From assembly GCA_003141195.1 (NCBI GenBank), contig PLLC01000108.1, forward strand, positions 1 to 60,115: a stretch of DNA of 60,115 bases. The letters run 5' to 3'. The first letter of the stretch is position 1, and the number at the start of each line of letters is the position of its first letter. The stretch is from Syntrophaceae bacterium. GTDB lineage: Bacteria; Desulfobacterota; Syntrophia; Syntrophales; UBA5619. The position numbers were made by a program, and so were the translations under genes. Shown here one piece after another: positions 1-60,115 of the stretch. The notes under the pieces were generated by a model, which was not told where the DNA came from, made no database searches, and saw only the letters and a list, made by a program, of their open reading frames with translations.

Positions 1-447
1 CAGCATCTGCTGTTCCCCGCCGCTGAGATGGCCCGCCTCTTGATCCTTCCTGGCCTTCAGGATCGGAAAGTGAGCAAACACATGGTCCATGTCATCCTTG
101 ACCCCCTTCCTGTCCCTCCGGGTATAGGCGCCCATCATGATATTTTCCAGCACGGACAGCTCCGGGAAAACCTCCCGGCCTTCCGGAACGTAACTGATGC
201 CCATGCGGACAATCTCGTCCGTTTTCTTACGGTCGATGCGTTCGCCCAAGAATTCGATGGCGCCCTTTTCCGGCTGCTCCTCCTTCAGATCATAGAGGAG
301 GCGCATGATGGTCTTCAAGGTTGTCGATTTCCCCGCCCCGTTGGACCCCAGCAAAGCCACAATGTCACCCTGCTTCACCTCGAAAGAGATACCGTGGAGC
401 GCCCGGATCAGATCATACCAGGTTTCAATATTGTTCACTTTCAGCAT
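1..447 (-). CDS. livF: Branched-chain amino acid ABC transporter ATPase LivF (partial, C-terminus off the window)
   Basis: Second cytoplasmic ATPase of a LivFGHMJ-type importer. The ATG at 447-445 opens a frame beginning MLKVNNIETW that runs off the left edge (149 residues visible). A Walker A motif GSNGAGKST lies near residue 35, and the ABC signature LSGGEQQ is at the edge. Walker B and the switch histidine lie outside the window. The start overlaps the livG stop in ATGCTGA, which implies translational coupling. The GEQQ form of the signature and the LivG neighbour support LivF. Truncation is due only to the window. Confidence 0.93.
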   Translation of the reverse strand, partial: MLKVNNIETWYDLIRALHGISFEVKQGDIVALLGSNGAGKSTTLKTIMRLLYDLKEEQPEKGAIEFLGERIDRKKTDEIVRMGISYVPEGREVFPELSVLENIMMGAYTRRDRKGVKDDMDHVFAHFPILKARKDQEAGHLSGGEQQML

Positions 448-1235
448 CCGTGCTCCTCCCCCAGATACGCCCTGATGACCTCCGGGTGGCTCTGGACCTC
501 CTTCGCCGTCCCCTCGATGATCTTCTCCCCCTGGTTCATGGCCAGTATCCGGTCGGAAATGCCCATGATCATGTTCATATCGTGCTCGATCAAAAGGATT
601 GTCACCCGATAGTCGGCCTGGATGTCCTTGATCCAGATATTTAGGTCCTCTTTCTCCTCGGTATTCATACCGGCAGAGGGTTCATCCAGCAGGAGTATCT
701 TGGGTTCCAGGGCGAGGGCGCGACCCAGTTCCACCAGTTTTCGTTTGCCGTAGGGGAGGCTGGCCACATAGTTGTTCCGTACCGATTGCAGGTCCAGAAA
801 ATCGATGATCTTCTCGACGATCTCCCGGTTCCGGATCTCTTCCCGGGCGGCCCGGGAGCCCCGCCCCCAGAGGAAGGCGCCGGAAAATACACCCGTCTTC
901 ATGTGGATGTGTCTCCCGAGCAGGAGGTTGTCCATGACGGTGGCGTTGGAGAAGAGCTCGATGTTCTGAAAGGTGCGGGCCACCCCCTTGCGGGCGATGC
1001 GATCCGGGGAGAGGCCCACGAGCTCTTCGCCGTCGCAGAGGATCCGGCCGCTGTCCGGTTTATAGATGCCGCTGATCATGTTGTATATGGTGGTCTTGCC
1101 GGAACCGTTGGGCCCTATGATCGAAAAGATCGAATTCTTCTCCACGCCGAAGCTGATGTTGTTGACCGCCTTCAATCCGCCGAAGCTGATGCTCAGATTT
1201 TCAACCCTGAAATGATCCATTGCCGGAGATTCCAT
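441..1235 (-). CDS. livG: Branched-chain amino acid ABC transporter ATPase LivG
   Basis: Cytoplasmic ATPase that powers uptake with LivF. With the ATG at 1235 the protein is 264 residues, usual for LivG. An ATG at 1220 (MDHFRVENL) is an alternative, and neither has a well-spaced ribosome site, although AGGA abuts the first. Walker A is GPNGSGKTT, the signature is a divergent LPYGKRKLVE, and Walker B is ILLLDEPSAG. The Walker B tail reads AGMN, the LivG-type pattern. The frame stays open upstream to 1388, but that stretch resembles nothing and runs into the intergenic gap after the binding protein. It is co-directional with the whole liv operon. Confidence 0.93.
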   Translation of the reverse strand: MESPAMDHFRVENLSISFGGLKAVNNISFGVEKNSIFSIIGPNGSGKTTIYNMISGIYKPDSGRILCDGEELVGLSPDRIARKGVARTFQNIELFSNATVMDNLLLGRHIHMKTGVFSGAFLWGRGSRAAREEIRNREIVEKIIDFLDLQSVRNNYVASLPYGKRKLVELGRALALEPKILLLDEPSAGMNTEEKEDLNIWIKDIQADYRVTILLIEHDMNMIMGISDRILAMNQGEKIIEGTAKEVQSHPEVIRAYLGEEHGC

Positions 1236-1326
1236 TCCTAATTTCTTTTGAATCCGGGAAAACAGGACGGTACAACCGGGGGCAGTCCTTAAACCCGATG
1301 CCGAACAAGGGCTGCCCCCGGGACGA

Positions 1327-2523
1327 TTACTTCTTCCACGTGGCCAAATCGTTTGCCGTCCAACCCTGCAGCTCGATGTAGCTTCCATTGGGACCGCATT
1401 TCTGGATCACAACCGAATCCGATCCCTGATGCTGCTTTTCCGTGAAGCTGATCTTCGGACCGATGGTCTGGTAATCCTTGATGGCGTTTAACGCCTTCAG
1501 GACCGCCTCGGTGCTCAAGTTTCGCCCTGCCTTCTTCAGGGCCTCCACGATGGGATCGGCGAAGAGGATACCGGCGGAATAGAAGGTTCCCCAACGCTCT
1601 TCCGGCGAGAGCCTCTTGGCCGCTTCTTTGTATTTGACCATCAGCGGATTCTTGGAATCCGGGATCTCGCCAAAGTTGCCCGTGATGACCCCCTCCCAGA
1701 GCCCTCCGGAGATCTTGTGCATCAGCGGATAATCGGAAAGGGTGTTGGAGGAGACCCACTGGGGCTTGTAGCCGACGTTTGCAGCGGTCTTCAGCGCGAT
1801 GACGGCCGTCGTCGGGTTGACGTACATCAGGACCGCCTCCGCCCCGGAGCTCTTGAGGCGGAGGATCTGGGAGGCGAGATCCTTTTCCGTGGGCTCCACC
1901 GGAATCTCGGCCGCGAGAGACATCTTGTAGGTGTCCAGACGCTGCTTGAGGCCGTCGAAGCCGTTTTTCCCATAGGAGTCGTTCTGATAGAGAATCCCGA
2001 TCTTCTTGAGCTTCAGGGTTTCGACGATGTACTTCGTCAGCACACTGGCCTCGTCCTCATAGAGGGGATAGACGCTGAAGAGATAAGGCTGGACGGGGAA
2101 GACATACTCCTTGACGGAGGTGGCCGGTCCTACCCAGATCACCTTATTCTGGGCCAGATAGTCCTTCACGGCAAGACCGCCGGCCGCGGAAACGCCGCCG
2201 ACAAAGGCGAATACGCCCTGACGCTCCACCAGTTCCTTCACCACGGCCGCGGTCTGGGCGGGGTTATACATGTCATCCCGGATGAAATATTTGATTTTCC
2301 GGCCGTAGATGCCCCCCTCTTCATTGACGACATCAAAAAGCAATTTGCTTCCCCGGGCCACCGATCCCCAGGGCGCCGCGGGTCCGGTCTGCGGCCCCCA
2401 CTGGCCGATACGAATTTCGTTATCATCAAAACCCGCAAGAGTGGCCGCCGGTGCTGCATTGGCGATCAACAAGACAGCCAGTACCGCAATCAATAAAATA
2501 AGTACTTTCTTTCTGAATATCAT
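1327..2523 (-). CDS. Periplasmic branched-chain amino acid/amide-binding protein (LivJ/LivK type)
   Basis: Receptor that captures the substrate in the periplasm and delivers it to LivHM. The ATG at 2523 follows a strong AAAGGAGG ribosome site, giving 398 residues. The frame extends to 2643 but the added stretch is not protein-like. The N-terminus is a Sec signal peptide (MIFRKKV, then a hydrophobic run ending ANAAPAA). The mature part starts with the family pattern EIRIGQWGPQTGPAA, followed by the Peripla_BP_6 fold. It lies between livH and livG. Ligand identity (leucine/isoleucine/valine, amides, aromatic acids) cannot be read from sequence. In this group such systems sometimes take aromatic acids, which would fit the paaK and ior genes downstream, but that is only inference. 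Confidence 0.9.
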   Translation of the reverse strand: MIFRKKVLILLIAVLAVLLIANAAPAATLAGFDDNEIRIGQWGPQTGPAAPWGSVARGSKLLFDVVNEEGGIYGRKIKYFIRDDMYNPAQTAAVVKELVERQGVFAFVGGVSAAGGLAVKDYLAQNKVIWVGPATSVKEYVFPVQPYLFSVYPLYEDEASVLTKYIVETLKLKKIGILYQNDSYGKNGFDGLKQRLDTYKMSLAAEIPVEPTEKDLASQILRLKSSGAEAVLMYVNPTTAVIALKTAANVGYKPQWVSSNTLSDYPLMHKISGGLWEGVITGNFGEIPDSKNPLMVKYKEAAKRLSPEERWGTFYSAGILFADPIVEALKKAGRNLSTEAVLKALNAIKDYQTIGPKISFTEKQHQGSDSVVIQKCGPNGSYIELQGWTANDLATWKK

Positions 2524-2737
2524 GGCATCCTCCTTTTTAATGACCATCTGGTTTCGTGGGAAAAACAGTAGCGAGCATTTTTTAGGGATTAAAATAATGG
2601 CCGCTTCTCCGTCCAAACCCGGAAGCGGAGGCCCCTCCATCACCGTCTCGCCCGGTAATACAATGCCTCGAGTACCCCTCTCCTCCTTTCCGCAATCAAA
2701 GTGAAGTCACCATTGGCCTCAGTCTTCCTTAAATCCG

Positions 2738-3619
2738 TTACACTTTTTTTACGAAATGTTTGGCAAAAAGTCCGCTCGGTCGCAGACAGAGGACAAGAAT
2801 GATCACAATAAAGGCCACAATAGGTTTCCAATGGGGAAAGTAGTAACCGAAGAAGTTCTCGATCAATCCCATGAGACCGCCGCCGATGATCACCCCGGGG
2901 ATGCTCATGAGTCCCCCCAGGACGGCTGCGGCGAAGGCGCGCAGGAAGGGTTCCATCATGAAGGCAGGGTCCAGGGTGGCCCGGGACGCAAAAAACATCC
3001 CCGCGATGGCGCCGATCAGCGAGCTGAATCCCCAGGCAAAGGAAAACACTCGCTCGGTACGGATACCCATGATCTTGGCGGCATGCTTGTTTTGCTGGGT
3101 TGCCCGCATGGCCACTCCCAACTTGCTGTACTTGAAGAATAGATAAAGAAACAACATGATACAGGTGGTCACGGCAAACACGGCTATGGCCCAGTTGTTG
3201 ATGATCATCCCTTTTACGGGCTCATAGGTGACGGAGGGATCCAGCGGCAGCGAAAAATATTTCTGTTCCGCCCCCCATTTCCAACCGGCCAGCCCCACCA
3301 AGAACATCTCCGCCCCGAGGGTAATGACGATCATCCCCAGGATAGTGGGATGCTTGGCGGGACGCAGAAACAGATATTCGATCAGTATCCCCAACAGGAT
3401 CGAAAACACCATGGTGATAAGAAAGGCCAACCAGAAAGGATATCGGTAAACGGACAAGATATGAAAAGCAACGAATGAAGAAAACATGGCCATTTCGCCT
3501 TGGGCAAAATTGACCACCTCGGAAGTCTTGTAGATGATCACCACCGCCGTTGCAAAAAGACCGTAACAGGCGCCAATCGCCAGCCCTTCCACCAAAAGCT
3601 GTCCTACCGGCATCTTCAA
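2738..3619 (-). CDS. livH: Branched-chain amino acid ABC transporter permease LivH
   Basis: Inner-membrane permease of 293 residues with about eight hydrophobic segments. The N-terminal region carries the LivH hallmark: GLAIGACYGLFA, then VNFAQGEMAM near residue 40. The start at 3619 (MKMPVGQLL) follows a GGAAAGGTGATTGAAG stretch. A second ATG lies two codons in. It is 96 bases downstream of livM and 214 bases upstream of the binding-protein start. It pairs with LivM to form the channel. Confidence 0.93.
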   Translation of the reverse strand: MKMPVGQLLVEGLAIGACYGLFATAVVIIYKTSEVVNFAQGEMAMFSSFVAFHILSVYRYPFWLAFLITMVFSILLGILIEYLFLRPAKHPTILGMIVITLGAEMFLVGLAGWKWGAEQKYFSLPLDPSVTYEPVKGMIINNWAIAVFAVTTCIMLFLYLFFKYSKLGVAMRATQQNKHAAKIMGIRTERVFSFAWGFSSLIGAIAGMFFASRATLDPAFMMEPFLRAFAAAVLGGLMSIPGVIIGGGLMGLIENFFGYYFPHWKPIVAFIVIILVLCLRPSGLFAKHFVKKV

Positions 3620-3715
3620 TCACCTTTCCCAATCAAGTGTTCCGTTTTGAGTGTTCCGCTTTGAGTTTTCAACCCAAAACTCAGCCATTCCATTTCCTGC
3701 CTCCGCAGCCCTCCC

Positions 3716-4786
3716 TCAGAAAGGCCATGTCATCCAGTACTTCTTCATGCGAATCCAGACGCCGAACATGCCGAGCGGCTCAAAAATGATGATCCCGATC
3801 ATGATGAGCCCGATGGCCATACTGCTGATATTTTCGAGGCCAACCATGGTAAACCATTGTTTTGATACGGCAACCATGAGGGCGCCGAAATAAGGAATCT
3901 CGGCGATGTTTTTCAAGAGGTCGTATTGGAGGTAAGTGATTAGGGTTGCGCCCAAAATACCCCCCAGGATGGTGCCCAACCCGCCAACCACCACCATCAC
4001 GAGAAAGATGATCGACAGGATCATATTAAAGGTAAAGGGATCAAAGAATCCCAGGACGAAGCCAAACAGTCCCCCGGCGATACCTGCATAAAAGGCGCTT
4101 ACGGCAAAGGCCAGGGTCTTGTAAATGGTCAAATTCACGCCGATCACCTCCGCGGCGATGTCGCTGTCCTTGATTGCCACAAAGGACCGTCCAACCCTGG
4201 TTTTTAGAATATTTCTCGCGCCGACCACCATGATGATCGTCATGATCAATATCAGGTAGTACTTCTGGAAGTCGGTTTTCAGGATCCAACTGATCCCCAG
4301 TTGTTTGATCCCCAGATCCAGTGGCGGCGCCTTGATGCCCATTCGGCCGCCAAACGCATCCACACCCCCGATGATATGCATGATGGTCAGCCCGAAGCCC
4401 ATGGAGACGATCGCCAGGTAGGGTCCTTCCAGACGCAACGCGGGCAGCCCGAGAATAAAGCCGAAAAAAGCCGCAATAAAGGCGGCAATCAGGATGGCGA
4501 ACACGAAAGGGATCTGAAGCAGGGTCATCAACAGAACCGTCCCATAGGCGCCGATGGCAAAAAAACCGGCATGGCCGAGGGAGATCTGGCCGGTGGAGCC
4601 CACGAGAATGTTTAAACCCACGGCCAATATGACATGGACCATGATAATATTAAGAAGATAAACGTAGTAGTTGGGAGTATAAAGCGGAATGGTAAACAGA
4701 ACCAGCAGCAGTGCGACCGTCCATGCAAGAACCACCCCGCTCTGAAAGAGCTGAATGTCCTCATAGTAGTCGCGTTTCATATCCAT
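3716..4786 (-). CDS. livM: Branched-chain amino acid ABC transporter permease LivM
   Basis: Second membrane permease, 356 residues, first gene of the liv operon. LivM hallmarks are present: VGLNILVGSTGQISLGHAGF near residue 55-75, then ALRLEGPYLAIVSMGFG, followed by long hydrophobic helices and the VGGLGTILGGILGA loop. The start at 4786 is preceded by a weak site within ACAGGAAG... on the far side of about 400 nt of leader. A sigma70-like promoter at 5196-5224 on this strand drives it. Confidence 0.93.
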   Translation of the reverse strand: MDMKRDYYEDIQLFQSGVVLAWTVALLLVLFTIPLYTPNYYVYLLNIIMVHVILAVGLNILVGSTGQISLGHAGFFAIGAYGTVLLMTLLQIPFVFAILIAAFIAAFFGFILGLPALRLEGPYLAIVSMGFGLTIMHIIGGVDAFGGRMGIKAPPLDLGIKQLGISWILKTDFQKYYLILIMTIIMVVGARNILKTRVGRSFVAIKDSDIAAEVIGVNLTIYKTLAFAVSAFYAGIAGGLFGFVLGFFDPFTFNMILSIIFLVMVVVGGLGTILGGILGATLITYLQYDLLKNIAEIPYFGALMVAVSKQWFTMVGLENISSMAIGLIMIGIIIFEPLGMFGVWIRMKKYWMTWPF

Positions 4787-5195
4787 GATGTCACCTCAAC
4801 AGGAAGAATATGTTTGTCCTTGGTTCTGCACTTCCGCGGGGATGGGTTCGCTCGCCGATTTCGGTCCGCCTCAGGCGGGCGATCCGGAGCAGGCATTCAA
4901 ATTTTGCATCGGGCAGCGCCGTATCGCCAACCCGGGGGAAACCGGTCGCCCGATAAGACCGGCAAAAGCCAAATGAAGCCCCGTCGGTAAAAAACAAATT
5001 GGAATACCTTGTATTTTTCGCTGCATGGAAGAGCGATTTCCACTTTGGGGGCGCTCCTCGGGTGCGTTCGATGTTTCCGGTACTTTTATAAGATCTTTCT
5101 GGATGGCCGGGTCATATCCGCCTGCAGCAGCCGAAATGAACCCGACTGGAATGGAATGCACCGCCATGCGCAACTACCCTTGATAAAGCGCGAGT

Positions 5196-5224
5196 TTTCT
5201 AACAATCTTTCCCGACACTGTCAA
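5196..5224 (-). promoter_or_regulatory. Sigma70-like promoter for the liv operon
   Basis: Read on the minus strand, TTGACA (5224-5219), a 17 bp spacer, then TAGAAA (5201-5196). The predicted start near 5189 would leave a leader of about 400 nt before livM. Confidence 0.6.
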
Positions 5225-5247
5225 GAATTATTTCCCCTGTTTTCGCC

Positions 5248-5276
5248 TTGACACGTATGGGTCATCCCACTATATA
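5248..5276 (+). promoter_or_regulatory. Sigma70-like promoter for the glcD-glcF-mazG operon
   Basis: TTGACA at 5248-5253, a 17 bp spacer and TATATA at 5271-5276. This is close to consensus. The two -35 boxes of the divergent promoters are only 23 bp apart, so one regulator could control both directions. Confidence 0.7.
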
Positions 5277-5411
5277 CTCATCGTGTGGACGTGGTCGAAA
5301 GGATCCCGGACCTCAATTCTGATGCCCTCTTGGGCCGAAGTTTGGTGTGGGCCTTGGGAAAAAGGACGGTCTTGTACCGATTACGAATTCTTCCATTTTG
5401 AGAGGGTTGCC

Positions 5412-6839
5412 ATGCTGAGCAGAACCATCATCGATCACCTCCAGCAGAGGGTCGGCGCCGGAAACGTTTACCATGAGAGAGAAGATCTCCTCGTTTACGG
5501 TTACGACGCCACACCGGAAATCGCAGGACTTCCGGAGGTGGCCGTCTTCCCGGAGAACCGGGAAGGATTGCAGGCCGCCCTGGAGGTCAGCCGGCAGGAG
5601 GGGCTTGCCGTCACCCCCCGCGGCGCGGCGACCGGGCTTTCCGGGGGCAGCATTCCTTTCCAGGGAGGCATGGTCCTCGGCCTCACCCGGATGAACCGCA
5701 TCCTGGAGATCGATGAGGAGAACCTGACCGCCACTGCCGAAGCGGGCGTGATCACGGTCGATCTTTTCAACGCCGCGGCGGCCCGGGGTCTTTTCTACCC
5801 GCCCGACCCTGGATCCCAGAACGTATCGACACTCGGCGGCAATGTCGCGGAGAACGCGGGCGGCCTCCGAGGTCTCAAATACGGCGTCACCCGAAACTAT
5901 GTGATGGCCCTCTCCGGCCTCCTGTACGACGGCACGGAGTTTATCGCCGGGAACAAATGCGTCAAGGATGTGGCCGGCTACTCCCTGCGGGATCTGCTGG
6001 TCGGCAGCGAGGGAACCCTCGGAATCATCACCGAAGTGACGGTCCGTCTCATCAACCCGCCGCAGGACAAGCGGACGCTTCTCGCCTATTTCCGGGATAT
6101 CCGGACCGCCGGCGAGGCGGTTTCCAGAATCATCGCCGCGCGGATCATCCCCGCGACCCTCGAGATCATGGACAAAACGACGATCAACTGCGTGGAGGAC
6201 TACGCCGGGATCGGCCTCCCCCGCGAGATGGGGGCGCTCCTGCTGATCGAGGTGGACGGCCACCCCGCGGTCGTTGCCGATGAGGCGGAGGGCGTACGGA
6301 AAATTCTCGAGAAGGTCCGGGCGGACGTGATTCGCCAGGCCGCAAACGCCGAGGAGGCCGCCCAGCTCACCGCCGCGCGGCGAACCGCCCTTTCGGCGGT
6401 GGCCCGCGTGTCGCCGACCACCATCCTCGAGGACGCCACCATTCCCCGGAGCCGCCTCGCCGAGACCTTCGCCGAGATCGAACGGCTCAAGGAGAAATAT
6501 GCTATCCACGTCGCCACCTTCGGCCACGCCGGCGACGGCAACCTCCACCCCACGGCGGTGACCGACGAACGTAATCATCAGGAGATTGAAAAGGTCCACG
6601 CCTTCTTCTCCGATCTCTACGAAAAGGTGCTTTCCATGGGGGGCACCGTCTCCGGCGAACACGGGATCGGCATCGCCAAGAAGGGCTACCTCCTGCGTCA
6701 GTTCGGCGAGGGGGGCATGGGGGTCATGCGCCGAATCAAGGACGCCTTTGACCCGGGCGGCCGCCTCAATCCGGGAAAGATCTTCCTGGAAGGCGCTTCT
6801 TCCCCGGACGTCCGGATTCAGGGAGGCGTCCATGACTGA
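5412..6839 (+). CDS. glcD: FAD-linked 2-hydroxyacid oxidase/dehydrogenase (GlcD family)
   Basis: Flavoprotein subunit oxidising a 2-hydroxyacid (glycolate or D-lactate) to the 2-oxoacid. The ATG at 5412 (MLSRTIIDH) follows GAGAGGGTTGCC, giving 475 residues. The upstream extension to 5283 begins within the promoter region and is rejected. The PCMH-type FAD domain spans roughly residues 40-220: TPRGAATGLSGGS, PPDPGS, STLGGNVAENAGG and DLLVGSEGTLGIITE. The C-terminal FAD-oxidase domain has the FGHAGDGNLHP and SGEHGIG motifs. The stop overlaps the start of the iron-sulfur partner by eight bases. Substrate cannot be fixed from sequence; both glycolate and D-lactate enzymes look like this. Confidence 0.9.
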   Translation: MLSRTIIDHLQQRVGAGNVYHEREDLLVYGYDATPEIAGLPEVAVFPENREGLQAALEVSRQEGLAVTPRGAATGLSGGSIPFQGGMVLGLTRMNRILEIDEENLTATAEAGVITVDLFNAAAARGLFYPPDPGSQNVSTLGGNVAENAGGLRGLKYGVTRNYVMALSGLLYDGTEFIAGNKCVKDVAGYSLRDLLVGSEGTLGIITEVTVRLINPPQDKRTLLAYFRDIRTAGEAVSRIIAARIIPATLEIMDKTTINCVEDYAGIGLPREMGALLLIEVDGHPAVVADEAEGVRKILEKVRADVIRQAANAEEAAQLTAARRTALSAVARVSPTTILEDATIPRSRLAETFAEIERLKEKYAIHVATFGHAGDGNLHPTAVTDERNHQEIEKVHAFFSDLYEKVLSMGGTVSGEHGIGIAKKGYLLRQFGEGGMGVMRRIKDAFDPGGRLNPGKIFLEGASSPDVRIQGGVHD

Positions 6840-8133
6840 GACCTCCCCCACGGGCAATTTCCATCCGGATGACGCCCCGGCTTATGAATCCATTCTCCAG
6901 TGCATGCGCTGCGGCTTCTGTCTCGCGGTCTGCCCCACCTACGCCTTGACGAACCGGGAAAGGTCCAGCCCTCGGGGTCGGGCGGCCCTCGCCCGCGCCG
7001 TCGCCGAAGGGAAGCTGGAATTCACCCCCGCCGTCCGGGACGAGGCCTTCCTCTGTCTCGACTGCAAGGCCTGCTCGACAGCCTGTCCATCGGGCGTCCG
7101 CGTTGGAACGATCATGGAGTTCTGCCGGAGCCAGGCGCAGATTTTCCACCCCCCTTCCCTTCCTGCCGGGATGCTGCGGGATTTTATCCTGAAGCGGATG
7201 CTCCCCTCGCCCGCGCTGATGGAAACCTCCATGCTTCCCGCCCGGCTCTACCAAAGGCTCGGCCTCCAGTGGGCGGTCCGCCGTCTCGGGATCAACCGGT
7301 TCCTGCCCGGCGTCCTCGACAAGATGGAAGGAATCCTCCCGACCCTCGGCCCACCACTACGGACGGAAATCCCGCAGTTTATCCCTGCCCAGGGTAAAAA
7401 ACGGGGCCGCGTTGCCTTCTTCCTCGGCTGCGCCATGAGCCTGGTCTTCCCCGATGTGTCGCGGTGGACGGCGCGCATCCTCTCCCAGCAGGGATTTGAT
7501 GTCGTCACCCCGAAGGAGGTCAAGTGCTGCGGGGCGCCTCATCTGGCCGAAGGGGATCGCGAAACCGCCCGCCGTCTCGCGCTGATCAACATCGACCTAT
7601 TTCTCGCCCTGAACGCCGACTATATCGTGACCGACTGCGCCGGCTGCGGCTGCGCGCTCAAGGAATACGAGGAGATTCTCGAGGATCGGGCCGATCATGA
7701 AAGGCTCCGCCTCTTCCGTTCAAAGATCCGCGACATCTCCGAATTCCTTGCGGAGGTGGGCATCCGGACCGAAGAGCTTCGGCCGGTACCGCTCAGCGTC
7801 ACGTATCACGAACCCTGTCACCTCGTGCACGGCCAGGGCCTTTCCGGTCCTCCGCGCCAGGTCATCCGGGCGATTCCCGGGGTCGAACTGCGGGAGATGA
7901 AGGAATCCAATTGGTGCTGCGGCATGGCAGGCTCCTTCGCGATCAAGGAGCTGGAGACGAGCCGCAGGATTCTCGAACGGAAACTCGCCAATGTCCGGGC
8001 CACCGGCGCCGACGCCCTCGTGACGGCCAATCCCGGCTGCCACCTTCAACTCGCCTGGGGTGTCCGTGAGCTCGGCATGAAACAGCCCGTCCTGCATGTC
8101 GTGGAGCTCCTGGGACGCTCCCTCCCCGCATGA
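6832..8133 (+). CDS. glcF: Iron-sulfur subunit of the glycolate/D-lactate oxidase (GlcF family)
   Basis: Electron-transfer partner of the preceding flavoprotein, 433 residues from the ATG at 6832. The open frame upstream lies inside glcD and is a shadow. Two 4Fe-4S clusters are near the N-terminus: CMRCGFCLAVCP at about residue 24 and CLDCKACSTACP near 77. Two cysteine-rich CCG domains follow (CCGAPH; later SNWCCGMAGSF with NPGCH), which in this family bind a further cofactor or dock with the quinone side. It overlaps both neighbours, so the proteins are probably made together. Confidence 0.9.
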   Translation: MTETSPTGNFHPDDAPAYESILQCMRCGFCLAVCPTYALTNRERSSPRGRAALARAVAEGKLEFTPAVRDEAFLCLDCKACSTACPSGVRVGTIMEFCRSQAQIFHPPSLPAGMLRDFILKRMLPSPALMETSMLPARLYQRLGLQWAVRRLGINRFLPGVLDKMEGILPTLGPPLRTEIPQFIPAQGKKRGRVAFFLGCAMSLVFPDVSRWTARILSQQGFDVVTPKEVKCCGAPHLAEGDRETARRLALINIDLFLALNADYIVTDCAGCGCALKEYEEILEDRADHERLRLFRSKIRDISEFLAEVGIRTEELRPVPLSVTYHEPCHLVHGQGLSGPPRQVIRAIPGVELREMKESNWCCGMAGSFAIKELETSRRILERKLANVRATGADALVTANPGCHLQLAWGVRELGMKQPVLHVVELLGRSLPA

Positions 8134-8978
8134 CCGACCTGAACCCGAAAAGAACGGTCTCCTGGAAACCACCCGCCGACGCCGGAGAGAAATTCCGGGA
8201 ACTGCTCGCAATCATCGCCAGGCTGCGAGGACCGGACGGTTGTCCCTGGGACCGGGCGCAACAGAAGGGGGATATCGGCCGTTATCTCATCGAGGAGGCC
8301 TATGAGGTCCTCGAGGCCCTGGAGGGATCCTCGCCGGAGAACGTACAGGAGGAACTCGGCGATCTCCTGTTCCAGATCCTCTTCCTCGCCCGGATGGCGG
8401 AGGAGGCGGGGGAATTCAACATCGCCGATGTTCTCAAGGAAATCAGCGCCAAGATGATCCGGCGTCATCCGCATGTCTTCGGCGACGCCACAGTCGCGAG
8501 CGTCGAGGAGGTCCGCACAAACTGGGAACGGATCAAGGCGGAGGTGGAACACAAGGGAGATAAGGGGTCCCCCCTCTGCGACGGCATCCCCCGTTCCCTC
8601 CCCACACTGGCGCGGGCGCAGCGGATCACCGCCCGGGCCGCGGAGGCTGGTTTCGACTGGCGCGACACCGCCGGCGTTCTGAACAAGGTCGAGGAGGAAC
8701 TAGCCGAGTTCCGCGCCGCGCTGGAAACGAAAGACCCGGAACGGATGAAGGAGGAGGCGGGGGACCTCCTGTTTACGCTGGTCAACCTCTGCCGGTTTGC
8801 CCGAGTGGATGCGGAGGCGGCGCTCCGCGCTTCGCTGCGGAAATTCACCGACCGTTTTTCCCATATCGAACGGAAGCTTGCAGCACAGGGGAAAACCCCC
8901 AAAGACTCCTCCATCGCCGAGATGGATCGGATCTGGGAGGAAGCCAAGAAACTCGAAGGGAGATCCCGAACCATATGA
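8130..8978 (+). CDS. mazG: Nucleoside triphosphate pyrophosphohydrolase MazG
   Basis: House-cleaning enzyme that hydrolyses NTPs to NMP and pyrophosphate. It has 282 residues with the two MazG repeats. The first carries LRGPDGCPWDRAQ, EEAYEVLEA and EELGDLLFQ. The second carries KVEEELAEFRAA and EEAGDLLFTLVNL, both with the metal-binding EExxE...ExxD pattern. Length matches the two-domain enterobacterial form. The start codon overlaps the glcF stop (ATGA), and its own stop overlaps the next gene in the same way. Confidence 0.93.
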   Translation: MTDLNPKRTVSWKPPADAGEKFRELLAIIARLRGPDGCPWDRAQQKGDIGRYLIEEAYEVLEALEGSSPENVQEELGDLLFQILFLARMAEEAGEFNIADVLKEISAKMIRRHPHVFGDATVASVEEVRTNWERIKAEVEHKGDKGSPLCDGIPRSLPTLARAQRITARAAEAGFDWRDTAGVLNKVEEELAEFRAALETKDPERMKEEAGDLLFTLVNLCRFARVDAEAALRASLRKFTDRFSHIERKLAAQGKTPKDSSIAEMDRIWEEAKKLEGRSRTI

Positions 8979-9160
8979 AATATTTTTTCTGCGTTCTAGG
9001 GATGGTCTTCGTCATCGAGGGCCTCCCCTATTTCACCTTTCCCGACAAGATCAAGACCTACCTGCTCAGGTTGACGGAGATCCCTGCTGCGACGCTCCGG
9101 ATCCTGGGCGCCGTCGCCGTCACCCTCGGCCTCCTCCTCGTCTATTTAGGAACCAAGTGA
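8975..9160 (+). CDS. Small membrane protein, DUF2065 family
   Basis: Sixty-one residues with two hydrophobic helices (about 3-20 and 40-59) joined by a short polar turn containing FPDKIKTY. The GLPYFTFP pattern and length fit the DUF2065 family, whose role is unknown. The start ATGA overlaps the mazG stop, so it is the fourth gene of this operon. Family call is from memory of the pattern, not a search. Confidence 0.8.
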   Translation: MKYFFCVLGMVFVIEGLPYFTFPDKIKTYLLRLTEIPAATLRILGAVAVTLGLLLVYLGTK

Positions 9161-9262
9161 CGCCCGTGAAAGACGCCGGTAAAAATATCAATTTTCGTTG
9201 ACTTTCCATCCCGTTTCTGATTATGTGCCGCAGTTTTCGCGGGGATGGAGTTTTGCTTTCAG

Positions 9263-11451
<2,189 letters not shown>

Positions 11452-11502
11452 AAATGAAACCAAAACATTTCAATCAATAATAAAGGGGAGGGTTTTACGT
11501 TG

Positions 11503-11823
11503 ATGAATTCAGCTTATGCAATGGGTCTTCCCGGGGGGGGAGGCGGCGGCGTCGCCGGCGGTGATTTCAGCTTCATCATCATGATGGCGGTTCTTTTCGG
11601 CATCTTTTACTTTCTCCTGATCCGGCCGCAGCAGAAAAAACAGAAGGATATCAAGGAAATGATAGCACATCTGGCCCATGGGGATCTGGTGATGACCTCC
11701 GGCGGCATTCAGGGAAAGGTTGTGGCGCTGACGGATACGGTCGTAACCATCGAGATTGCCGACAAGGTCAAGATCAAGGTTGCCCGAAACTTCATCGGCG
11801 CCGTACTGCAGAAGGCGCCATAG
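11503..11823 (+). CDS. yajC: Sec translocon accessory protein YajC
   Basis: Small inner-membrane protein of the SecDF-YajC complex, about 106 residues. It has a glycine-rich N-terminus, one transmembrane helix (about 23-43), then LIRPQQKKQKD and MTSGGIQGKV typical of YajC. The ribosome site AGGGGAGGG at 11483-11492 serves either the ATG at 11503 or the TTG directly before it. It stands in the conserved order tgt-yajC-secD-secF. Confidence 0.95.
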   Translation: MNSAYAMGLPGGGGGGVAGGDFSFIIMMAVLFGIFYFLLIRPQQKKQKDIKEMIAHLAHGDLVMTSGGIQGKVVALTDTVVTIEIADKVKIKVARNFIGAVLQKAP

Positions 11824-11880
11824 GTATGAATTTGATGATATAAATCAGCATTGAAGCGTCACGTTTGAAAGGGGTAAACC

Positions 11881-13482
11881 ATGTTTAAAAGCATCAGAAT
11901 CAGGGCCGCCGTCACGATCGTCCTCTGTCTGGCCGCGCTCGTCTATCTGGCGCCTTCCCTGACGTCCGATCTTCCAGACACATGGAAGAAATACCTCCCG
12001 ACGGACCGGATCCATCTTGGACTCGATCTGCAGGGAGGGATGCATCTTGTGTTGGAGGTGGAAACCGCCAAGGCGGTGGAAAGCACCCTGGATCGGACCG
12101 CGAACGACCTGAAGGAAAATCTAATGGAAAACCGGGTCCGATTCAAAATCCACGAGCGGACCCAAGACAGGAACGTCACCTTTGAATTTCCTGATGCCGC
12201 CTCGCGGGACGCCTTCGACAAGATTCTCCATAACCAGTATCCAGATCTGGAAGCCGCCTCCTCGGAGATGGTGGAAGGCAAGGGGCTGGTCTCCCTGAAG
12301 ATCAAGGACAAGCGCGCCGCCGAGATCAAGAAGATGGCGGTGGAACAGAGCCTGGAGACGATCCGGAACCGGGTCGATCAGTTCGGCATCTCCGAGCCGG
12401 AGATTATCCCCCAGGGGACAGACCGGATCATCGTCCAGCTCCCCGGAGTCAAGGATCCAGCCCGGGCCAAGAACCTGATCGGCCGGACGGCCATGCTGGA
12501 ATTCAAACTCGTCGACGAGGACCACAGCCTTGAAGAGGCCCTCAAAGGAAACGTTCCCGAAGGAAGCGCTGTCGCCTATGAATCCCGGATGGACCGTGAT
12601 TCTGGTCGGCGGTCGGAAATCCCCCTTCTGCTCAAGAGCAGGACGCTCATGACCGGCGACGCCCTGGAGAGTGCCAAGGTCCAGATCGGCGACCGCTTCG
12701 GCCAGCCGCACGTCTCCCTCAAGTTCAACGCCCAGGGGTCGAAGGACTTCGACCGGATCACCGCGGAGAACGTAAAGAAACGGCTGGCGATCATCTTGGA
12801 TGGCGTCATCCATTCGGCCCCGGTGATACAGGAGCGAATTTCCGGCGGCCAGGCCCAGATCACCGGCTCCTTCACGATGGAGGAGGCGACCGACTTGGCC
12901 ATTGTGCTTCGCGCCGGTGCGCTGCCCGCTCCGGTCGACATTCTCGAGGAGCGGACGGTCGGTCCGTCCCTCGGCCAGGATTCCATCGACAAAGGGACCT
13001 GGGCCAGCATCATCTCCGGAATTCTGGTTATTCTCTTTATGATCTTCTACTACCGGATGAGCGGCATCGTCGCCGACGTGGCGCTTGTGATGAACATGCT
13101 ACTCCTGTTTGGCGTCATGGTCGCCTTCAAGGCAACGCTGACGCTGCCCGGCATCGCCGGCATCGCTCTGACGATCGGCATGGCGGTGGACGCCAACGTG
13201 CTGATCAATGAACGGATCCGTGAAGAGCTTCGCCTGGGGAAAACGCCGCGGGCGGCCATCGAGGCCGGTTACACGAAGGCCTTTCTGACCATCTTCGACT
13301 CCAACGTGACCACGCTGGTGGCGGCGCTGTTCCTCTTCGGATTCGGAACCGGACCGGTCAAGGGGTTCGCCGTAACACTGACGATCGGCATCGTGGTCAG
13401 CATGTTCACAGCCATCTTCGTCACGCGGATCTTCTTCGACCACTTCATTTGGAATCGCAAAATCGAGAGAATCAGCATTTAG
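11881..13482 (+). CDS. secD: Protein-export membrane protein SecD
   Basis: Proton-driven component assisting late steps of Sec secretion. It has 533 residues: an N-terminal helix, a large periplasmic part starting LGLDLQGGMHLVLEV, then RNRVDQFGISEPEI, and five C-terminal helices with the GMAVDANVLINERIREEL motif. The start at 11881 follows GAAAGGGGTAAACC. Length is within the normal range. It is followed at 61 bases by secF. Confidence 0.96.
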   Translation: MFKSIRIRAAVTIVLCLAALVYLAPSLTSDLPDTWKKYLPTDRIHLGLDLQGGMHLVLEVETAKAVESTLDRTANDLKENLMENRVRFKIHERTQDRNVTFEFPDAASRDAFDKILHNQYPDLEAASSEMVEGKGLVSLKIKDKRAAEIKKMAVEQSLETIRNRVDQFGISEPEIIPQGTDRIIVQLPGVKDPARAKNLIGRTAMLEFKLVDEDHSLEEALKGNVPEGSAVAYESRMDRDSGRRSEIPLLLKSRTLMTGDALESAKVQIGDRFGQPHVSLKFNAQGSKDFDRITAENVKKRLAIILDGVIHSAPVIQERISGGQAQITGSFTMEEATDLAIVLRAGALPAPVDILEERTVGPSLGQDSIDKGTWASIISGILVILFMIFYYRMSGIVADVALVMNMLLLFGVMVAFKATLTLPGIAGIALTIGMAVDANVLINERIREELRLGKTPRAAIEAGYTKAFLTIFDSNVTTLVAALFLFGFGTGPVKGFAVTLTIGIVVSMFTAIFVTRIFFDHFIWNRKIERISI

Positions 13483-13543
13483 GGGCGGATGGGGCCTGAC
13501 CGCGCCGGGACAAGACGTCGCCTTTTTTTTTTAGGAGAATTCA

Positions 13544-14455
13544 ATGGAAATCATCAAAGCGGACACCCATTTTGATTTCGTCAGGATGATGAAACCCAAC
13601 CTCATCATGTCGCTGGCCGTCATCATTATCGGCATCGCCTCACTGATCTGGCATGGAGGACCCAATTACGGCATCGATTTCGCGGGCGGCACCCTGATCC
13701 AGATCAAATTCCAAAACGAGACCCATACGGACAAGATCCGGGCCGCCTTCAAATCGCTCGGCTTCGAAGACAGCATCATCCAGGATTACGGTCCGAAGGA
13801 GGTCATCGTCCGGACGGCCGAATCCGGAACCGATGCCAAGGGGCTCACATCGCGCGTCGAGGAGGGACTGAGCGCCGCCTTCGGCAAGGGGGCCTATGAA
13901 GTCCGGCGAATCGAGATCGTCGGACCCAAGGTCGGCAAAGACCTGACACGCAAGGCGATTCTGGCGATTATCTTCTCCTGGATCGGAATCCTGATCTATG
14001 TCGGGGTGAGGTTCGAGTTCCGCTATGCGCTGGGCGGGATCATCGCGCTGATTCATGACGTGCTGGTGGCGATTACCTTTCTCTCCCTCTTCAACAAGGA
14101 ATTCGACCTGAACATCGTGGCGGCGCTCCTGACGATCATCGGGTATTCCATCAACGACACGATCGTCATCTTCGACCGGATCCGTGAAAATGTACGCAAG
14201 AATATCAGGCAGTCGCTCGTTGAAGTCATCAATGCGAGCGTGAACCAGACCCTCAGCCGGACGATCCTGACAGTCTTGACGGTTTTAATTGTGTTGATCG
14301 TTCTTTTCATTTTCGGGGGACCCGTGATCCATGATCTCACCTTCACGCTTCTGGTGGGCACGATCACCGGTTGCTATTCAAGCATCTTCATCGCAAGCCC
14401 GATCGTGCTTCTGTTCGAAAAGATCAAGCCGTCGGGGCTGAAGAGGAAAAAATAG
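13544..14455 (+). CDS. secF: Protein-export membrane protein SecF
   Basis: Partner of SecD, 303 residues, six predicted helices. Motifs are NYGIDFAGGTLIQI near residue 40, GYSINDTIVIFDRIRENV and the following SVNQTLSRTILT. The start at 13544 is preceded by TTAGGAGAATTCA. A run of nine T residues precedes that site (13523-13531), which may cause some transcription pausing. The stop TAG is two bases before the TTG of the next gene. Confidence 0.96.
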   Translation: MEIIKADTHFDFVRMMKPNLIMSLAVIIIGIASLIWHGGPNYGIDFAGGTLIQIKFQNETHTDKIRAAFKSLGFEDSIIQDYGPKEVIVRTAESGTDAKGLTSRVEEGLSAAFGKGAYEVRRIEIVGPKVGKDLTRKAILAIIFSWIGILIYVGVRFEFRYALGGIIALIHDVLVAITFLSLFNKEFDLNIVAALLTIIGYSINDTIVIFDRIRENVRKNIRQSLVEVINASVNQTLSRTILTVLTVLIVLIVLFIFGGPVIHDLTFTLLVGTITGCYSSIFIASPIVLLFEKIKPSGLKRKK

Positions 14456-14457
14456 CG

Positions 14458-14970
14458 TTGACCCCCTTGGAGATCGGAGGACTGACTCTGTTCATCCTGG
14501 TGCTTCTGTTCGGCGCCTTCTCCGTCCTCTTCGGCCTTCCGGGGACCGTCATCATCCTGATCGATGCCGCACTGTATGCGGCCGTCACGGGATTTGAAAG
14601 GATCGGGTTCAAGATCCTCGTTACCCTGCTGATCCTTTCGATTCTCGCAGAGCTGGCCGATTTCGCCGTCGGAATGGCGGGCGCCGTCAAGTTCGGCGCC
14701 TCCCGGAAGGCGTTCTGGGCCTCCGTCATCGGCGGACTGATCGGGGCCGTCCTCATGATGCCATTTCTTCTGGGACTCGGCGCGATCGCCGGGGCGTTCC
14801 TCGGCGGGTTCGCCGGCATCCTGATCGTCGAGCTGCTCCGCCAGAACCGCCTGAAACCCGCGATCCGAGCCGCCTGGGGGGCAATCCTGGGACGGGCCGC
14901 AGGGATATGCGTGAAGGGGATCTTCGCCCTGATCATGGTCGTCATCACGTTGACCAGCGTTTACAACTAA
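14458..14970 (+). CDS. DUF456-type membrane protein
   Basis: Integral membrane protein of 170 residues with four or five hydrophobic, glycine-rich helices. The pattern GLPGTVIILI, then FGASRKAFWASVIGGLIGA, then LRQNRLKPAIRAAWGAILGR, resembles the DUF456 family, of unknown function. The chosen start is TTG at 14458, placed after AGAGGAAAAAATAGCG. The frame is open back to an ATG at 14371, but that would overlap secF by 85 bases. It sits between secF and lepB, in a secretion context. Confidence 0.75.
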   Translation: MTPLEIGGLTLFILVLLFGAFSVLFGLPGTVIILIDAALYAAVTGFERIGFKILVTLLILSILAELADFAVGMAGAVKFGASRKAFWASVIGGLIGAVLMMPFLLGLGAIAGAFLGGFAGILIVELLRQNRLKPAIRAAWGAILGRAAGICVKGIFALIMVVITLTSVYN

Positions 14971-14979
14971 GGAAACCCC

Positions 14980-15591
14980 ATGAGCAAACCGAAATCGAAA
15001 CTGCAGGAATACATCGAGGCGATCATCCTGGCCATCCTGATCGCCTTCTTTATCCGGACCTTCGTGATCCAGGCCTACAAGATCCCCTCCGGCTCCATGA
15101 AGCCGACGCTTCAGATCGGCGACCATATCCTCGTGAGCAAATTCAACTACGGGGTCAAGCTGCCCCTGATCCGCTCAACTCTCATTCCGGTTGGGACGCA
15201 CAAACGGGGTGATATCGTGGTTTTCATCTATCCCGAAGACCGGTCGAAGGATTTCATCAAGCGCCTCATCGGCCTCCCCGGCGACACGATCGAGATCCGG
15301 AACAAGCAGATCATCCTGAACGGCCTCCCCTGGAGCGACTCTCACGGGGTCTATGTGGACAACCTGATCATCCCCGGATCGATTCAGCCCCGCGACAACT
15401 TTGGACCGGTCACGGTTCCGGAAGGTTCCCTCTTCGTCATGGGCGACAACCGGGACGAGAGTTACGACAGCCGCTTCTGGGGGTTTGTCCCGATGAAAGA
15501 AGTCCTGGGCAAGGCGCTGATCATCTACTGGTCCTGGAACCAGGAGGATCACGGCGTCCGCTGGAATCGTATCGGATCGATTCTGCACTGA
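14980..15591 (+). CDS. lepB: Signal peptidase I LepB
   Basis: Membrane serine protease that removes Sec signal peptides. It has 203 residues with one N-terminal helix (about 12-28). Box B is IPSGSMKPTLQIGD with the nucleophilic serine. The lysine general base is in IKRLIGLPGDTIE. Box E is MGDNRDESYDSRFWG. It is nine bases after the DUF456 gene and is the last gene of the export block. Confidence 0.95.
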   Translation: MSKPKSKLQEYIEAIILAILIAFFIRTFVIQAYKIPSGSMKPTLQIGDHILVSKFNYGVKLPLIRSTLIPVGTHKRGDIVVFIYPEDRSKDFIKRLIGLPGDTIEIRNKQIILNGLPWSDSHGVYVDNLIIPGSIQPRDNFGPVTVPEGSLFVMGDNRDESYDSRFWGFVPMKEVLGKALIIYWSWNQEDHGVRWNRIGSILH

Positions 15592-15628
15592 AATAGGGAT
15601 GGTGACCCGCCATCACAAAGGATACTCG

Positions 15629-15673
15629 AATCCCCGTTCGCCCCTCTTTACCCAAGGGGGGCGAACGGGGATT
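15629..15673. terminator. Long perfect hairpin between convergent lepB and Nramp genes
   Basis: Sixteen-base arms 15629-15644 and 15658-15673 are perfect inverted repeats with a 13-base loop. There is only a short T stretch (TTTT) after the plus-strand arm, so it may be a bidirectional terminator or a dispersed palindrome that doubles as one. Confidence 0.6.
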
Positions 15674-15787
15674 TTGGTAAATGCATTGTATGAGCTATTG
15701 GTTATATAATTACTTTCCGGTAAAATATCAGACATTGCCCATGAAGAAGCCGTGACCGTTGCGCGGCTTTTTTCGTCGTATCTGCAT

Positions 15788-17065
15788 TCAGATCAGTGCG
15801 AAGACGAGCATCGCCAGCGAAAGGAAGGTGAGGACCGCGACGGTCAGCCAGGAGAGGATGTTCATGATGGGACCGTTCTTGTATTTCCCCATGATTCGCC
15901 GGTCGTTGACCAGCAGAAGCATGAAGACAAGGATGATGGGGAGGATCGCCCCGTTGACGACCTGGGAGTAGAACATGATCCGGATCAGCGGCATGTCGGG
16001 CAGGAGGATGATTCCCGCGCCGAGGAGAACCATCAGAGAGTAGAGGCCGTAGAACTGAGGGGCCTCCAGGAACTTGCAGTTCAGGCTGGATTCCCACCCA
16101 AAGGCCTCGCAGATCGTGTAAGAGGTCGAAATCGGCAGGATGGAGGCGGCAAACAGCGAGGCGTTCAGGAGGCCGAATGCGAAAAGCCAGGAACAGTATT
16201 CCCCGGCAAGCGGCGCCAGCGCCTGGGCGGCGTCCTTGGCGCTTTCGATCCGGACGCCGTTCTGGAAGAGCGTCACGGCGCAGAGCATGATGATGAAGAA
16301 GGCAACCACATTGACCATGACCGACCCGAAGATCACATCCATCCGGGTGTACGGGTAGTCCTCCGCCTTGAGACCCTTGTCCACCACGGAAGACTGGAGG
16401 TAGAACTGCATCCAGGGGGCGATCGTCGTCCCGATCACGCCCACGGTCATCGTCAGAAAGCCCGAGTCCATCCGGATCGTCGGTTTCAGAAAGGAAGAGC
16501 CGATCGCCCCCCAGTCGGGCCTGCCCATGAAGCCGGAGACGATGTAGGAGAGATAGAAGACGCAGGCCACGAGAAAGACCTTCTCCACGGACTTGTAATT
16601 CCCCTTGACCACGAGCCACCAGACAAAAGCGGCGCTGAACGGCACGGAGATGTATCGGCTGATGCCGAAAATCTCCAGGCTCGCTGCGACGCCGGCAAAT
16701 TCGGAAATCGTGTTCCCCAGATTGGCCAGAAACAGGACGATCATCAGGTAAAAGGTGATGCGCGCCCCGAACCGCTCGCGGATCAGGTCGGAGAGCCCCT
16801 TGCCCGAAACCACTCCCATCCGGGCGCACATCTCCTGGATGATGATCAGGGCCGCCGTGATCGGGATGAGGGTCCACAGGAGGGTGAGGCCATATTCGGC
16901 GCCGGCCAGGGAATAGGTCGTGATGCCGCCGGCGTCGTTGTCGACGTTGGAGGTGATGATCCCCGGTCCGATCAGCGCAAAGAAGAGCCCGAGCGAGCGC
17001 CAGTACTTCCTGACGGCCAGGGATTGCCAGAATCTGCGGATGCCTCCGGAAAGGGAATCAACCAT
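15788..17065 (-). CDS. Nramp-family divalent metal transporter, atypical motifs (possible NRMT-like Mg2+ transporter)
   Basis: Membrane transporter of 425 residues with about eleven hydrophobic segments and overall Nramp (SLC11) architecture. The canonical helix-1 motif DPGN is replaced by DNDAGG (residues about 41-46). The canonical helix-6 MPHN is replaced by APWM (in TTIAPWMQFYLQSS), so the metal-binding methionine is alanine. Loss of that methionine is a known mark of Nramp-related magnesium transporters, hence the suggestion of Mg2+ rather than Mn2+/Fe2+; this is inference. It lies 33 bases downstream of the MgtE-like sensor gene, on the same strand. Confidence 0.8.
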   Translation of the reverse strand: MVDSLSGGIRRFWQSLAVRKYWRSLGLFFALIGPGIITSNVDNDAGGITTYSLAGAEYGLTLLWTLIPITAALIIIQEMCARMGVVSGKGLSDLIRERFGARITFYLMIVLFLANLGNTISEFAGVAASLEIFGISRYISVPFSAAFVWWLVVKGNYKSVEKVFLVACVFYLSYIVSGFMGRPDWGAIGSSFLKPTIRMDSGFLTMTVGVIGTTIAPWMQFYLQSSVVDKGLKAEDYPYTRMDVIFGSVMVNVVAFFIIMLCAVTLFQNGVRIESAKDAAQALAPLAGEYCSWLFAFGLLNASLFAASILPISTSYTICEAFGWESSLNCKFLEAPQFYGLYSLMVLLGAGIILLPDMPLIRIMFYSQVVNGAILPIILVFMLLLVNDRRIMGKYKNGPIMNILSWLTVAVLTFLSLAMLVFALI

Positions 17066-17098
17066 GGTCTTATGCCGCCTTCCTCATCCATCGTCGTC

Positions 17099-18361
17099 CT
17101 ACCGGCCCAATTTCGGCGCCACCACTTCGAGGAGATTCTTGAACAGGATGACTCCCTTCAGGCGGCTTTCGTCATCAACGACCGGCATGGCCATGATGCC
17201 GTACTTGGCAAAATCGTCGGCGATCCGGCCCTTCTTCTCCTCGATGTTCACCGAAATCACCCGCGTATCCATGAGCTCCGAGAGAATAGTCGCCGGAGGC
17301 GCCACGAGGAGATCCCGCAGGGTGAGCACCCCGAGGATATGCTCCTCGCCGTCCAGGACATAGAGGTAATAGATCAGATCCATATCCTCGGCTTCAAGCC
17401 GGATCTTCTCCATCGCCTCCCCCGCCGTCACGGCGGGTCCGAAACTGAGGAAAGAGGTGGTCATCAGCCCTCCGGCATTTTCCTCCGGATGGGCAAGGAG
17501 TTCCTTCATATCCTCCGCCGCGTCCTTCTCCATCTCCTTGAGGATCCCTTCCGCCCTGTCCTTGGGAAGATCGCCCAGCAGGTCGGCCGCCTCGGAGAGG
17601 GACATCTCCTCGATGATATCGGAGGCGTTCGCTGTCGACAGGCCCTCAATCAGGCTCACCTGGATTTTCGGATCGGTCTCTTCCAGAGTTTCCGCGGCCG
17701 TTTCCACATCGAGAGAACGGAAGACGGCGGATCGCTGGTGGATATCGAGATCCTCTATGATGTCTGCCAGATCCGCCGGGTGGAGCTGGGCGAGGCGGTT
17801 CTGGGCGATGGTCAGCCGCAGCAGATCCGGCGAGGAGAGGGGCTGCACGAACTTCCAGGCAATCAATTGATCCGCCATGACGTAGTCGAAAAGTTTTTGG
17901 AGGAGAAAACCTATGAGCTTCTTCAGCCCGACGCGCCGCAAGAGACCGTGGAAGCCGACATCCACATGGACCAGGTAAAGGATCTTGTTCGCCTGGAGAA
18001 ACTGCAGGTCGTTGACCCGCCGGATTTTCGCACCGTCCGTATCGACCACCTGCTTGTCCAGAAGGGTATCCTTCAAGAGGAGCTCGCCGGAACGGGGAAC
18101 CGGTTCCCGGAAATCCTCCGGCCGGAGGGGATGGGCCACCAGCGTCCCGTTGACCGCCGCGATCTTTCTCCAGGGGAAGAGGACGTTTTTTTTATTCCCT
18201 TTCAGGCGCAGGAGGATATCTATGACCGGAGGGTATATCTCCCCGATGTTCCCGGTCAGGTCGAGGACCCTGCCGATGGGACGGCCTTCGGAATCAACGA
18301 TTTTTCTGCCCAGGAGTTCGCTTAAAAACAAAAACACCTGAGGTTCAGGGTTCACCGCCAT
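17099..18361 (-). CDS. Soluble PRC-MgtE_N-CBS protein (MgtE-like Mg2+ sensor without a channel)
   Basis: Protein of 420 residues from the ATG at 18361, which has GGAGG eight bases upstream; ATGs at 18367 and 18415 fit less well. Two PRC-barrel-like repeats come first (LLGRKIVDSEGRPIG near residue 15; LLDKQVVDTDG near 97). An MgtE N-terminal superhelix follows (HPADLADIIEDL, LLGDLPKDRAEGIL), then a pair of CBS domains (GGLMTTSF..., then VISVNIEEKKG). No transmembrane helix is visible, although MgtE proper continues into a five-helix channel. In MgtE these cytoplasmic domains close the pore when Mg2+ is high. Here the likely client is the adjacent Nramp protein. Confidence 0.82.
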   Translation of the reverse strand: MAVNPEPQVFLFLSELLGRKIVDSEGRPIGRVLDLTGNIGEIYPPVIDILLRLKGNKKNVLFPWRKIAAVNGTLVAHPLRPEDFREPVPRSGELLLKDTLLDKQVVDTDGAKIRRVNDLQFLQANKILYLVHVDVGFHGLLRRVGLKKLIGFLLQKLFDYVMADQLIAWKFVQPLSSPDLLRLTIAQNRLAQLHPADLADIIEDLDIHQRSAVFRSLDVETAAETLEETDPKIQVSLIEGLSTANASDIIEEMSLSEAADLLGDLPKDRAEGILKEMEKDAAEDMKELLAHPEENAGGLMTTSFLSFGPAVTAGEAMEKIRLEAEDMDLIYYLYVLDGEEHILGVLTLRDLLVAPPATILSELMDTRVISVNIEEKKGRIADDFAKYGIMAMPVVDDESRLKGVILFKNLLEVVAPKLGR

Positions 18362-18439
18362 GATCATCGCCTCCAGGCCAGGCTGCCTATAACACCAATC
18401 GCGATATTTCAACAACTTTTTTCAGCACCATATTTGGGC

Positions 18440-18467
18440 TTGACACTTCCCGTTTTTATAGTGTAAG
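18440..18467 (+). promoter_or_regulatory. Probable promoter of the pyrR operon
   Basis: TTGACA at 18440-18445, a 16 bp spacer, TGTAAG at 18462-18467. The expected start near 18474 places the whole attenuator in the leader RNA. Confidence 0.55.
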
Positions 18468-18494
18468 AACAAGTCTGCAATCGGTGGCGGTCAA

Positions 18495-18528
18495 CCCTTT
18501 TAATTGAATCCCGCGAGATTGAAAAGGG
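18495..18528 (+). promoter_or_regulatory. PyrR-binding (anti-antiterminator) hairpin
   Basis: Arms CCCTTTT (18495-18501) and AAAAGGG (18522-18528) enclose AATCCCGCGAGATT at 18507-18520. That core agrees at 13 of 14 positions with the PyrR RNA consensus ARUCCNGNGAGGYU known from Gram-positive pyr operons. Bound PyrR would hold this hairpin closed and let the downstream terminator form. Confidence 0.75.
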
Positions 18529-18569
18529 ACGGTCCATGAAAAATTTTATCTCCTGTAAGTTTGGTCTTC

Positions 18570-18601
18570 AAGCCTTCACCCGTCGGGGGGAGGCTTTTTT
18601 T
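18570..18601 (+). terminator. Attenuator terminator upstream of pyrR
   Basis: AAGCCT (18570-18575) pairs with AGGCTT (18591-18596), with a CCC/GGG inner pairing, and seven T residues end the stem (18595-18601). It lies 32 bases before the pyrR start. The 5-prime arm segment CCTTCA could instead pair with UGAA..GGG of the PyrR hairpin's 3-prime side, giving an antiterminator. Confidence 0.75.
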
Positions 18602-18605
18602 GTGA

Positions 18606-19172
<567 letters not shown>

Positions 19173-19268
19173 GGAAAACCGGATTTCGTCTGTTCCGTTT
19201 TTCCCTGAATCACCGCCCCGGGGAAATCCTGTCCTGCGGGAGCGATCCCGATCATGCGAGGTTTGACT

Positions 19269-20192
19269 ATGAAACTGAACCGGAAAGACATCCTCGGCAT
19301 CCAGGAACTCTCCGTGGAGGAGATCAATCTGATCCTCGACACGGCGGATTCCTTCATCGAGATCTCCACGCGGGAGATCAAGAAGGTCCCCACCCTCCGC
19401 GGGAAGACCATCATCAATCTCTTCTATGAGGCCAGCACCCGGACGCGGACCTCCTTCGAGATCGCCGGCAAACGGCTGAGCGCGGATACGATCAACATCT
19501 CCGCGTCAACGAGCAGCGTCGTCAAGGGGGAAACCCTGATCGACACGGCGAAAAACCTGGAGGCGATGAACCCGGACGTCATCGTGATCCGCCACAGCGC
19601 CGCCGGGGCCCCGCATATGCTCGCCGGGCTGCTCCGGCAGTCGATCATCAACGCGGGCGATGGGGCGCATGAACACCCGACCCAGGCGCTGCTGGACATG
19701 ATGACGATCCGGGCGAAAAAAGGGGGAATCGCCGGGCTGAAGGTGGCCATCGTCGGCGACATCGCCCACAGCCGCGTCGCCCGCTCCAATATCCATGGAC
19801 TGACAAAGATGGGGGCCGCCGTCTTTGTGGCAGGCCCGGCAACGATGATCCCCCGTGACATCGAGAAGATGGGGGTCGTCGTCCATACGCGCATCGAGGA
19901 GGCGATCCGGGAGGCGGATATCATCATGATGCTCCGTATCCAGACGGAACGGGAAAAACAGAACCTCTTTCCGTCCTTGCGGGAATACGCCCAGTATTTC
20001 TCCCTCAACCGCAAGAACATCGGCCTGGCCCGGAAGGACGTTCTCGTCATGCATCCGGGACCGATGAACCGCGGGGTGGAGATCTCCCCGGATATCGCCG
20101 ACGGCCCCCATTCAATCATTCTCGATCAGGTCACGAACGGCGTGGCCGTCCGGATGGCCCTTCTATATCTGCTGACAGGAGGCAACTCATGA
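19269..20192 (+). CDS. pyrB: Aspartate carbamoyltransferase catalytic subunit PyrB
   Basis: Forms carbamoyl-aspartate in de novo UMP synthesis. It has 307 residues from the ATG at 19269, which has GAGG eight bases upstream; an ATG at 19254 is less well placed. The carbamoyl-phosphate motif STRTRTSFE lies near residue 52, and HPTQALLDM and MHPGPMNRG are present. No regulatory pyrI gene follows, so this is likely an unregulated trimer or a PyrB-PyrC type complex. The start of pyrC overlaps its stop. Confidence 0.95.
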
Positions 20193-21493
20193 ATTTATTG
20201 CTGAAAGGCGGCAGGGTGGTGGACCCCTTCCGGAAAGCGGATGGGGTTGGATACCTGATGATTGAAAATGGAAAGATTGCCGGAAGCGGCAGGGAGCTGC
20301 ACCGCGCCGGAAAGGGCGGAGGAAAGGGTGCGCCCCCCGACATGGAGGTCCTGGATCTCCGGGGAAAGATCGTTGTCCCCGGCCTGATCGACATGCACAC
20401 CCATCTGCGGGAACCGGGATTCGAATACAAGGAGACGATCGCCTCCGGAAGTGAGGCGGCCGTGTCGGGCGGCTTCACTTCCATCGCCTGCATGCCCAAC
20501 ACAAACCCCGTGAACGACAACCGGTCCGTCACCGAATTCATCCGGAGAAAGTCTGCGGAATGCGGCCTGGCGAACGTCTATCCCATCGCGACGATCAGCC
20601 GGAAGTCGGAGGGTAAGAGACTCTCCGAGTTCTGGGATCTAAAGGATGCTGGCGCTGTCGGTTTTTCCGATGACGGCAAACCGGTCATGAACGCCGCCCT
20701 GATGCGCCGGGCGCTCGAATATGCCTCCTCCCTAAGTATGCCGATCATCGCGCACTGCGAGGACCGGAACCTTTCCGCGGACGGGATGATGCACGAGGGT
20801 TTCGTCTCCACCGAAATCGGCCTCCCCGGCATCCCCGGGGTCGCGGAAGACGTCATGGTTGCCCGGGATATCCTCCTCGCCGAATTCACGGGGGCGCCCC
20901 TGCACATCGCCCATGTCAGCACCGCCGGGGCGGTCCGCCTGATCCGCGAGGCCAAAGCCCGCGGGGTACGGGTTACTGCAGAGACGGCGCCCCATTACTT
21001 TACGCTGACCGATGAGGCCGTCCGCACGTTCGACACCGCAACGAAGGTCTACCCGCCCCTTCGCGGCGCGGAGGATCGCGCGGCTATCCGGGAGGGGCTC
21101 CGCGACGGCACCATCGATGTGATCGCAAGCGACCATGCGCCCCACGCCCGGACAGACAAAGAGGTCGAATTCGACTATGCCGCAAGCGGCCTCACGGGTC
21201 TGGAGACCTCCCTGGCCCTCTCGCTCCGCCTGGTGGAGGAAGGGATTCTCACGCTTCCGGATCTGATCGAAAAGATGACCGTCAATGCCGCCCGAATCCT
21301 CCGCATCCCGAAGGGGACCCTCGCCGACGGCGCCGACGCCGATATCACCGTCATCGACCCGGAGAGAGAATGGACCGTCGATCGCGAACTTTTCCGTTCC
21401 AGGGGGAAGAACACCCCCTTTCACAACTGGACCCTGAAGGGAAAGGCGGTCCTGACGATCGTCGGCGGCGGGATTCGCTGTCGCGATTGCTGA
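20189..21493 (+). CDS. pyrC: Dihydroorotase PyrC (class I type)
   Basis: Zinc enzyme closing carbamoyl-aspartate to dihydroorotate. It has 434 residues. [10 protein letters not shown] near residue 60 supplies the HxH metal ligands and the substrate arginine. [11 protein letters not shown] follows, and ASDHAPH holds the late histidine and aspartate. Length and pattern are those of the long class I dihydroorotases that pair with PyrB in many bacteria. The ATGA overlap with pyrB implies coupled synthesis. Confidence 0.95.
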
Positions 21494-21494
21494 C

Positions 21495-22271
21495 ATGATC
21501 CAGGCAAGGACACCACAGCAGACGGAGGCCATTGTTCTGCGGGTCATTGATTACGGTGAATCCGACCGGATCGTCACCTTCTGCACCGCGGACTTCGGGA
21601 AGATCCGGGGAATCGCCAAAGGGGCCAGAAGAAGCCGGAAACGGTTCGTAAACGCCCTGGAGCCCTTTTCCTGCTCCCGGATTCACTTTTCGCGGAGGGG
21701 ACCGGAGAGCTTGGCCCTGATCGAGGGGTGCGACATCCTCTCGCATTTTCCCGGCATCCGCGCCGATCTGGAAAAAACGCTGGCCGCTTCCTGCCTGATC
21801 GATCTCACGGATCAGTTCACGCCGGAAGACAAGAAGAACGAGGCTTCTTTTTTCCTTCTGCGGGATTTTCTTCGGCTCCTGGAAGGGACCGCCATGACGG
21901 AGGCGCTCCTGCGCTTCTTCGAGATCCGCCTCCTCCGGATCTCCGGATACGACCCGGTTTTGGACCACTGTCTCTGCTGCAAAACGCCAATCGGAAAACA
22001 GGCGGCCTACCGTTTCGACGCCGCAAAAGGCGGTCTGACCTGCAACGGCTGCGGGCCCGGAAATCCGGACGCCATCTCCGTCTCCCTCGGGACGATCCGG
22101 ACGTTGCTGCTGGGACGCGAGATGGAGATCGGCCGTCTGGGCCGCCTGCTCCTGTCGGGTCAGTCCGCGGACGAAAGCCGGCGTCTTCTCGCCCATTTCA
22201 TCCGCCACATCCTCGGACGGGAGCTGAAATCGGTTCACGTCCTGAATGAAATCCGCCGTCTGCGAACCTGA
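21495..22271 (+). CDS. recO: DNA repair protein RecO
   Basis: Recombination mediator that loads RecA with RecF/RecR. It has 258 residues. The N-terminal OB fold begins QQTEAIVLRVIDYGESDRIV. A four-cysteine zinc site is visible: CLCC near residue 158 and CNGC about twenty residues on. One base separates it from the pyrC stop, so it is expressed with the pyr genes; the link looks positional rather than functional. Confidence 0.93.
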   Translation: MIQARTPQQTEAIVLRVIDYGESDRIVTFCTADFGKIRGIAKGARRSRKRFVNALEPFSCSRIHFSRRGPESLALIEGCDILSHFPGIRADLEKTLAASCLIDLTDQFTPEDKKNEASFFLLRDFLRLLEGTAMTEALLRFFEIRLLRISGYDPVLDHCLCCKTPIGKQAAYRFDAAKGGLTCNGCGPGNPDAISVSLGTIRTLLLGREMEIGRLGRLLLSGQSADESRRLLAHFIRHILGRELKSVHVLNEIRRLRT

Positions 22272-22288
22272 ACGGCCGCGATTTCGTA

Positions 22289-22317
22289 TTGACATGCGCC
22301 GGGCGCCGTGTTAAGAA
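22289..22317 (+). promoter_or_regulatory. Possible promoter for glyQS
   Basis: TTGACA at 22289-22294 and a 17 bp spacer to a weak TAAGAA at 22312-22317. The -10 match is poor; the position, 62 bases before glyQ, is reasonable. Confidence 0.4.
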
Positions 22318-22378
22318 CCTCCCCGTAAAAACATTCATGATATCAAGAAATAACATGTTTTGACCTACAGGAGGAGAT

Positions 22379-23251
22379 GTGACCTTTCAGGAATTGATCT
22401 TCGCCCTCGAGCGGTACTGGGCGGAGCAGGGGTGCGTCATCCAGCAGCCCTACGACATCGAGGTCGGCGCCGGCACCTTCAATCCGGCCACATTTCTGCG
22501 GGCCCTGGGACCGGAACCCTGGAACGTGGCCTATGTGGAACCCTCCCGGAGACCCACGGACGGCCGCTACGGCGAAAACCCGAACCGGCTTCAGCACTAC
22601 TATCAGTACCAGGTGATCATGAAGCCGTCGCCACTCAACATCCAGGATCTCTACCTCGATTCCCTGAAGAGCTTCGGCATCGACCCCCTGGACCACGACA
22701 TCCGCTTTGTGGAAGACGACTGGGAATCGCCCACCGTCGGCGCCTGGGGACTCGGCTGGGAGGTGTGGCTCGACGGGATGGAAATCTCCCAGTTTACCTA
22801 CTTCCAGCAGGTCGGGGGGTTCGATCTTCACCCCGTCAGCGCGGAACTGACCTACGGCACCGAACGGATCGCCATGTACATTCAGGGGATCGGAAACGTC
22901 TATGATCTCGAATGGACAAAGGGGATCAAATACGGCGACATCCACCACCAGAGCGAGGTGGAGTGGTCCGTTTACAATTTCGAGATCGCGGACATCCCCC
23001 AGCTTAGGCAACGCTTCGACATGTACGAAGCCGAAGGGATCCGGACGGCGGAAAAGGGCCTCGTCCTGCCGACCTACGACCATTGTCTCAAATGTTCCCA
23101 CACCTTCAACCTGCTGAACGCCCGGGGGGCGATCAGCGTGGCCGAGCGGATGAACTACATCGGCCGGGTGCGGAACCTGGCCCGCCTGAGCGCCGAGGGT
23201 TATCTCCGTCAAAGGGAGGCGATGGGCTACCCCCTGTTGAACCGGAAATAG
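22379..23251 (+). CDS. glyQ: Glycyl-tRNA synthetase alpha subunit
   Basis: Catalytic subunit of the bacterial alpha2beta2 glycyl-tRNA synthetase. It has 290 residues from a GTG at 22379 directly after AGGAGGAGAT. Class II core patterns are clear: [24 protein letters not shown], then [19 protein letters not shown]. Ends near PLLNRK, normal for GlyQ. The beta subunit follows after 128 bases that contain an inverted-repeat element. Confidence 0.96.
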
Positions 23252-23292
23252 CGCGCTGAGGAAGAGAGGCCCTCTTTCCCCGAACCGATTTT

Positions 23293-23351
23293 GTAACGAC
23301 TCAGGAGCCAGACACTGCTTCTATTCTGAATTCTGACTCCTGAGCAGTTAC
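23293..23351. repeat. Inverted-repeat element between glyQ and glyS
   Basis: Twenty-base arms at 23293-23312 and 23332-23351 match at 17 of 20 positions, around a 19-base centre. It could fold in the glyQS transcript. It looks like a small dispersed palindrome. Confidence 0.6.
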
Positions 23352-23379
23352 CCGATATCATCACAATGGGAGAACATTC

Positions 23380-25458
23380 ATGGGCAAGGAACTGCTCTTG
23401 GAAATCGGCACCGAAGAGATCCCTGCTGCATTTCTGCCAAAGGCGCTCCAGGACATGGAGGAGATCGCCCGCAGGGAACTGGCGGCAAACCGGATCTTTC
23501 ACGGGGAGATCCGGACGATGGGAACGCCCCGCCGGCTATTTCTGGCGGCAGTACAGGTTGCCGAACGGCAGGAAGATCAGGTGATCGAGAAGCTGGGCCC
23601 TGCCACGAGGGTCGCCTTCGACGAACAGGGAAACCCCTCCCGGGCAGCCGTCGGCTTCGCCAGAGGCCAGGGGATCGACGTTACCGTGCTGGACACGGTA
23701 ACCACGGAAAAGGGGGAGTACCTCTGCGCCCGGAAGAAGATCATCGGCGAGGCGACGGAGGGCCTCCTCCCGGCAATCCTGACGAAGGTCATCACCGAAA
23801 TCCCCTTCCGGAAATCGATGCGCTGGTCCGACCAGGAGTTCCGCTTTGCAAGACCGATCCACTGGATCCTCGCCCTCTACGACGGCCGGATCGTCCCGTT
23901 CCGGATCGCAAATGTCGAAAGCGGCAGCACCAGCCGCGGCCACCGGTTCATGGGTCCCGACTCATTCCCGGTCGAAAATCTGGAGGGATACCTCGCCGGG
24001 ACGCGCAACCGTTTCGTGGTCGTCGATCCGGTCGAGCGAAAGGAAATTATCCGCGAGGAGACCCGGAAGGCGGCGGCAACCGTCGGCGGCCGAGTCCTCC
24101 CGTCCGAGGAACTTCTCAAAACGGTGACCTTTCTCACCGAGTACCCGACGGTCGTCTGCGGGAATTTTGACCGGGAATACCTGAAACTTCCGCAGGAGGT
24201 CCTCATCACCACGATGATCCACCACCAGAAATATTTTCCGGTAGTGGATGGAAAAGGCGCGCTCCTCCCCCACTTCCTCACGATCAACAACACCCTGGCC
24301 CGCGATCCTTCGGTCGTGAAGAGGGGAAACGAGAAGGTGATCCGCGCCCGCCTCTCCGATGCGCGGTTCTTCTTCGAGGCGGACCGTAAGATCCCCCTCG
24401 ATCGGCGCGTGGAGGACCTCAGGAAGGTCGTCTTCCATACCCTTCTCGGAACATCCTATGAAAAGGTCATGCGTTTCCGGAAACTTGCGGCCTGGATCGC
24501 CGGCCGGATCGATCCGAACCTTGCGGGCAGGGTGGACCGAGCCGCGCTGCTCGCGAAGGCCGATCTGGATACCCAGATGGTCGGCGAATTCGCCGAACTG
24601 CAGGGCATCATGGGTCGGGAATACGCCCTTCTCGCCGGCGAGGATCGCGTTGTGGCAAAGGCCATTTATGAGCATTACCTGCCCACGGCGGCGGGCAGAG
24701 AGCTGCCTGAAACCGACGAAGGGGCCATCGTCAGCATTGCCGACAAGACGGACACGATCTGCGGCTTCTTCGGCGTCGGCCTGATCCCGACGGGGACCGC
24801 CGATCCCTATGCCTTGCGCCGCCAAGCGCTCGGCATCATCAACATCATCCTTGCGAAACACTATTCCCTGTCCATGTACGCACTGATCGATGAAAGCCTC
24901 GCCATCCTCGGGCCGCTGCTGAAACGTTCCCCCGACGAAACCAAAGGCGCCGTGCTGGAATTCTTTAAGGGCCGCTTCGAAAACCAGCTCATCTCGCAGG
25001 GCCATCCCTATGACGTCGTCGACGCCATCCTGGCCACCGGCATTGACAACCTGGTTGTGGCATACGAAAAGATCCGGGCGATGGCGGCCTTCAAGTCCCA
25101 TCCGGATTTTCAGCCGCTCGCCATCGCCTTCAAGCGGGTGGTCAACATCATCCGCGGTTTCCAAAACGGCGTCGTCGATCCGGCCCTGTTTTCGGGCACG
25201 GAAGAGAAGAATCTCCACGAGGCCTTCCTGAAGATCCGCGAGACGGTCTTGACGCACATCTCCGGGGGGAATTATCCCCACGTCCTCGTCGATCTGGCCC
25301 GACTCCGGGAACCGGTAGATGCCTTTTTCGAGACGGTTCTTGTAATGGCGGAAGATGAAAAGATCCGCTTCAATCGGCTTTCCCTGTTGGAGGAGATTTC
25401 CACTCTCTTCCACGATGTCGCCGATTTTTCAAGAATTGTTACGGAGTCGCAGGGATGA
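23380..25458 (+). CDS. glyS: Glycyl-tRNA synthetase beta subunit
   Basis: Beta subunit, 692 residues, needed for tRNA-Gly binding. It opens with the characteristic ELLLEIGTEEIPAAFLPKAL. Later it has the HD-like region with ATMW-type helices and DKTDTICGFFGVGLIPTGTADPYALRR. The C-terminal anticodon-binding-like region runs to LVMAEDEKIRFNRLSLL. Length is standard. The ATG at 23380 follows AATGGGAGAACATTC. Confidence 0.96.
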   Translation: MGKELLLEIGTEEIPAAFLPKALQDMEEIARRELAANRIFHGEIRTMGTPRRLFLAAVQVAERQEDQVIEKLGPATRVAFDEQGNPSRAAVGFARGQGIDVTVLDTVTTEKGEYLCARKKIIGEATEGLLPAILTKVITEIPFRKSMRWSDQEFRFARPIHWILALYDGRIVPFRIANVESGSTSRGHRFMGPDSFPVENLEGYLAGTRNRFVVVDPVERKEIIREETRKAAATVGGRVLPSEELLKTVTFLTEYPTVVCGNFDREYLKLPQEVLITTMIHHQKYFPVVDGKGALLPHFLTINNTLARDPSVVKRGNEKVIRARLSDARFFFEADRKIPLDRRVEDLRKVVFHTLLGTSYEKVMRFRKLAAWIAGRIDPNLAGRVDRAALLAKADLDTQMVGEFAELQGIMGREYALLAGEDRVVAKAIYEHYLPTAAGRELPETDEGAIVSIADKTDTICGFFGVGLIPTGTADPYALRRQALGIINIILAKHYSLSMYALIDESLAILGPLLKRSPDETKGAVLEFFKGRFENQLISQGHPYDVVDAILATGIDNLVVAYEKIRAMAAFKSHPDFQPLAIAFKRVVNIIRGFQNGVVDPALFSGTEEKNLHEAFLKIRETVLTHISGGNYPHVLVDLARLREPVDAFFETVLVMAEDEKIRFNRLSLLEEISTLFHDVADFSRIVTESQG

Positions 25459-25464
25459 CCGGAC

Positions 25465-25489
25465 GGGGACAGATTTGAAATCTGTCCCC
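25465..25489. repeat. 25 bp near-perfect palindrome after glyS
   Basis: Twelve-base arms (25465-25476 and 25478-25489) around a single G; the arms begin GGGGACAGATTT. It sits seven bases after the glyS stop, so it may act as a transcript end. The form is that of REP-type palindromes spread by RAYT transposases; only one copy is in this window. Confidence 0.65.
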
Positions 25490-25668
25490 CATTCACCATT
25501 TTATCTGGAGATATACGAAAACCGCGAAGGCGGAGAGACAGAGTCGCAGAAAAAATTCATATTGAATTATTTTCCTTTCTGATTTAGCGTCAGCGCCGTA
25601 TGCATTCGATCAGGGTACGGCTGACGGCGTCCGGAGATTCCTCAGTGTCGTGAAAAACGGAGACAGCT

Positions 25669-27966
25669 ATGATAGACCCGCTCAAGAACAAAGAGGTTAC
25701 GGAACTCGAGGAAAAGCTCCAAATTCGCAAGGCCCTTCTGGACATCACCAACCGGATCCACGCCGCACAGAACATCAAGCAGATTCTCGTCGATCTGAAA
25801 GACGGGATACTGAACCTCTTCAACGCCCATTCGATCACCATCTATGTGGTGGACCGGCCGCGCAACGAAATCTATTCCATGTTTCTCATCGGCGCCCAGG
25901 TCAAGGAGATACGGGTTCCCATCAACAACAAGAGCATCGCCGGATACGTGGCGAACACGGGAAATGTCATCAACATCACCGACGCCTATGACATCGAGGA
26001 ACTTAAAAAAATCGACAAGGATCTGACCTTTGACCTGAGCTGGGACAAAAAGACCGGTTTCCGGACGAAGCAGATCCTCGCCGCCCCGATTTTCCACAAC
26101 AAGACGCTTATGGGGGTTGTCCAGATCCTCAACAAGAAAGCCGGACCCGGTAAATTTTCCGAGGTTGAAAGAGGGTTTCTCCAGGAGATCTCGGACGTCC
26201 TCGGTGTCGCATTCTTCAACCAGGAACGTTATGTCCGGCGGCGGAAGACCCGTTTCGACCATCTGATCAGCCGCGATCTTCTCAAGGAGGAAGATCTGGA
26301 CAGCGCCTGGGAAGAGTCGCGCGAGGCGAAGGAAAACATCGAAAATTTCCTGATGAGAAAGTACAAGATCAGCCGGGAGGAGATCGGGCAATCCTTCGAG
26401 GAGTTCTTCCGCTGCAAATTCATCCCCTTCACGGACAGAATCCTCATCCCGGGCGATCTGCTCATCAACCTGAAGAGGGACTATCTCTGCCGGGAACTGT
26501 GGGTCCCGCTGGAAAAAAAGGACGGCATCATCCGCATCATCGTGGATGATCCGAACAACATTCTGAAACGGGACATGATCGAAAACCTCTTGAAGACCAA
26601 GGCGGTCCGCTACGACGTCTCCCTTCCGGACGATATCATCAAATTCATTAACCACTTCTATCAGTCCCCCGAAGACGAGTCATCCATTACCGATATCCTC
26701 GGCAAACTGGATGAGGAGGAGCAGCCGCCGCAGGAGGAGGAGGGAGATGTTGTCACCGAGTCGGACAGCGTGATCATGCAGCTCGTCAACAAGATCATCC
26801 TCGAAGCGCAGGCCAAACGCGCCTCGGACATCCACATCGAACCCAACGTCGGGAAAAAGAACGTCGAGGTCCGCTACCGGGTCGACGGCGACTGCGCCAT
26901 CTATCAGACGCTCCCCTACAGCTACCGCGCGGCGGTCATCTCGCGCATCAAGATCATGTCGAACCTCGACATCACCATCCGGCGCCTCCCCCAGGACGGG
27001 AAGATCAAGTTCAAGAAACCGGGCGGCGAGGAGATCGAGCTCCGCGTGGCCACCATCCCGACCCAGGGAGGGGTGGAGGATGTGGTGATGCGGATCCTGG
27101 CCACGGCCGGGGATACTTTGCCGCTCACCGCGATGGGGATGTCGGCCCGCAATTTCCGGGAACTTCGGGCCATCCTGGACAAGCCCTACGGGATGGTCCT
27201 CGTCGTCGGCCCCACCGGCTCCGGCAAGACGACCACCCTGCACGCCGCCCTCCACGAGATCAACACACCGGACAAGAAGATCTGGACGGCCGAGGATCCC
27301 GTGGAAATCACCCAGTACGGGCTCCGCCAGGTTCAGGTCCAGTCGAAGATCGGCTTCGACTTCGCCGCCGCCATGCGCGCCTTCCTCCGAGCGGATCCGG
27401 ACGTGATCATGGTGGGCGAGATGCGCGATTTTGAAACGGCCAAGACCGGCGTCGAGGCGTCGCTGACGGGCCATCTCGTTTTCAGCACGCTCCACACAAA
27501 CAGCGCCCCGGAAACCATCGTCCGCCTCCTGGACATGGGGATCGACCCGCTCAATTTCGCCGATGCTCTCCTCGGCATCCTCGCCCAGCGTCTCGTCCGG
27601 ACCCTCTGCAAGAAGTGCAAGGAGGCCTACCATCCCGATCGCAATGAATACGATGATATCGTGCAGAGTTACGGCGAGGAGCCGTTCCTGAAACTGAACA
27701 TCCCCTACGACGACAAGTTCACGCTATTCAAGCCGAAAGGGTGCGACATCTGCGGCAATACAGGATACAAGGGTCGAATGGGGATCCACGAGCTCATCGT
27801 TGCCTCGGACGGCATCAAACGGCTCATTCAGAAGCACGCGTCGGTCGAAGAGATGCGGGATCTGGCGATGGAGGAAGGGATGACGACCCTGCTGCAGGAC
27901 GGAATCTACAAATCAATCCAGGGCGTAACCGACTTCAAACAGGTCCGCAGGGTCTGCATCAAGTAA
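25669..27966 (+). CDS. GspE/PilB-type secretion ATPase with N-terminal GAF domain
   Basis: Cytoplasmic ATPase of 765 residues of the type II secretion/type IV pilus family. A GAF domain occupies roughly residues 15-185 (IRVPINNKSIAGYVANTG). A degenerate GspE N-terminal domain follows (about 195-330) that lacks the RLG..L pattern of c-di-GMP-binding MshEN domains. The motor has SDIHIEP, Walker A GPTGSGKTTTLH, an Asp box with DPVEITQYGLRQVQV, Walker B RADPDVIMVGEMRD, and the tetracysteine zinc knob (CKKC ... CDIC). No pilin, GspF or secretin gene is adjacent, so its machine must lie elsewhere. The GAF domain suggests regulation by a small molecule. Confidence 0.88.
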   Translation: MIDPLKNKEVTELEEKLQIRKALLDITNRIHAAQNIKQILVDLKDGILNLFNAHSITIYVVDRPRNEIYSMFLIGAQVKEIRVPINNKSIAGYVANTGNVINITDAYDIEELKKIDKDLTFDLSWDKKTGFRTKQILAAPIFHNKTLMGVVQILNKKAGPGKFSEVERGFLQEISDVLGVAFFNQERYVRRRKTRFDHLISRDLLKEEDLDSAWEESREAKENIENFLMRKYKISREEIGQSFEEFFRCKFIPFTDRILIPGDLLINLKRDYLCRELWVPLEKKDGIIRIIVDDPNNILKRDMIENLLKTKAVRYDVSLPDDIIKFINHFYQSPEDESSITDILGKLDEEEQPPQEEEGDVVTESDSVIMQLVNKIILEAQAKRASDIHIEPNVGKKNVEVRYRVDGDCAIYQTLPYSYRAAVISRIKIMSNLDITIRRLPQDGKIKFKKPGGEEIELRVATIPTQGGVEDVVMRILATAGDTLPLTAMGMSARNFRELRAILDKPYGMVLVVGPTGSGKTTTLHAALHEINTPDKKIWTAEDPVEITQYGLRQVQVQSKIGFDFAAAMRAFLRADPDVIMVGEMRDFETAKTGVEASLTGHLVFSTLHTNSAPETIVRLLDMGIDPLNFADALLGILAQRLVRTLCKKCKEAYHPDRNEYDDIVQSYGEEPFLKLNIPYDDKFTLFKPKGCDICGNTGYKGRMGIHELIVASDGIKRLIQKHASVEEMRDLAMEEGMTTLLQDGIYKSIQGVTDFKQVRRVCIK

Positions 27967-27976
27967 TCCGGACTCC

Positions 27977-30595
27977 TTACTCCAGCCTCTGTTTCCAGCC
28001 GCTGAGACGCTGCAGTGCATCGAGCGGTGTCAGGTTCACCGGATCGATGCCCCGGATCTCCTCAAGGATCTCATCACCTTCTCCGGAAAACAAGCTGAGC
28101 TGATTCGCATTCTTCCGGTCCGCCCTTCGGCCCCGGGCGATCTTCGGCATCCCGGCCTCGTCGAGCTCCCCCTTCTCCAGGTTGCGGAGGATCTCCTTCG
28201 CCCGGGCGATCACCTCGGCCGGAACCCCGGCGAGCCTCGCCACCTGGATTCCGTAACTCCGGTTGGTCCCCCCCTCCATGATCTTCCGGAGAAAGATGAT
28301 CTTCTCCCCCCACTCCCGGACGGCGATGTTGAAATTCCGGACCCCTTCCTTCGTGACGGCAAGCTCCGTGAGCTCGTGATAGTGAGTGGCGAAGAGGGTC
28401 CGGGCGCCGAGCGACGGGGCGTCGTGGATGTATTCCGCCGTCGCCCAGGCGATGCTGAGGCCGTCGAAGGTGCTCGTTCCCCGCCCGACCTCATCCAGGA
28501 TGATGAGGCTGCGTTTCGTCGCATGGCGGAGAATGTCCGCCACCTCGTTCATCTCCACCATGAAGGTGCTCTGCCCCCGCGCCAGGCTGTCCGCCGCGCC
28601 GATGCGGGTAAAGATCCGGTCGACCACCCCGATCCGCGCCCGGGACGCGGGGACGAAACTCCCCATCTGGGCCATGAGAACGATCAGGGCCACCTGCCGG
28701 ATGCAGGTCGATTTCCCGGCCATGTTGGGCCCGGTAATGATCAGAAAGCGGTTTTTCTCCAGATCGAGAAGAACGTCATTGGGGACGAAACCGGCTCCGC
28801 CGGCGAAGCGCTCGACGACCGGATGACGGCCCTCTGTGATCACGATAGCATCCTCATCGTCGACCACGGGACAGCAGTAGTTGTACCGTTCGGCCACCTC
28901 GGCGAGCGACGCGACGGCATCCAGATCGGCAATTCGGGCCGCCGTCCCCTGGATCCGGCGGATCTCGCCCGAAATCCGGCCCCGGATTTCAATAAAGAGA
29001 TCGTACTCCCTGGCCTGCCGCCGCTCCTCCGCGTGCAGGACGGTCTCCTCGTATCCTTTCAATTCTTCGTTGATGTACCGCTCCGCGTTGACCAGGGTCT
29101 GCTTCCGGATATAGTCCGCGGGAACCAGACGGGCGTTCGCCTTCGTGACCTCGATGTAATATCCGAAGACGCTGTTGAACCCGACCTTCAAGGAGTGAAT
29201 GCCGGTCCGCTGCCGCTCCTTCTCCTCCAGGGCGGCAATCCACTTCCTGCCGTCCCGCATGATCGTGATCAGGTGATCCAACTCCGGATCATACCCCTCC
29301 CGGATGATCCCCCCCTCGCGGATCGTGAGCGGCGGATCATCCACGATCGCGCCTTCGATCAGCCCCCGGAGGTCCGGCATCTCGTCGATTCCGTCACGGA
29401 TCGCGCGCAAGAGAGGGGCTTCGCACCCGGCGATGGCGTCGCGGAGCCCCGGCAGGGCCTGAATTGACGTCCGGAGCGCGGTGAGATCCCGGCCGTTGGC
29501 GAGCCCCACGGCGATCCGGCTTCCGAGACGCTCCAGATCGTAAACGGATTTCAGAATCCCCCGGAGCGACTCCCGTAGGAGGTGACCCTCCCGGATCTCG
29601 GAAACGGCGGCCAGCCTCTCCCGAATCCGGAGCGGATCGCGAAGGGGGTGGTTCAACCACCAGCGGAGTCTCCTCCCCCCGAGAGAGGTCACCGTCTCGT
29701 CGAGGACGTGAAAGAGAGACCCGCTCTTCTTCCCCTCGGCGATCGTGGCGAAGAGTTCGAGGTTCCGTTTGGCGACCTCGTCTAACAGCAGATGGGCGCC
29801 GCTTTCATACCAGGTCAGCTCGTTGATGTGGCAGAGGCGGTCCTTCTGCGTTTCCGTCATGTAGGCAAGAACGGCGCCGGCCGCAGCCGTCATCGCCGGA
29901 TGGGATTCAAGGGCCATTCCCGACAGCTTTTCCTCCGGGAAATGGTCGCGCAGGAGGGCTTCTGCCGCCGCCGGATCGAAACGGTCCGGAGAGAGGCGGT
30001 TGATCCGACAGCGCTCCCCTTCCCCGGCAAAGGTCCGGATCAGGTCGCCGTCGCAAAGGTCCTCCGCAATGAGAAGTTCGCGGATCGCAAGTCCGGACGT
30101 CTGTACAAGGAAAAATTCGCGGTCGTCCGTCTCAGTGACGCGGAATTCCCCCGTGGAAATGTCGACAAAGGCCAGGGCGAAGCGGCTCTCCCGGACGACC
30201 AGGGCTGCAAGAAAGTTATTCTCCTTGGCATTGAGGTTCTCTGTGTCGAGGACGAGGCCGGGGGTGACCACGCGGATCACCTCGCGCTTCACCACCCCCT
30301 TGGCGAGTTTCGGATCCTCCATCTGCTCGCAGACGGCCACCTTGAACCCTTTTTCGATGAGCTTCGCAATGTAGGCGGAGGCCGCATGGTAAGGAAAACC
30401 GCAAAGGGGGATGGCATCTTCTTTGTTCTTGTTTCGCGACGTCAGCGTGATCTCGAGGACCCGGGAGGCGGTCACGGCATCCTCGAAGAACATTTCATAG
30501 AAGTCGCCCATCCGGAAGAAGAGGATGCAGTCGGGGTAGCGCTCCTTCACTTCCACGTACTGGCGCATGGCCGGGCTCAGGTCGTTCACTCCCAT
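27977..30595 (-). CDS. mutS: DNA mismatch repair protein MutS
   Basis: Mismatch-sensing ATPase, 872 residues from the ATG at 30595, which has GAGG nine bases upstream. The open frame continues to 31084 but overlaps two real genes. The mismatch wedge [14 protein letters not shown] is near residue 30 (Phe-x-Glu). The ATPase core has [30 protein letters not shown] and ATHYHEL. The start overlaps the stop of the upstream holin-like gene by ten bases, joining mutS to the oxygen-defence genes. It converges with the GspE-like gene, ten bases away. Confidence 0.96.
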
Positions 30596-30987
30596 CGGCC
30601 CCGCCTCTGTTTCAGATCGATGTACGCCGTCCGTTCCACCTTTCCCTTTCCACCAATGAAGAGATTCAGGAGCCAGCTCGCCGCGCCGATGATCAAGGCG
30701 CCGACAACGGCGGTCCAGAATCCCCGGACATCGAATCCGGGAATGACGGCGGAGACGATCAGGAGCATCAGGGCGTTGATCACAAAGGTGAAAAGCCCGA
30801 GGGTCAGGATGTTGACGGGCAGCGTCAGCAGGATGAGGAGGGGGCGGAAAACCGCGTTGAGGACCCCGAGGAGCGCCGCAGCGAGAAAGGCGGGGAAAAG
30901 ACCGCTCACGCGGATTCCGTCCAGGAGCCAGGAGGCCATTAGAACGGCCGCCGTCAGCACCAGCCAGCGCAAAAGGACACCCCTCAT
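30586..30987 (-). CDS. Small four-helix membrane protein (phage holin family 4-like)
   Basis: Protein of 133 residues with four hydrophobic helices and the marks [19 protein letters not shown], then [16 protein letters not shown]. This is the common chromosomal family annotated as phage holin superfamily IV; it is widespread outside phages and its role is unknown. The ATG at 30987 has GGAGG six bases upstream and overlaps the rubrerythrin stop (ATGA). Its stop lies inside the mutS start region. No lysis genes are near, so a phage origin is not supported. Confidence 0.8.
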
Positions 30988-31505
30988 CGCGATCCTCCGA
31001 TGATGGATTGAGAGTCGAAGGCCTTGAACCTCTCTTTTCCGGCGCCGCAGACCGGGCAGGTCTCCGGCAGGACGCCGTCCGCAATGTAGCCGCAGACCAG
31101 GCAGACGTGGTAGGTCGTCTCCCTCTCCTCCAAGAGGTGGTTCATCGCCTCCTTGTAGAGTTTCGCATGCGTCTCTTCGACATCCCGGCTCTGGCTGAAA
31201 TGGAGCACCGCGGCCCGGTTTCCCTCCGCCTCGGCCTCCTTGACGAATTGGTTGTACGCGACCTCCGCCACCCCCTGCTCCGACTGGAAGCTTTCCGCCA
31301 GGTTTTCCTCCGTCGTTTTGATCTCCTTCAGGACCCGGAGCGCCCTTGCTCCGTGGATCTCTTCGGACCATGCAATCACCCGGAAGAGCTTCGCCATCTG
31401 CGGATACCCCTCCTCTTCCGCCTTTTCCGCGAACACCTTCAAGCGCAGGGCCGCCTTGGCCTCACCCGTATAGGCCTGCTGCAACGCATCCCTCGTTCCC
31501 CCCAT
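30984..31505 (-). CDS. Rubrerythrin
   Basis: Peroxide-reducing diiron protein of 173 residues. The four-helix ferritin-like domain carries the E(x)nExxH ligands: [45 protein letters not shown] and ETHAKLY. The C-terminal rubredoxin-like centre is CLVCGY...CPVCGA. The ATG at 31505 follows GGAGGG seven bases upstream. The frame is open to 31682 but that stretch overlaps the rubredoxin gene. It probably receives electrons from the adjacent rubredoxin to reduce hydrogen peroxide. Confidence 0.93.
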
Positions 31506-31548
31506 GACGATTCCCTCCCGATCCGAAAGTGACGGACAGCGCCGCCGT

Positions 31549-31707
31549 CTATTCCGGCGCGAACTCATCCTTGGCGGCGCCGCAAATCGGGCAGATCCAA
31601 TCTTCGGGAAGTTTTTCAAAGGGTACACCTTGTCCGACCCCCGCATCGGGATCGCCCACCTCCGGGTCATAGACATAACCACAGATACCGCATACGTATT
31701 TTCCCAT
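31549..31707 (-). CDS. Rubredoxin
   Basis: Electron carrier with one Fe(SCys)4 centre, 52 residues, the standard length. The iron ligands are in [16 protein letters not shown] and [13 protein letters not shown]. The ATG at 31707 follows GGAGGGAAGATC. It is placed between the flavodiiron protein and rubrerythrin, so it likely feeds both O2 and peroxide reduction. Confidence 0.96.
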
Positions 31708-31794
31708 GATCTTCCCTCCTCTTAAAATGAATTGGCCGTTTTGACGGGAATCTTCCCGCATTTACCACCCATTCTCTCCGCTTCTGCCGTCCCT

Positions 31795-32997
31795 TCACAG
31801 GCGGCTCCGGACCTTCTCCGCCATCGTTTTCCCGAGTTCATAACAGCGGGCGAGGACCTCGGCGTCCGGCACGTTCTTCACGCGGATCCCCTCCTCCGCC
31901 ATCTCGACCTTCATATCCGCCAAGATCTCCTCGATCTCCTTCACTGCCTCCCCGCTCCAGCCGTAGGATCCGAAAGCGGCGCCGATGAGGTTCCTCGGCT
32001 TCAATCCCTTGAGATAGGTCAGGATGTCCGCCATGTTCGGGAGCAGGTGGTTGTTGAGCGTCGGCGAACCGACGGCGAGCGCCCCGGCGCCCAGAAGTTC
32101 ATAGACGACATCGCTCCGGTGCACCTCGTCCATCGACATGAGCTTGACGCGCAGCCCTCCCGCCGCGAGCCCTTCGCTGACCGCCCTGGCCATCCTTTCC
32201 GTGCTGTGCCACATCGTCGCATAGACAACGACCGCCTTCGCCTCCGGCTTCTGGGCGGCCCATTTCGCATAGCTCCCGATGATCCCCCCGGTCTCTTTCC
32301 GCCAGATCGGCCCATGGTCCGGGGCGATGGTCCGGAAGGAGAGGCCCGCGGTGGTCACTCTTTTGATGAGCTTCAGAACCAATGGCGAGTACGGCAGGAT
32401 GATGTTCGCATAGTAGGTCGCCGCCTCGTAGGCCAGTACCGCCGGGTCGCACTCGTCGGCGAACCGCTCCAGGGAGGCTAAATGCATCCCGAAGGCATCC
32501 TGGGAAAAGAGGAGTTGCTCCTCGTTCAGATAGGAAAACATACTGTCTGGCCAGTGGAGCATCCGGGTCTCCAGGAACGTGAGGGAGCGATTGCCGAGGC
32601 TGAGCGTCTCCCCGTCCTGGACGGCCGTGATCTCCCGGTCGAGAGGAAAGAGCTCCTTGAGGGTTTTCGCACCCACGGCGGAGGCGAATACCTTCTTTGG
32701 GTTCACCGCCGCAACCACCTCCGGGAGGGACCCGGAGTGGTCCATCTCCGAGTGGTTGGAGACGATGTAGTTGATCTTTTCCGGATCGACGACGGAGGCG
32801 ATGCGGGCCATCATCTCCTCCCGGAAGGGGGCCTTCACCGTATCGATCAGCGTGATCTTGTCCGCGAGGATCAGATAGGCGTTGTAGGTGCTCCCCCGCC
32901 TCGTCTGATAACCGTGAAAATCACGGATATTCCAGTCGATGGCGCCGACCCACCAGACATCCTCCGTCACCGGAACCGCCTTGAATGTGTTCTTCAT
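31795..32997 (-). CDS. Flavodiiron protein (rubredoxin:oxygen or NO reductase)
   Basis: Cytoplasmic scavenger reducing O2 to water or NO to N2O, 400 residues. The N-terminal metallo-beta-lactamase-like domain carries the diiron ligands SNHSEMDHSG near residue 82, a later MLHWPDSMFSY, and DHGPIWR. The C-terminal flavodoxin domain begins near 253 with VVVYATMWHSTERMA and includes AFGSYGWSGEA. It is the classic A-type two-domain form. First gene of the run fdp-rubredoxin-rubrerythrin-holin-mutS. O2 versus NO preference cannot be told from sequence. Confidence 0.95.
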   Translation of the reverse strand: MKNTFKAVPVTEDVWWVGAIDWNIRDFHGYQTRRGSTYNAYLILADKITLIDTVKAPFREEMMARIASVVDPEKINYIVSNHSEMDHSGSLPEVVAAVNPKKVFASAVGAKTLKELFPLDREITAVQDGETLSLGNRSLTFLETRMLHWPDSMFSYLNEEQLLFSQDAFGMHLASLERFADECDPAVLAYEAATYYANIILPYSPLVLKLIKRVTTAGLSFRTIAPDHGPIWRKETGGIIGSYAKWAAQKPEAKAVVVYATMWHSTERMARAVSEGLAAGGLRVKLMSMDEVHRSDVVYELLGAGALAVGSPTLNNHLLPNMADILTYLKGLKPRNLIGAAFGSYGWSGEAVKEIEEILADMKVEMAEEGIRVKNVPDAEVLARCYELGKTMAEKVRSRL

Positions 32998-33069
32998 CGT
33001 TTCACCCCTTTCGTCAGAATTCGCTAATATTTTCCAGCCCTGTCCGGTTAGGTTCTCGCAGATTTTGTT

Positions 33070-33090
33070 CCTCCCCTATCAAAGGGGAGG
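33070..33090. repeat. Short hairpin between iorB and the flavodiiron gene
   Basis: CCTCCCC (33070-33076) pairs with GGGGAGG (33084-33090) around a 7-base loop, in the gap upstream of the flavodiiron gene and downstream of iorB. It could help end the ior transcript. Confidence 0.4.
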
Positions 33091-33128
33091 GATAATTTTT
33101 TGTGGCAGAACTACCGACTAATCCCACC

Positions 33129-33773
33129 CTAAACCTCCCTCTGAGGGAGAGGGGATTTCAGGGCGACGGCCGCCTGGCCGATCGCGAAGGCGTGGAGGTT
33201 GGCCTCCACACGCGCGGCCGGCATCCATTCCCGGATCACCGTCTCAAAAAGTTCCCGGTCAATAGGAAGAACGCCCAGACCCGAGACGGCGCCGATCATG
33301 ACGATGTTTCCCAGGATGGGATTCCCCAGACGGATCGCCTCCTCCGTCGCGGCGAGAAAACGGGCCTCCGCCGCGAGCGCCGCGACCGTCTCCCGGATTT
33401 TCCCCTCCGACGGATATTCATCCTCGCCGGTGATCACGCCAACGGGGTAGATCGCGCGCAGGTTCACCAGGACTTTCACGGACGGGTTCCCGTAATCCGC
33501 AAGAACACGGATCGCCTCGATCGGTTCGAGGGCGACGATCAGATTGGCCATCCCTTTGGGAATCTGCGGACTCCAGACCGCCGTCGGCGAGACCCGGATG
33601 TGGCTCATGACCGAGCCGCCCCGCTGCGACATTCCGAAGGTCTCCCCAATCGTCACCCGGAACCCCTTCCGAACCAGCATATTCGACAACACCCGGGAGG
33701 CCATCACATTTCCCTGCCCCCCGACGCCCGTAATCACGATATTGTAAGGATCTTTCGTCAGATGCTCGGTCAT
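33129..33773 (-). CDS. iorB: Indolepyruvate:ferredoxin oxidoreductase beta subunit IorB
   Basis: Gamma-type domain subunit of 214 residues that with IorA converts aryl pyruvates plus CoA to aryl-acetyl-CoA, reducing ferredoxin. The N-terminus has NIVITGVGGQGNVMASRVL, then GMSQRGGSVMSHIR, typical of this family. The ATG at 33773 shares its A with the iorA stop. The last residues (SPLPQREV) are encoded in a CTCCCT/AGGGAG palindrome near 33138-33152, hinting that a repeat shaped the 3-prime end. Confidence 0.92.
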   Translation of the reverse strand: MTEHLTKDPYNIVITGVGGQGNVMASRVLSNMLVRKGFRVTIGETFGMSQRGGSVMSHIRVSPTAVWSPQIPKGMANLIVALEPIEAIRVLADYGNPSVKVLVNLRAIYPVGVITGEDEYPSEGKIRETVAALAAEARFLAATEEAIRLGNPILGNIVMIGAVSGLGVLPIDRELFETVIREWMPAARVEANLHAFAIGQAAVALKSPLPQREV

Positions 33774-35713
33774 TACTTCGCCGCCTCCTCGCTCCGGATC
33801 GCCCCGGCAGGGCAGATCCCGGCGCAGAACCCGCAACCGGCGCAGATCACCTCGTCGATCTCGGCCTTTTTCCTCTCCCGGTTCCAGAGGAGCCCCGGGC
33901 ACCTGAAGATCCGCGTGCAGAGGCGGTTGCAGCCGCAGGCCTCTCCCCGGCAGAGCGCCTCGTCCACCCGCACGAGGAACCTCTTCTTCACTTTCTTCTC
34001 CGGGGAGAGGGCGCAGGATTGCTTCAGGATGAGGACCTTCACCCCCGGCTCTTCCAACAGGCGGTTCAGTGTCACCCTTGTTCCAATCAGATCGAAGGGG
34101 TCCCCAATCGTCACCGGAACACCCATCGCCCCGCAGAGGGCGGCGATATCGACCTTCGGGGAGGCCTCCCCCATGGCGTTCACATCGAGTCCCGGGTGGG
34201 ACTGAAATCCCGTCATCGCCGTTCCGCTGTTGTCGAGGGCGATAAAGGTGATGTCTGCGTTCTGGTGGACGGCGTTGATCAGGGCGGGGATGGCCGCGTG
34301 GTAGAAGGTCGAATCCCCGCAGACGGCCAGCACCGGCTGCTCCATGCCGAACGGCCCCAATTTGCCGAACCCGGAGGCGATGCCTGTCCCCGACCCCATC
34401 GCGTGAAGCGTTTTTGCCGTATGGAAACCGGCCGCGGGGAAGAGGGAGGCCATCGCATAGCAGCCGATGTCCCCGCAGACAAATCCGCCGCGGTGGTCGC
34501 GCTGGAGCGCCTCGCGGATGCCCCAGAAAGAGGCGCGGTGGGGACAGCCGGGGCAGAAGGTCTGCTCGCGTTTTGGCAGAGCGGCCGTGAGCGCCCGGAG
34601 CTTCTCTCTGTATTCCGCGGGAATTGCGGGCGGGTCGATCCCCAGGATCTGGCCGACGGCGGCGGCCACAAGGTCCGGATTCAGTTCCCCGACCATCGGG
34701 AGGGTTCCGTCGTTCTTCCCGTAAAAGGTCTTGATCCCGATCTCCCGCGCCTGCTCCGCGGCGAGGATCTTGACCTGGTCTTCGAGAAACGGGAGCACCT
34801 CCTCGACGATCAGGACCTTCTCGGTCCTACGCAGATGCCTTTTCAGAAGCGCCGGAGGCAGCGGCCACGTCGTCCCGAGCTTGAGGATGCCCGCGCGACC
34901 CTCCGCGCGGAGGAGCGATATGGCCTCCCGGCTGTAGAGCGTGCAGGCGCTGCTCGTGATGATGAGGAGCTCCGGCGTCTCCGGTCCTTCATAGGTATTG
35001 AAGGGACTATCCTCGAAGAGCGCAGCCGCCTTCCGGAGTTTTTCCTGCTGGAGACGGTGCTTCTGAATCACCGGGGCGCTGGTCACCGGTCCGCGGTCGG
35101 GATCGGAAACCGGTCCGTCGCAGAGGAATTGCGCCTTTGCCGTCACGGCCGGCAGGGGTCCCAGGACAACGTTTCCGCTTGCGTGCGACATCCGGGTCAC
35201 GCTGCGGACCATGACAACGTTCCGAATCGCCTCCGAAAGGTCAAAGGCCCAGCGGGTCATCTCCTTCGCCTCCCAAAAGTCCGCCGGTTCAAGAAGCGGG
35301 ATCTCCATGAGCCGCGCGAAATGGCGGGATTCCCCCTCGTTGACGCTGGAGAGGGCCCCGGGATCGTCGCAGGAGACGAGAATCATCCCGCCCCGCGTTC
35401 CAGACCCGGTCAGGTGGAGCAAAAAATCGGAGGCAACGTTGACTCCGTTCTGCTTCATGACGCAGAGGGAGCGGAGTCCCGCAAAGGAGGCCGCCGCAGC
35501 GACCTCCATGGCCACCTTCTCGTTGGTGGACCACTCCACATAGAGCTTCCCCGCCTCCGAAAAGCGCGAGAGCGTCTCGATAATCTCCGAAGAAGGGGTG
35601 CCGGGATAGCCGGCGGCAACCCGCACCCCGGCCTCCAGGGCGCCGCGGGCGATGGACTCGTTCCCCATCAGCAAAACTTCGGCCCCTTCCTTCTGTTCGC
35701 GATCCATGGACAT
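33773..35713 (-). CDS. iorA: Indolepyruvate:ferredoxin oxidoreductase alpha subunit IorA
   Basis: Thiamine-diphosphate subunit, 646 residues from the ATG at 35713 (GGAGG six bases upstream). The N-terminal pyrimidine-binding region has GNESIARGALEAGVRVAAGYPGTPSSEI. The central TPP domain is FCPGCPHRASF with GDIGCY, and then GDSTFYHAAIPAL. The C-terminal ferredoxin part has the altered CRGEACGCNRLC cluster and ICAGCGFCAGICPAGAI. Deeply anaerobic enzyme of aromatic amino acid breakdown. It pairs logically with the phenylacetate-CoA ligase at 50 kb. Confidence 0.95.
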   Translation of the reverse strand: MSMDREQKEGAEVLLMGNESIARGALEAGVRVAAGYPGTPSSEIIETLSRFSEAGKLYVEWSTNEKVAMEVAAAASFAGLRSLCVMKQNGVNVASDFLLHLTGSGTRGGMILVSCDDPGALSSVNEGESRHFARLMEIPLLEPADFWEAKEMTRWAFDLSEAIRNVVMVRSVTRMSHASGNVVLGPLPAVTAKAQFLCDGPVSDPDRGPVTSAPVIQKHRLQQEKLRKAAALFEDSPFNTYEGPETPELLIITSSACTLYSREAISLLRAEGRAGILKLGTTWPLPPALLKRHLRRTEKVLIVEEVLPFLEDQVKILAAEQAREIGIKTFYGKNDGTLPMVGELNPDLVAAAVGQILGIDPPAIPAEYREKLRALTAALPKREQTFCPGCPHRASFWGIREALQRDHRGGFVCGDIGCYAMASLFPAAGFHTAKTLHAMGSGTGIASGFGKLGPFGMEQPVLAVCGDSTFYHAAIPALINAVHQNADITFIALDNSGTAMTGFQSHPGLDVNAMGEASPKVDIAALCGAMGVPVTIGDPFDLIGTRVTLNRLLEEPGVKVLILKQSCALSPEKKVKKRFLVRVDEALCRGEACGCNRLCTRIFRCPGLLWNRERKKAEIDEVICAGCGFCAGICPAGAIRSEEAAK

Positions 35714-35820
35714 CCGGTTCCTCCACGTTTGCCGTCTACCGTTGATGAACTCGAAAAGTCTGCTTTCACCTCGGATTGTCATTCCCGCGAAAGCGAAAAT
35801 CCGGTCATATTGAACAGTTT

Positions 35821-35850
35821 ATCATTCCCACGCTCCGGCGTGGGAATGAT
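35821..35850. repeat. Perfect 30 bp hairpin, dispersed-palindrome type
   Basis: Arms 35821-35833 and 35838-35850 (beginning ATCATTCCC) around TCCG. Just upstream, 35778-35793 holds TCATTCCCGCGAAAGC, which recurs in inverted orientation in the element at 51473-51536, so this is one family of repeats. Confidence 0.7.
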
Positions 35851-35925
35851 GACTTACGCCATTTCCACGTTCCCTTCGCTCGTTCGAGCACGGCGAAACC
35901 TCCCGTCGCTGATCCTGCGAGTGTC

Positions 35926-37056
35926 TCACCCCGCCTGCCCAGTCCGCTCGGCGGTATTGCCCCGCCCGGCAAGCCAGATCGCCGCCGTCCTTTTCTTCCC
36001 CAAGGAGGCCGCCTTCAATTTCTCCAAATTCCCCGGCGGTGTCGCACGGAATTCGAGAACCCCCAGGCGGCGGGCCAGCTCCAGGAGATCCATTCCCCGT
36101 TCCGTCCGGACAATCACCTGGTTCCAGGAGCGCGCCGTCTCCCAGCCCTCCGGAAGCCTGGCCGACCCCACCGAGAGGTCGCTGAATTCCGCCGTCATGT
36201 CTCCACAGGTGCGGCAGGACTCCCGGACGCAGGGGTCGACCTCGTCGAGCGAGATCCGGATGGTTTCTCCGGTCGTGTAAACCTCAAGGGTATGATAACA
36301 GCTGGGCGGGATATCCATCCCCGTCACCCGGGCGAGATCCGTTTTTTTCTTCAGCAGAGCGGCAAGTTTTTGCCAGGATAGAGCCCAACCGCAGAAGAGC
36401 CCGACGACGAGATGGAGCTTTTCAATGCCGTTTTCGGCGGCAGACACCGGCTGTGTGCGCATCTTGGCGAGGGCCAGCGCCTGGCAGGGCGTGGCCACGA
36501 CGCCGATCTTCGCCGCATTCCCCAGGCAAACCCGGTTGAATTCGGCCACAGTGGGTGAAACGACGAAACGGCTACTTCCCTGCATTCCGGCCGCTTCCGG
36601 GTCGCGGACCGTGATGCTGCGGGGGAGAATCCCCTCCCCTTCCCCCGCGAGGATGGCCGTATCGATGAGGCCCTCCCGAAGGGCAAGCGCCATGAGCGCG
36701 GTCACGGTTCCGCCGTGCTGCGCCCGTCGCCGGACGCCCTCATCCGTCGCCCGGGTGATGAAAAATCCCTTCACCGCCCCGAGTTCGGGGGTGCAAACGG
36801 TTTCATTATAGAGCCTGCTCCGCAGGGCGGCCAGGTCTGTAGGCGTCCGCGGGCAGGCGGCATAACACCGTCCCTGGGCAAGGTCGCAGGCATGGAGGAC
36901 CACCGTCCGGTCGTGATAGACGGTCTGATAGGGGCAGAGGCCGACGCAGGCGCCGCAACCCGTGCAAAGACCGGCGCCGAGGACCTGTTCATCGAGCTCC
37001 TTCTGCCCTCCCTTGCCGCTTTCCTGCTCCGCCGGATCTGATTCCCAATCCCGCAT
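35926..37056 (-). CDS. FrhB-like iron-sulfur flavoprotein (coenzyme F420 hydrogenase/dehydrogenase beta subunit family)
   Basis: Protein of 376 residues. A 4Fe-4S site GLCTGCGACVGLCPY is near residue 30, with further cysteines (HACDLAQGRCYAACP). The FrhB N-domain has RAQHGGTVTALMALALREGLID, and the C-domain has GVVATPCQALALAKM, GLFCGW and CRTCGDMTAEFSDLSVG. The family moves electrons between ferredoxin and a flavin or F420. F420 use is not implied here. It lies 212 bases upstream of iorA on the same strand and may serve as its redox partner (inference). The gap contains palindromic repeats. Confidence 0.82.
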   Translation of the reverse strand: MRDWESDPAEQESGKGGQKELDEQVLGAGLCTGCGACVGLCPYQTVYHDRTVVLHACDLAQGRCYAACPRTPTDLAALRSRLYNETVCTPELGAVKGFFITRATDEGVRRRAQHGGTVTALMALALREGLIDTAILAGEGEGILPRSITVRDPEAAGMQGSSRFVVSPTVAEFNRVCLGNAAKIGVVATPCQALALAKMRTQPVSAAENGIEKLHLVVGLFCGWALSWQKLAALLKKKTDLARVTGMDIPPSCYHTLEVYTTGETIRISLDEVDPCVRESCRTCGDMTAEFSDLSVGSARLPEGWETARSWNQVIVRTERGMDLLELARRLGVLEFRATPPGNLEKLKAASLGKKRTAAIWLAGRGNTAERTGQAG

Positions 37057-37122
37057 GATGCCGCTCCACCTCCGCCGTTCCGATATCCGGATATGGCTCC
37101 TTCTTCCCGATTGATCGGTTGC

Positions 37123-37153
37123 ATTCTAACACGAGCTGCCGTTTTTCTGTCAA
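37123..37153 (-). promoter_or_regulatory. Possible promoter of the FrhB-like gene
   Basis: On the minus strand TTGACA (37153-37148), then TAGAAT (37128-37123). The boxes are strong but the spacer is 19 bp, longer than ideal. Confidence 0.5.
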
Positions 37154-37211
37154 CCCAAAATCACGGAAAAAAGATAATGAAGATTCTTCGATTTTTTATG
37201 CAAGACACATG

Positions 37212-37240
37212 TTGACAAAGGTCTTCTCTTATATTATGAA
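37212..37240 (+). promoter_or_regulatory. Promoter of tRNA-Asn
   Basis: TTGACA at 37212-37217. A TATGAA at 37235-37240 gives a 17 bp spacer; an overlapping TATTAT at 37232 would give 14. The start would be about 15 bases before the mature tRNA. Confidence 0.55.
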
Positions 37241-37260
37241 GTCCCTCCAATAACCGATAT

Positions 37261-37336
37261 TCCCCAGTAGCTCAGTCGGTAGAGCAGATGGCTGTTAACC
37301 ATCGGGTCCGTGGTTCGAGTCCGCGCTGGGGAGCCA
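37261..37336 (+). tRNA. tRNA-Asn (anticodon GTT)
   Basis: A 76-base cloverleaf. Acceptor arms are TCCCCAG/CTGGGGA, the discriminator is G and CCA is encoded. The D arm is GCTC...GAGC. The anticodon stem GATGG/CCATC holds loop CTGTTAA with anticodon GTT. The T arm is TCCGTGGTTCGAGTCCGCG-like. GTT reads Asn codons and is a queuosine-type anticodon. The decayed island begins right after its 3-prime end. Confidence 0.97.
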
Positions 37337-37847
37337 AAATTCAATCCGCCAACTTCGGCGGTGCTTGTTTAACGCGAGACCCCGTGGGATGACCCCCTCG
37401 GGGTCTTGTCGTTTCCACCGCATTCGCGCCCACTTACGGCGTTCCGCACATCCCTCGTGACTCTCCATTTCGACGCGCTCCGCCTGGGATCCGGGTGCAA
37501 CCGTGGGGGTTGCGCGCGCTCACCGAAAATGTCCTCTCCGAATTCTCCCGTTCTCCGTTTTTCGAGTCGCCTTGTTTAACAGCCCGGTTGCATCCGGGCA
37601 CCCGCTTCGACGTTTCGAACTCCTCTCCGGTAGGTATCCGCCGGAAGCCGGACCAGGCGCGTCCGGCGAAAGCGGATTACCAGACAGCGGAATCGGCCGT
37701 GAGAACGGAGACCGTTGTGGGTGCCGACGACATCGCCTTCGGGTGGTGTCGGGCGGGCTCCAACGGCCCCTCTCGACGGCCAGTTCATCCCGCCCCGGCG
37801 GCATCCACGGCGGTCCCCCTCCGCGGCCTCCCGCAAAGGAGGACCGG
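37337..37847. other. Gene-poor stretch after tRNA-Asn with terminator-like hairpins
   Basis: This 511 bp stretch has no convincing gene. CCGCC/GGCGG at 37346-37361 followed by a T-rich tail, and AGACCCCG/CGGGGTCT arms (37377-37384, 37399-37406), could terminate the tRNA transcript. The rest shows no protein-like frame; short open frames overlap each other in several phases, as expected of decayed or random high-GC sequence. Confidence 0.5.
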
Positions 37848-38070
37848 ATGCAGGCCAACGAACACGTCCCAGTCTCGCTTGACGAGGTGATATCGGAGAT
37901 CGCAACGAATCCTGGCCCGAGGCTACATGCGCCACCGCAACGGCCGCCGACTCGCCCCCGATTCGGATCGCCGGGCGGTGCATGTGACGAAAGTCGAAGA
38001 ATCTGAGGCGTTTACGGAGAAACGCCTTGATTCTTCGGCCCACCGAAGTCTTCATTCATTCACGATTTAA
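37848..38070 (+). pseudogene. Small mobile-module gene broken by a single-base insertion
   Basis: An ATG at 37848 follows a perfect AAAGGAGGACCGG site and begins MQANEHVPVSLDEVISEIAT. Near 37907-37909 the frame shifts. Dropping one A of the AA at 37908-37909 joins it to ILARGYMRHRNGRRLAPDSD, which runs to a TAA at 38070. The restored product of about 73 residues resembles, from memory, small proteins encoded just before DUF2924 genes in recombinase modules. That family link is uncertain; the frameshift itself is a direct reading. Confidence 0.6.
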
Positions 38071-38139
38071 CGCCTCCGATACTGCGGCGCGGACGGACCG
38101 CCCGCCGGGAGCGAAGCCCCTGAACCAAGGAGGTTTCGG

Positions 38140-38391
38140 ATGGAAGCAACGACTTATCAAGAGGTCCAGGGGCTCTCCCGGATGACCGTCGGAGAACTCC
38201 GGGAGAAGCACCTCGATGTCTTCGGCGAGGAGACCCACTCCTACCACAAGGAGGTCCTGCGCAAGCGCATCGCCTGGCGGCTCCAAGCCCTGGCCGAGGG
38301 CGACCTTTCGGAGCGGGCACTGCCTTTACCGCCGCGTCCTGGTTCCGGTAAGTATCTCTGGGCAGGCCTCCTGGGCATGGGTATACGTTAG
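38140..38391 (+). pseudogene. Truncated DUF2924-family gene
   Basis: An ATG at 38140 after GGAGGTTTCGG starts an 83-residue frame. Residues 15-60 (MTVGELREKHLDVFGEETHS, then RIAWRLQALAEGDLSERA) match the N-terminal half of DUF2924 proteins, which usually run to about 140-170 residues beside site-specific recombinases. After SERA the similarity stops and the frame continues into unrelated proline/glycine-rich sequence, so the 3-prime part is missing. No recombinase is present. Good evidence of a decayed mobile element beside a tRNA. Confidence 0.7.
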
Positions 38392-38453
38392 CGACCCCAA
38401 TGGCCGGGGTTTGAGACCCCTCCTGAGCGGAACTTGGCCTGAAGGAACCCGGT

Positions 38454-38472
38454 AGTTTGCCAGCGGCAAACT
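38454..38472. repeat. Short perfect hairpin
   Basis: AGTTTGCC (38454-38461) and GGCAAACT (38465-38472) around AGC, at the boundary between the DUF2924 remnant and the AT-rich promoter region of the HTH gene. No T run follows, so it is not a standard terminator. Confidence 0.45.
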
Positions 38473-38536
38473 GAATCCTCGCATGCAGGAGATTTCCGAA
38501 GATCCGGAATTCCGTCGTTTATTTTGTTGTTTGTCC

Positions 38537-38565
38537 TTGACTGAATATGGCCATTTATGTATATT
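38537..38565 (+). promoter_or_regulatory. Promoter for the HTH-brxA-fic unit
   Basis: TTGACT at 38537-38542, a 17 bp spacer, TATATT at 38560-38565. The surrounding 150 bases are clearly more AT-rich than the flanks. Confidence 0.65.
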
Positions 38566-38662
38566 TCTATCCGGTATCGTTGGTGTTCGTAGGCATCTGA
38601 CCGACCTGCCTGCCATGACACATTCGATACAGGGAGAACCTGGCTAAAAGGAATAAAATGAA

Positions 38663-38884
38663 ATGACTGCTGAAGAACGATGGGTTGGGGTCGAGGATGT
38701 CGCCAAGCATCTCGGCGTCAACAAGGACTCCGTGTATCGATGGATAGAGAAGATGGGTTTGCCGGCCCATCGTGTCGGACGGCTTTTCCGGTTCAAGATT
38801 TCGGAAGTCGACGAATGGGTCCGCGCTGGTGGAGTGAGTGAGGCGAGCGCTCCATCTTCTACGGAAAAGAAAACTGATGAATAG
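38663..38884 (+). CDS. Helix-turn-helix protein of the excisionase/MerR-like type
   Basis: Protein of 73 residues. The winged HTH spans about residues 6-55: VEDVAKHLGVNKDSVYRWIE, then LPAHRVGRLFRFKISEVDEWV. This is the DNA-binding excisionase family used by phage and island regulators and also found ahead of BREX operons. The start at 38663 follows AAAAGGAATAAAATGAA, a modest site. It overlaps the next gene by eight bases, so it probably regulates that unit. Confidence 0.88.
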   Translation: MTAEERWVGVEDVAKHLGVNKDSVYRWIEKMGLPAHRVGRLFRFKISEVDEWVRAGGVSEASAPSSTEKKTDE

Positions 38885-39728
38885 GCCAATTAGCAAGACA
38901 AACCCGTCTGAGAGAACTGCCGCTAAGGTCGAGAGCGACCTTCGAAGGAAGAGCGCGATCACCGCGGCACCGCCATACAGCAGCAAAATTATCAAGGCAG
39001 GAGCTCTTCTTCCTGACACAAAAGCGCTTCTGTCCGCATGGGACCCAGCATTGTCCGTCAGTGAAAATCTCCAACACGTGCATCGCCAGAACCTATTAGG
39101 TAAGACCTCACGGTCGCGGGCCGAGGATATCCTTGCGATTTTCCGGCAACGATATCTGGCTGAAGAAACCGTTGCTCGGGCTTTGGCGACCATTGTGAGA
39201 CGTCAGTCCAACGGTAACACCCTTGATCGGATTCTTTATTTCCACGCAGTGCGCGCCGACTCGCTCTTGCACGATGTAGTGATTGAGCTTCTGGCGCCAA
39301 ACTGGGCACGGGGCGCCATGGAAATAGATGCCCTGGAAATTGAGTCGGCATTGATAAAATGGGTTGAGGAAGGGAAGACTTCAGGCACCTGGGGTGATTC
39401 TACTGTACGACGGGTCACACAAGGAGTGCTCTCAACCCTCCGCGATTTCGGCGTCCTGCAAGGCGTAGTCAACAAACGTATCGCTCCAGCCTACTTGTCC
39501 GTACAAGCTTTTGCTTACATCGCTTTTTACTTGAGACAGCACCAACCTTCGGGAACCAAACTGCTTGACCTGGTTGATTGGAAGCTGTTCTTCCTGCCCC
39601 ATGAGGGAGTGGAGCGGTTTTTTCTGGAAGCGCATCAGCATGGACTGCTTGAGTACCACGTTGCGGGCAGCGTCACTCGCTTGACGTTTCCTGGAGGCCG
39701 CGGCATTGTCCGAGGTCTGGGTGCGTGA
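38877..39728 (+). CDS. brxA: DUF1819 protein BrxA (BREX component), C-terminus probably replaced
   Basis: Protein of 283 residues from the ATG at 38877. The DUF1819/BrxA pattern is clear: [73 protein letters not shown] and [15 protein letters not shown]. BrxA is a small DNA-binding member of BREX phage-defence systems. Near 39690 the expected end (hydrophobic strand, then SLEE-type helix) gives way after LTFP to [11 protein letters not shown], which is the fic sequence read in another frame. No brxB, brxC, pglX, pglZ or brxL is nearby. I see this as the 5-prime relic of a BREX operon; family call is confident, activity is not. Confidence 0.75.
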
Positions 39729-40656
39729 GATGGGCCGCCGCGCTTTGATGCTGGAAGCCCATCACACCACGCACATCGAGGGATCGCGCCTGACCCTGGA
39801 GCAGGCCGAGCGATTGTTGGAGGGGAACCCGGTTCCCGAGGCCGACCCCGACGACGTGCGGGAGCTGTTGAACTACAGGAAGGCGTTCGAGTTCGTCTCC
39901 GAGTACCTCGAAGGCGGTGGCCCGATCACCGAGGGGCTGGTCCGGGAAATCCACAAACGGCTGGTGGAAGGTGTCCGGGGCGGGTCCGCGGCTCCGGGCG
40001 AGTACCGGAAAATCCAGAACTACGTGGTGAACTCCGTCACCGGCGAGACGGTTTACACGCCGCCCCCGGCGCACGATGTCCCGATCATGATGGCGGAGCT
40101 GGTGGACTGGCTCAACCGCGAACAGGAGGTTCATCCCGTGCTGGTGAGCGGCATCTCCCAGTTCCAGTTCGTGCATGTCCACCCGTTCCTGGACGGCAAC
40201 GGCCGGTCGTCCCGGCTACTCTCCACCCTGTGCCTCTATCGGGCAGGATACGACTTCAAGCGGCTGTTCACGATCAGCGAGTACTACGACCGGAACCGGC
40301 CCTCCTTCTACCGGGCCATTCAGAGCGTCCGCGAGAACGGAATGGACATGACCGGTTGGCTGGAGTTCTTCGTTGAAGGACTGACCACCCAGCTTGCAGA
40401 GGTCAGGGAGCGCGGGGAGCAGGCCATCCGCCGGGATGTGCTCATCAAGGAACACGGCCTTTCGGATCGCCAGACCAAGGCCCTCGGACACATCTTGGAA
40501 CACGGCAGCCTGACCATCCAGGAATTCGAGCATTTCTTTCCCGAGGTCAACCGCCGGTCTCTGCAGCGCGACCTGAAGGCCATGGTGGATATGGGGCTGT
40601 TGGTTTCAGAGGGGGCGACCAACAAGCTCGTTTACCGGATGAAAAAGACGGGGTGA
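39706..40656 (+). CDS. Fic-domain AMP transferase-like protein, probably 5-prime truncated
   Basis: Protein of 316 residues from a TTG at 39706, which has GGAGG eight bases upstream; an ATG at 39730 is possible. The Fic core has the complete active site [12 protein letters not shown] near residue 158. The N-terminal TTHIEG fits the class II inhibitory motif (S/T)xxxE(G/N). The C-terminus is a winged helix ([16 protein letters not shown]...[11 protein letters not shown]). The frame is closed by a TGA at 39682-39684, so residues usually present before SEVWVREMG appear lost at the junction with brxA. Known Fic proteins of this type modify target proteins with AMP. It overlaps brxA by 23 bases. 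Confidence 0.85.
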
Positions 40657-40657
40657 A

Positions 40658-40712
40658 CTTGCGACAATCTTGCGACACAACTTACGACAAGCTCACGACT
40701 CGACTTGCGACA
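40658..40712 (+). repeat. Five iteron-like direct repeats of CTTGCGACA, period 11-12 bp
   Basis: Copies begin at 40658, 40669, 40681, 40692 and 40704, spaced 11, 12, 11 and 12 bases. Three are exact CTTGCGACA, one is CTTACGACA and one is CTCACGACT. The regular helical phasing suggests a protein-binding array. It starts two bases after the fic stop. Confidence 0.8.
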
Positions 40713-40857
40713 TCCACATTGAGTAGAGTAGTTGGGAAATCGAGATTGACGCCGCTTCCGGTTCATCGGGAACTGCTCGCTCTTTGATAACTCATTGAAT
40801 ATCGAAGGCTTATAGGTTGACGACCGGATGGAGAATGGTTATGAAGAGGGTTGCACT

Positions 40858-40873
40858 CGGGGAGCCAGACATT
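40858..40873. other. Candidate degenerate attR matching the tRNA-Asn 3-prime end
   Basis: GGGGAGCCA here repeats the last nine bases of the tRNA (37328-37336), and both are followed within a few bases by an ATTC. The match is short and could be chance. If real, it would mark the right end of the island inserted at tRNA-Asn. Confidence 0.25.
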
Positions 40874-40875
40874 CG

Positions 40876-40908
40876 GGGCTGCAAACCATTCGGTTTTGCA
40901 GCCCTTTT
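40876..40908 (+). terminator. Rho-independent terminator at the island's right edge
   Basis: GGGCTGCAAACC (40876-40887) pairs with GGTTTTGCAGCCC (40892-40904) with one bulged T, loop ATTC, followed by TTTTC. It would end rightward transcription from the fic side before the thiolase gene. Confidence 0.7.
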
Positions 40909-41052
40909 CATATTCACTTTTAGAAGGTTCCGTATCACGCGGGAAACGTCCGGAAGGCCTTCCCGACCCCCGGAACCACTTGTTTGCAAGAATCGTTCGT
41001 GAAGAGACGATGGTCGTTTCTTCAACCGCACACCATATCAGGAGGGAACATC

Positions 41053-42303
41053 ATGAAAGATTGCGTAATCGTATCGGCCTGCCGGACCGCCGTCGGCGCC
41101 TTCGGCGGAACGCTCCGGGACCTCAACTGCGCTTCACTCGGCAGCGTCGTCATGAAGGAGGCCGTGAAGCGGGCCGGGATCGACGCCGGGCTCATCGACG
41201 ACGTCCGCTTCGGCTGCTGCATGGAGCCGGTGGACGCCCTGAACGTCACCCGGGTCGCCGCCCTGATGGCGGGCATTCCGGAGACCGTCACGGCGGTCAC
41301 GGTGAACCGGGTCTGCATCTCCGGGATGGAGGCCGTCGTCTCCGGCATGGCGATGATCCAGGCTGGCATGGCGGATATCATCCTCGCCGGCGGGATGGAG
41401 CACATGTCGGGGATCGCCTATTCCGTCCCCGCGGCCCGGTGGGGCTGCCGATTCCAGGACCAGGTCTTCGTGGACGACATCGTCCACGGCCTCCATGCGG
41501 GGTCGCACCTCCTCCCCGGTCTGGAGAAAGGCCCGGTGAAGGAGGGCGGCGTCGTCGAGCTTTTCCGGGGAAAGCCTTACATCATGGGGGTCACCGCCGA
41601 GCTTATCGCCCAGATGTACAACCTCAGCCGGGAGGAGATCGACGCGGTCGCCCTGCGTAGCCACAACAACGCCGAGAGGGCCACCCAGGACGGGGATTTC
41701 CGGGAGGAGATTGTTCCCGTGGAGATCCCCCAGCGGAAAGGAAAACCGCCCTTGATCTTTTCGAAAGACGAACATTTCCGCCCCGGTTTGACGGCAGCCG
41801 ACCTCGCGGTCCTTCCCGCCGCATTCGTTCCCAAAACCGGCAAGGTCACGGCGGGGAACTCCTCCGGCGTGAACGACGGGGCGAGCGCCATAATCATCAT
41901 GTCCGCCGAAAAGGCGAAGGAGTTGGGGCTGAAACCCCTCGCCCGGATCAGGGCGATCGGCCGCGGCGGCTGTCATCCTTCCGTCATGGGGCTGAGCCCC
42001 GTCCCGTCCGTCCGGAACCTTCTCCAGAGGTCCGGTCTCAAGCTCGCCGACTTCGAACTGATCGAGGTGAACGAGGCCTTCGCCGCCCAGTATTTGGGCT
42101 GTGAGCGGGAGCTGGGCCTCAACCGCGAGATCGTCAACGTCAACGGCTCAGGCGTCGGTCTCGGCCACCCCGTCGGTTCCACGGGTTGCCGGATCATGGT
42201 CACCCTCCTCCATGCGATGAAGAAACGGGGGAAGACCCTCGGCATGGCGACGCTCTGCGGCGGCGGCGGCGTATCGCTGGCCACCATCCTGGAGATGTGC
42301 TGA
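41053..42303 (+). CDS. Thiolase (acetyl-CoA acetyltransferase family)
   Basis: Condenses or cleaves acyl-CoA thioesters, 416 residues from the ATG at 41053 after AGGAGGGAACATC. The nucleophilic cysteine lies in NRVCISGMEAV near residue 88; the usual motif is VCGSG, so one glycine is isoleucine. Other motifs are AGGMEHMS, NSSGVNDGAS, VNEAFAAQYL and GLGHPVGSTGCR. The last catalytic loop is LCGGGGVS with its cysteine. The gene stands alone, so role in beta-oxidation or acetoacetyl-CoA synthesis is open. Confidence 0.93.
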   Translation: MKDCVIVSACRTAVGAFGGTLRDLNCASLGSVVMKEAVKRAGIDAGLIDDVRFGCCMEPVDALNVTRVAALMAGIPETVTAVTVNRVCISGMEAVVSGMAMIQAGMADIILAGGMEHMSGIAYSVPAARWGCRFQDQVFVDDIVHGLHAGSHLLPGLEKGPVKEGGVVELFRGKPYIMGVTAELIAQMYNLSREEIDAVALRSHNNAERATQDGDFREEIVPVEIPQRKGKPPLIFSKDEHFRPGLTAADLAVLPAAFVPKTGKVTAGNSSGVNDGASAIIIMSAEKAKELGLKPLARIRAIGRGGCHPSVMGLSPVPSVRNLLQRSGLKLADFELIEVNEAFAAQYLGCERELGLNREIVNVNGSGVGLGHPVGSTGCRIMVTLLHAMKKRGKTLGMATLCGGGGVSLATILEMC

Positions 42304-42319
42304 TCGGAAAACGCCTCAA

Positions 42320-42342
42320 CCGGATGATTTCTCTTCATCCGG
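42320..42342. terminator. Bidirectional terminator candidate between thiolase and mtgA
   Basis: CCGGATGA (42320-42327) and TCATCCGG (42335-42342) form a perfect 8 bp stem with a 7-base loop in the 43-base convergent gap. Confidence 0.6.
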
Positions 42343-42346
42343 ACGG

Positions 42347-43246
42347 TTATTTCATGACGTCCGCAGGGGGATGCCGCGCTTTTTCACCTTTCGCGCCGGG
42401 ACCCGTCGGCGACGGCGTTTCCGTCCCCATCTCCCCGCCCCTCGAACCATCCGCGGCATCCGGGTTGGCGGCATCGCCCGTTGAAGGCAGCGGCGGCGAT
42501 CCGTTACCTGCCAATTCGTTTAGCATCTGCTCATATTCGGGGATAACGATCCCCCGGCGGACCATGATCCGGTAGACCGCCTCCGTCCGGCTCTCCACAT
42601 ACCGGCCTCCCCCCACGGGGTGGTAGCGGAGTGGGCCGGGCAGGACCACGGCGAGCGCCGCCGCCTCGCGCGCCGTCAGGGCGCCTGCCCCCTTCCCGAA
42701 GTAATGGCGGGCGGCCGCCTCAATGCCGAAGATCCCGTCCCCCCACTCCGCAACATTCAGGTAGAGCTCGATGATCCGCCTCTTGGAGAGGTTCCGCTCC
42801 AGGCGCCAGGTCAGAATCGCCTCCTTCAGTTTCCGGACGGGGTTCTTCGCCGAAGTGAGATAGAGGTTCTTCGCAAGCTGCTGGCTGATTGTGCTCCCCC
42901 CCGCCCTGAAGCGCCTTTTCTGGAGGTCCTTCTCGATCGCCTTCTGGATCGCCTCGAAATCGAATCCCTCATGAGACCAGAACTTGTCGTCTTCGGCAAT
43001 AATAACCGCCTTGACGGCATAAGGGGAGATCCCTGAGAGCGGCATCCACACCTGCCGGATACGTCTGTGGAGACCGGCCTTCTCCCACTGCCGCTCCCGG
43101 TACTCCATGAAAGCGGTTTTCGTGGGACGTTCCCGCTTCAGCCGGGAGACGTCCGGATAGACCAGATAAAGCGCGATATTCAACAAGAGGGCCGCCGCCA
43201 GTACAATTGCGGCGCGCCGGGTCCACTTTTTCCACATATTCCACAA
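42347..43246 (-). CDS. mtgA: Monofunctional peptidoglycan glycosyltransferase MtgA
   Basis: Inner-membrane enzyme polymerising lipid II, 299 residues with one N-terminal helix (about 10-28). GT51 motifs are IIAEDDKFWSHEGFDFEAI with the catalytic glutamate, GGSTISQQLAKNLYL, KEAILTWRLERNLSKRRIIELYLN and GIEAAARHYFGK. There is no transpeptidase domain. The C-terminal 50 residues are a low-complexity Pro/Gly-rich tail not usual in MtgA. The ATG at 43237 is an alternative start. Confidence 0.94.
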   Translation of the reverse strand: MWNMWKKWTRRAAIVLAAALLLNIALYLVYPDVSRLKRERPTKTAFMEYRERQWEKAGLHRRIRQVWMPLSGISPYAVKAVIIAEDDKFWSHEGFDFEAIQKAIEKDLQKRRFRAGGSTISQQLAKNLYLTSAKNPVRKLKEAILTWRLERNLSKRRIIELYLNVAEWGDGIFGIEAAARHYFGKGAGALTAREAAALAVVLPGPLRYHPVGGGRYVESRTEAVYRIMVRRGIVIPEYEQMLNELAGNGSPPLPSTGDAANPDAADGSRGGEMGTETPSPTGPGAKGEKARHPPADVMK

Positions 43247-43503
43247 TCCTTAAACCGGCCTTGTCCATGCCGCCGGATGCCCGGGAACATACCCCATTTT
43301 TCACGCCTTGGAAAGCGGAAGACGGACAACCATCCGTGAAAATGCATGTAAAACAGGCTTCCCTATAAAATTGGGGTTGACTTCCGGTATCAATTCCGAT
43401 AAAGGGCACTACAGTTCCCGTGTACAGCTTGTCATCCATTGGCCTAATCTGTGCACCGTTCCAGCAGTGAGAGAGCTCCCGAATACCCATTAGGAGGCAC
43501 TTC

Positions 43504-44481
43504 ATGATGAGACGGCGGATTTTCCTATGGATGGGACTCGGCGTCCTGTTCACGACCTTACTCCTTTGCGGGAATGCCCTGGCAAAGGAGACGTATTCGG
43601 TTCAGCCCGGCGACACCCTCTTTGGGATCGCCGCGAAGAACGGCGTTACCCCCAACGCGTTGAAGGCGGCCAACCACCTGAAAGGCAGCGGCCTCCAGGC
43701 GCATCAGATCCTCATCATCCCCCTCAAAAAAGTTAATAACACCGTAAAATTAAAGCCGTTCTCCGTTCCCCGGGTAGAGGTCTACACGGTGAAGAAAGGG
43801 GACACGCTCGTTGGCATCGCCCGGAAGACAGGGATTTCCGTCGCCGAGCTTCGGGAACTCAACCCGATCCGCGGGAACACCCTGAAGGTTGGGCAACGGC
43901 TCGCCCTGAAGAAAAAAACAGATCGCGAGGACGAGGCCGCCGCGTCGCCTTCGGAATACACGAAGAAAGAAATCAAACCGGAGGTGGGGGAGGAAGAAGA
44001 GGCGGACGACAACGTCCTCACCCAGGAAGAGGCGTGGGCGGAGATCGAGAGACAAAAGGAGGACAATGCTGCGCTCCTCGGCAAGTGGAGCAGTCCCGAC
44101 GAACCGAAGCTGCTCGTCAAGGTGGCGATGGGTTTCCTCGGCGCCCCCTACCGCATGGGAGGCTCCTCAGTCACGGGAGTCGACTGTTCTGGATTCGTGA
44201 AGAAGATCTATCAGTTCTTCAACATTGACCTCCCCCGGACGGCCCTCGAGCAGTCCCATGTTGGAATGCGTGTTGCAAGGCACGAACTGGCCGAGGGGGA
44301 TCTCCTCTTTTTCAATACGAGAAAGACCGTCGGTCACGTCGGGATCTACATCGGCAACAATGAATTCGTCCACGCATCCTCGCGAAAAAAGGGGGTCCGT
44401 GTGGACAACCTCAATACGCCCTATTACGACCGGCGTTTCATCCGGGCCGTCCGCCTCAAGGGAAACAATGGCGGCCTGTAG
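43504..44481 (+). CDS. Secreted LysM-LysM-NlpC/P60 peptidoglycan endopeptidase
   Basis: Cell-wall hydrolase of 325 residues. A signal peptide (about 1-27, ending NALAKE) is followed by two LysM domains ([19 protein letters not shown] near 31; [19 protein letters not shown] near 95), each about 45 residues. An acidic linker comes next, then NlpC/P60 with the catalytic cysteine in [12 protein letters not shown] and histidine in [10 protein letters not shown]. The start follows TTAGGAGGCACTTC. Likely cleaves stem peptides at the D-Glu-diamino acid bond, from family knowledge. Confidence 0.93.
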
Positions 44482-44591
44482 ATCTCCGGCGGAAATCTTC
44501 CGGTCGATTCACGGGAAGAACCCCCTATGGATCGCGAAGGCTTTGTGGATTTTTTTCGCGATTCTCCAGTTGCTGGCGACCGCCGCCAACC

Positions 44592-44858
44592 TCCCTGTTC
44601 ATCTTCGTACTCGGTCTGGTCGCCTTTTCCTTCAGCACGGTCGGCGGCCTTCTGCTCGCCAAAGTCATGAACCTCTTCCTGAAGGAGAAGATCAATCCGC
44701 TGATCGGATCGGCTGGCGTCTCGGCGGTGCCCATGGCCGCCCGGGTCTCCCAGGTCGTGGCCTGCGCGGGGAACAAGCACAATTTCATCCTGATGCATGC
44801 CATGGGTCCCAATGTGGCGGGCGTGATCGGGACGGCTCTCGCCGCCGGGCTGTTCTAA
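44592..44858 (+). pseudogene. C-terminal remnant of a Na+-translocating decarboxylase beta subunit (OadB/GcdB)
   Basis: In one frame the text [20 protein letters not shown], then [20 protein letters not shown], then [19 protein letters not shown] matches the last 90 or so residues of OadB/GcdB-type sodium pumps, which are about 370-400 residues long. No start codon or upstream coding sequence for the rest exists; the preceding 110 bases directly follow the NlpC gene. So the gene is 5-prime deleted. The stop TAA at 44856-44858 is natural. Confidence 0.75.
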
Positions 44859-45007
44859 ACATGCTGAAATAGAGACCGAAGGGAAATCCGTGGGGGATCA
44901 TCCTCAAGCATCACCGTTCAGCACACATCAGGAAACCTATGGATTCTCTCAACGCCATCCATCCCCGGGCGGAAACCGTACGATCGAAAACGGGGCGGCA
45001 GGGAAAA

Positions 45008-45036
45008 GGGGGACACGATGCGGCATCATGTCCCCC
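45008..45036 (+). repeat. Strong hairpin in the leader of the OmpA-like gene
   Basis: GGGGGACA.GATG and CATC.TGTCCCCC pair with one mismatch around CGG. It lies about ten bases upstream of the AAAAAAGGAGG ribosome site, with no T run, so it may protect the mRNA rather than terminate. Confidence 0.55.
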
Positions 45037-45059
45037 TATAAACAAAAAAGGAGGACATT

Positions 45060-45920
45060 ATGTTTCAGAGATCTCTTGGCCTTTTGGCCGTAACTGCCGC
45101 ATTTCTCGTCCTCGGCGGCTGCGTCGCCAAGAGCGACTATCTCCGAAAACAGGCCGAGGCCGATGCCCTGAGCCGGGATGTGGCGACGCTGACCATGGAG
45201 AACCAGGGTCTCCAGCAGAGAATCAGCAGTCTCCAGGAAAACATCAGAGGGCTTCAGGAGGAAATCAGCGGTCTTCATGCCGCAAATGAGAATCTCACCG
45301 CCGAGCGGAACGGTCTCAACACCCGCCTGGACACACTCAGGGAGGAGACAAGCCGGACCATCGAGGAGCAGCGGAACCGGAATACCGAACTGGAAGGCGA
45401 CAAGCAGATGCTCGGGGAAAGCATTGCCCTGCTGAAGAAGTCGAAAGAGGCGGAAGTAAAGACGGTGAGCAAGACCTACGAAGAGCTCCTCACCGAGATG
45501 AAGGGCGAGATCGAACAGGGACAGATCGCCATCACCGAGCTCCAAGGCAAGCTGACGGTGGATGTCTTGGACAAGATCCTCTTCGACTCCGGCCAGGCGG
45601 AGGTCAAACCGGATGGGTTGGCCGTCCTGAAGCGGGTCGTCGAGATCCTGATGACCGTGATGGACAAGGTGATCCGCATCGAAGGACACACGGACAACAT
45701 TCCCATCGCGGGGGCTCTCGCAAAGAGGTATCCTACGAACTGGGAGCTCTCCGCGGCGCGGGCGATCAATGTCACCCGCTATCTGGAAAAGGAGGGGATC
45801 GATCCCACCATCCTGACGGCGGCGGCCTTCGGGGAATACCAGCCGGTCGCCGAAAATGACACCCCCGAGGGGCGGGCGAAGAACCGGCGGATCGCGATCA
45901 TCCTTCTGCCGATGAAATAA
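45060..45920 (+). CDS. OmpA-like lipoprotein with long coiled coil
   Basis: Outer-membrane lipoprotein of 286 residues. The lipobox LVLGGC puts the lipidated cysteine near residue 21. About residues 30-155 form a coiled coil with repeated LQ..I..L and LEGDK heptads. The C-terminal OmpA/MotB peptidoglycan-binding domain has ILFDSGQAEVKPDG, IRIEGHTDNIPI and LSAARAINVTRYL. It likely tethers the envelope to the wall. The start follows AAAAAAGGAGGACATT, a strong site. Confidence 0.92.
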   Translation: MFQRSLGLLAVTAAFLVLGGCVAKSDYLRKQAEADALSRDVATLTMENQGLQQRISSLQENIRGLQEEISGLHAANENLTAERNGLNTRLDTLREETSRTIEEQRNRNTELEGDKQMLGESIALLKKSKEAEVKTVSKTYEELLTEMKGEIEQGQIAITELQGKLTVDVLDKILFDSGQAEVKPDGLAVLKRVVEILMTVMDKVIRIEGHTDNIPIAGALAKRYPTNWELSAARAINVTRYLEKEGIDPTILTAAAFGEYQPVAENDTPEGRAKNRRIAIILLPMK

Positions 45921-46048
45921 TCCATTCCCAACATTCCCGATCACACCGGCGGATGTGAGGACCTGAGGCAGGTTATCATGATATCCATCCGGCGTATGGC
46001 AAAATTTCGCTGTATGTCTGGAACAAAACGGAATCAGAGAGTGGACGC

Positions 46049-47107
46049 ATGACGGCAAAACCCAACATCCGGGACATGTCCCTGGAAGAGATCGAGGCCC
46101 TGATCGCCAGCCTCGGCAAGGACAAATACCGAGCCCGGCAGATCATGAAATGGCTCTACACGGGCGGGGCGACCTCTTTCGCGGAGATGACGACCCTTGC
46201 GCGGGAGTTTCGCACCCGGGTGGAGGGGCTCACCCGCATCTTCGAACCCGCAATCGACCGGATCCAGACTTCACAGGACGGGACGAAGAAGGTCCTCTTC
46301 CGCCTCGAGGACGATCTCTTCATCGAGAGTGTCCTCATCCCCGGCAGGAACCACTGGACCGCCTGCATCTCAACCCAGGCGGGCTGCGCGATGGGCTGCC
46401 GATTCTGCCTGACCGGAAGGCAGGGGCTCAGGCGGAACCTCTTCCCCTCCGAGATCACCGGTCAGATGACGATGCTCCGGCGCCATACGCCCGAGGGGCC
46501 GGAGATCAAGAACATTGTCCTGATGGGGATGGGGGAGCCGCTCGCGAACTACGACCATACCCTGAAGGCGATCCGGATCCTCACCTCCGATCACGGCCTG
46601 GGCTTCTCCAGCCGGAAGGTCACCGTCTCCACCTGTGGCATTGCCCCGCGGATCGTACAACTGGGAAAAGACGTCTGCGTCAACCTCGCCATCTCGCTCA
46701 ACGCCCCCGACGACCGGCGGCGGGACGAGCTGATGCCGGTGAACCGGAAATACCCGCTGGCGGAGCTGCTCAGGGCCTGCAGCAACTACCCCATGCCGGG
46801 GCGGAGGATGCTGACCTTCGAGTACATCCTCATGGCGGGCGTCAACGATTCCCCAACCGATGCGGAGAAGCTGGCCCGGCTGCTCCGGGGCCTCCACTGC
46901 AAATTGAACCTCATCGTCTTCAACGAGTTTCCGGGCTCTGACTACCGGATGCCGACCCCAGAGCAGGTCTCGGCCTTTCAGCAGATCCTGCTCGACCATC
47001 ATTACACGGCCATCCTCCGCGCGAGTCACGGCCGGGACATCCTCGCCGCCTGCGGCCAGTTAAGCGGTCAGGCCGCCTCCGGTGATTCAACTCCGGCCGG
47101 AGGATAA
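46049..47107 (+). CDS. rlmN: Dual-specificity 23S rRNA/tRNA adenine-C2 methyltransferase RlmN
   Basis: Radical SAM enzyme methylating A2503 of 23S rRNA, 352 residues. The cluster motif is CAMGCRFC near residue 112. Other marks are KYRARQIMKWLYTGG, MGMGEPLANYD, VTVSTCGIAPRI, AISLNAPDDRRRDELMPVN, and a late cysteine in SHGRDILAACGQL needed for methyl transfer. It converges with bamD, 23 bases away. Confidence 0.95.
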   Translation: MTAKPNIRDMSLEEIEALIASLGKDKYRARQIMKWLYTGGATSFAEMTTLAREFRTRVEGLTRIFEPAIDRIQTSQDGTKKVLFRLEDDLFIESVLIPGRNHWTACISTQAGCAMGCRFCLTGRQGLRRNLFPSEITGQMTMLRRHTPEGPEIKNIVLMGMGEPLANYDHTLKAIRILTSDHGLGFSSRKVTVSTCGIAPRIVQLGKDVCVNLAISLNAPDDRRRDELMPVNRKYPLAELLRACSNYPMPGRRMLTFEYILMAGVNDSPTDAEKLARLLRGLHCKLNLIVFNEFPGSDYRMPTPEQVSAFQQILLDHHYTAILRASHGRDILAACGQLSGQAASGDSTPAGG

Positions 47108-47130
47108 GGGGAACGACCGGTATGGGCGGC

Positions 47131-47835
47131 CTACTTCTTCTCCACGGGCTTCTTTTTCGCATCCGCCTCGGCTATGCGTCTCTTCGTTTCAACGATGAAG
47201 TAATTTACCTTGTAATCGAGGCCGACATTTGCATAGTCCCGCGCGATCTTTTCAAACCGGTGCAGCGCCGCCTGGTACTTCTTGATGTTGAAGTAGAATT
47301 CTCCCACGGAGAACTCCTGCTCGCCCATGGTCTTCCTGCAATCCCGGATCATCTTCTCGGCCATGAAGGAGAATTTGCTGCCGGGAAAGCGGACCATGAG
47401 CCGCTCGAATTCTTTGACCGCCTTGAAGGTCTCCGACTGATCGCGGTCGATCGTTGTGATCTCGTTGAAGTGGCACATCCCGATCTGATACATCACGTAG
47501 GGAAGGTTCTCGTTCGTCGGATGGAGATTCAGAAATTCGCTGTAGGCCAGCTCGGCTTCGGGATACTGCTTTCCGCTGAAAAAGGCGTCGGCGATTCCCA
47601 CCTCCGCCATGATGGCGAGCGAACTCAGGGGATACTCCTCCTTGACCCGCTGGAAAAGTTCTACGGACCTCTTGTAACCCCCTTTCTGATACTCCTCCAG
47701 ACCTTGCTGGTAGAGACCCTCCGGGGTCGTACGGGCCATTTCCACCTTCTTCGCCCAAGGCAGCCACATCTTGCAGCCCGAGAGCAGAAAAACGACCGTT
47801 AGGAGCACCAGAAATACTCTATTATTGCGCACCAT
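47131..47835 (-). CDS. bamD: Outer-membrane assembly lipoprotein BamD
   Basis: Lipoprotein of the Bam beta-barrel assembly complex, 234 residues from the ATG at 47835 (GGAAGGTGATC upstream). The lipobox VFLLSGC places the lipid cysteine near residue 21. TPR-like repeats follow: YQQGLEEYQKGGYKRSVELF, then YPEAELAYSEFLNLHP, and RFPGSKFSFMAEKMI. The frame continues upstream into trxA but that is a shadow. It is co-transcribed after trxA, 17 bases away. A Lys-rich tail ends the protein. Confidence 0.92.
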   Translation of the reverse strand: MVRNNRVFLVLLTVVFLLSGCKMWLPWAKKVEMARTTPEGLYQQGLEEYQKGGYKRSVELFQRVKEEYPLSSLAIMAEVGIADAFFSGKQYPEAELAYSEFLNLHPTNENLPYVMYQIGMCHFNEITTIDRDQSETFKAVKEFERLMVRFPGSKFSFMAEKMIRDCRKTMGEQEFSVGEFYFNIKKYQAALHRFEKIARDYANVGLDYKVNYFIVETKRRIAEADAKKKPVEKK

Positions 47836-47852
47836 GATCACCTTCCATTGCC

Positions 47853-48182
47853 TTACAGGGCCTTGCGGATGAACGTCTCCAGGCGTTCCTTCGGGACCAG
47901 GCCGATCAGGGTGTCGAGGACCTTCCCCTCCTTGAAGAGAATCAGGGTCGGGATGCTCATCACACCATAGGTCTCGGCCGTTTTCGGATGGTCGTCGATG
48001 TTGACCTTCGCTACCTTGAGCTGATCGCGGTACTGGACGGCCAGCGCCTCTACTGTGGGACCGATGGCCTTGCAGGGACCGCACCAGGGCGCCCAGAAAT
48101 CGACCAGGGCGGGCCTGTCCGCCTGGAGGACCTCTTCTGCAAAATTGTCGTCACCGACGTGCACCAGCGTTTCTTCTCCCAT
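47853..48182 (-). CDS. trxA: Thioredoxin
   Basis: Disulfide reductase of 109 residues with active site FWAPWCGPCKAIGP and cis-proline region VMSIPTLILFKEG. The ATG at 48182 follows AAAGGAGGCCATCGT, an excellent site. First gene of a trxA-bamD pair, with promoter boxes at 48216-48245. Confidence 0.96.
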   Translation of the reverse strand: MGEETLVHVGDDNFAEEVLQADRPALVDFWAPWCGPCKAIGPTVEALAVQYRDQLKVAKVNIDDHPKTAETYGVMSIPTLILFKEGKVLDTLIGLVPKERLETFIRKAL

Positions 48183-48215
48183 ACGATGGCCTCCTTTCTG
48201 CGAATTTCGGATGAT

Positions 48216-48245
48216 ACTATCGCACAGACGGACAAACGATGTCAA
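48216..48245 (-). promoter_or_regulatory. Promoter for trxA-bamD
   Basis: On the minus strand TTGACA (48245-48240), an 18 bp spacer, GATAGT (48221-48216). Confidence 0.55.
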
Positions 48246-48289
48246 TTCAAAACGGCAGTTCCCGTTCGTTCCGGAAGATGGGGCCGGTT

Positions 48290-48318
48290 TTGACAGACGC
48301 CGGACGATCTGCTATAAG
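48290..48318 (+). promoter_or_regulatory. Promoter for the MTA-phosphorylase-like gene
   Basis: TTGACA at 48290-48295, a 17 bp spacer, TATAAG at 48313-48318, a near-consensus sigma70 promoter that is divergent from the trxA promoter. Confidence 0.75.
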
Positions 48319-48357
48319 CCCGCCATCACCCATTTTACCCCTTGAAAAGGAGAGCGC

Positions 48358-49086
48358 ATGAAACCGCTGGGAATCATCTCGGGAACACTCCTGTTGCAGG
48401 GAAAAGGAATTTTTGCGGATCTGCGTGAAGAAACGGTCGAAACGGATTTCGGCCGGGCGATGGTCTTCTGCACTGCCGACATCGTTTTCATCGCCCGTCA
48501 CGGGACGGACCCCCGCCGCCACATCCTGCCGCACCTCATCAACCACCGGGCAAACCTGACGGCGCTGAAGAAACTGGGGGTGCGGGAAATCCTCGGCATC
48601 CATTCGACCGGCGCCCTGAAACGCCGTCTGAAGCCGGGGCTTCTCGTCGTCCCGGAAGATTACGTCCTGCTCGGGGCGGGACCGACGGTCGTCCGGGAAA
48701 AGGCGACGCATATCGTACCGGTTCTGAGCGCGGAGGTCCGGCGGAAATGGTTGGAGGCGGCCCGCGACTGCGCCCTCGATTGCATTGACGGCGGGATCTA
48801 CTGGCAGACCGCCGGCCCCCGCCTCGAAACGCGGGCGGAGATTGCAATGATCTCCCGGTTCGCCGACCTCGTCGGGATGACGATGGCGAGCGAGGCGGTC
48901 ATCGCCCAGGAGTTGGAGATTCCCTACGCCTCTCTCTGCTCGGTGGACAATTTCGCCCACGGCCTGGAGGAGAAGGCGCTGACGATGGAGAAGGTCCTCT
49001 GGCACGCCCGGCATAACGCCGAGGCGATCCTCCGGATCCTGACGCGGTATATCGAGCGGGACGCCCGGGCAGCTGAACGGGCCTGA
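48358..49086 (+). CDS. Purine nucleoside phosphorylase family protein (MTA phosphorylase-like)
   Basis: Cytoplasmic phosphorolytic enzyme of 242 residues. MTAP-type patterns are FIARHGTDPRRHILPHLINHRAN (phosphate and purine binding), GGIYWQTAGPRLETRAEI, and VGMTMASEAVIAQELEIPYAS. The usual MT..PE is MASE here. It likely splits methylthioadenosine or a purine nucleoside for salvage; the base preference is not certain. The start at 48358 follows AAAAGGAGAGCGC. One base separates its stop from the convergent CQLG gene. Confidence 0.85.
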   Translation: MKPLGIISGTLLLQGKGIFADLREETVETDFGRAMVFCTADIVFIARHGTDPRRHILPHLINHRANLTALKKLGVREILGIHSTGALKRRLKPGLLVVPEDYVLLGAGPTVVREKATHIVPVLSAEVRRKWLEAARDCALDCIDGGIYWQTAGPRLETRAEIAMISRFADLVGMTMASEAVIAQELEIPYASLCSVDNFAHGLEEKALTMEKVLWHARHNAEAILRILTRYIERDARAAERA

Positions 49087-49087
49087 A

Positions 49088-49519
49088 TTAGAAGGCCCCG
49101 AGCTGGCAGGGTTTGATTCGGATCATGAGCGTCTCGCAGGCGGAGGAGACTTCCATTCTCGCGACCTTGCGCTCCGCGGCGATCTCCCAGGCGGCCTTGC
49201 AGGGGAGTCTTCCATCGGCGAGACGCCCGCGGATGGCCGCTTCAAGATCCGGGGCGACCGCCGCCGCCGGATGGACGGCCTTTCCTTCGGGATAGCCGAA
49301 GAGGCCGAGCTGGCAGCGGCCGATGCGCAGCTCCAATAGATCCAGCGTCCGGCCGATTTCCGCAAGCGGAACGCCAAGCGCTGCACCGATCCGCTCGGCC
49401 TCGGCGCAGGCGAGTTCACCTTCCGCAGCCTTTTCCCGGACCGCCCCGGCAATTCTCTCATCCGGACTCCCGCCCGGCGCATGCTTGGTGGCATAGCGCC
49501 CCGCATCCTTGTGTGTCAT
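49088..49519 (-). CDS. Unrecognised protein with two tandem CQLG repeats
   Basis: Protein of 143 residues that I cannot assign. Two similar units are visible, about residues 22-75 and 92-143. Each has I..A(V/I)R...A.G.L.C near its start, an A/E-rich helix pair, then L.IRI..CQLG.F at its end (RIGRCQLGLF; RIKPCQLGAF). Each unit thus has two conserved cysteines, which might bind metal or a cluster. The small helical units look like winged-helix folds. The ATG at 49519 has GAGG eight bases upstream. Last gene of the paaK-ACT run, ten bases after the ACT gene. Confidence 0.75.
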   Translation of the reverse strand: MTHKDAGRYATKHAPGGSPDERIAGAVREKAAEGELACAEAERIGAALGVPLAEIGRTLDLLELRIGRCQLGLFGYPEGKAVHPAAAVAPDLEAAIRGRLADGRLPCKAAWEIAAERKVARMEVSSACETLMIRIKPCQLGAF

Positions 49520-49529
49520 GGTCTCATCC

Positions 49530-49985
49530 TCAATATTTCATATAGTGAAAAGGCTCTATCGCCGAAAGCGCCTCGGCATCCAGGGTCTGAAACCCGTTCT
49601 TCTCGAGAAGAGCCTCGGCCTTCTCAATCTGGTCCACGCTGACTACAAAAACCGCCTTCCTGTGGCCTTCCAGGACAAAACCGTAGGCATTGTTGATGTT
49701 GACATTCTCCGTTAGAAGAAGCTGGGTGAGCCGGTCCAGACCACCCGGCTGGTCGGGAATGACGACGGCCAGGACCCGGCTCAGCGAAACGGTCATGCCG
49801 GCCTTCGTCAGGGCATCCTCGGCGCGCGCAGGGTCATCGACGATCAGGTGGATTACGCCGAAGGTGTCGGACGTGGATATCGTTGTCGCCCGGATATTGA
49901 TCTTCTCCTTTGCCAGCACCCGCGTCACGGCCGCCAGCCGCCCCGGTTTGTTTTCCGCAAAAATCGAAAGTTGATAGGAAATCAT
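49530..49985 (-). CDS. Tandem ACT-domain amino acid-binding protein
   Basis: Protein of 151 residues made of two ACT domains (LSIFAENKPGRLAAVTRVLA at about 6; VLAVVIPDQPGGLDRLTQLL at about 72). ACT domains bind amino acids or related ligands. Such proteins are regularly found beside phenylacetate-CoA ligase genes in anaerobes, where they are thought to sense aromatic amino acids. It follows paaK at 58 bases. Confidence 0.88.
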   Translation of the reverse strand: MISYQLSIFAENKPGRLAAVTRVLAKEKINIRATTISTSDTFGVIHLIVDDPARAEDALTKAGMTVSLSRVLAVVIPDQPGGLDRLTQLLLTENVNINNAYGFVLEGHRKAVFVVSVDQIEKAEALLEKNGFQTLDAEALSAIEPFHYMKY

Positions 49986-50043
49986 CTTAAACCCCCTGTC
50001 TCTCCGATAAAGTCCTGGAAATCGTGATCCGCCCGCTTCGTCC

Positions 50044-51342
50044 CTAATCCTTCCGGTTGTCGATGACCCTCTTCGCCTTCCCCTCGCTCTGCGGGAGGCT
50101 GTCAGGTTCCACCAGATCGACCCTCGGCGTGATCAGGATGTCGCTTTTGAGTTCCTCCACGATCCGCCGCCGCAGGGCCTCCAACTGCCGTAGATCGCCG
50201 CCGAAGAACTCCTTCTGAACCTCCACCTTGACGGTCATCGAATCGTTGTAGTCCGCCCGGTCGAGGATGATGACGAAGTTGGTCCCGACGCCGGGGATCT
50301 CCATGAGCTTCTTCTCAATCTGAATCGGGAAGATGTTCACCCCCTTCAGGATCATCATGTCGTCGGTCCGCCCCTTGATCCGCTCGATCCGCCGGTGGGT
50401 CCGTCCGCAGGGACAGGGGCCGGGGATGATCCGGGTGAGGTCCATCGTCCGGTAGCGGAGGATCGGCATCCCCTCCCGGAGAAGCGTCGTTGTGACCAGT
50501 TCCCCCTCCTCCCCGTCGGGAACGGGCTTCAGCGTCATGGGATCGATGATCTCCACGATGTAGTTGTCCTCCCAGATGTGCATCCCGTCCTGCTCCGGGC
50601 ACTCGAAAGCCATGCCGGGGCCGTTCATCTCGGAGAGGCCGTAGGAGTTGAAGGCCCTGAAGCCGTAGAGATCCTCGATCTTCCGGCGCATCTTCTCCGA
50701 GTGGGGTTCGGCGCCGAGGAAGGCAAGCCGAAGCTTCGTATCCCGCCGGGGATCGACGCCGACCTCCGTGAAGACCGTCGAGAGGTGGAGGGCGTAGCTG
50801 GGAATGATGTGGATGGCCGTGGTCTCGAAGTCCCGCATGAGCTGGATCTGACGCTTGCTGTTCCCCGCCCCGGCGGGGATCACGAGCGCCCCGATCTTCT
50901 CCGCGCCATAGTGAAAGCCGAGCCCGCCGGTGAAGAGGCCGTAGGTCATCATGTTCTGGAAGACATCGGAGCGTCTCATGCCGGCCATGTACATGCAGCG
51001 GGCGAGGAGATTCGTCCAGGCCCCGATGTCACGGGTCGTATGAAAGATTACCGTGGCTCGGCCGGTCGTCCCCGATGAGGAGTGCATCCGGATCAGTTCG
51101 TCGCGGGAGCAGGCGAGAAAACCGTAGGGCCAGTTCTCGCGGAGATCGTCTTTCGTGGTCAGCGGCAGTTTTTCAACATCGGCATCCGTCCGGATCCCGC
51201 CGATATCCAGGCCCATCTCCGCGAAACGCTTCCCGTAATGGACGGATTTCTTCGCCCGCTCCAGGGTTTCCCGGAGCCGCACCGCCTGCAATCGCTCCAG
51301 TTGTTCCCGGTCCATCGTCTCGATCTCTTTTTCCCAGTACAT
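50044..51342 (-). CDS. Phenylacetate-CoA ligase (PaaK family)
   Basis: Adenylate-forming enzyme of 432 residues. The nucleotide-binding loop is MHSSSGTTGRATVIFHT near residue 92, followed by NSYGLSEMNGPGMAFEC, YRTMDLTRI and the C-domain hinge GRTDDMMILKGVNIFPIQIE. It is the standard size for PaaK. The aryl-acetate it uses could come from iorAB acting on aromatic 2-oxoacids, run in either direction. It opens the paaK-ACT-CQLG run. Confidence 0.92.
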   Translation of the reverse strand: MYWEKEIETMDREQLERLQAVRLRETLERAKKSVHYGKRFAEMGLDIGGIRTDADVEKLPLTTKDDLRENWPYGFLACSRDELIRMHSSSGTTGRATVIFHTTRDIGAWTNLLARCMYMAGMRRSDVFQNMMTYGLFTGGLGFHYGAEKIGALVIPAGAGNSKRQIQLMRDFETTAIHIIPSYALHLSTVFTEVGVDPRRDTKLRLAFLGAEPHSEKMRRKIEDLYGFRAFNSYGLSEMNGPGMAFECPEQDGMHIWEDNYIVEIIDPMTLKPVPDGEEGELVTTTLLREGMPILRYRTMDLTRIIPGPCPCGRTHRRIERIKGRTDDMMILKGVNIFPIQIEKKLMEIPGVGTNFVIILDRADYNDSMTVKVEVQKEFFGGDLRQLEALRRRIVEELKSDILITPRVDLVEPDSLPQSEGKAKRVIDNRKD

Positions 51343-51691
51343 GCCGCGCCTCCGCTGTTTATTGGATGATCTTTTTCTACAACGGCCGCCCTATTTTATC
51401 AAGGCAAACTTGCTCGACGTAAAGCGGCAAATGTTAATAAACTACCCCGCCGCAAGCAGCGGGGTATTGGATGTCATTCCGTGCTTGACACGGAATCCAG
51501 TTTCCTTTCCTGGATTCCCGCTTTCGCGGGAATGACGTTAGCGAGGCAAGCCTCGGGGAATGGACCCGAAGAGATTCAAAGTCCGGAGATGTGATGACGC
51601 CGGGCATTGCCGGCGCGGGTGAGCAGCGCCAAAAGGTAATGAAGTTCAAGGTCCCAATTGGAATCAGGTCCGTACCCGGATCGATTCGGTC
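51343..51691. repeat. Repeat-rich gap between paaK and the dehydrogenase remnant
   Basis: This 349 bp gap has no convincing gene. It contains an 8 bp-arm hairpin TACCCCGC/GCGGGGTA (51443-51450, 51459-51466) immediately followed by the composite palindrome at 51473-51536. Confidence 0.55.
51473..51536. repeat. Composite palindromic element (hairpins within an inverted repeat)
   Basis: Outer arms 51473-51500 and 51510-51536 are imperfect inverted repeats starting GTCATTCC and ending GGAATGAC. Each arm is itself a small hairpin (CCGTG/CACGG and CCCGC/GCGGG). TCCCGC..AAGCGGGAA-type sequence is shared with 35778-35793. Confidence 0.75.
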
Positions 51692-52031
51692 CTACGGTTT
51701 ACGGGTGCCCTGCACCACCGGATAGCCGGGCCGCCCGGTTTTCATCCAGTTGACGATGTTCATGGCGGCTTTGCGGCGCAGTTCGATTTCGGCCTCCATC
51801 GAATAAAAAGCCGCATGGGGACTCAGGATAACGCGCTGGTCATTCAGCAGGGGCGATGCTGCATCAATAGGCTCTATCGGCAATACATCCAGGCCGACGG
51901 CGGCCAGTTTGTGCTGTCCCAGTGCGCTCACCAGCGCATTCACATCGATCACCGCACCGCACGCCGTATTGACCATATAGGACCCGGGCTTCATTTTGCT
52001 AAGCAAGACTTCGCCGACCAGGCCGCGGGTT
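51692..52031 (-). pseudogene. C-terminal remnant of a D-2-hydroxyacid dehydrogenase
   Basis: About 112 residues match only the last third of the family: LSKMKPGSYMVNTACG, then GLDVLPIEP and the catalytic-histidine region LSPHAAFYS. The substrate and most NAD domain are missing, and the conserved arginine of NTARG is cysteine (NTACG). The similarity begins right after the stop of the intact dehydrogenase, so it looks like a tandem paralogue cut by a deletion. An ATG at 52006 could start a 104-residue product, but activity is unlikely. Confidence 0.75.
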
Positions 52032-52037
52032 CGGGAT

Positions 52038-53021
52038 TTATTGCTTCCGATTTCTCACTTCACGATTTAAACACCACAAAGGTTCCTCTCCTTTGAGGAC
52101 TCTTGCCACTTCTTCCGCGGCCATCCGCTGCAGATCCACCGCCGATTCTGCAGAATACCACGCCATATGGGGTGTTATGATGACGTTCGGAAGGCTTAAA
52201 AGAGGATGATCGGGGTCCGGAGGTTCCTTTTCCATGACATCCAGCGCTGCCCCGGCCAGCCACCCTTCTTGAAGCGCCCGATAAAGCCCGTCCTCATCCA
52301 CAAGCGGGCCGCGCGCGGTGTTGATAAAAATGGCTCCTCGTTTCATTTGCTTGAAACGCTCATAGGAAAACATATGATATGTCTCTGCGGTATGAGGTAC
52401 GTGGACCGAAACAAAATCACTCTCCTTGAGCAACTGTTCGAAAGATGTTCTTTCGACCCCATGGGACTTGAAAACACTTTCAGAAATAAAAGGATCGTAC
52501 CCAAGGATTTTGATTTTCCACGGAGCAAGCTTTTGCGCAACCATCCGTGCAATATTGCCGAATCCGGTAAGGCCCAGCGTTTTCCCCTGAATGCGATAGA
52601 TGGGGCGTCCAAGGTTCCAGTCCCATCGACCCTTCTTCACCGTCTCGCTCATGGCGGGTATTTTTCTGATGGAACTGAAAAAAAGTCCCACAACATGATC
52701 CGAGACCTCGTGAATGCCGTAGGTGGGAACGTTGCACACCATAATGCCCGCTTTTGTTGCCGCGGGAACGTTGATGGTGTCCACACCGATTCCATAACGG
52801 ATAATAATCTTGCAGTTTTCCAGAGCCTCGATGACTTTCGGCGTCAGTTTCGCATACTGGTTCAGCAGTGCATCGGCGTCCCTGGCCAGGGCAATTACGG
52901 CGTCTTCATCCTTGCACTGCCCGGCAACAAACTCGACGCCGATAGCATCGAAAACCTTCCGCTCCTGATCCAAATCCGGATATTCATAGTCGGTGACCAC
53001 AACTTTATAGGGTTTCTTCAT
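52038..53021 (-). CDS. D-isomer-specific 2-hydroxyacid dehydrogenase
   Basis: NAD-dependent reductase of a 2-oxoacid, 327 residues from the ATG at 53021 (GGGAG nine bases upstream). Motifs are IIIRYGIGVDTINV, VSDHVVGLFFS, the NAD loop GLTGFGNIARMVAQKL, FINTARGPLVDEDGL with catalytic arginine, ALDVMEKEPP, and ITPHMAWYS with catalytic histidine. The family includes phosphoglycerate, glyoxylate and aryl-pyruvate reductases; substrate is not evident. It is downstream of the glycyl radical cluster on the same strand. Confidence 0.9.
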   Translation of the reverse strand: MKKPYKVVVTDYEYPDLDQERKVFDAIGVEFVAGQCKDEDAVIALARDADALLNQYAKLTPKVIEALENCKIIIRYGIGVDTINVPAATKAGIMVCNVPTYGIHEVSDHVVGLFFSSIRKIPAMSETVKKGRWDWNLGRPIYRIQGKTLGLTGFGNIARMVAQKLAPWKIKILGYDPFISESVFKSHGVERTSFEQLLKESDFVSVHVPHTAETYHMFSYERFKQMKRGAIFINTARGPLVDEDGLYRALQEGWLAGAALDVMEKEPPDPDHPLLSLPNVIITPHMAWYSAESAVDLQRMAAEEVARVLKGEEPLWCLNREVRNRKQ

Positions 53022-53202
53022 CGCAGCACTCCCATTGTGAATAGTTATTAAATTCATTCGAGGCATTGTAAATCCCCACCATGATCTCCGGCAAAATGCC
53101 GGCCGTGGCCGCCATACACCCTTTGCCGCCGACCGTCAGACATACGAAAAGGGTCTCCTCCCTTCCCGTCAAAAAATTCATCTGACCTTAAAATAACGCC
53201 TG

Positions 53203-54048
53203 TCAGAAGTTCACCACCGGTCTGATCTCCTCCTCCGGATAGATCTGGCCGGGCTTGGGAGGCATGGAATTGTACACCCAGTCGATGTCCACGCACCCGA
53301 GGGTGATCCCCCGGTAGCGCCTGAATCCCGTGAATGTTCCCCGGACCAGTACATCTTCCATGGCCATGGTCAGACCGAACACCGCAAGCGGCATTCCCCG
53401 CTTCAGGTTCTTCAGCTCCGGCCTGAAGGCCAGCGGGGAGAAGACAAACCGCCGGCTGTCCGAGGCCTGACACTGGATGATCGGTATGATCGCGGGAAAG
53501 GAGTCATCGCCGATATAGCAGAGAAACTTCAGCGTGTCGAGTCTTGTGAACAGGGCTTGGGCCCAGGGTTTCAGGATCCGGTCTTTCCCGCTGTTCCGGG
53601 CGGCGGATTTCGCAGCCCGGGTGAGCAGTGCGGCGATGGCGATCCTGGCGAGGGGAAGCCTTTCCCCGCCGAAGGTCTCCGCGAGATCCAGGTAGTGGAC
53701 CGTGTGGATGCCGAAGTAGGCATTATAGCGGAACATGGGCTTGTTGTTGAACATCTCGAAGTCTTCGCCATTCCGCAGTTCATGGGTCCAGACGGCCTTT
53801 CCGCGCCAGAGGCGCCTGTCAAGGGTCATGATCAGGAACCCTGTCCTGGGATTGCTTTTTACGTGCTCCTTGCTCTTCCCCTCCGAAAATTGGCCCCAGA
53901 TCAGCCGGGTGGGTGTCTTTGCCTGCAGCGCGGTGATCAGGGTGATGTGGGGCAGTCCTTCCGGGTTTACCGTGGCGATCAGCCCCACCTTTGCCTCGGG
54001 TTCGAACTGCTTCATGTCCTCTTCGGTGAATCGGCTATATACATTCAT
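53203..54048 (-). CDS. FMN-binding split-barrel (pyridoxamine 5-phosphate oxidase-like) protein
   Basis: Protein of 281 residues. The N-terminal half resembles the PNPOx-like split barrel (AKVGLIATVNPEGLPHITLITA, then WGQFSEGKSKEHVKSNPRTG). The C-terminal half extends well beyond the minimal domain and ends in GVDID-like and PPKPGQIYPEE stretches. Function is unknown; such proteins bind flavin or related cofactors. It sits 62 bases after the activase gene on the same strand, so it probably belongs to the glycyl radical cluster. Confidence 0.78.
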   Translation of the reverse strand: MNVYSRFTEEDMKQFEPEAKVGLIATVNPEGLPHITLITALQAKTPTRLIWGQFSEGKSKEHVKSNPRTGFLIMTLDRRLWRGKAVWTHELRNGEDFEMFNNKPMFRYNAYFGIHTVHYLDLAETFGGERLPLARIAIAALLTRAAKSAARNSGKDRILKPWAQALFTRLDTLKFLCYIGDDSFPAIIPIIQCQASDSRRFVFSPLAFRPELKNLKRGMPLAVFGLTMAMEDVLVRGTFTGFRRYRGITLGCVDIDWVYNSMPPKPGQIYPEEEIRPVVNF

Positions 54049-54110
54049 TTTTCAACCCCTGTCCCCGTTATGACTCCGGAAAAGACCGCGCCCCGGATGA
54101 CGTTTGCCCT

Positions 54111-55103
54111 TCAAGCCTCACTGCGGACTTCTCTGCTCATGGGTCCGCTGATATGAATGATGCCGGGATCCACCCCCGAGCCGGCGGCCGCGGCGGCGAG
54201 GCTGTTCGCCTCTGCTTCCGACATAAGGGAACAGTTCCGGAATCCCCAGTCGATGCCCAGGCCGTCGTACTTGTCGATGCACAGGTTGTTGAAGGTGCAG
54301 AGCTCCCACCTTCCCGTCAGGGACCCCAGATGTTCCCGGATGAACTCCCCGATCCGCTTCAGGTTCCCGGCGGTCGCGGTGCAGTCCGGGATGAGGGGGG
54401 TGCGTATCCAGAGTTTCCGCGGCAGGCCGCACTCCCACATGAAACGGGCCAGGGATTTCAGGTTTTCGAGAATCCGTGCATTCGTGGTCCCGGTAAACTG
54501 TCTATGTTTCTCCGAATCTGCCTCCTTGAGATCGTACAGGACGAGGTCTGTGTGGGGAAGGAGCGCCTCCAGCGTCTCCCAGGAGCACTGGCCGCAGGTG
54601 TCGAGCGCGGTGTAGACGCCGTGGCGCTTGAGGGAGGAAAGGAGGGCCTTTGCAAAGGCCGGCTGCATGGCGGGCTCTCCGCCCGAGAGCGTCACCCCGC
54701 CGCCGGACTTCTCGAAGTACATCCTGTCCTTCAGGAGCTCGCGTACCAGGTCATCGACCCCGAGCTCTTCGCCGTAGATCGCAAGCGCCGTGGTGGGACA
54801 GGCCTGTGAACAGACATCACAAAGGGAACACCCGGCCCGGTTGATGATGATGCCGTCGTCCGTTGCCGTGAGCGCGCCTGCCGTGCACACCGGCACACAG
54901 GAAAGGCAGCCGATGCATTTCGATTTCACCCAGTGGATCTGGCGCTTCTCCGAGATGCTCTCCGGGTTGTGGCACCAGACGCAGCTCAAGGGACAGCCCT
55001 TGAAGAAGACCGTGCTTCGGATGCCCGGGCCGTCTTCCGTGGACATCCGCTGGATTCGGAGGATCGTGCCCTTCCGTTTCTCAATGTCTTCGCTGATACG
55101 CAT
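54111..55103 (-). CDS. Glycyl radical enzyme activase (radical SAM)
   Basis: Installs the glycyl radical on its partner enzyme, 330 residues from the ATG at 55103; upstream ATGs fall inside the repeat element. The radical SAM cysteines are in FFKGCPLSCVWCHNPES near residue 36. An inserted ferredoxin domain has CIGCLSCVPVCTAGAL and CSLCDVCSQACPTTAL, typical of activases for dehydratase/decarboxylase-type enzymes rather than pyruvate formate-lyase. GGGVTLSGGEPAMQP follows. It is downstream of the glycyl radical enzyme with a 130 bp repeat between. Confidence 0.94.
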   Translation of the reverse strand: MRISEDIEKRKGTILRIQRMSTEDGPGIRSTVFFKGCPLSCVWCHNPESISEKRQIHWVKSKCIGCLSCVPVCTAGALTATDDGIIINRAGCSLCDVCSQACPTTALAIYGEELGVDDLVRELLKDRMYFEKSGGGVTLSGGEPAMQPAFAKALLSSLKRHGVYTALDTCGQCSWETLEALLPHTDLVLYDLKEADSEKHRQFTGTTNARILENLKSLARFMWECGLPRKLWIRTPLIPDCTATAGNLKRIGEFIREHLGSLTGRWELCTFNNLCIDKYDGLGIDWGFRNCSLMSEAEANSLAAAAAGSGVDPGIIHISGPMSREVRSEA

Positions 55104-55114
55104 TCCCCGGACCT

Positions 55115-55244
55115 TAACAGGCTGTTGAAAAACGCCCATCTGCTGCGTTTCCCTCATCCTTCGCCGTTCAACGTACCAGGCAGTACGCCTCACGGCTCAG
55201 GATTTCGGGGGCCTTGTATCTGGGCATTTTTGAACAGCCTGTTA
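55115..55244. repeat. MITE-like 130 bp element with 23 bp terminal inverted repeats
   Basis: The ends TAACAGGCTGTT... (55115-55137) and ...AACAGCCTGTTA (55222-55244) are inverted repeats matching at 21 of 23 positions. A further partial end, TAACAGGATGTTGAAAAAGC on the minus strand, abuts at 55249-55268 and contains the stop codon of the glycyl radical enzyme. No transposase is encoded. Confidence 0.8.
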
Positions 55245-55265
55245 AAAAGCTTTTTCAACATCCTG

Positions 55266-57782
55266 TTAGAGCGAGTCGTGGCTGATCCTGGCGATCACCT
55301 CATCCTGGAGCTCTCGGCCGATGCTCGTGAAGTAGGCATTATAGCCCGTGATCCGCACCAGCAGCGATTGGTACTCTTCAGGCCGCCTCTGGGCATCCTT
55401 CAGCATCTCCGCATCCAGCATATTGATCTGCAGGCAGCTTCCCCCGTTTTCCGCATACCCCTTGAGGAAGGCCTTGAACTTTGCCTTGTGTTCCTTGTCT
55501 CTCAGCAGCGAGGGATTGATCGTGATGGTGTGGCTTGCGCCGTTCGGCAGGCAGTTGCAGTACCCCTCGAAGTCGCCTTTGCCGTCGCCGGCCTTGCCCC
55601 CCATAACCTTGCCCACGGAGTTGGCGTTTGCCGTCGGGCCGTTGATGTCCGCGCCGTTGCTGGGACAGATGGCGTTGGAGAGGAACCTCCCCTTGGGTCT
55701 CCCGTCCGGACTCGCGGGCAGAATAAACCCGTCGCCCACCCAGTAGTTCCAACTGAGCATCCCTGGTCTGAACCGGCGGTTTGTGGAAATGGTTCGATAT
55801 TTCCAGGTCTCGTCGCACCAGAGATCCATCACCTTCCCGGCCATTTCATCGGCCTCGTCGTCGTCCCGGCCGTATTTCGGGGCCTTGAATCGGACCTTTG
55901 CCTGAAGGACCTCAAACCCCTGCCAGTTTGCCTTCAGCGCCGTCAGAAGGTCGCTTAGGGTGCATTCCCGCCTGTCGAAGACCAGGTACTTGATCGCAAG
56001 CAAGGAATCGACGGTGGTAGCGAAGGTTACCGCTTCGAGCGTCGTGAAATTTAGCTCCGCCCCGCCCTGGGTGATGTCAAGCCCCTTGGCCGCACAGCCC
56101 TTGACAAGGCACGACAGGTACGGCGTGGGGCAGAATCGGGCGCGGATGGATTCGGATTCCTCGTAGAGTGCTGCACAGCGCCTGATGATATCCCGGGTCT
56201 GTACGGCATAGGCTTTCCAGAAGTCATCCCACGCATGATATTCCGTCGCATCCCCGGTGGCCGGTCCGTCCTGCCGGATCTTCTCGCGCTTGAGCGTGAT
56301 CGGGTCCACGAATTCGTTCAGATCTCTGCCGTTGTTGAGCGCCAGCTCCACCGCCTTGAGCAGGTTGAGATTGTTGTCCACGGTTCCGGACCGGTCGTTT
56401 CCCACCATGGTGTTCTCCAGGCAGCCCACGGGCGCATATTCGTGGACATTGCCTTCATGGATCAGGCGCTCGACGTGCGCCTTGGTCGCCTCCTGCATCA
56501 TACCGGCCATGGACCGCTCGTCGAAATTGAGCAGAAAGGGGGCGCCCTGGCTGGTAGAAATCATCTCCACAACCCGGTCGAGCAGCTCGTCAGGGCTGTT
56601 CCGATGCAGTCTGACATTGGGCTTGGGCTCGAGGATGGGCGACATCTCGTCAATGACCTCCAGGATCGCGTAAGTCAGGTCGTTGGTCATGTCCCTGCCG
56701 CCCTCTCCCCTGCCGGAGAGCGTAATGAGCTGGCCGTAGCCTGCCGTGATACCGTTTTTGCCGATGCGGATCATGGCATCGTAAGCGGTGTTGGCGTGGA
56801 TCCAGAGGCATTTCAGGATCTCCTTGCCGAACTCCCTCTCCATGCCGTGTGCGAGGGAATGCTGCCAGTAGGGATAGAGGTACTGGTCGATCCGGCCGAA
56901 AGAAACGCCCGGACCGGGGTAGTTCTCATCGCTCATGACCAGCATGTGGGTGAGCCAGAGCGCCTGCACGGCCTCCCAGAAGGTCTGCACCGGCTCCCCG
57001 GGAACGCGACGCAGGTTCACGACCATCTGCCGGAGCTCGTCCCCGCGGACGGGGTCCTTCTCCACGGATGCGAGCATTTCACAGTGGGCGGCATACTTGC
57101 CCGCAAGCTCACCGGGCATGGCGGCAGCGACCATCATCGCCCTGAGCTGTGCGCCCCTGGGGCCCGCCTGATCCCCGCTGCCGAGAATGTCGTAGTGGCC
57201 GGCAATCTCTTCCCGGATTCCCCTCCAGCCGATCCGGAGCGCCCTCTCATAACCGGGGATCAGGTGGCCGCTTGTGGCCCCCGCGTTGCCGTAACCGTGG
57301 TCGTGGAACCACTTCATCCGGGCTCTGGCCCCTTTCTTGCCGTAGATGAGCCGGTCGCGATCCTCTGCCTCCTTCTTGGTCCAGCACTTGGAGGTCTGGA
57401 TGTTGAAACGCCCGCCGGCAATGAGATCGCCGGGGAGGATCTCCTGTGGAACGTGGTTCACCATGACCTCTTTGACGAACCATGCCTTGCGCTCGGGGAG
57501 GCTCCATGCCCAGAAATCGGGATGGAGCGTAACCTCCCTTGCCGTCTGCTGCATGGAGGACCGGAAGGTCTGGAGGAAGGGATAGGTCTCGGGCACAATG
57601 TAGAAGGTCATCTCGTCAAACTGGATATCCCAGGAAGTTCCCGTGGTCCAGGAGGTAAACTCGTTGTTCCACGCACGTCTTGCCCCCGTGAAGTAGTAAT
57701 CCCTGAGCCAGACGATCCTCCCGGAGAGATTTTTCGGTTCCTTGATCCGGTGCATGCTCTGTGCGGCGGCAACCATGCTCAT
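55266..57782 (-). CDS. Glycyl radical enzyme of unassigned substrate
   Basis: Oxygen-sensitive radical enzyme of 838 residues from the ATG at 57782, which has GGAGG five bases upstream. The glycyl loop RITGYNAYFTSIGRELQDEV puts the radical glycine at about residue 813. The thiyl cysteine is about residue 454 in APVGCLENTMVG, a single Cys followed by x-Glu. This differs from the CysCys pair of pyruvate formate-lyase and resembles CxE enzymes (diol/choline/hydroxyphenylacetate types). The N-terminal region (WTTGTSWDIQFDEMTF, PETYPFLQTFRSS) is not one I can assign. Partner activase lies downstream. The stop TAA is supplied by a repeat end. Confidence 0.92.
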   Translation of the reverse strand: MSMVAAAQSMHRIKEPKNLSGRIVWLRDYYFTGARRAWNNEFTSWTTGTSWDIQFDEMTFYIVPETYPFLQTFRSSMQQTAREVTLHPDFWAWSLPERKAWFVKEVMVNHVPQEILPGDLIAGGRFNIQTSKCWTKKEAEDRDRLIYGKKGARARMKWFHDHGYGNAGATSGHLIPGYERALRIGWRGIREEIAGHYDILGSGDQAGPRGAQLRAMMVAAAMPGELAGKYAAHCEMLASVEKDPVRGDELRQMVVNLRRVPGEPVQTFWEAVQALWLTHMLVMSDENYPGPGVSFGRIDQYLYPYWQHSLAHGMEREFGKEILKCLWIHANTAYDAMIRIGKNGITAGYGQLITLSGRGEGGRDMTNDLTYAILEVIDEMSPILEPKPNVRLHRNSPDELLDRVVEMISTSQGAPFLLNFDERSMAGMMQEATKAHVERLIHEGNVHEYAPVGCLENTMVGNDRSGTVDNNLNLLKAVELALNNGRDLNEFVDPITLKREKIRQDGPATGDATEYHAWDDFWKAYAVQTRDIIRRCAALYEESESIRARFCPTPYLSCLVKGCAAKGLDITQGGAELNFTTLEAVTFATTVDSLLAIKYLVFDRRECTLSDLLTALKANWQGFEVLQAKVRFKAPKYGRDDDEADEMAGKVMDLWCDETWKYRTISTNRRFRPGMLSWNYWVGDGFILPASPDGRPKGRFLSNAICPSNGADINGPTANANSVGKVMGGKAGDGKGDFEGYCNCLPNGASHTITINPSLLRDKEHKAKFKAFLKGYAENGGSCLQINMLDAEMLKDAQRRPEEYQSLLVRITGYNAYFTSIGRELQDEVIARISHDSL

Positions 57783-57832
57783 ACCTTCCTCCATTTCAAC
57801 GGATACCTTTCCGTGCCGATTCCAACTGTACA

Positions 57833-57863
57833 TTTATAGCATCAATACGGATATGCATGTCAA
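57833..57863 (-). promoter_or_regulatory. Possible promoter of the glycyl radical cluster
   Basis: On the minus strand TTGACA (57863-57858), a 19 bp spacer, TATAAA (57838-57833). Good boxes but long spacing, which may indicate activator dependence. Confidence 0.5.
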
Positions 57864-57948
57864 GCCGTGTTTTATTGAGATCGAGGGGTTACAACTTACC
57901 GATCGCCGCCGCCGGAGATCCGCGACATCTTCCGGAGGCAAAATATAA

Positions 57949-57977
57949 TTGACACCCATTCCGATATTACCTATATA
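57949..57977 (+). promoter_or_regulatory. Promoter of the PfkB-family kinase
   Basis: TTGACA at 57949-57954, a 17 bp spacer, TATATA at 57972-57977. This is the best-formed sigma70 promoter in the region, and divergent from the glycyl radical gene. Confidence 0.75.
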
Positions 57978-58030
57978 TCCACGGTCTGAACGGGGATTAT
58001 TTCAACAACGGATTTGAAAGGTTTTCAAGC

Positions 58031-58948
58031 ATGAACATCATCGTTTCCGGATCACTGGCCTATGACCGAATCATGGATTTCCCGGGATACTTCTCGGATC
58101 ACATCCTGCCGGATAAAATTCATGCTTTGAACGTCTGTTTCCAGGTAAACGGCATGAAGGAAAAATATGGCGGCACCGCAGGCAATATTGCCTATGCGCT
58201 CACCCTGTTGGGTGAAAAACCCGTCATCTCCGCCACGATCGGCCATGATTATCAAAGGTACTTCGCATGGCTCACAAAAAACGGGATCTCTACGGAAAAC
58301 ATCAAAATCATCGATGACGAATTCACGGCTGGCGCCTATATCACCACCGATCTGGCCGACAACCAGATCACCGGATTCAACCCCGGGGCCATGAAATATT
58401 CATCCGCCTTGGACTTCGACAAACTTCATCCCCAAGAAACCATGGTTGTCGTCGCTCCCGGCAATTTTAAAGACATGGTGAATTACCCGCGCGCCTGCAA
58501 AGGGAGAGGGATCGATTATATCTTTGATCCCGGACAATCCTTGCCCCTGTGGGATGCAGAAGATCTGGTCCATGTCATAGAGGGGTGCCGGATCCTGATC
58601 GTCAATGATTACGAGCTGAATCTGATCATAAGCAAGACGGGATTGAAGAAGGAAGCCTTGTTGGGGCTGGCCGGGACGATCATCACCACCCGAGGAGCGT
58701 TGGGTTCACAGGTTTCCACGCTGGATCGTGAAATCGGCATTTCCCCCATCCAGGCCCGGAAGGTTGAGGACCCGACAGGCGCAGGCGATTCTTATCGGGG
58801 AGGCCTGATCAGCGGTCTGATCCGGGGCAAGGATATGGAGCAATGCGCCCGAATGGGAAGCGTATGCGCCTCCTTTGCCGTCGAGTGCTACGGCACCCAG
58901 GAATACCGTTTCACCCTGGATGAATTCAACGAGAGACTCAACAGGTGA
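58031..58948 (+). CDS. PfkB-family carbohydrate/nucleoside kinase
   Basis: Small-molecule kinase of 305 residues. N-terminal GSLAYDRIMDFPG and the KYGGTAGNIAYALTLLG loop resemble adenosine/ribokinase members. The catalytic anion hole is VEDPTGAGDSYRGGLISGL near residue 250, with its aspartate base. Adenosine-kinase-like enzymes of this form occur in many anaerobes; sugar versus nucleoside cannot be settled. The start at 58031 has a modest GAAAGG upstream. It is divergent from the glycyl radical gene and may be unrelated. Confidence 0.88.
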   Translation: MNIIVSGSLAYDRIMDFPGYFSDHILPDKIHALNVCFQVNGMKEKYGGTAGNIAYALTLLGEKPVISATIGHDYQRYFAWLTKNGISTENIKIIDDEFTAGAYITTDLADNQITGFNPGAMKYSSALDFDKLHPQETMVVVAPGNFKDMVNYPRACKGRGIDYIFDPGQSLPLWDAEDLVHVIEGCRILIVNDYELNLIISKTGLKKEALLGLAGTIITTRGALGSQVSTLDREIGISPIQARKVEDPTGAGDSYRGGLISGLIRGKDMEQCARMGSVCASFAVECYGTQEYRFTLDEFNERLNR

Positions 58949-58951
58949 AAT

Positions 58952-58981
58952 GATAACCATTAATTATTACAAACGGTTATC
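58952..58981 (+). terminator. Terminator after the PfkB gene
   Basis: GATAACC (58952-58958) and GGTTATC (58975-58981) followed by TTTTC. A second pair CTGTTCC/GGAACAG (58986-58992, 59007-59013) could serve the convergent gene. Confidence 0.6.
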
Positions 58982-59023
58982 TTTTCTGTTCCCGGCTTTT
59001 GTCTGAGGAACAGAATACGGCAG

Positions 59024-59545
59024 TCATTTTACGGGTTGTAAATCACCTTCTGGAATGCTTTCGGTCACATCCAGTCTGCGGGCCAGCCGTTTGTGCTCTT
59101 CAGGCGTGATCCACGACACGCGGAGATAACTGGAGATGGCGTCATCGTTCAAACCGATTCGACGGGCCTCCTGTACGGTTACCTGGTAGGCCTCGATTTC
59201 GGTCTCTCGATCCACGTAAGCTTTACTTCGATCGTAAAGATTACGCCCCTGCAGGTGTTGTTTGACATGGCACAGCTCGTGAATGATGTCCAGATACAGG
59301 AACTCATCCGAGGCGCGACGCAGGTGCGTCAGGCCAATGGTGATGGAAGCGTCGTCGTTATCTACGAACATCTCATGGGGACGGTCCACCACAAACACCT
59401 TGGTGTGCGCCATGACCCCATCGATTTCTTCCGCGTCGGCAAAGATGGCTGGCAGAATGCCATAGGTGCGAATATCCGCAAAAACTTCCGCCAGATGGTA
59501 TTGTCCGGGTTCAAGCCTGCGATGGATGCGAAAAACATTTTTCAT
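59024..59545 (-). CDS. HExxH-type putative metallopeptidase-like protein
   Basis: Protein of 173 residues from the ATG at 59545, which has GAGG eight bases upstream; a GTG at 59575 is possible. The motif DIIHELCHVKQHLQGRN (near residue 85) gives HExxH, followed about 25 residues later by RETEIEAYQ, which can supply a third zinc ligand. I do not recognise the family; no signal peptide is visible, so it acts in the cytoplasm. It stands alone between the kinase and AT-rich sequence. Confidence 0.72.
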   Translation of the reverse strand: MKNVFRIHRRLEPGQYHLAEVFADIRTYGILPAIFADAEEIDGVMAHTKVFVVDRPHEMFVDNDDASITIGLTHLRRASDEFLYLDIIHELCHVKQHLQGRNLYDRSKAYVDRETEIEAYQVTVQEARRIGLNDDAISSYLRVSWITPEEHKRLARRLDVTESIPEGDLQPVK

Positions 59546-60096
59546 CCGGATTGCCTCACCCCACTCACGCTCCACTTCTAATTGGCGTCGGCCATGGCAT
59601 ATTTGGTAACCTATTTTTTTGTGGGGGAAGCATAAGCAGAACGGGTTCCTATGTCAATAAAATACCGGCCACCGAATTGCCTCAAATAAAATGGGTTCAT
59701 CCGGTTTAAGCGTACTTGTCTAAAATGTCTTTTTCCCTGTTATCAATAAACCGTCAACCTCGATGGAAATTCAGGATTTTAATCTGTTATCAATAGGAGC
59801 TATTTTTTCGATAATTATGATATGGTTACTGGAAATGAAAATCTGGTTTTGCGAGATGATAGGACCAATGGATGAAAGGTTGAAATAGTGTGGCATTGCT
59901 GGGGTACAAGGCGGCAAACGGAGAAAACAAATGTCAACCTGTATATCGGGAGAAGCCGGTCTACTCAACTCAATAAAAAAAGTTTCTTACGAAAATATAT
60001 GCGTAACCCGGATTGTGAGACATGATAGGGAATCCTCACGAATCCGTTGCATCACAGTCATGAATCCTGTGATCTCCTGAGCGGGAAGGCAGAAGA
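59546..60096. other. AT-richer region without a supported gene
   Basis: Base composition drops in GC here. A 12 bp direct repeat CTGTTATCAATA occurs at 59737-59748 and 59784-59795. Short open frames are not protein-like. It may be the upstream region of a gene beginning near 60097 or the end of a mobile element lying outside the window. Confidence 0.45.
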
Positions 60097-60115
60097 ATGA
60101 TGGAACGCGTTGTTT
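60097..60115 (+). CDS. Possible start of a gene running off the right edge
   Basis: An ATG at 60097 preceded by GGGAAGGCAGAAGA would begin MMERVV. Only six codons are visible, so this rests on the ribosome-site-like sequence alone. Confidence 0.25.

Follow-up and report, generated by a model that had tools for sequence, protein, structure and literature searches.

The window analysed here, a stretch of 60,115 nucleotides, belongs to a 3.27-Mb genome (96% complete) of the order Syntrophales, the order that includes Smithella. On its minus strand, a frame for a 420-amino acid protein (18361–17099, with its start at ATG 18361) is followed, after a gap of 33 bases, by a frame for a 425-amino acid protein (17065–15788). 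Both open frames were confirmed at these coordinates, and the Pfam and structure matches of the two proteins lie far beyond chance. The features of the locus are as follows.

15788–17065 (−): predicted NRMT, an SLC11/NRAMP-related Mg2+/Mn2+ transporter of 425 amino acids (Pfam Nramp; EleNRMT is the nearest solved relative; clade in the tree)
16925–16942 (−): TM1 ion-site motif DNDAGG, residues 42–47 (alignments; D44 and G47 form the DxxG of NRMTs, a motif defined in PMC8806188)
16409–16429 (−): TM6 ion-site motif TTIAPWM, residues 213–219 (alignments; T213 and A216 form the TxxA of NRMTs, same source)
17066–17098 (−): intergenic stretch with AGGAAGG, ribosome-binding-like by our reading of the sequence, ahead of the transporter
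17099–18361 (−): soluble partner (putative sensor) protein of 420 amino acids, PRC-PRC-MgtE_N-CBS-CBS (Pfam; model; MgtE cytosolic fold; no membrane segment)
18134–18331 (−): first PRC barrel, residues 11–76 (Pfam PF05239)
17813–18085 (−): second PRC-like barrel with a helical insertion, residues ~93–183 (model secondary structure; no Pfam match, the name being our own reading)
17480–17785 (−): MgtE_N domain, residues 193–294; Mg7 (E224) and Mg6 (D260) kept, Mg4 D91 lost (S256) (Pfam; residue mapping)
17108–17479 (−): CBS pair, residues ~295–418; Y332, R349 and D350 kept, D226 (G388), D246 (K408) and D247 (N409) lost (Pfam; residue mapping)

The flanking genes lie outside this two-gene unit. 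On one side is a convergent signal-peptidase-like gene and on the other, at 18633, a divergent pyrR-like gene (both labels are our reading of the sequence) with a PyrR-binding leader at 18492–18603 (+), which scores 51.5 bits, slightly below the family cut-off. The same leader occupies the corresponding place in the Smithella relatives L109, L113 and L137, so that the pair adjoins the pyr locus throughout the group. A promoter scan of the locus gave no excess over shuffled expectation.

The transporter and its ion site

The downstream protein matches the Pfam Nramp family at 345 bits, and its nearest solved relative in a sequence search is EleNRMT (7qia, E 1e-119). Structure comparison with EleNRMT yields a TM-score of 0.85 with 46% identity over 398 columns, and in the alignment the ion-site residues D44, G47, T213, A216 and Q368 are all shared with EleNRMT. 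The first four make up the DxxG / TxxA-or-T signature that PMC8806188 gives for NRMTs. The alignments also bear out both predicted motif replacements, with the DAGG part of DNDAGG in TM1 standing opposite the canonical DPGN and the APWM of TTIAPWM in TM6 at the position of the canonical MPHN. In a maximum-likelihood tree, the transporter groups with EleNRMT (98/92) while canonical Nramps separate at 100/99. Judged by its sequence, the protein is thus assigned to the NRMTs, the branch of the SLC11/NRAMP family that transports magnesium, and is predicted to carry Mg2+. Actinobacterial and Burkholderia NRMT relatives are longer (~545 amino acids), their extension containing no additional Pfam domain.

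According to Ramanadane et al. (2022, PMC8806188), EleNRMT transports Mg2+ and Mn2+, not Ca2+, and is uncoupled from H+. The same study reports that NRMT residues placed into EcoDMT were insufficient for Mg2+ transport. The original prediction had taken loss of the helix-6 methionine as the mark of a Mg2+ transporter; its outcome agrees with the clade found here, but its reasoning is not borne out by the EcoDMT swap or by the Mn2+ transport of EleNRMT. Because loss of the methionine alone is insufficient for Mg2+ transport, the motif argument is too simple and clade membership is the better ground.

Separately, L073 (G000:C106), at a contig end, holds an 87-amino acid C-terminal fragment of another Nramp-family protein. 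It is nearest to the DDDPSG/DDDPAC relatives L062 and L061, and transposase-like reading frames lie nearby.

The partner protein and its metal and nucleotide residues

Pfam places PRC, MgtE_N and two CBS domains in the upstream protein, and the best match of its model is the cytosolic domain of MgtE (2yvy, 1.8 Å over 230 columns, Z ~28), with which it shares the fold of the N domain and CBS pair. This agrees with the predicted soluble PRC-PRC-MgtE_N-CBS-CBS architecture without a channel. An overlooked membrane domain was rejected: with the Kyte–Doolittle scale, only one 19-residue window in the partner reaches at least 1.6, compared with 63 in the transporter, and its frame stops 33 bases ahead of the transporter start codon. 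The MgtE membrane domain, PF01769, is absent from the partner protein and from the whole genome. Unlike the MgtE channel, the partner therefore has no membrane domain; it also lacks the plug helix, its chain ending instead in a short basic tail, and has two PRC-type barrels in addition. Weak FliG domain matches occur in many partners (FliG_M in 43 of 63), probably because MgtE_N and FliG have helical repeats in common.

Residues were compared across 121 partners and 20 MgtE channels, with the Thermus thermophilus residues given by PMC5882242 and PMC5529423 as reference. The Mg6 residue D95 is invariant in all 121 partners, an acid (E or D) occupies Mg7 in 108, and the Mg4 aspartates are retained in about two thirds. 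Almost every partner has lost Mg2 and Mg3, the sites of the plug helix, and has a short basic tail in their place (mean charge +2.3 versus −3). The partner of the window sits in a 35-member clade that has lost D91 (S256), D246 (K408) and D247 (N409), and nearly all of these members have also lost D226 (G388). Its Mg4/Mg5 clamp thus reads S256, N409, G388 and E412 for D91, D247, D226 and D250, with E412 alone still acidic, while Mg6 (D95, here D260) and Mg7 (E59, here E224) are kept. As regards compensation for the lost Mg4, the alignment reveals E203 and E227 gained in the N domain and no evident substitute at the N–CBS bridge. At the nucleotide site, Y170, R187 and D188 of MgtE correspond to Y332, R349 and D350, so that the ATP phosphate and ribose contacts are kept; N203 and the adenine-stacking F227 are replaced by D and I, and are unconserved in most of the sampled MgtE channels too.

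In MgtE, mutation of any single Mg2+ site blocks closure at 10–20 mM Mg2+, and for this reason the partner of the window is unlikely to work exactly like MgtE. The premise that MgtE cytoplasmic domains sense Mg2+ is weakest for this protein, in which the Mg4 pair, the Mg5 residue D226 and the plug helix are all lost, and from these residues it appears doubtful that proteins of its lineage use the Mg4/Mg5 mechanism of MgtE to sense Mg2+.

Co-occurrence of the pair and exclusion of the MgtE channel

Among 297 genomes of the phylum to which the window belongs, 64 carry an NRMT gene and all 64 carry a full-length or contig-split partner; a 65th partner genome has its NRMT cut by a contig end. The partner lies upstream in 41 of these, downstream in 5, convergent in 10 and on another contig in 9 (counted by hand from coordinates, some of the nine being at contig edges). 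NRMT is present in 22 of 249 Bacillota genomes, and pairing is 22 of 22 once two mismatches are accounted for, namely a partner split by a frameshift and one lying at a contig end. A frameshift-split partner has been described for Clostridium acetobutylicum (Shin et al. 2014, PMC4072509). At 80 named loci the neighbour is present in 71; five of the remainder are at contig edges and the other four have the partner elsewhere in the genome. There is thus no clear exception to co-occurrence in the two samples, although the genes are sometimes unlinked; exceptions may exist outside them. The linkage, found in two phyla and several arrangements, goes well beyond operon hitch-hiking, and NRMT homologues do not usually lack the partner, a finding that would have spoken against the original prediction. 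No fused transporter–sensor form, which it had suggested searching for, turned up among the 80 named loci or among those loci of the phylum and pairs on plasmids that were examined. The long open frames G203 (669 amino acids) and L089 (871 amino acids) were considered as fusions and rejected, since the sensor lies in a different frame or strand.

Both genes also travel together on plasmids of Citrobacter, Mycolicibacterium and others. On the conjugative IncHI1B plasmid pPSV of Citrobacter freundii (L207), the pair stands beside a heavy-metal P-type ATPase and an ArsR-type regulator, and on plasmids of Leifsonia and Mycolicibacterium a MgtC/SapB-family gene lies within ~1 kb of it (L212, 5262–6044; L208, 6036–6746). 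A Burkholderia plasmid relative of NRMT has no partner beside it. On a Tsukamurella plasmid (L209, 3983–5796), a PRC-MgtE_N-CBS protein is directly followed by a DUF1003 protein, with no NRMT there, which raises the possibility that the PRC-MgtE_N-CBS module may serve other membrane partners.

The pair and the MgtE channel tend to exclude one another. Of the 297 genomes, 65 bear the pair and only 6 of these have the membrane domain of the channel, compared with 168 of the 232 others (p 8e-21, ignoring relatedness). Within eight families, pair-bearing genomes are mostly without the channel while genomes without the pair have it, and in Bacillota the channel occurs in at most 2 of 23 versus 152 of 226 (a count based on sensor-query matches). 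In the genome carrying the window there is a single CorA, an MgtE channel is absent, and no P-type ATPase scores above the MgtA cut-off.

In relatives from Geobacter-like, Myxococcota, Acidobacteria and Bacillota genomes, an M-box Mg2+ riboswitch lies ahead of the pair. An M-box has been reported for a subset of NrmT pairs (PMC4072509), and belonging to that group does not depend on having one. At the locus of the window no M-box match was obtained at E up to 1, the sole RNA match being the PyrR leader on the opposite strand, and the M-box is also absent in the near relatives scanned. The Mg4 acids are kept at all 7 scored M-box loci and at 9 of 24 loci without an M-box, a difference that lineage alone could produce.

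Interpretation of the pair

The pairing is not new. Shin et al. (2014, PMC4072509) found a gene for an MgtE cytoplasmic domain, which they call an MgtE-like fragment, beside most NrmT genes, and proposed feedback regulation while leaving its function open. The same two gene families are adjacent in the window; the locus differs in having no M-box, and it is in the present analysis that the partner is described as carrying PRC domains and as having lost Mg2+ sites. As far as can be told, what we add is that the two genes co-occur obligately, that the pair and MgtE exclude one another, and that Mg2+ ligands have been lost in a lineage-specific way. Later functional work on the partner was not found in the literature searched, which omits most subscription journals; nor was any literature naming the PRC barrel together with MgtE, and a search for DUF1003 with MgtE_N returned nothing relevant by title. 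The EleNRMT study examines a transporter that shares its clade and ion-site residues with that of the window, and the passages searched in it mention no partner protein (PMC8806188). Overall, the genes, domains and motifs of the original prediction hold; its interpretation is upheld in part, namely in the NRMT clade, the MgtE fold and the linkage, but not in its arguments for Mg2+.

On balance, we consider it somewhat probable that the two genes form an uptake module for Mg2+ (probably also Mn2+) in which the partner slows import in trans. NRMT would bring in largely hydrated Mg2+ without proton coupling, and the separate cytoplasmic partner would dock on the transporter or on the membrane close to it and slow import at high internal Mg2+ (or a high Mg-ATP state), thereby exerting in trans a control that MgtE exerts in cis through its own cytoplasmic domain. 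Since the plug helix is gone, contact would have to be made by other surfaces, for which the PRC barrels and the basic tail are candidates. In favour of this reading are the ion site and clade shared with EleNRMT, the co-occurrence in varied arrangements, the exclusion of the MgtE channel and its absence from this genome, the M-box ahead of relatives and the invariant Mg6 aspartate. Against it count the Acidobacterium capsulatum results of Shin et al., in which co-expressing the partner brought no extra Mg2+ rescue and the transporter favoured Mn2+ (PMC4072509), as well as the loss of Mg2, Mg3, Mg4 and D226 of Mg5 in this partner, the missing M-box and the lack of fused forms among the loci examined. 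The near-absolute co-occurrence, together with the exclusion of MgtE, suggests that cellular NRMT normally works with the partner. Although physical contact and the direction of regulation are our inference, the partner is most likely a regulator of NRMT; regulation in trans is likely, and putative gating in trans is plausible.

The main rival, which we regard as unlikely, is that in this lineage the partner does not sense Mg2+ but, via its CBS pair, adenine nucleotides, or else a different metal, Mn2+ for example. On this view the clamp resembling that of MgtE has decayed, and the transporter serves Mn2+ or mixed uptake. This would be consistent with the concerted loss of the Mg4 ligands and D226 in the 35-member clade, with a lysine at D246, with the retained equivalents of Y170, R187 and D188, and with the distribution of the M-box, which is missing at this locus and from the near relatives scanned, whereas Mg4 acids are kept at all seven scored M-box loci. 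Furthermore, the NrmT of Acidobacterium capsulatum acts as a Mn2+ transporter, with full rescue of Mn2+ uptake and Mg2+ rescue at low millimolar levels only (PMC4072509), and EleNRMT also carries Mn2+. However, the Mg6 and Mg7 positions are retained, the F227 and N203 positions are unconserved in this partner (as in most of the sampled MgtE channels), and in related families the pair replaces an MgtE channel.

It is more improbable still that NRMT requires the partner for its stability or membrane targeting, the partner acting via its PRC barrels as a chaperone, as an assembly factor or in metal handling and not as a gate. Chaperone activity was named as an alternative by Shin et al., whose co-expression of the A. 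capsulatum partner, the single published test of this kind, gave no added Mg2+ rescue and no sensing effect (PMC4072509); an inhibitor, however, would not show up in an assay of rescue. The conservation of PRC barrels and basic tail, and not of the gating sites, also fits such a role. Against it, the C. acetobutylicum NrmT proteins (PMC4072509) and EleNRMT (PMC8806188) function without the partner, and the MgtE N-CBS fold is retained with its invariant Mg6. An accidental neighbourhood of two unrelated genes in one operon, without joint function, has in its favour the partnerless Burkholderia NRMT relative and the Tsukamurella soluble protein beside a DUF1003 gene, but is largely refuted and very improbable, because co-occurrence in two phyla includes, besides convergent and reversed arrangements, unlinked cases that rule out operon hitch-hiking.

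The fold match list of the transporter includes KimA, a LeuT-fold K+ importer (8b70, c-di-AMP-bound). KimA is a LeuT-fold importer under the control of a ligand-binding soluble domain. It differs from the pair in that its regulatory domain is unrelated and fused in cis, with K+ and c-di-AMP in place of Mg2+ and ATP.

Returning to the two-gene module with a regulating partner, it is possible, and we put this forward tentatively, that the Mg2+-gating domain of a channel became a free regulator and acts in trans to gate a LeuT-fold transporter unrelated to that channel, that the module repeatedly replaced the MgtE channel, and that the lineage of the window was retuned by loss of the Mg4/Mg5 clamp, with K408 at the acid position beside Mg4. 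If gating in trans proves true, the regulatory half of a channel would have been reused to control an unrelated carrier.

What the first reader, a model, noticed from the sequence alone, without database searches (positions are those of the whole stretch)
40658..40712. Iteron-like array with 11/12 bp alternating period after fic
Five copies of a CTTGCGACA-like unit begin 11, 12, 11 and 12 bases apart, so all lie on nearly one face of the helix. Phased arrays of this kind are typical of binding sites for replication initiators, transposases or repressors. It directly follows the fic stop inside a mobile-looking region, and the Fic protein carries a C-terminal winged helix that might bind it.
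Basis: seen in the sequence. Interest (0 to 1): 0.55.

Follow-up and report, generated by a model that had tools for sequence, protein, structure and literature searches.

The report
Fic toxin genes with matching repeats
A short run of repeated DNA right after a Fic (AMP-transferring, toxin-like) gene recurs beside related genes in many bacterial lineages, and its sequence changes together with the DNA-binding end of the protein, so it is probably the protein's own docking site.

Summary
The array is real: units at 40658, 40669, 40681, 40692, 40704 (steps 11, 12, 11, 12), starting one base after the fic stop. It belongs to something wider. Retrieved by protein instead, an ~11-12 bp array follows the stop in 18 of 26 close homologues and 9 of 10 of a second clade, against 1 of 39 other Fics. 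The unit differs between clades and follows the wing of the protein's C-terminal winged helix, although wing types are scattered over the catalytic-core tree. In four gammaproteobacterial loci the same array supplies the -35 box and spacer of a predicted fic promoter. Best reading: a multimeric binding array for the Fic protein's own winged helix, moving with it as a specificity cassette and serving local self-control. Known Fic repressors (CccR) and DNA-binding Fics (CbFic2) are precedents, but without 3' direct-repeat arrays. What binding does at the 3' end is inferred; boldest, the array is a DNA 'antitoxin'. Here fic is 5'-truncated, so this copy may be a relic. Replication or transposase readings found no support.

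The parts
40658..40712 (+). tandem array of five CTTGCGACA-type units, steps 11/12/11/12
40658..40666 (+). unit 1, CTTGCGACA
40669..40677 (+). unit 2, CTTGCGACA
40681..40689 (+). unit 3, CTTACGACA
40692..40700 (+). unit 4, CTCACGACT (3 mismatches)
40704..40712 (+). unit 5, CTTGCGACA
39706..40656 (+). fic ORF (316 aa, TTG start as listed), class II Fic with C-terminal winged helix; 5'-truncated: homology to relatives begins at 39688, in-frame stop at 39682-39684
40465..40641 (+). codons of the C-terminal winged helix-turn-helix (model residues 254-312)
   Evidence: AlphaFold model, mean pLDDT 91.3
40552..40590 (+). codons of the putative recognition helix (residues 283-295, [13 protein letters not shown])
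   Evidence: secondary structure of the model
40600..40641 (+). codons of the wing hairpin (residues 299-312) with the GATN loop that covaries with the array unit
38838..39728 (+). BrxA-family ORF whose 3' end overlaps the fic remnant; marks the junction that replaced the start of fic

Best explanation
The array is the cognate DNA site of the Fic protein encoded just upstream. The protein is a SoFic-like class II AMP-transferase with a C-terminal winged helix; several copies dock side by side on the co-oriented 9-bp units, about two units per 23 bp. Winged helix and array form one specificity cassette: when the protein's DNA-binding end is exchanged, the array is exchanged with it. Docking gives local self-control of a potentially toxic enzyme. 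Where the array lies in the promoter (some Gammaproteobacteria, and a second clade with another unit) it should repress fic directly. Where it lies after the stop codon, as here, it most likely titrates and multimerises the protein at its own gene and so sets its activity. Shown by computation: recurrence, position, orientation, spacing, covariation with the wing, promoter geometry. Inferred: binding, multimerisation, and the effect on activity. In this genome the fic gene has lost its first ~30 codons, so the local array may be a relic.
For: 51 of 116 pattern-found loci within 150 bp of fic, all on the same strand: 45 after fic, 5 before, 1 locus (L064) with arrays on both sides. Protein-found loci: downstream array at p<=0.01 in 18 of 26 close homologues and 9 of 10 of the KGR-wing clade versus 1 of 39 other Fics; by clade-type units, 21 of the 23 close homologues, the two without being C-terminally truncated or a fragment. 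First unit exactly 4 bases after the first base of the stop codon in 22 of 43 arrays, no reversed array. Unit follows wing class: 36 of 36 DPT/TN rows (one tie, L014, dropped); wing GxTH gives TTTGCGACA in 3 of 3, GxTN/S gives CTTGCGACA in 47 of 47 (Fisher 5e-5). Wing classes are scattered on the tree of the catalytic core (18 changes, shuffled mean 20.0), and L124/L125 share 93.7% of 300 nt from the Fic motif yet differ in both wing and array. Promoter arrays: a unit is the -35 box at 16-18 bp from a -10 in 6 of 8 loci, against 1 of 47 downstream arrays. Winged helix predicted at 254-312; whole-length structural match to CbFic2 8cil, CccR 7xux and SoFic 3zcn. Precedents: CccR autorepresses through its C-terminal domain (PMC9755527, section 10 part 1 and passages read); DNA binding drives CbFic2 to a deAMPylating dimer (PMC10628234, passages).
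Against: No binding data exist for this protein. A 3' position does not fit simple repression. Most TN rows were found with the CTTGCGACA pattern, so only the DPT, TH, SAR and KG rows and the protein-found loci are free of that bias; independent concordant pairs on well-supported branches number only 4 (p 0.125). Two of nine DPT loci (L014, L084) carry mixed units. 8 of 26 close homologues miss p<=0.01, and one of the 18 (L140) is a fragment with an unrelated repeat. Many loci are MAG contigs. EcSofic was reported to need dimerisation for toxicity (PMC12249575 abstract), opposite to the CbFic2 model. Nearer SoFic-family genes had no direct-repeat array downstream (30 loci).
Confidence: 0.75

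Rival explanations
1. Plain transcriptional operator: Fic bound to the array only regulates transcription (of its own promoter, or as a roadblock or terminator aid at its 3' end), with no effect on enzyme activity.
For: Promoter-placed arrays with a unit as the -35 box in 6 of 8 loci; CccR autorepression.
Against: Only 1 of 47 downstream arrays has promoter-like geometry; no shared downstream gene.
Confidence: 0.4
2. Mobility or recombination site: the array is an end or attachment site of a fic-carrying element, and Fic's winged helix is incidental.
For: fic and array occur in many phyla and in 5 viral contigs; in Desulfobacterota the array adjoins a conserved ~170-nt noncoding stretch with a sharp end, behind varying upstream genes.
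Against: Unit sequence covaries with the Fic wing; promoter arrays look like operators; no recombinase recurs beside fic within 2.5 kb; outside that lineage the noncoding stretch was not seen.
Confidence: 0.12
3. Plasmid or phage replication iterons or centromere-like site.
For: Direct repeats of about one helical turn.
Against: No initiator or partition gene in the island or recurring beside fic.
Confidence: 0.03
4. The 3' array acts as RNA (untranslated region of the fic mRNA), for example as an RNA antitoxin.
For: Position directly after the stop and constant orientation.
Against: The same unit and 11/12 spacing occur in promoters overlapping the -35 box; the unit covaries with a DNA-binding wing.
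Confidence: 0.05

Closest known systems
CccR of Yersinia pseudotuberculosis (7xux; PMC9755527)
   Same: Class II Fic with C-terminal HTH that binds DNA beside its own gene and represses it; matches the window model over nearly its whole length (Z 25.7, rmsd 10.7, 292 residues).
   Different: Operator is one inverted repeat of 10 bp with a 26-bp spacer in the promoter, not a co-oriented 11/12-bp array after the gene.
CbFic2 of Coxiella burnetii (8cil; PMC10628234)
   Same: Same architecture (Z 25.7, rmsd 4.1, 294 residues); DNA binding via the winged helix causes dimerisation and deAMPylation.
   Different: Tested with random DNA; its specific site is unknown.
SoFic / Sofic anti-phage Fic (PADLOC PDLC03963; PMC12249575)
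   Same: Window Fic hits the PADLOC SoFic model at 1.3e-63 over residues 14-310.
   Different: 70.1 bits against a cut-off of 550 in NCBIfam's SoFic equivalog. 30 better SoFic-model matches had no downstream direct array; 7 of 30 had a strong inverted repeat after the gene and 9 of 30 before it, control inside the gene 3 of 30. EcSofic is reported with a 47-aa antitoxin ORF downstream.
Plasmid iterons and lambda O/ori (recalled, not tested)
   Same: A DNA-binding domain and its own repeat array kept together and exchanged together.
   Different: No replication gene here.

Membership tests
Class II Fic AMP-transferase | Fic motif HPFx[D/E]GN[G/K]R | tested here: met
   HPFLDGNGR in the window ORF; invariant in 49 aligned homologues except the x positions
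Class II Fic AMP-transferase | N-terminal inhibitory motif (S/T)xxxE(G/N) | tested here: met
   TTHIEG, residues 21-26; T22, E25, G26 invariant in the alignment; motif as given
Class II Fic AMP-transferase | AMPylation activity | not testable with these tools
   needs enzyme assay
SoFic (NCBIfam equivalog) | score at or above curated cut-off 550 bits | tested here: not met
   70.1 bits; intact relative L076 72.2 bits
SoFic-like defence Fic (PADLOC) | match to PDLC03963 over most of the model | tested here: met
   E 1.3e-63, model 57-350 of 361; anti-phage function not tested
CccR-type autoregulated Fic | C-terminal (winged) HTH | tested here: met
   model residues 254-312, H-E-H-H-E-E
CccR-type autoregulated Fic | inverted-repeat operator in its own promoter | tested here: not met
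   co-oriented array after the stop; the window gene's own 5' end is missing
Replication iterons | adjacent initiator gene that binds the repeats | tested here: not met
   neighbour ORFs match HTH_17/mad1, BrxA, Fic; no recurring neighbour
Two-gene toxin-antitoxin module | conserved antitoxin gene beside the toxin | tested here: inconclusive
   no ORF of 60 aa or more shared by more than 3 of 58 loci within 2.5 kb; shorter ORFs such as a 47-aa one were not examined

The most novel reading that the evidence does not exclude
A toxin whose antidote is a stretch of DNA: the array next to the gene gathers Fic molecules and holds them in the dimeric, deAMPylating or otherwise harmless state, so a cell that keeps the array is safe, and a cell that loses or degrades it (plasmid loss, phage attack on host DNA) is poisoned. 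Arrays that persist after fic has decayed (for example L251, L254, L272) would then act as immunity, and part of the effect credited to a small 'antitoxin' ORF downstream of Sofic might come from its DNA.
Probability: 0.15. Interest if true: 0.92.

Novelty: new variant of a known kind. Interest (0 to 1): 0.7.

Why it matters
Fic proteins with a C-terminal winged helix are common, some defend against phages, and the specific DNA site of CbFic2 is stated to be unknown. If the array is the site, it gives a ready-made cognate DNA for many of them, a covariation code between wing and unit (for example GxTN with CTTGCGACA, GxTH with TTTGCGACA, DPT with GCTRTGACA), and a direct test of whether specific DNA switches a Fic enzyme between toxic and harmless states.

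Tried and rejected
Replication or transposase reading: no such gene in the island or recurring beside fic. Rfam: no match in 38500-41100 up to E 1. RNA structure of the conserved downstream stretch: weak (covariation term -0.23 of -13.5 kcal/mol). Promoter and terminator scan of 40560-41060: none found. Partner antitoxin gene of 60 aa or more: none shared by more than 3 of 58 loci. Literature: searches (listings only, except three papers read in part) showed no report of a direct-repeat array beside Fic genes; the library lacks most subscription journals. E. coli search with a SoFic gene from L284 found nothing.

Rows dropped: L014 (tie); L032, L059, L136, L137 (helix pattern not found); loci identical at the 3' end to earlier ones (L119, L120, L121, L126 and most of the loci), where L209 fell out for lack of downstream sequence; the upstream p values of L140, L157 and L210 are artefacts of too little sequence.

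Full report
The observation. Window 40658-40712 holds five co-oriented units with steps 11, 12, 11, 12, directly after the fic stop at 40654-40656. It is the top-scoring tandem repeat of the window and its 23-bp self-similarity was not reached in 200 dinucleotide shuffles. Single units are at chance level. The exact pair occurs once in the own genome and in 0 of 60 other relatives.

Recurrence. tblastn with the window Fic found a homologue within 150 bp of the array in 51 of 116, all 51 on the same strand: 45 with the array after fic, 5 before it, 1 (L064) with arrays on both sides. These include contigs labelled Acidobacteria, Planctomycetota, Nitrospirae, Bacteroidota, Elusimicrobia, Bdellovibrionales, Gammaproteobacteria and a Methanosarcinales archaeon; most are MAG contigs, so single labels may be wrong. 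Many of the other 65 loci look like chance or coding matches.

Unbiased test. Searching 395 genomes of the phylum with the protein gave 109 with a match; with further genomes and viral contigs I tested the 100 bp after the stop. An array at p<=0.01 follows 18 of 26 homologues of at least 48% identity, 9 of 10 of a 30-38% clade with a KGR-type wing, 0 of 7, 0 of 5 and 1 of 27 of three other groups. One of the 18, L140, is a fragment with an unrelated repeat. Counting clade-type units instead, 21 of the 23 close homologues have them; the other two, L139 and L140, lack an intact C-terminal end (the unit patterns are loose). Units differ by clade: CTTGCGACA, TTTGCGACA, ATYGCGACA, GCTRTGACA, RGGACA, GGTTGGCGATTA and others.

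Anatomy. In 43 arrays of the TN/TS wing class the first unit lies exactly 4 bases after the first base of the stop in 22; steps were 11 (65), 12 (55), 10 (1), 13 (1); the first step was 11 in 37 of 43; no reversed array was found. The AlphaFold model (mean pLDDT 91.3) ends in a winged helix, residues 254-312, with a wing loop containing GATN. Full-length structural matches are 4rgl, 3zcn, 7xux and 8cil.

Covariation. On a tree of the catalytic core with the winged helix removed, wing classes need 18 changes against 20.0 for shuffled labels (49 rows): they are close to randomly scattered. The array unit nevertheless follows the wing: 36 of 36 DPT/TN rows (L014, a tie with mixed units, dropped; L084 is also mixed, 3 to 2). 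On well-supported branches only 4 independent pairs exist, all concordant (p 0.125); 7 pairs on all branches. Within the CTTGCGACA/TTTGCGACA types, GxTH goes with T in 3 of 3 and GxTN or GxTS with C in 47 of 47 (among protein-found loci 3 of 3 and 4 of 4). L124 and L125 share 93.7% of 300 nt from the Fic motif, L049 and L131 86.0%, yet wing or whole winged helix and array differ. This is what a jointly exchanged specificity cassette predicts.

Two positions. In L005, L077, L079 and L083 the array lies upstream of fic, with a unit as the -35 box and a 17-bp spacer to the -10; L173 and L178, of another clade with ACTTGACT units, show the same layout with 17-18 bp; L060 and L174 do not (6 of 8). 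Of 47 downstream arrays only 1 has such geometry. So one placement looks like an operator and the other does not.

Mechanism. Shown elsewhere: CccR represses its own promoter through its C-terminal domain (PMC9755527, section 10 part 1 and passages read); CbFic2 on DNA becomes a deAMPylating dimer, its specific site being unknown, and its authors suggest CccR may likewise be harmless on its own promoter (PMC10628234, passages). Against: EcSofic is said to need dimerisation for toxicity, and a 47-aa ORF downstream counteracts it, though neither AS1 nor a complex could be obtained in soluble form (PMC12249575, abstract, section 2.1 and passages). I infer that the array multimerises Fic at its own gene and moderates expression, activity or both.

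This copy. The window fic has lost its first ~30 codons: homology starts at 39688, after an in-frame stop at 39682-39684, where a BrxA ORF is joined. It is the only match in its genome at E 1e-30. The local array may therefore be a relic, like those of other decayed loci: several keep only fic's last codons and the array.

Wider setting. True SoFic-model matches (62 of 299 genomes) have no downstream direct array in the 30 loci examined, but inverted repeats are common before (9 of 30) or after (7 of 30) the gene, against 3 of 30 inside it (composition shuffles only, 60 each, terminators not excluded). AlbA_2 genes also carry ~12-bp arrays: 8 of 30 loci score 18 or more against 2 of 30 SoFic loci by the same measure, and in L221, L228, L238 and L242 the repeat is in frame near the C-terminal end. 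The winged helix of L221 weakly matches the SoFic model (E 5e-4). This hints that winged helices paired with a local array are not limited to Fic.

Noticed in passing
window 40736-40867; A1; L007, L018, L025, L051, L055, L057, L076, L089, L101, L124, L244-L273: A conserved noncoding stretch of ~170 nt follows the array in Desulfobacterota at a fixed distance (132-133 bp from last unit to GGTTATGAAGAGGGTTGCA in most of the loci with both) and ends sharply before unrelated, often hairpin-like sequence; it also occurs without fic. The core pattern with up to 1 mismatch is in 33 of 390 genomes of the phylum, reversed-pattern control 0 in the rows listed; some of those hits are unrelated coding sequence. 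No Rfam match in the window region.
   Followed up: partly
L221 (own genome, C11:107858 onward), L228, L238, L242; L085: AlbA_2 (Schlafen-like) genes carry in-frame 12-bp repeats near the 3' end (KTTQ repeated in the window's own genome); in L085 two CTTGCGACATTT arrays lie just upstream of an AlbA_2-like ORF.
   Followed up: partly
window 38663-39728: A mad1-like HTH ORF (PADLOC E 9.8e-12, below NCBIfam's MAD1 cut-off) followed by a BrxA-family ORF (E 1.3e-32) joined to the fic remnant: pieces of a defence island.
   Followed up: no
L003, L061, L075, L094, L098, L101, L007, L089, L251, L254, L272: Arrays without a detectable fic, some in the same context where relatives have fic (TPR-like gene upstream in L101/L007/L089 and L125/L139); L101, L007 and L089 mix GCTGTGACA and CTTGCGACA units.
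   Followed up: partly
L281, L284, L294, L295, L297, L298, L302: SoFic-family genes with a strong inverted repeat within 120 bp after the stop codon.
   Followed up: no
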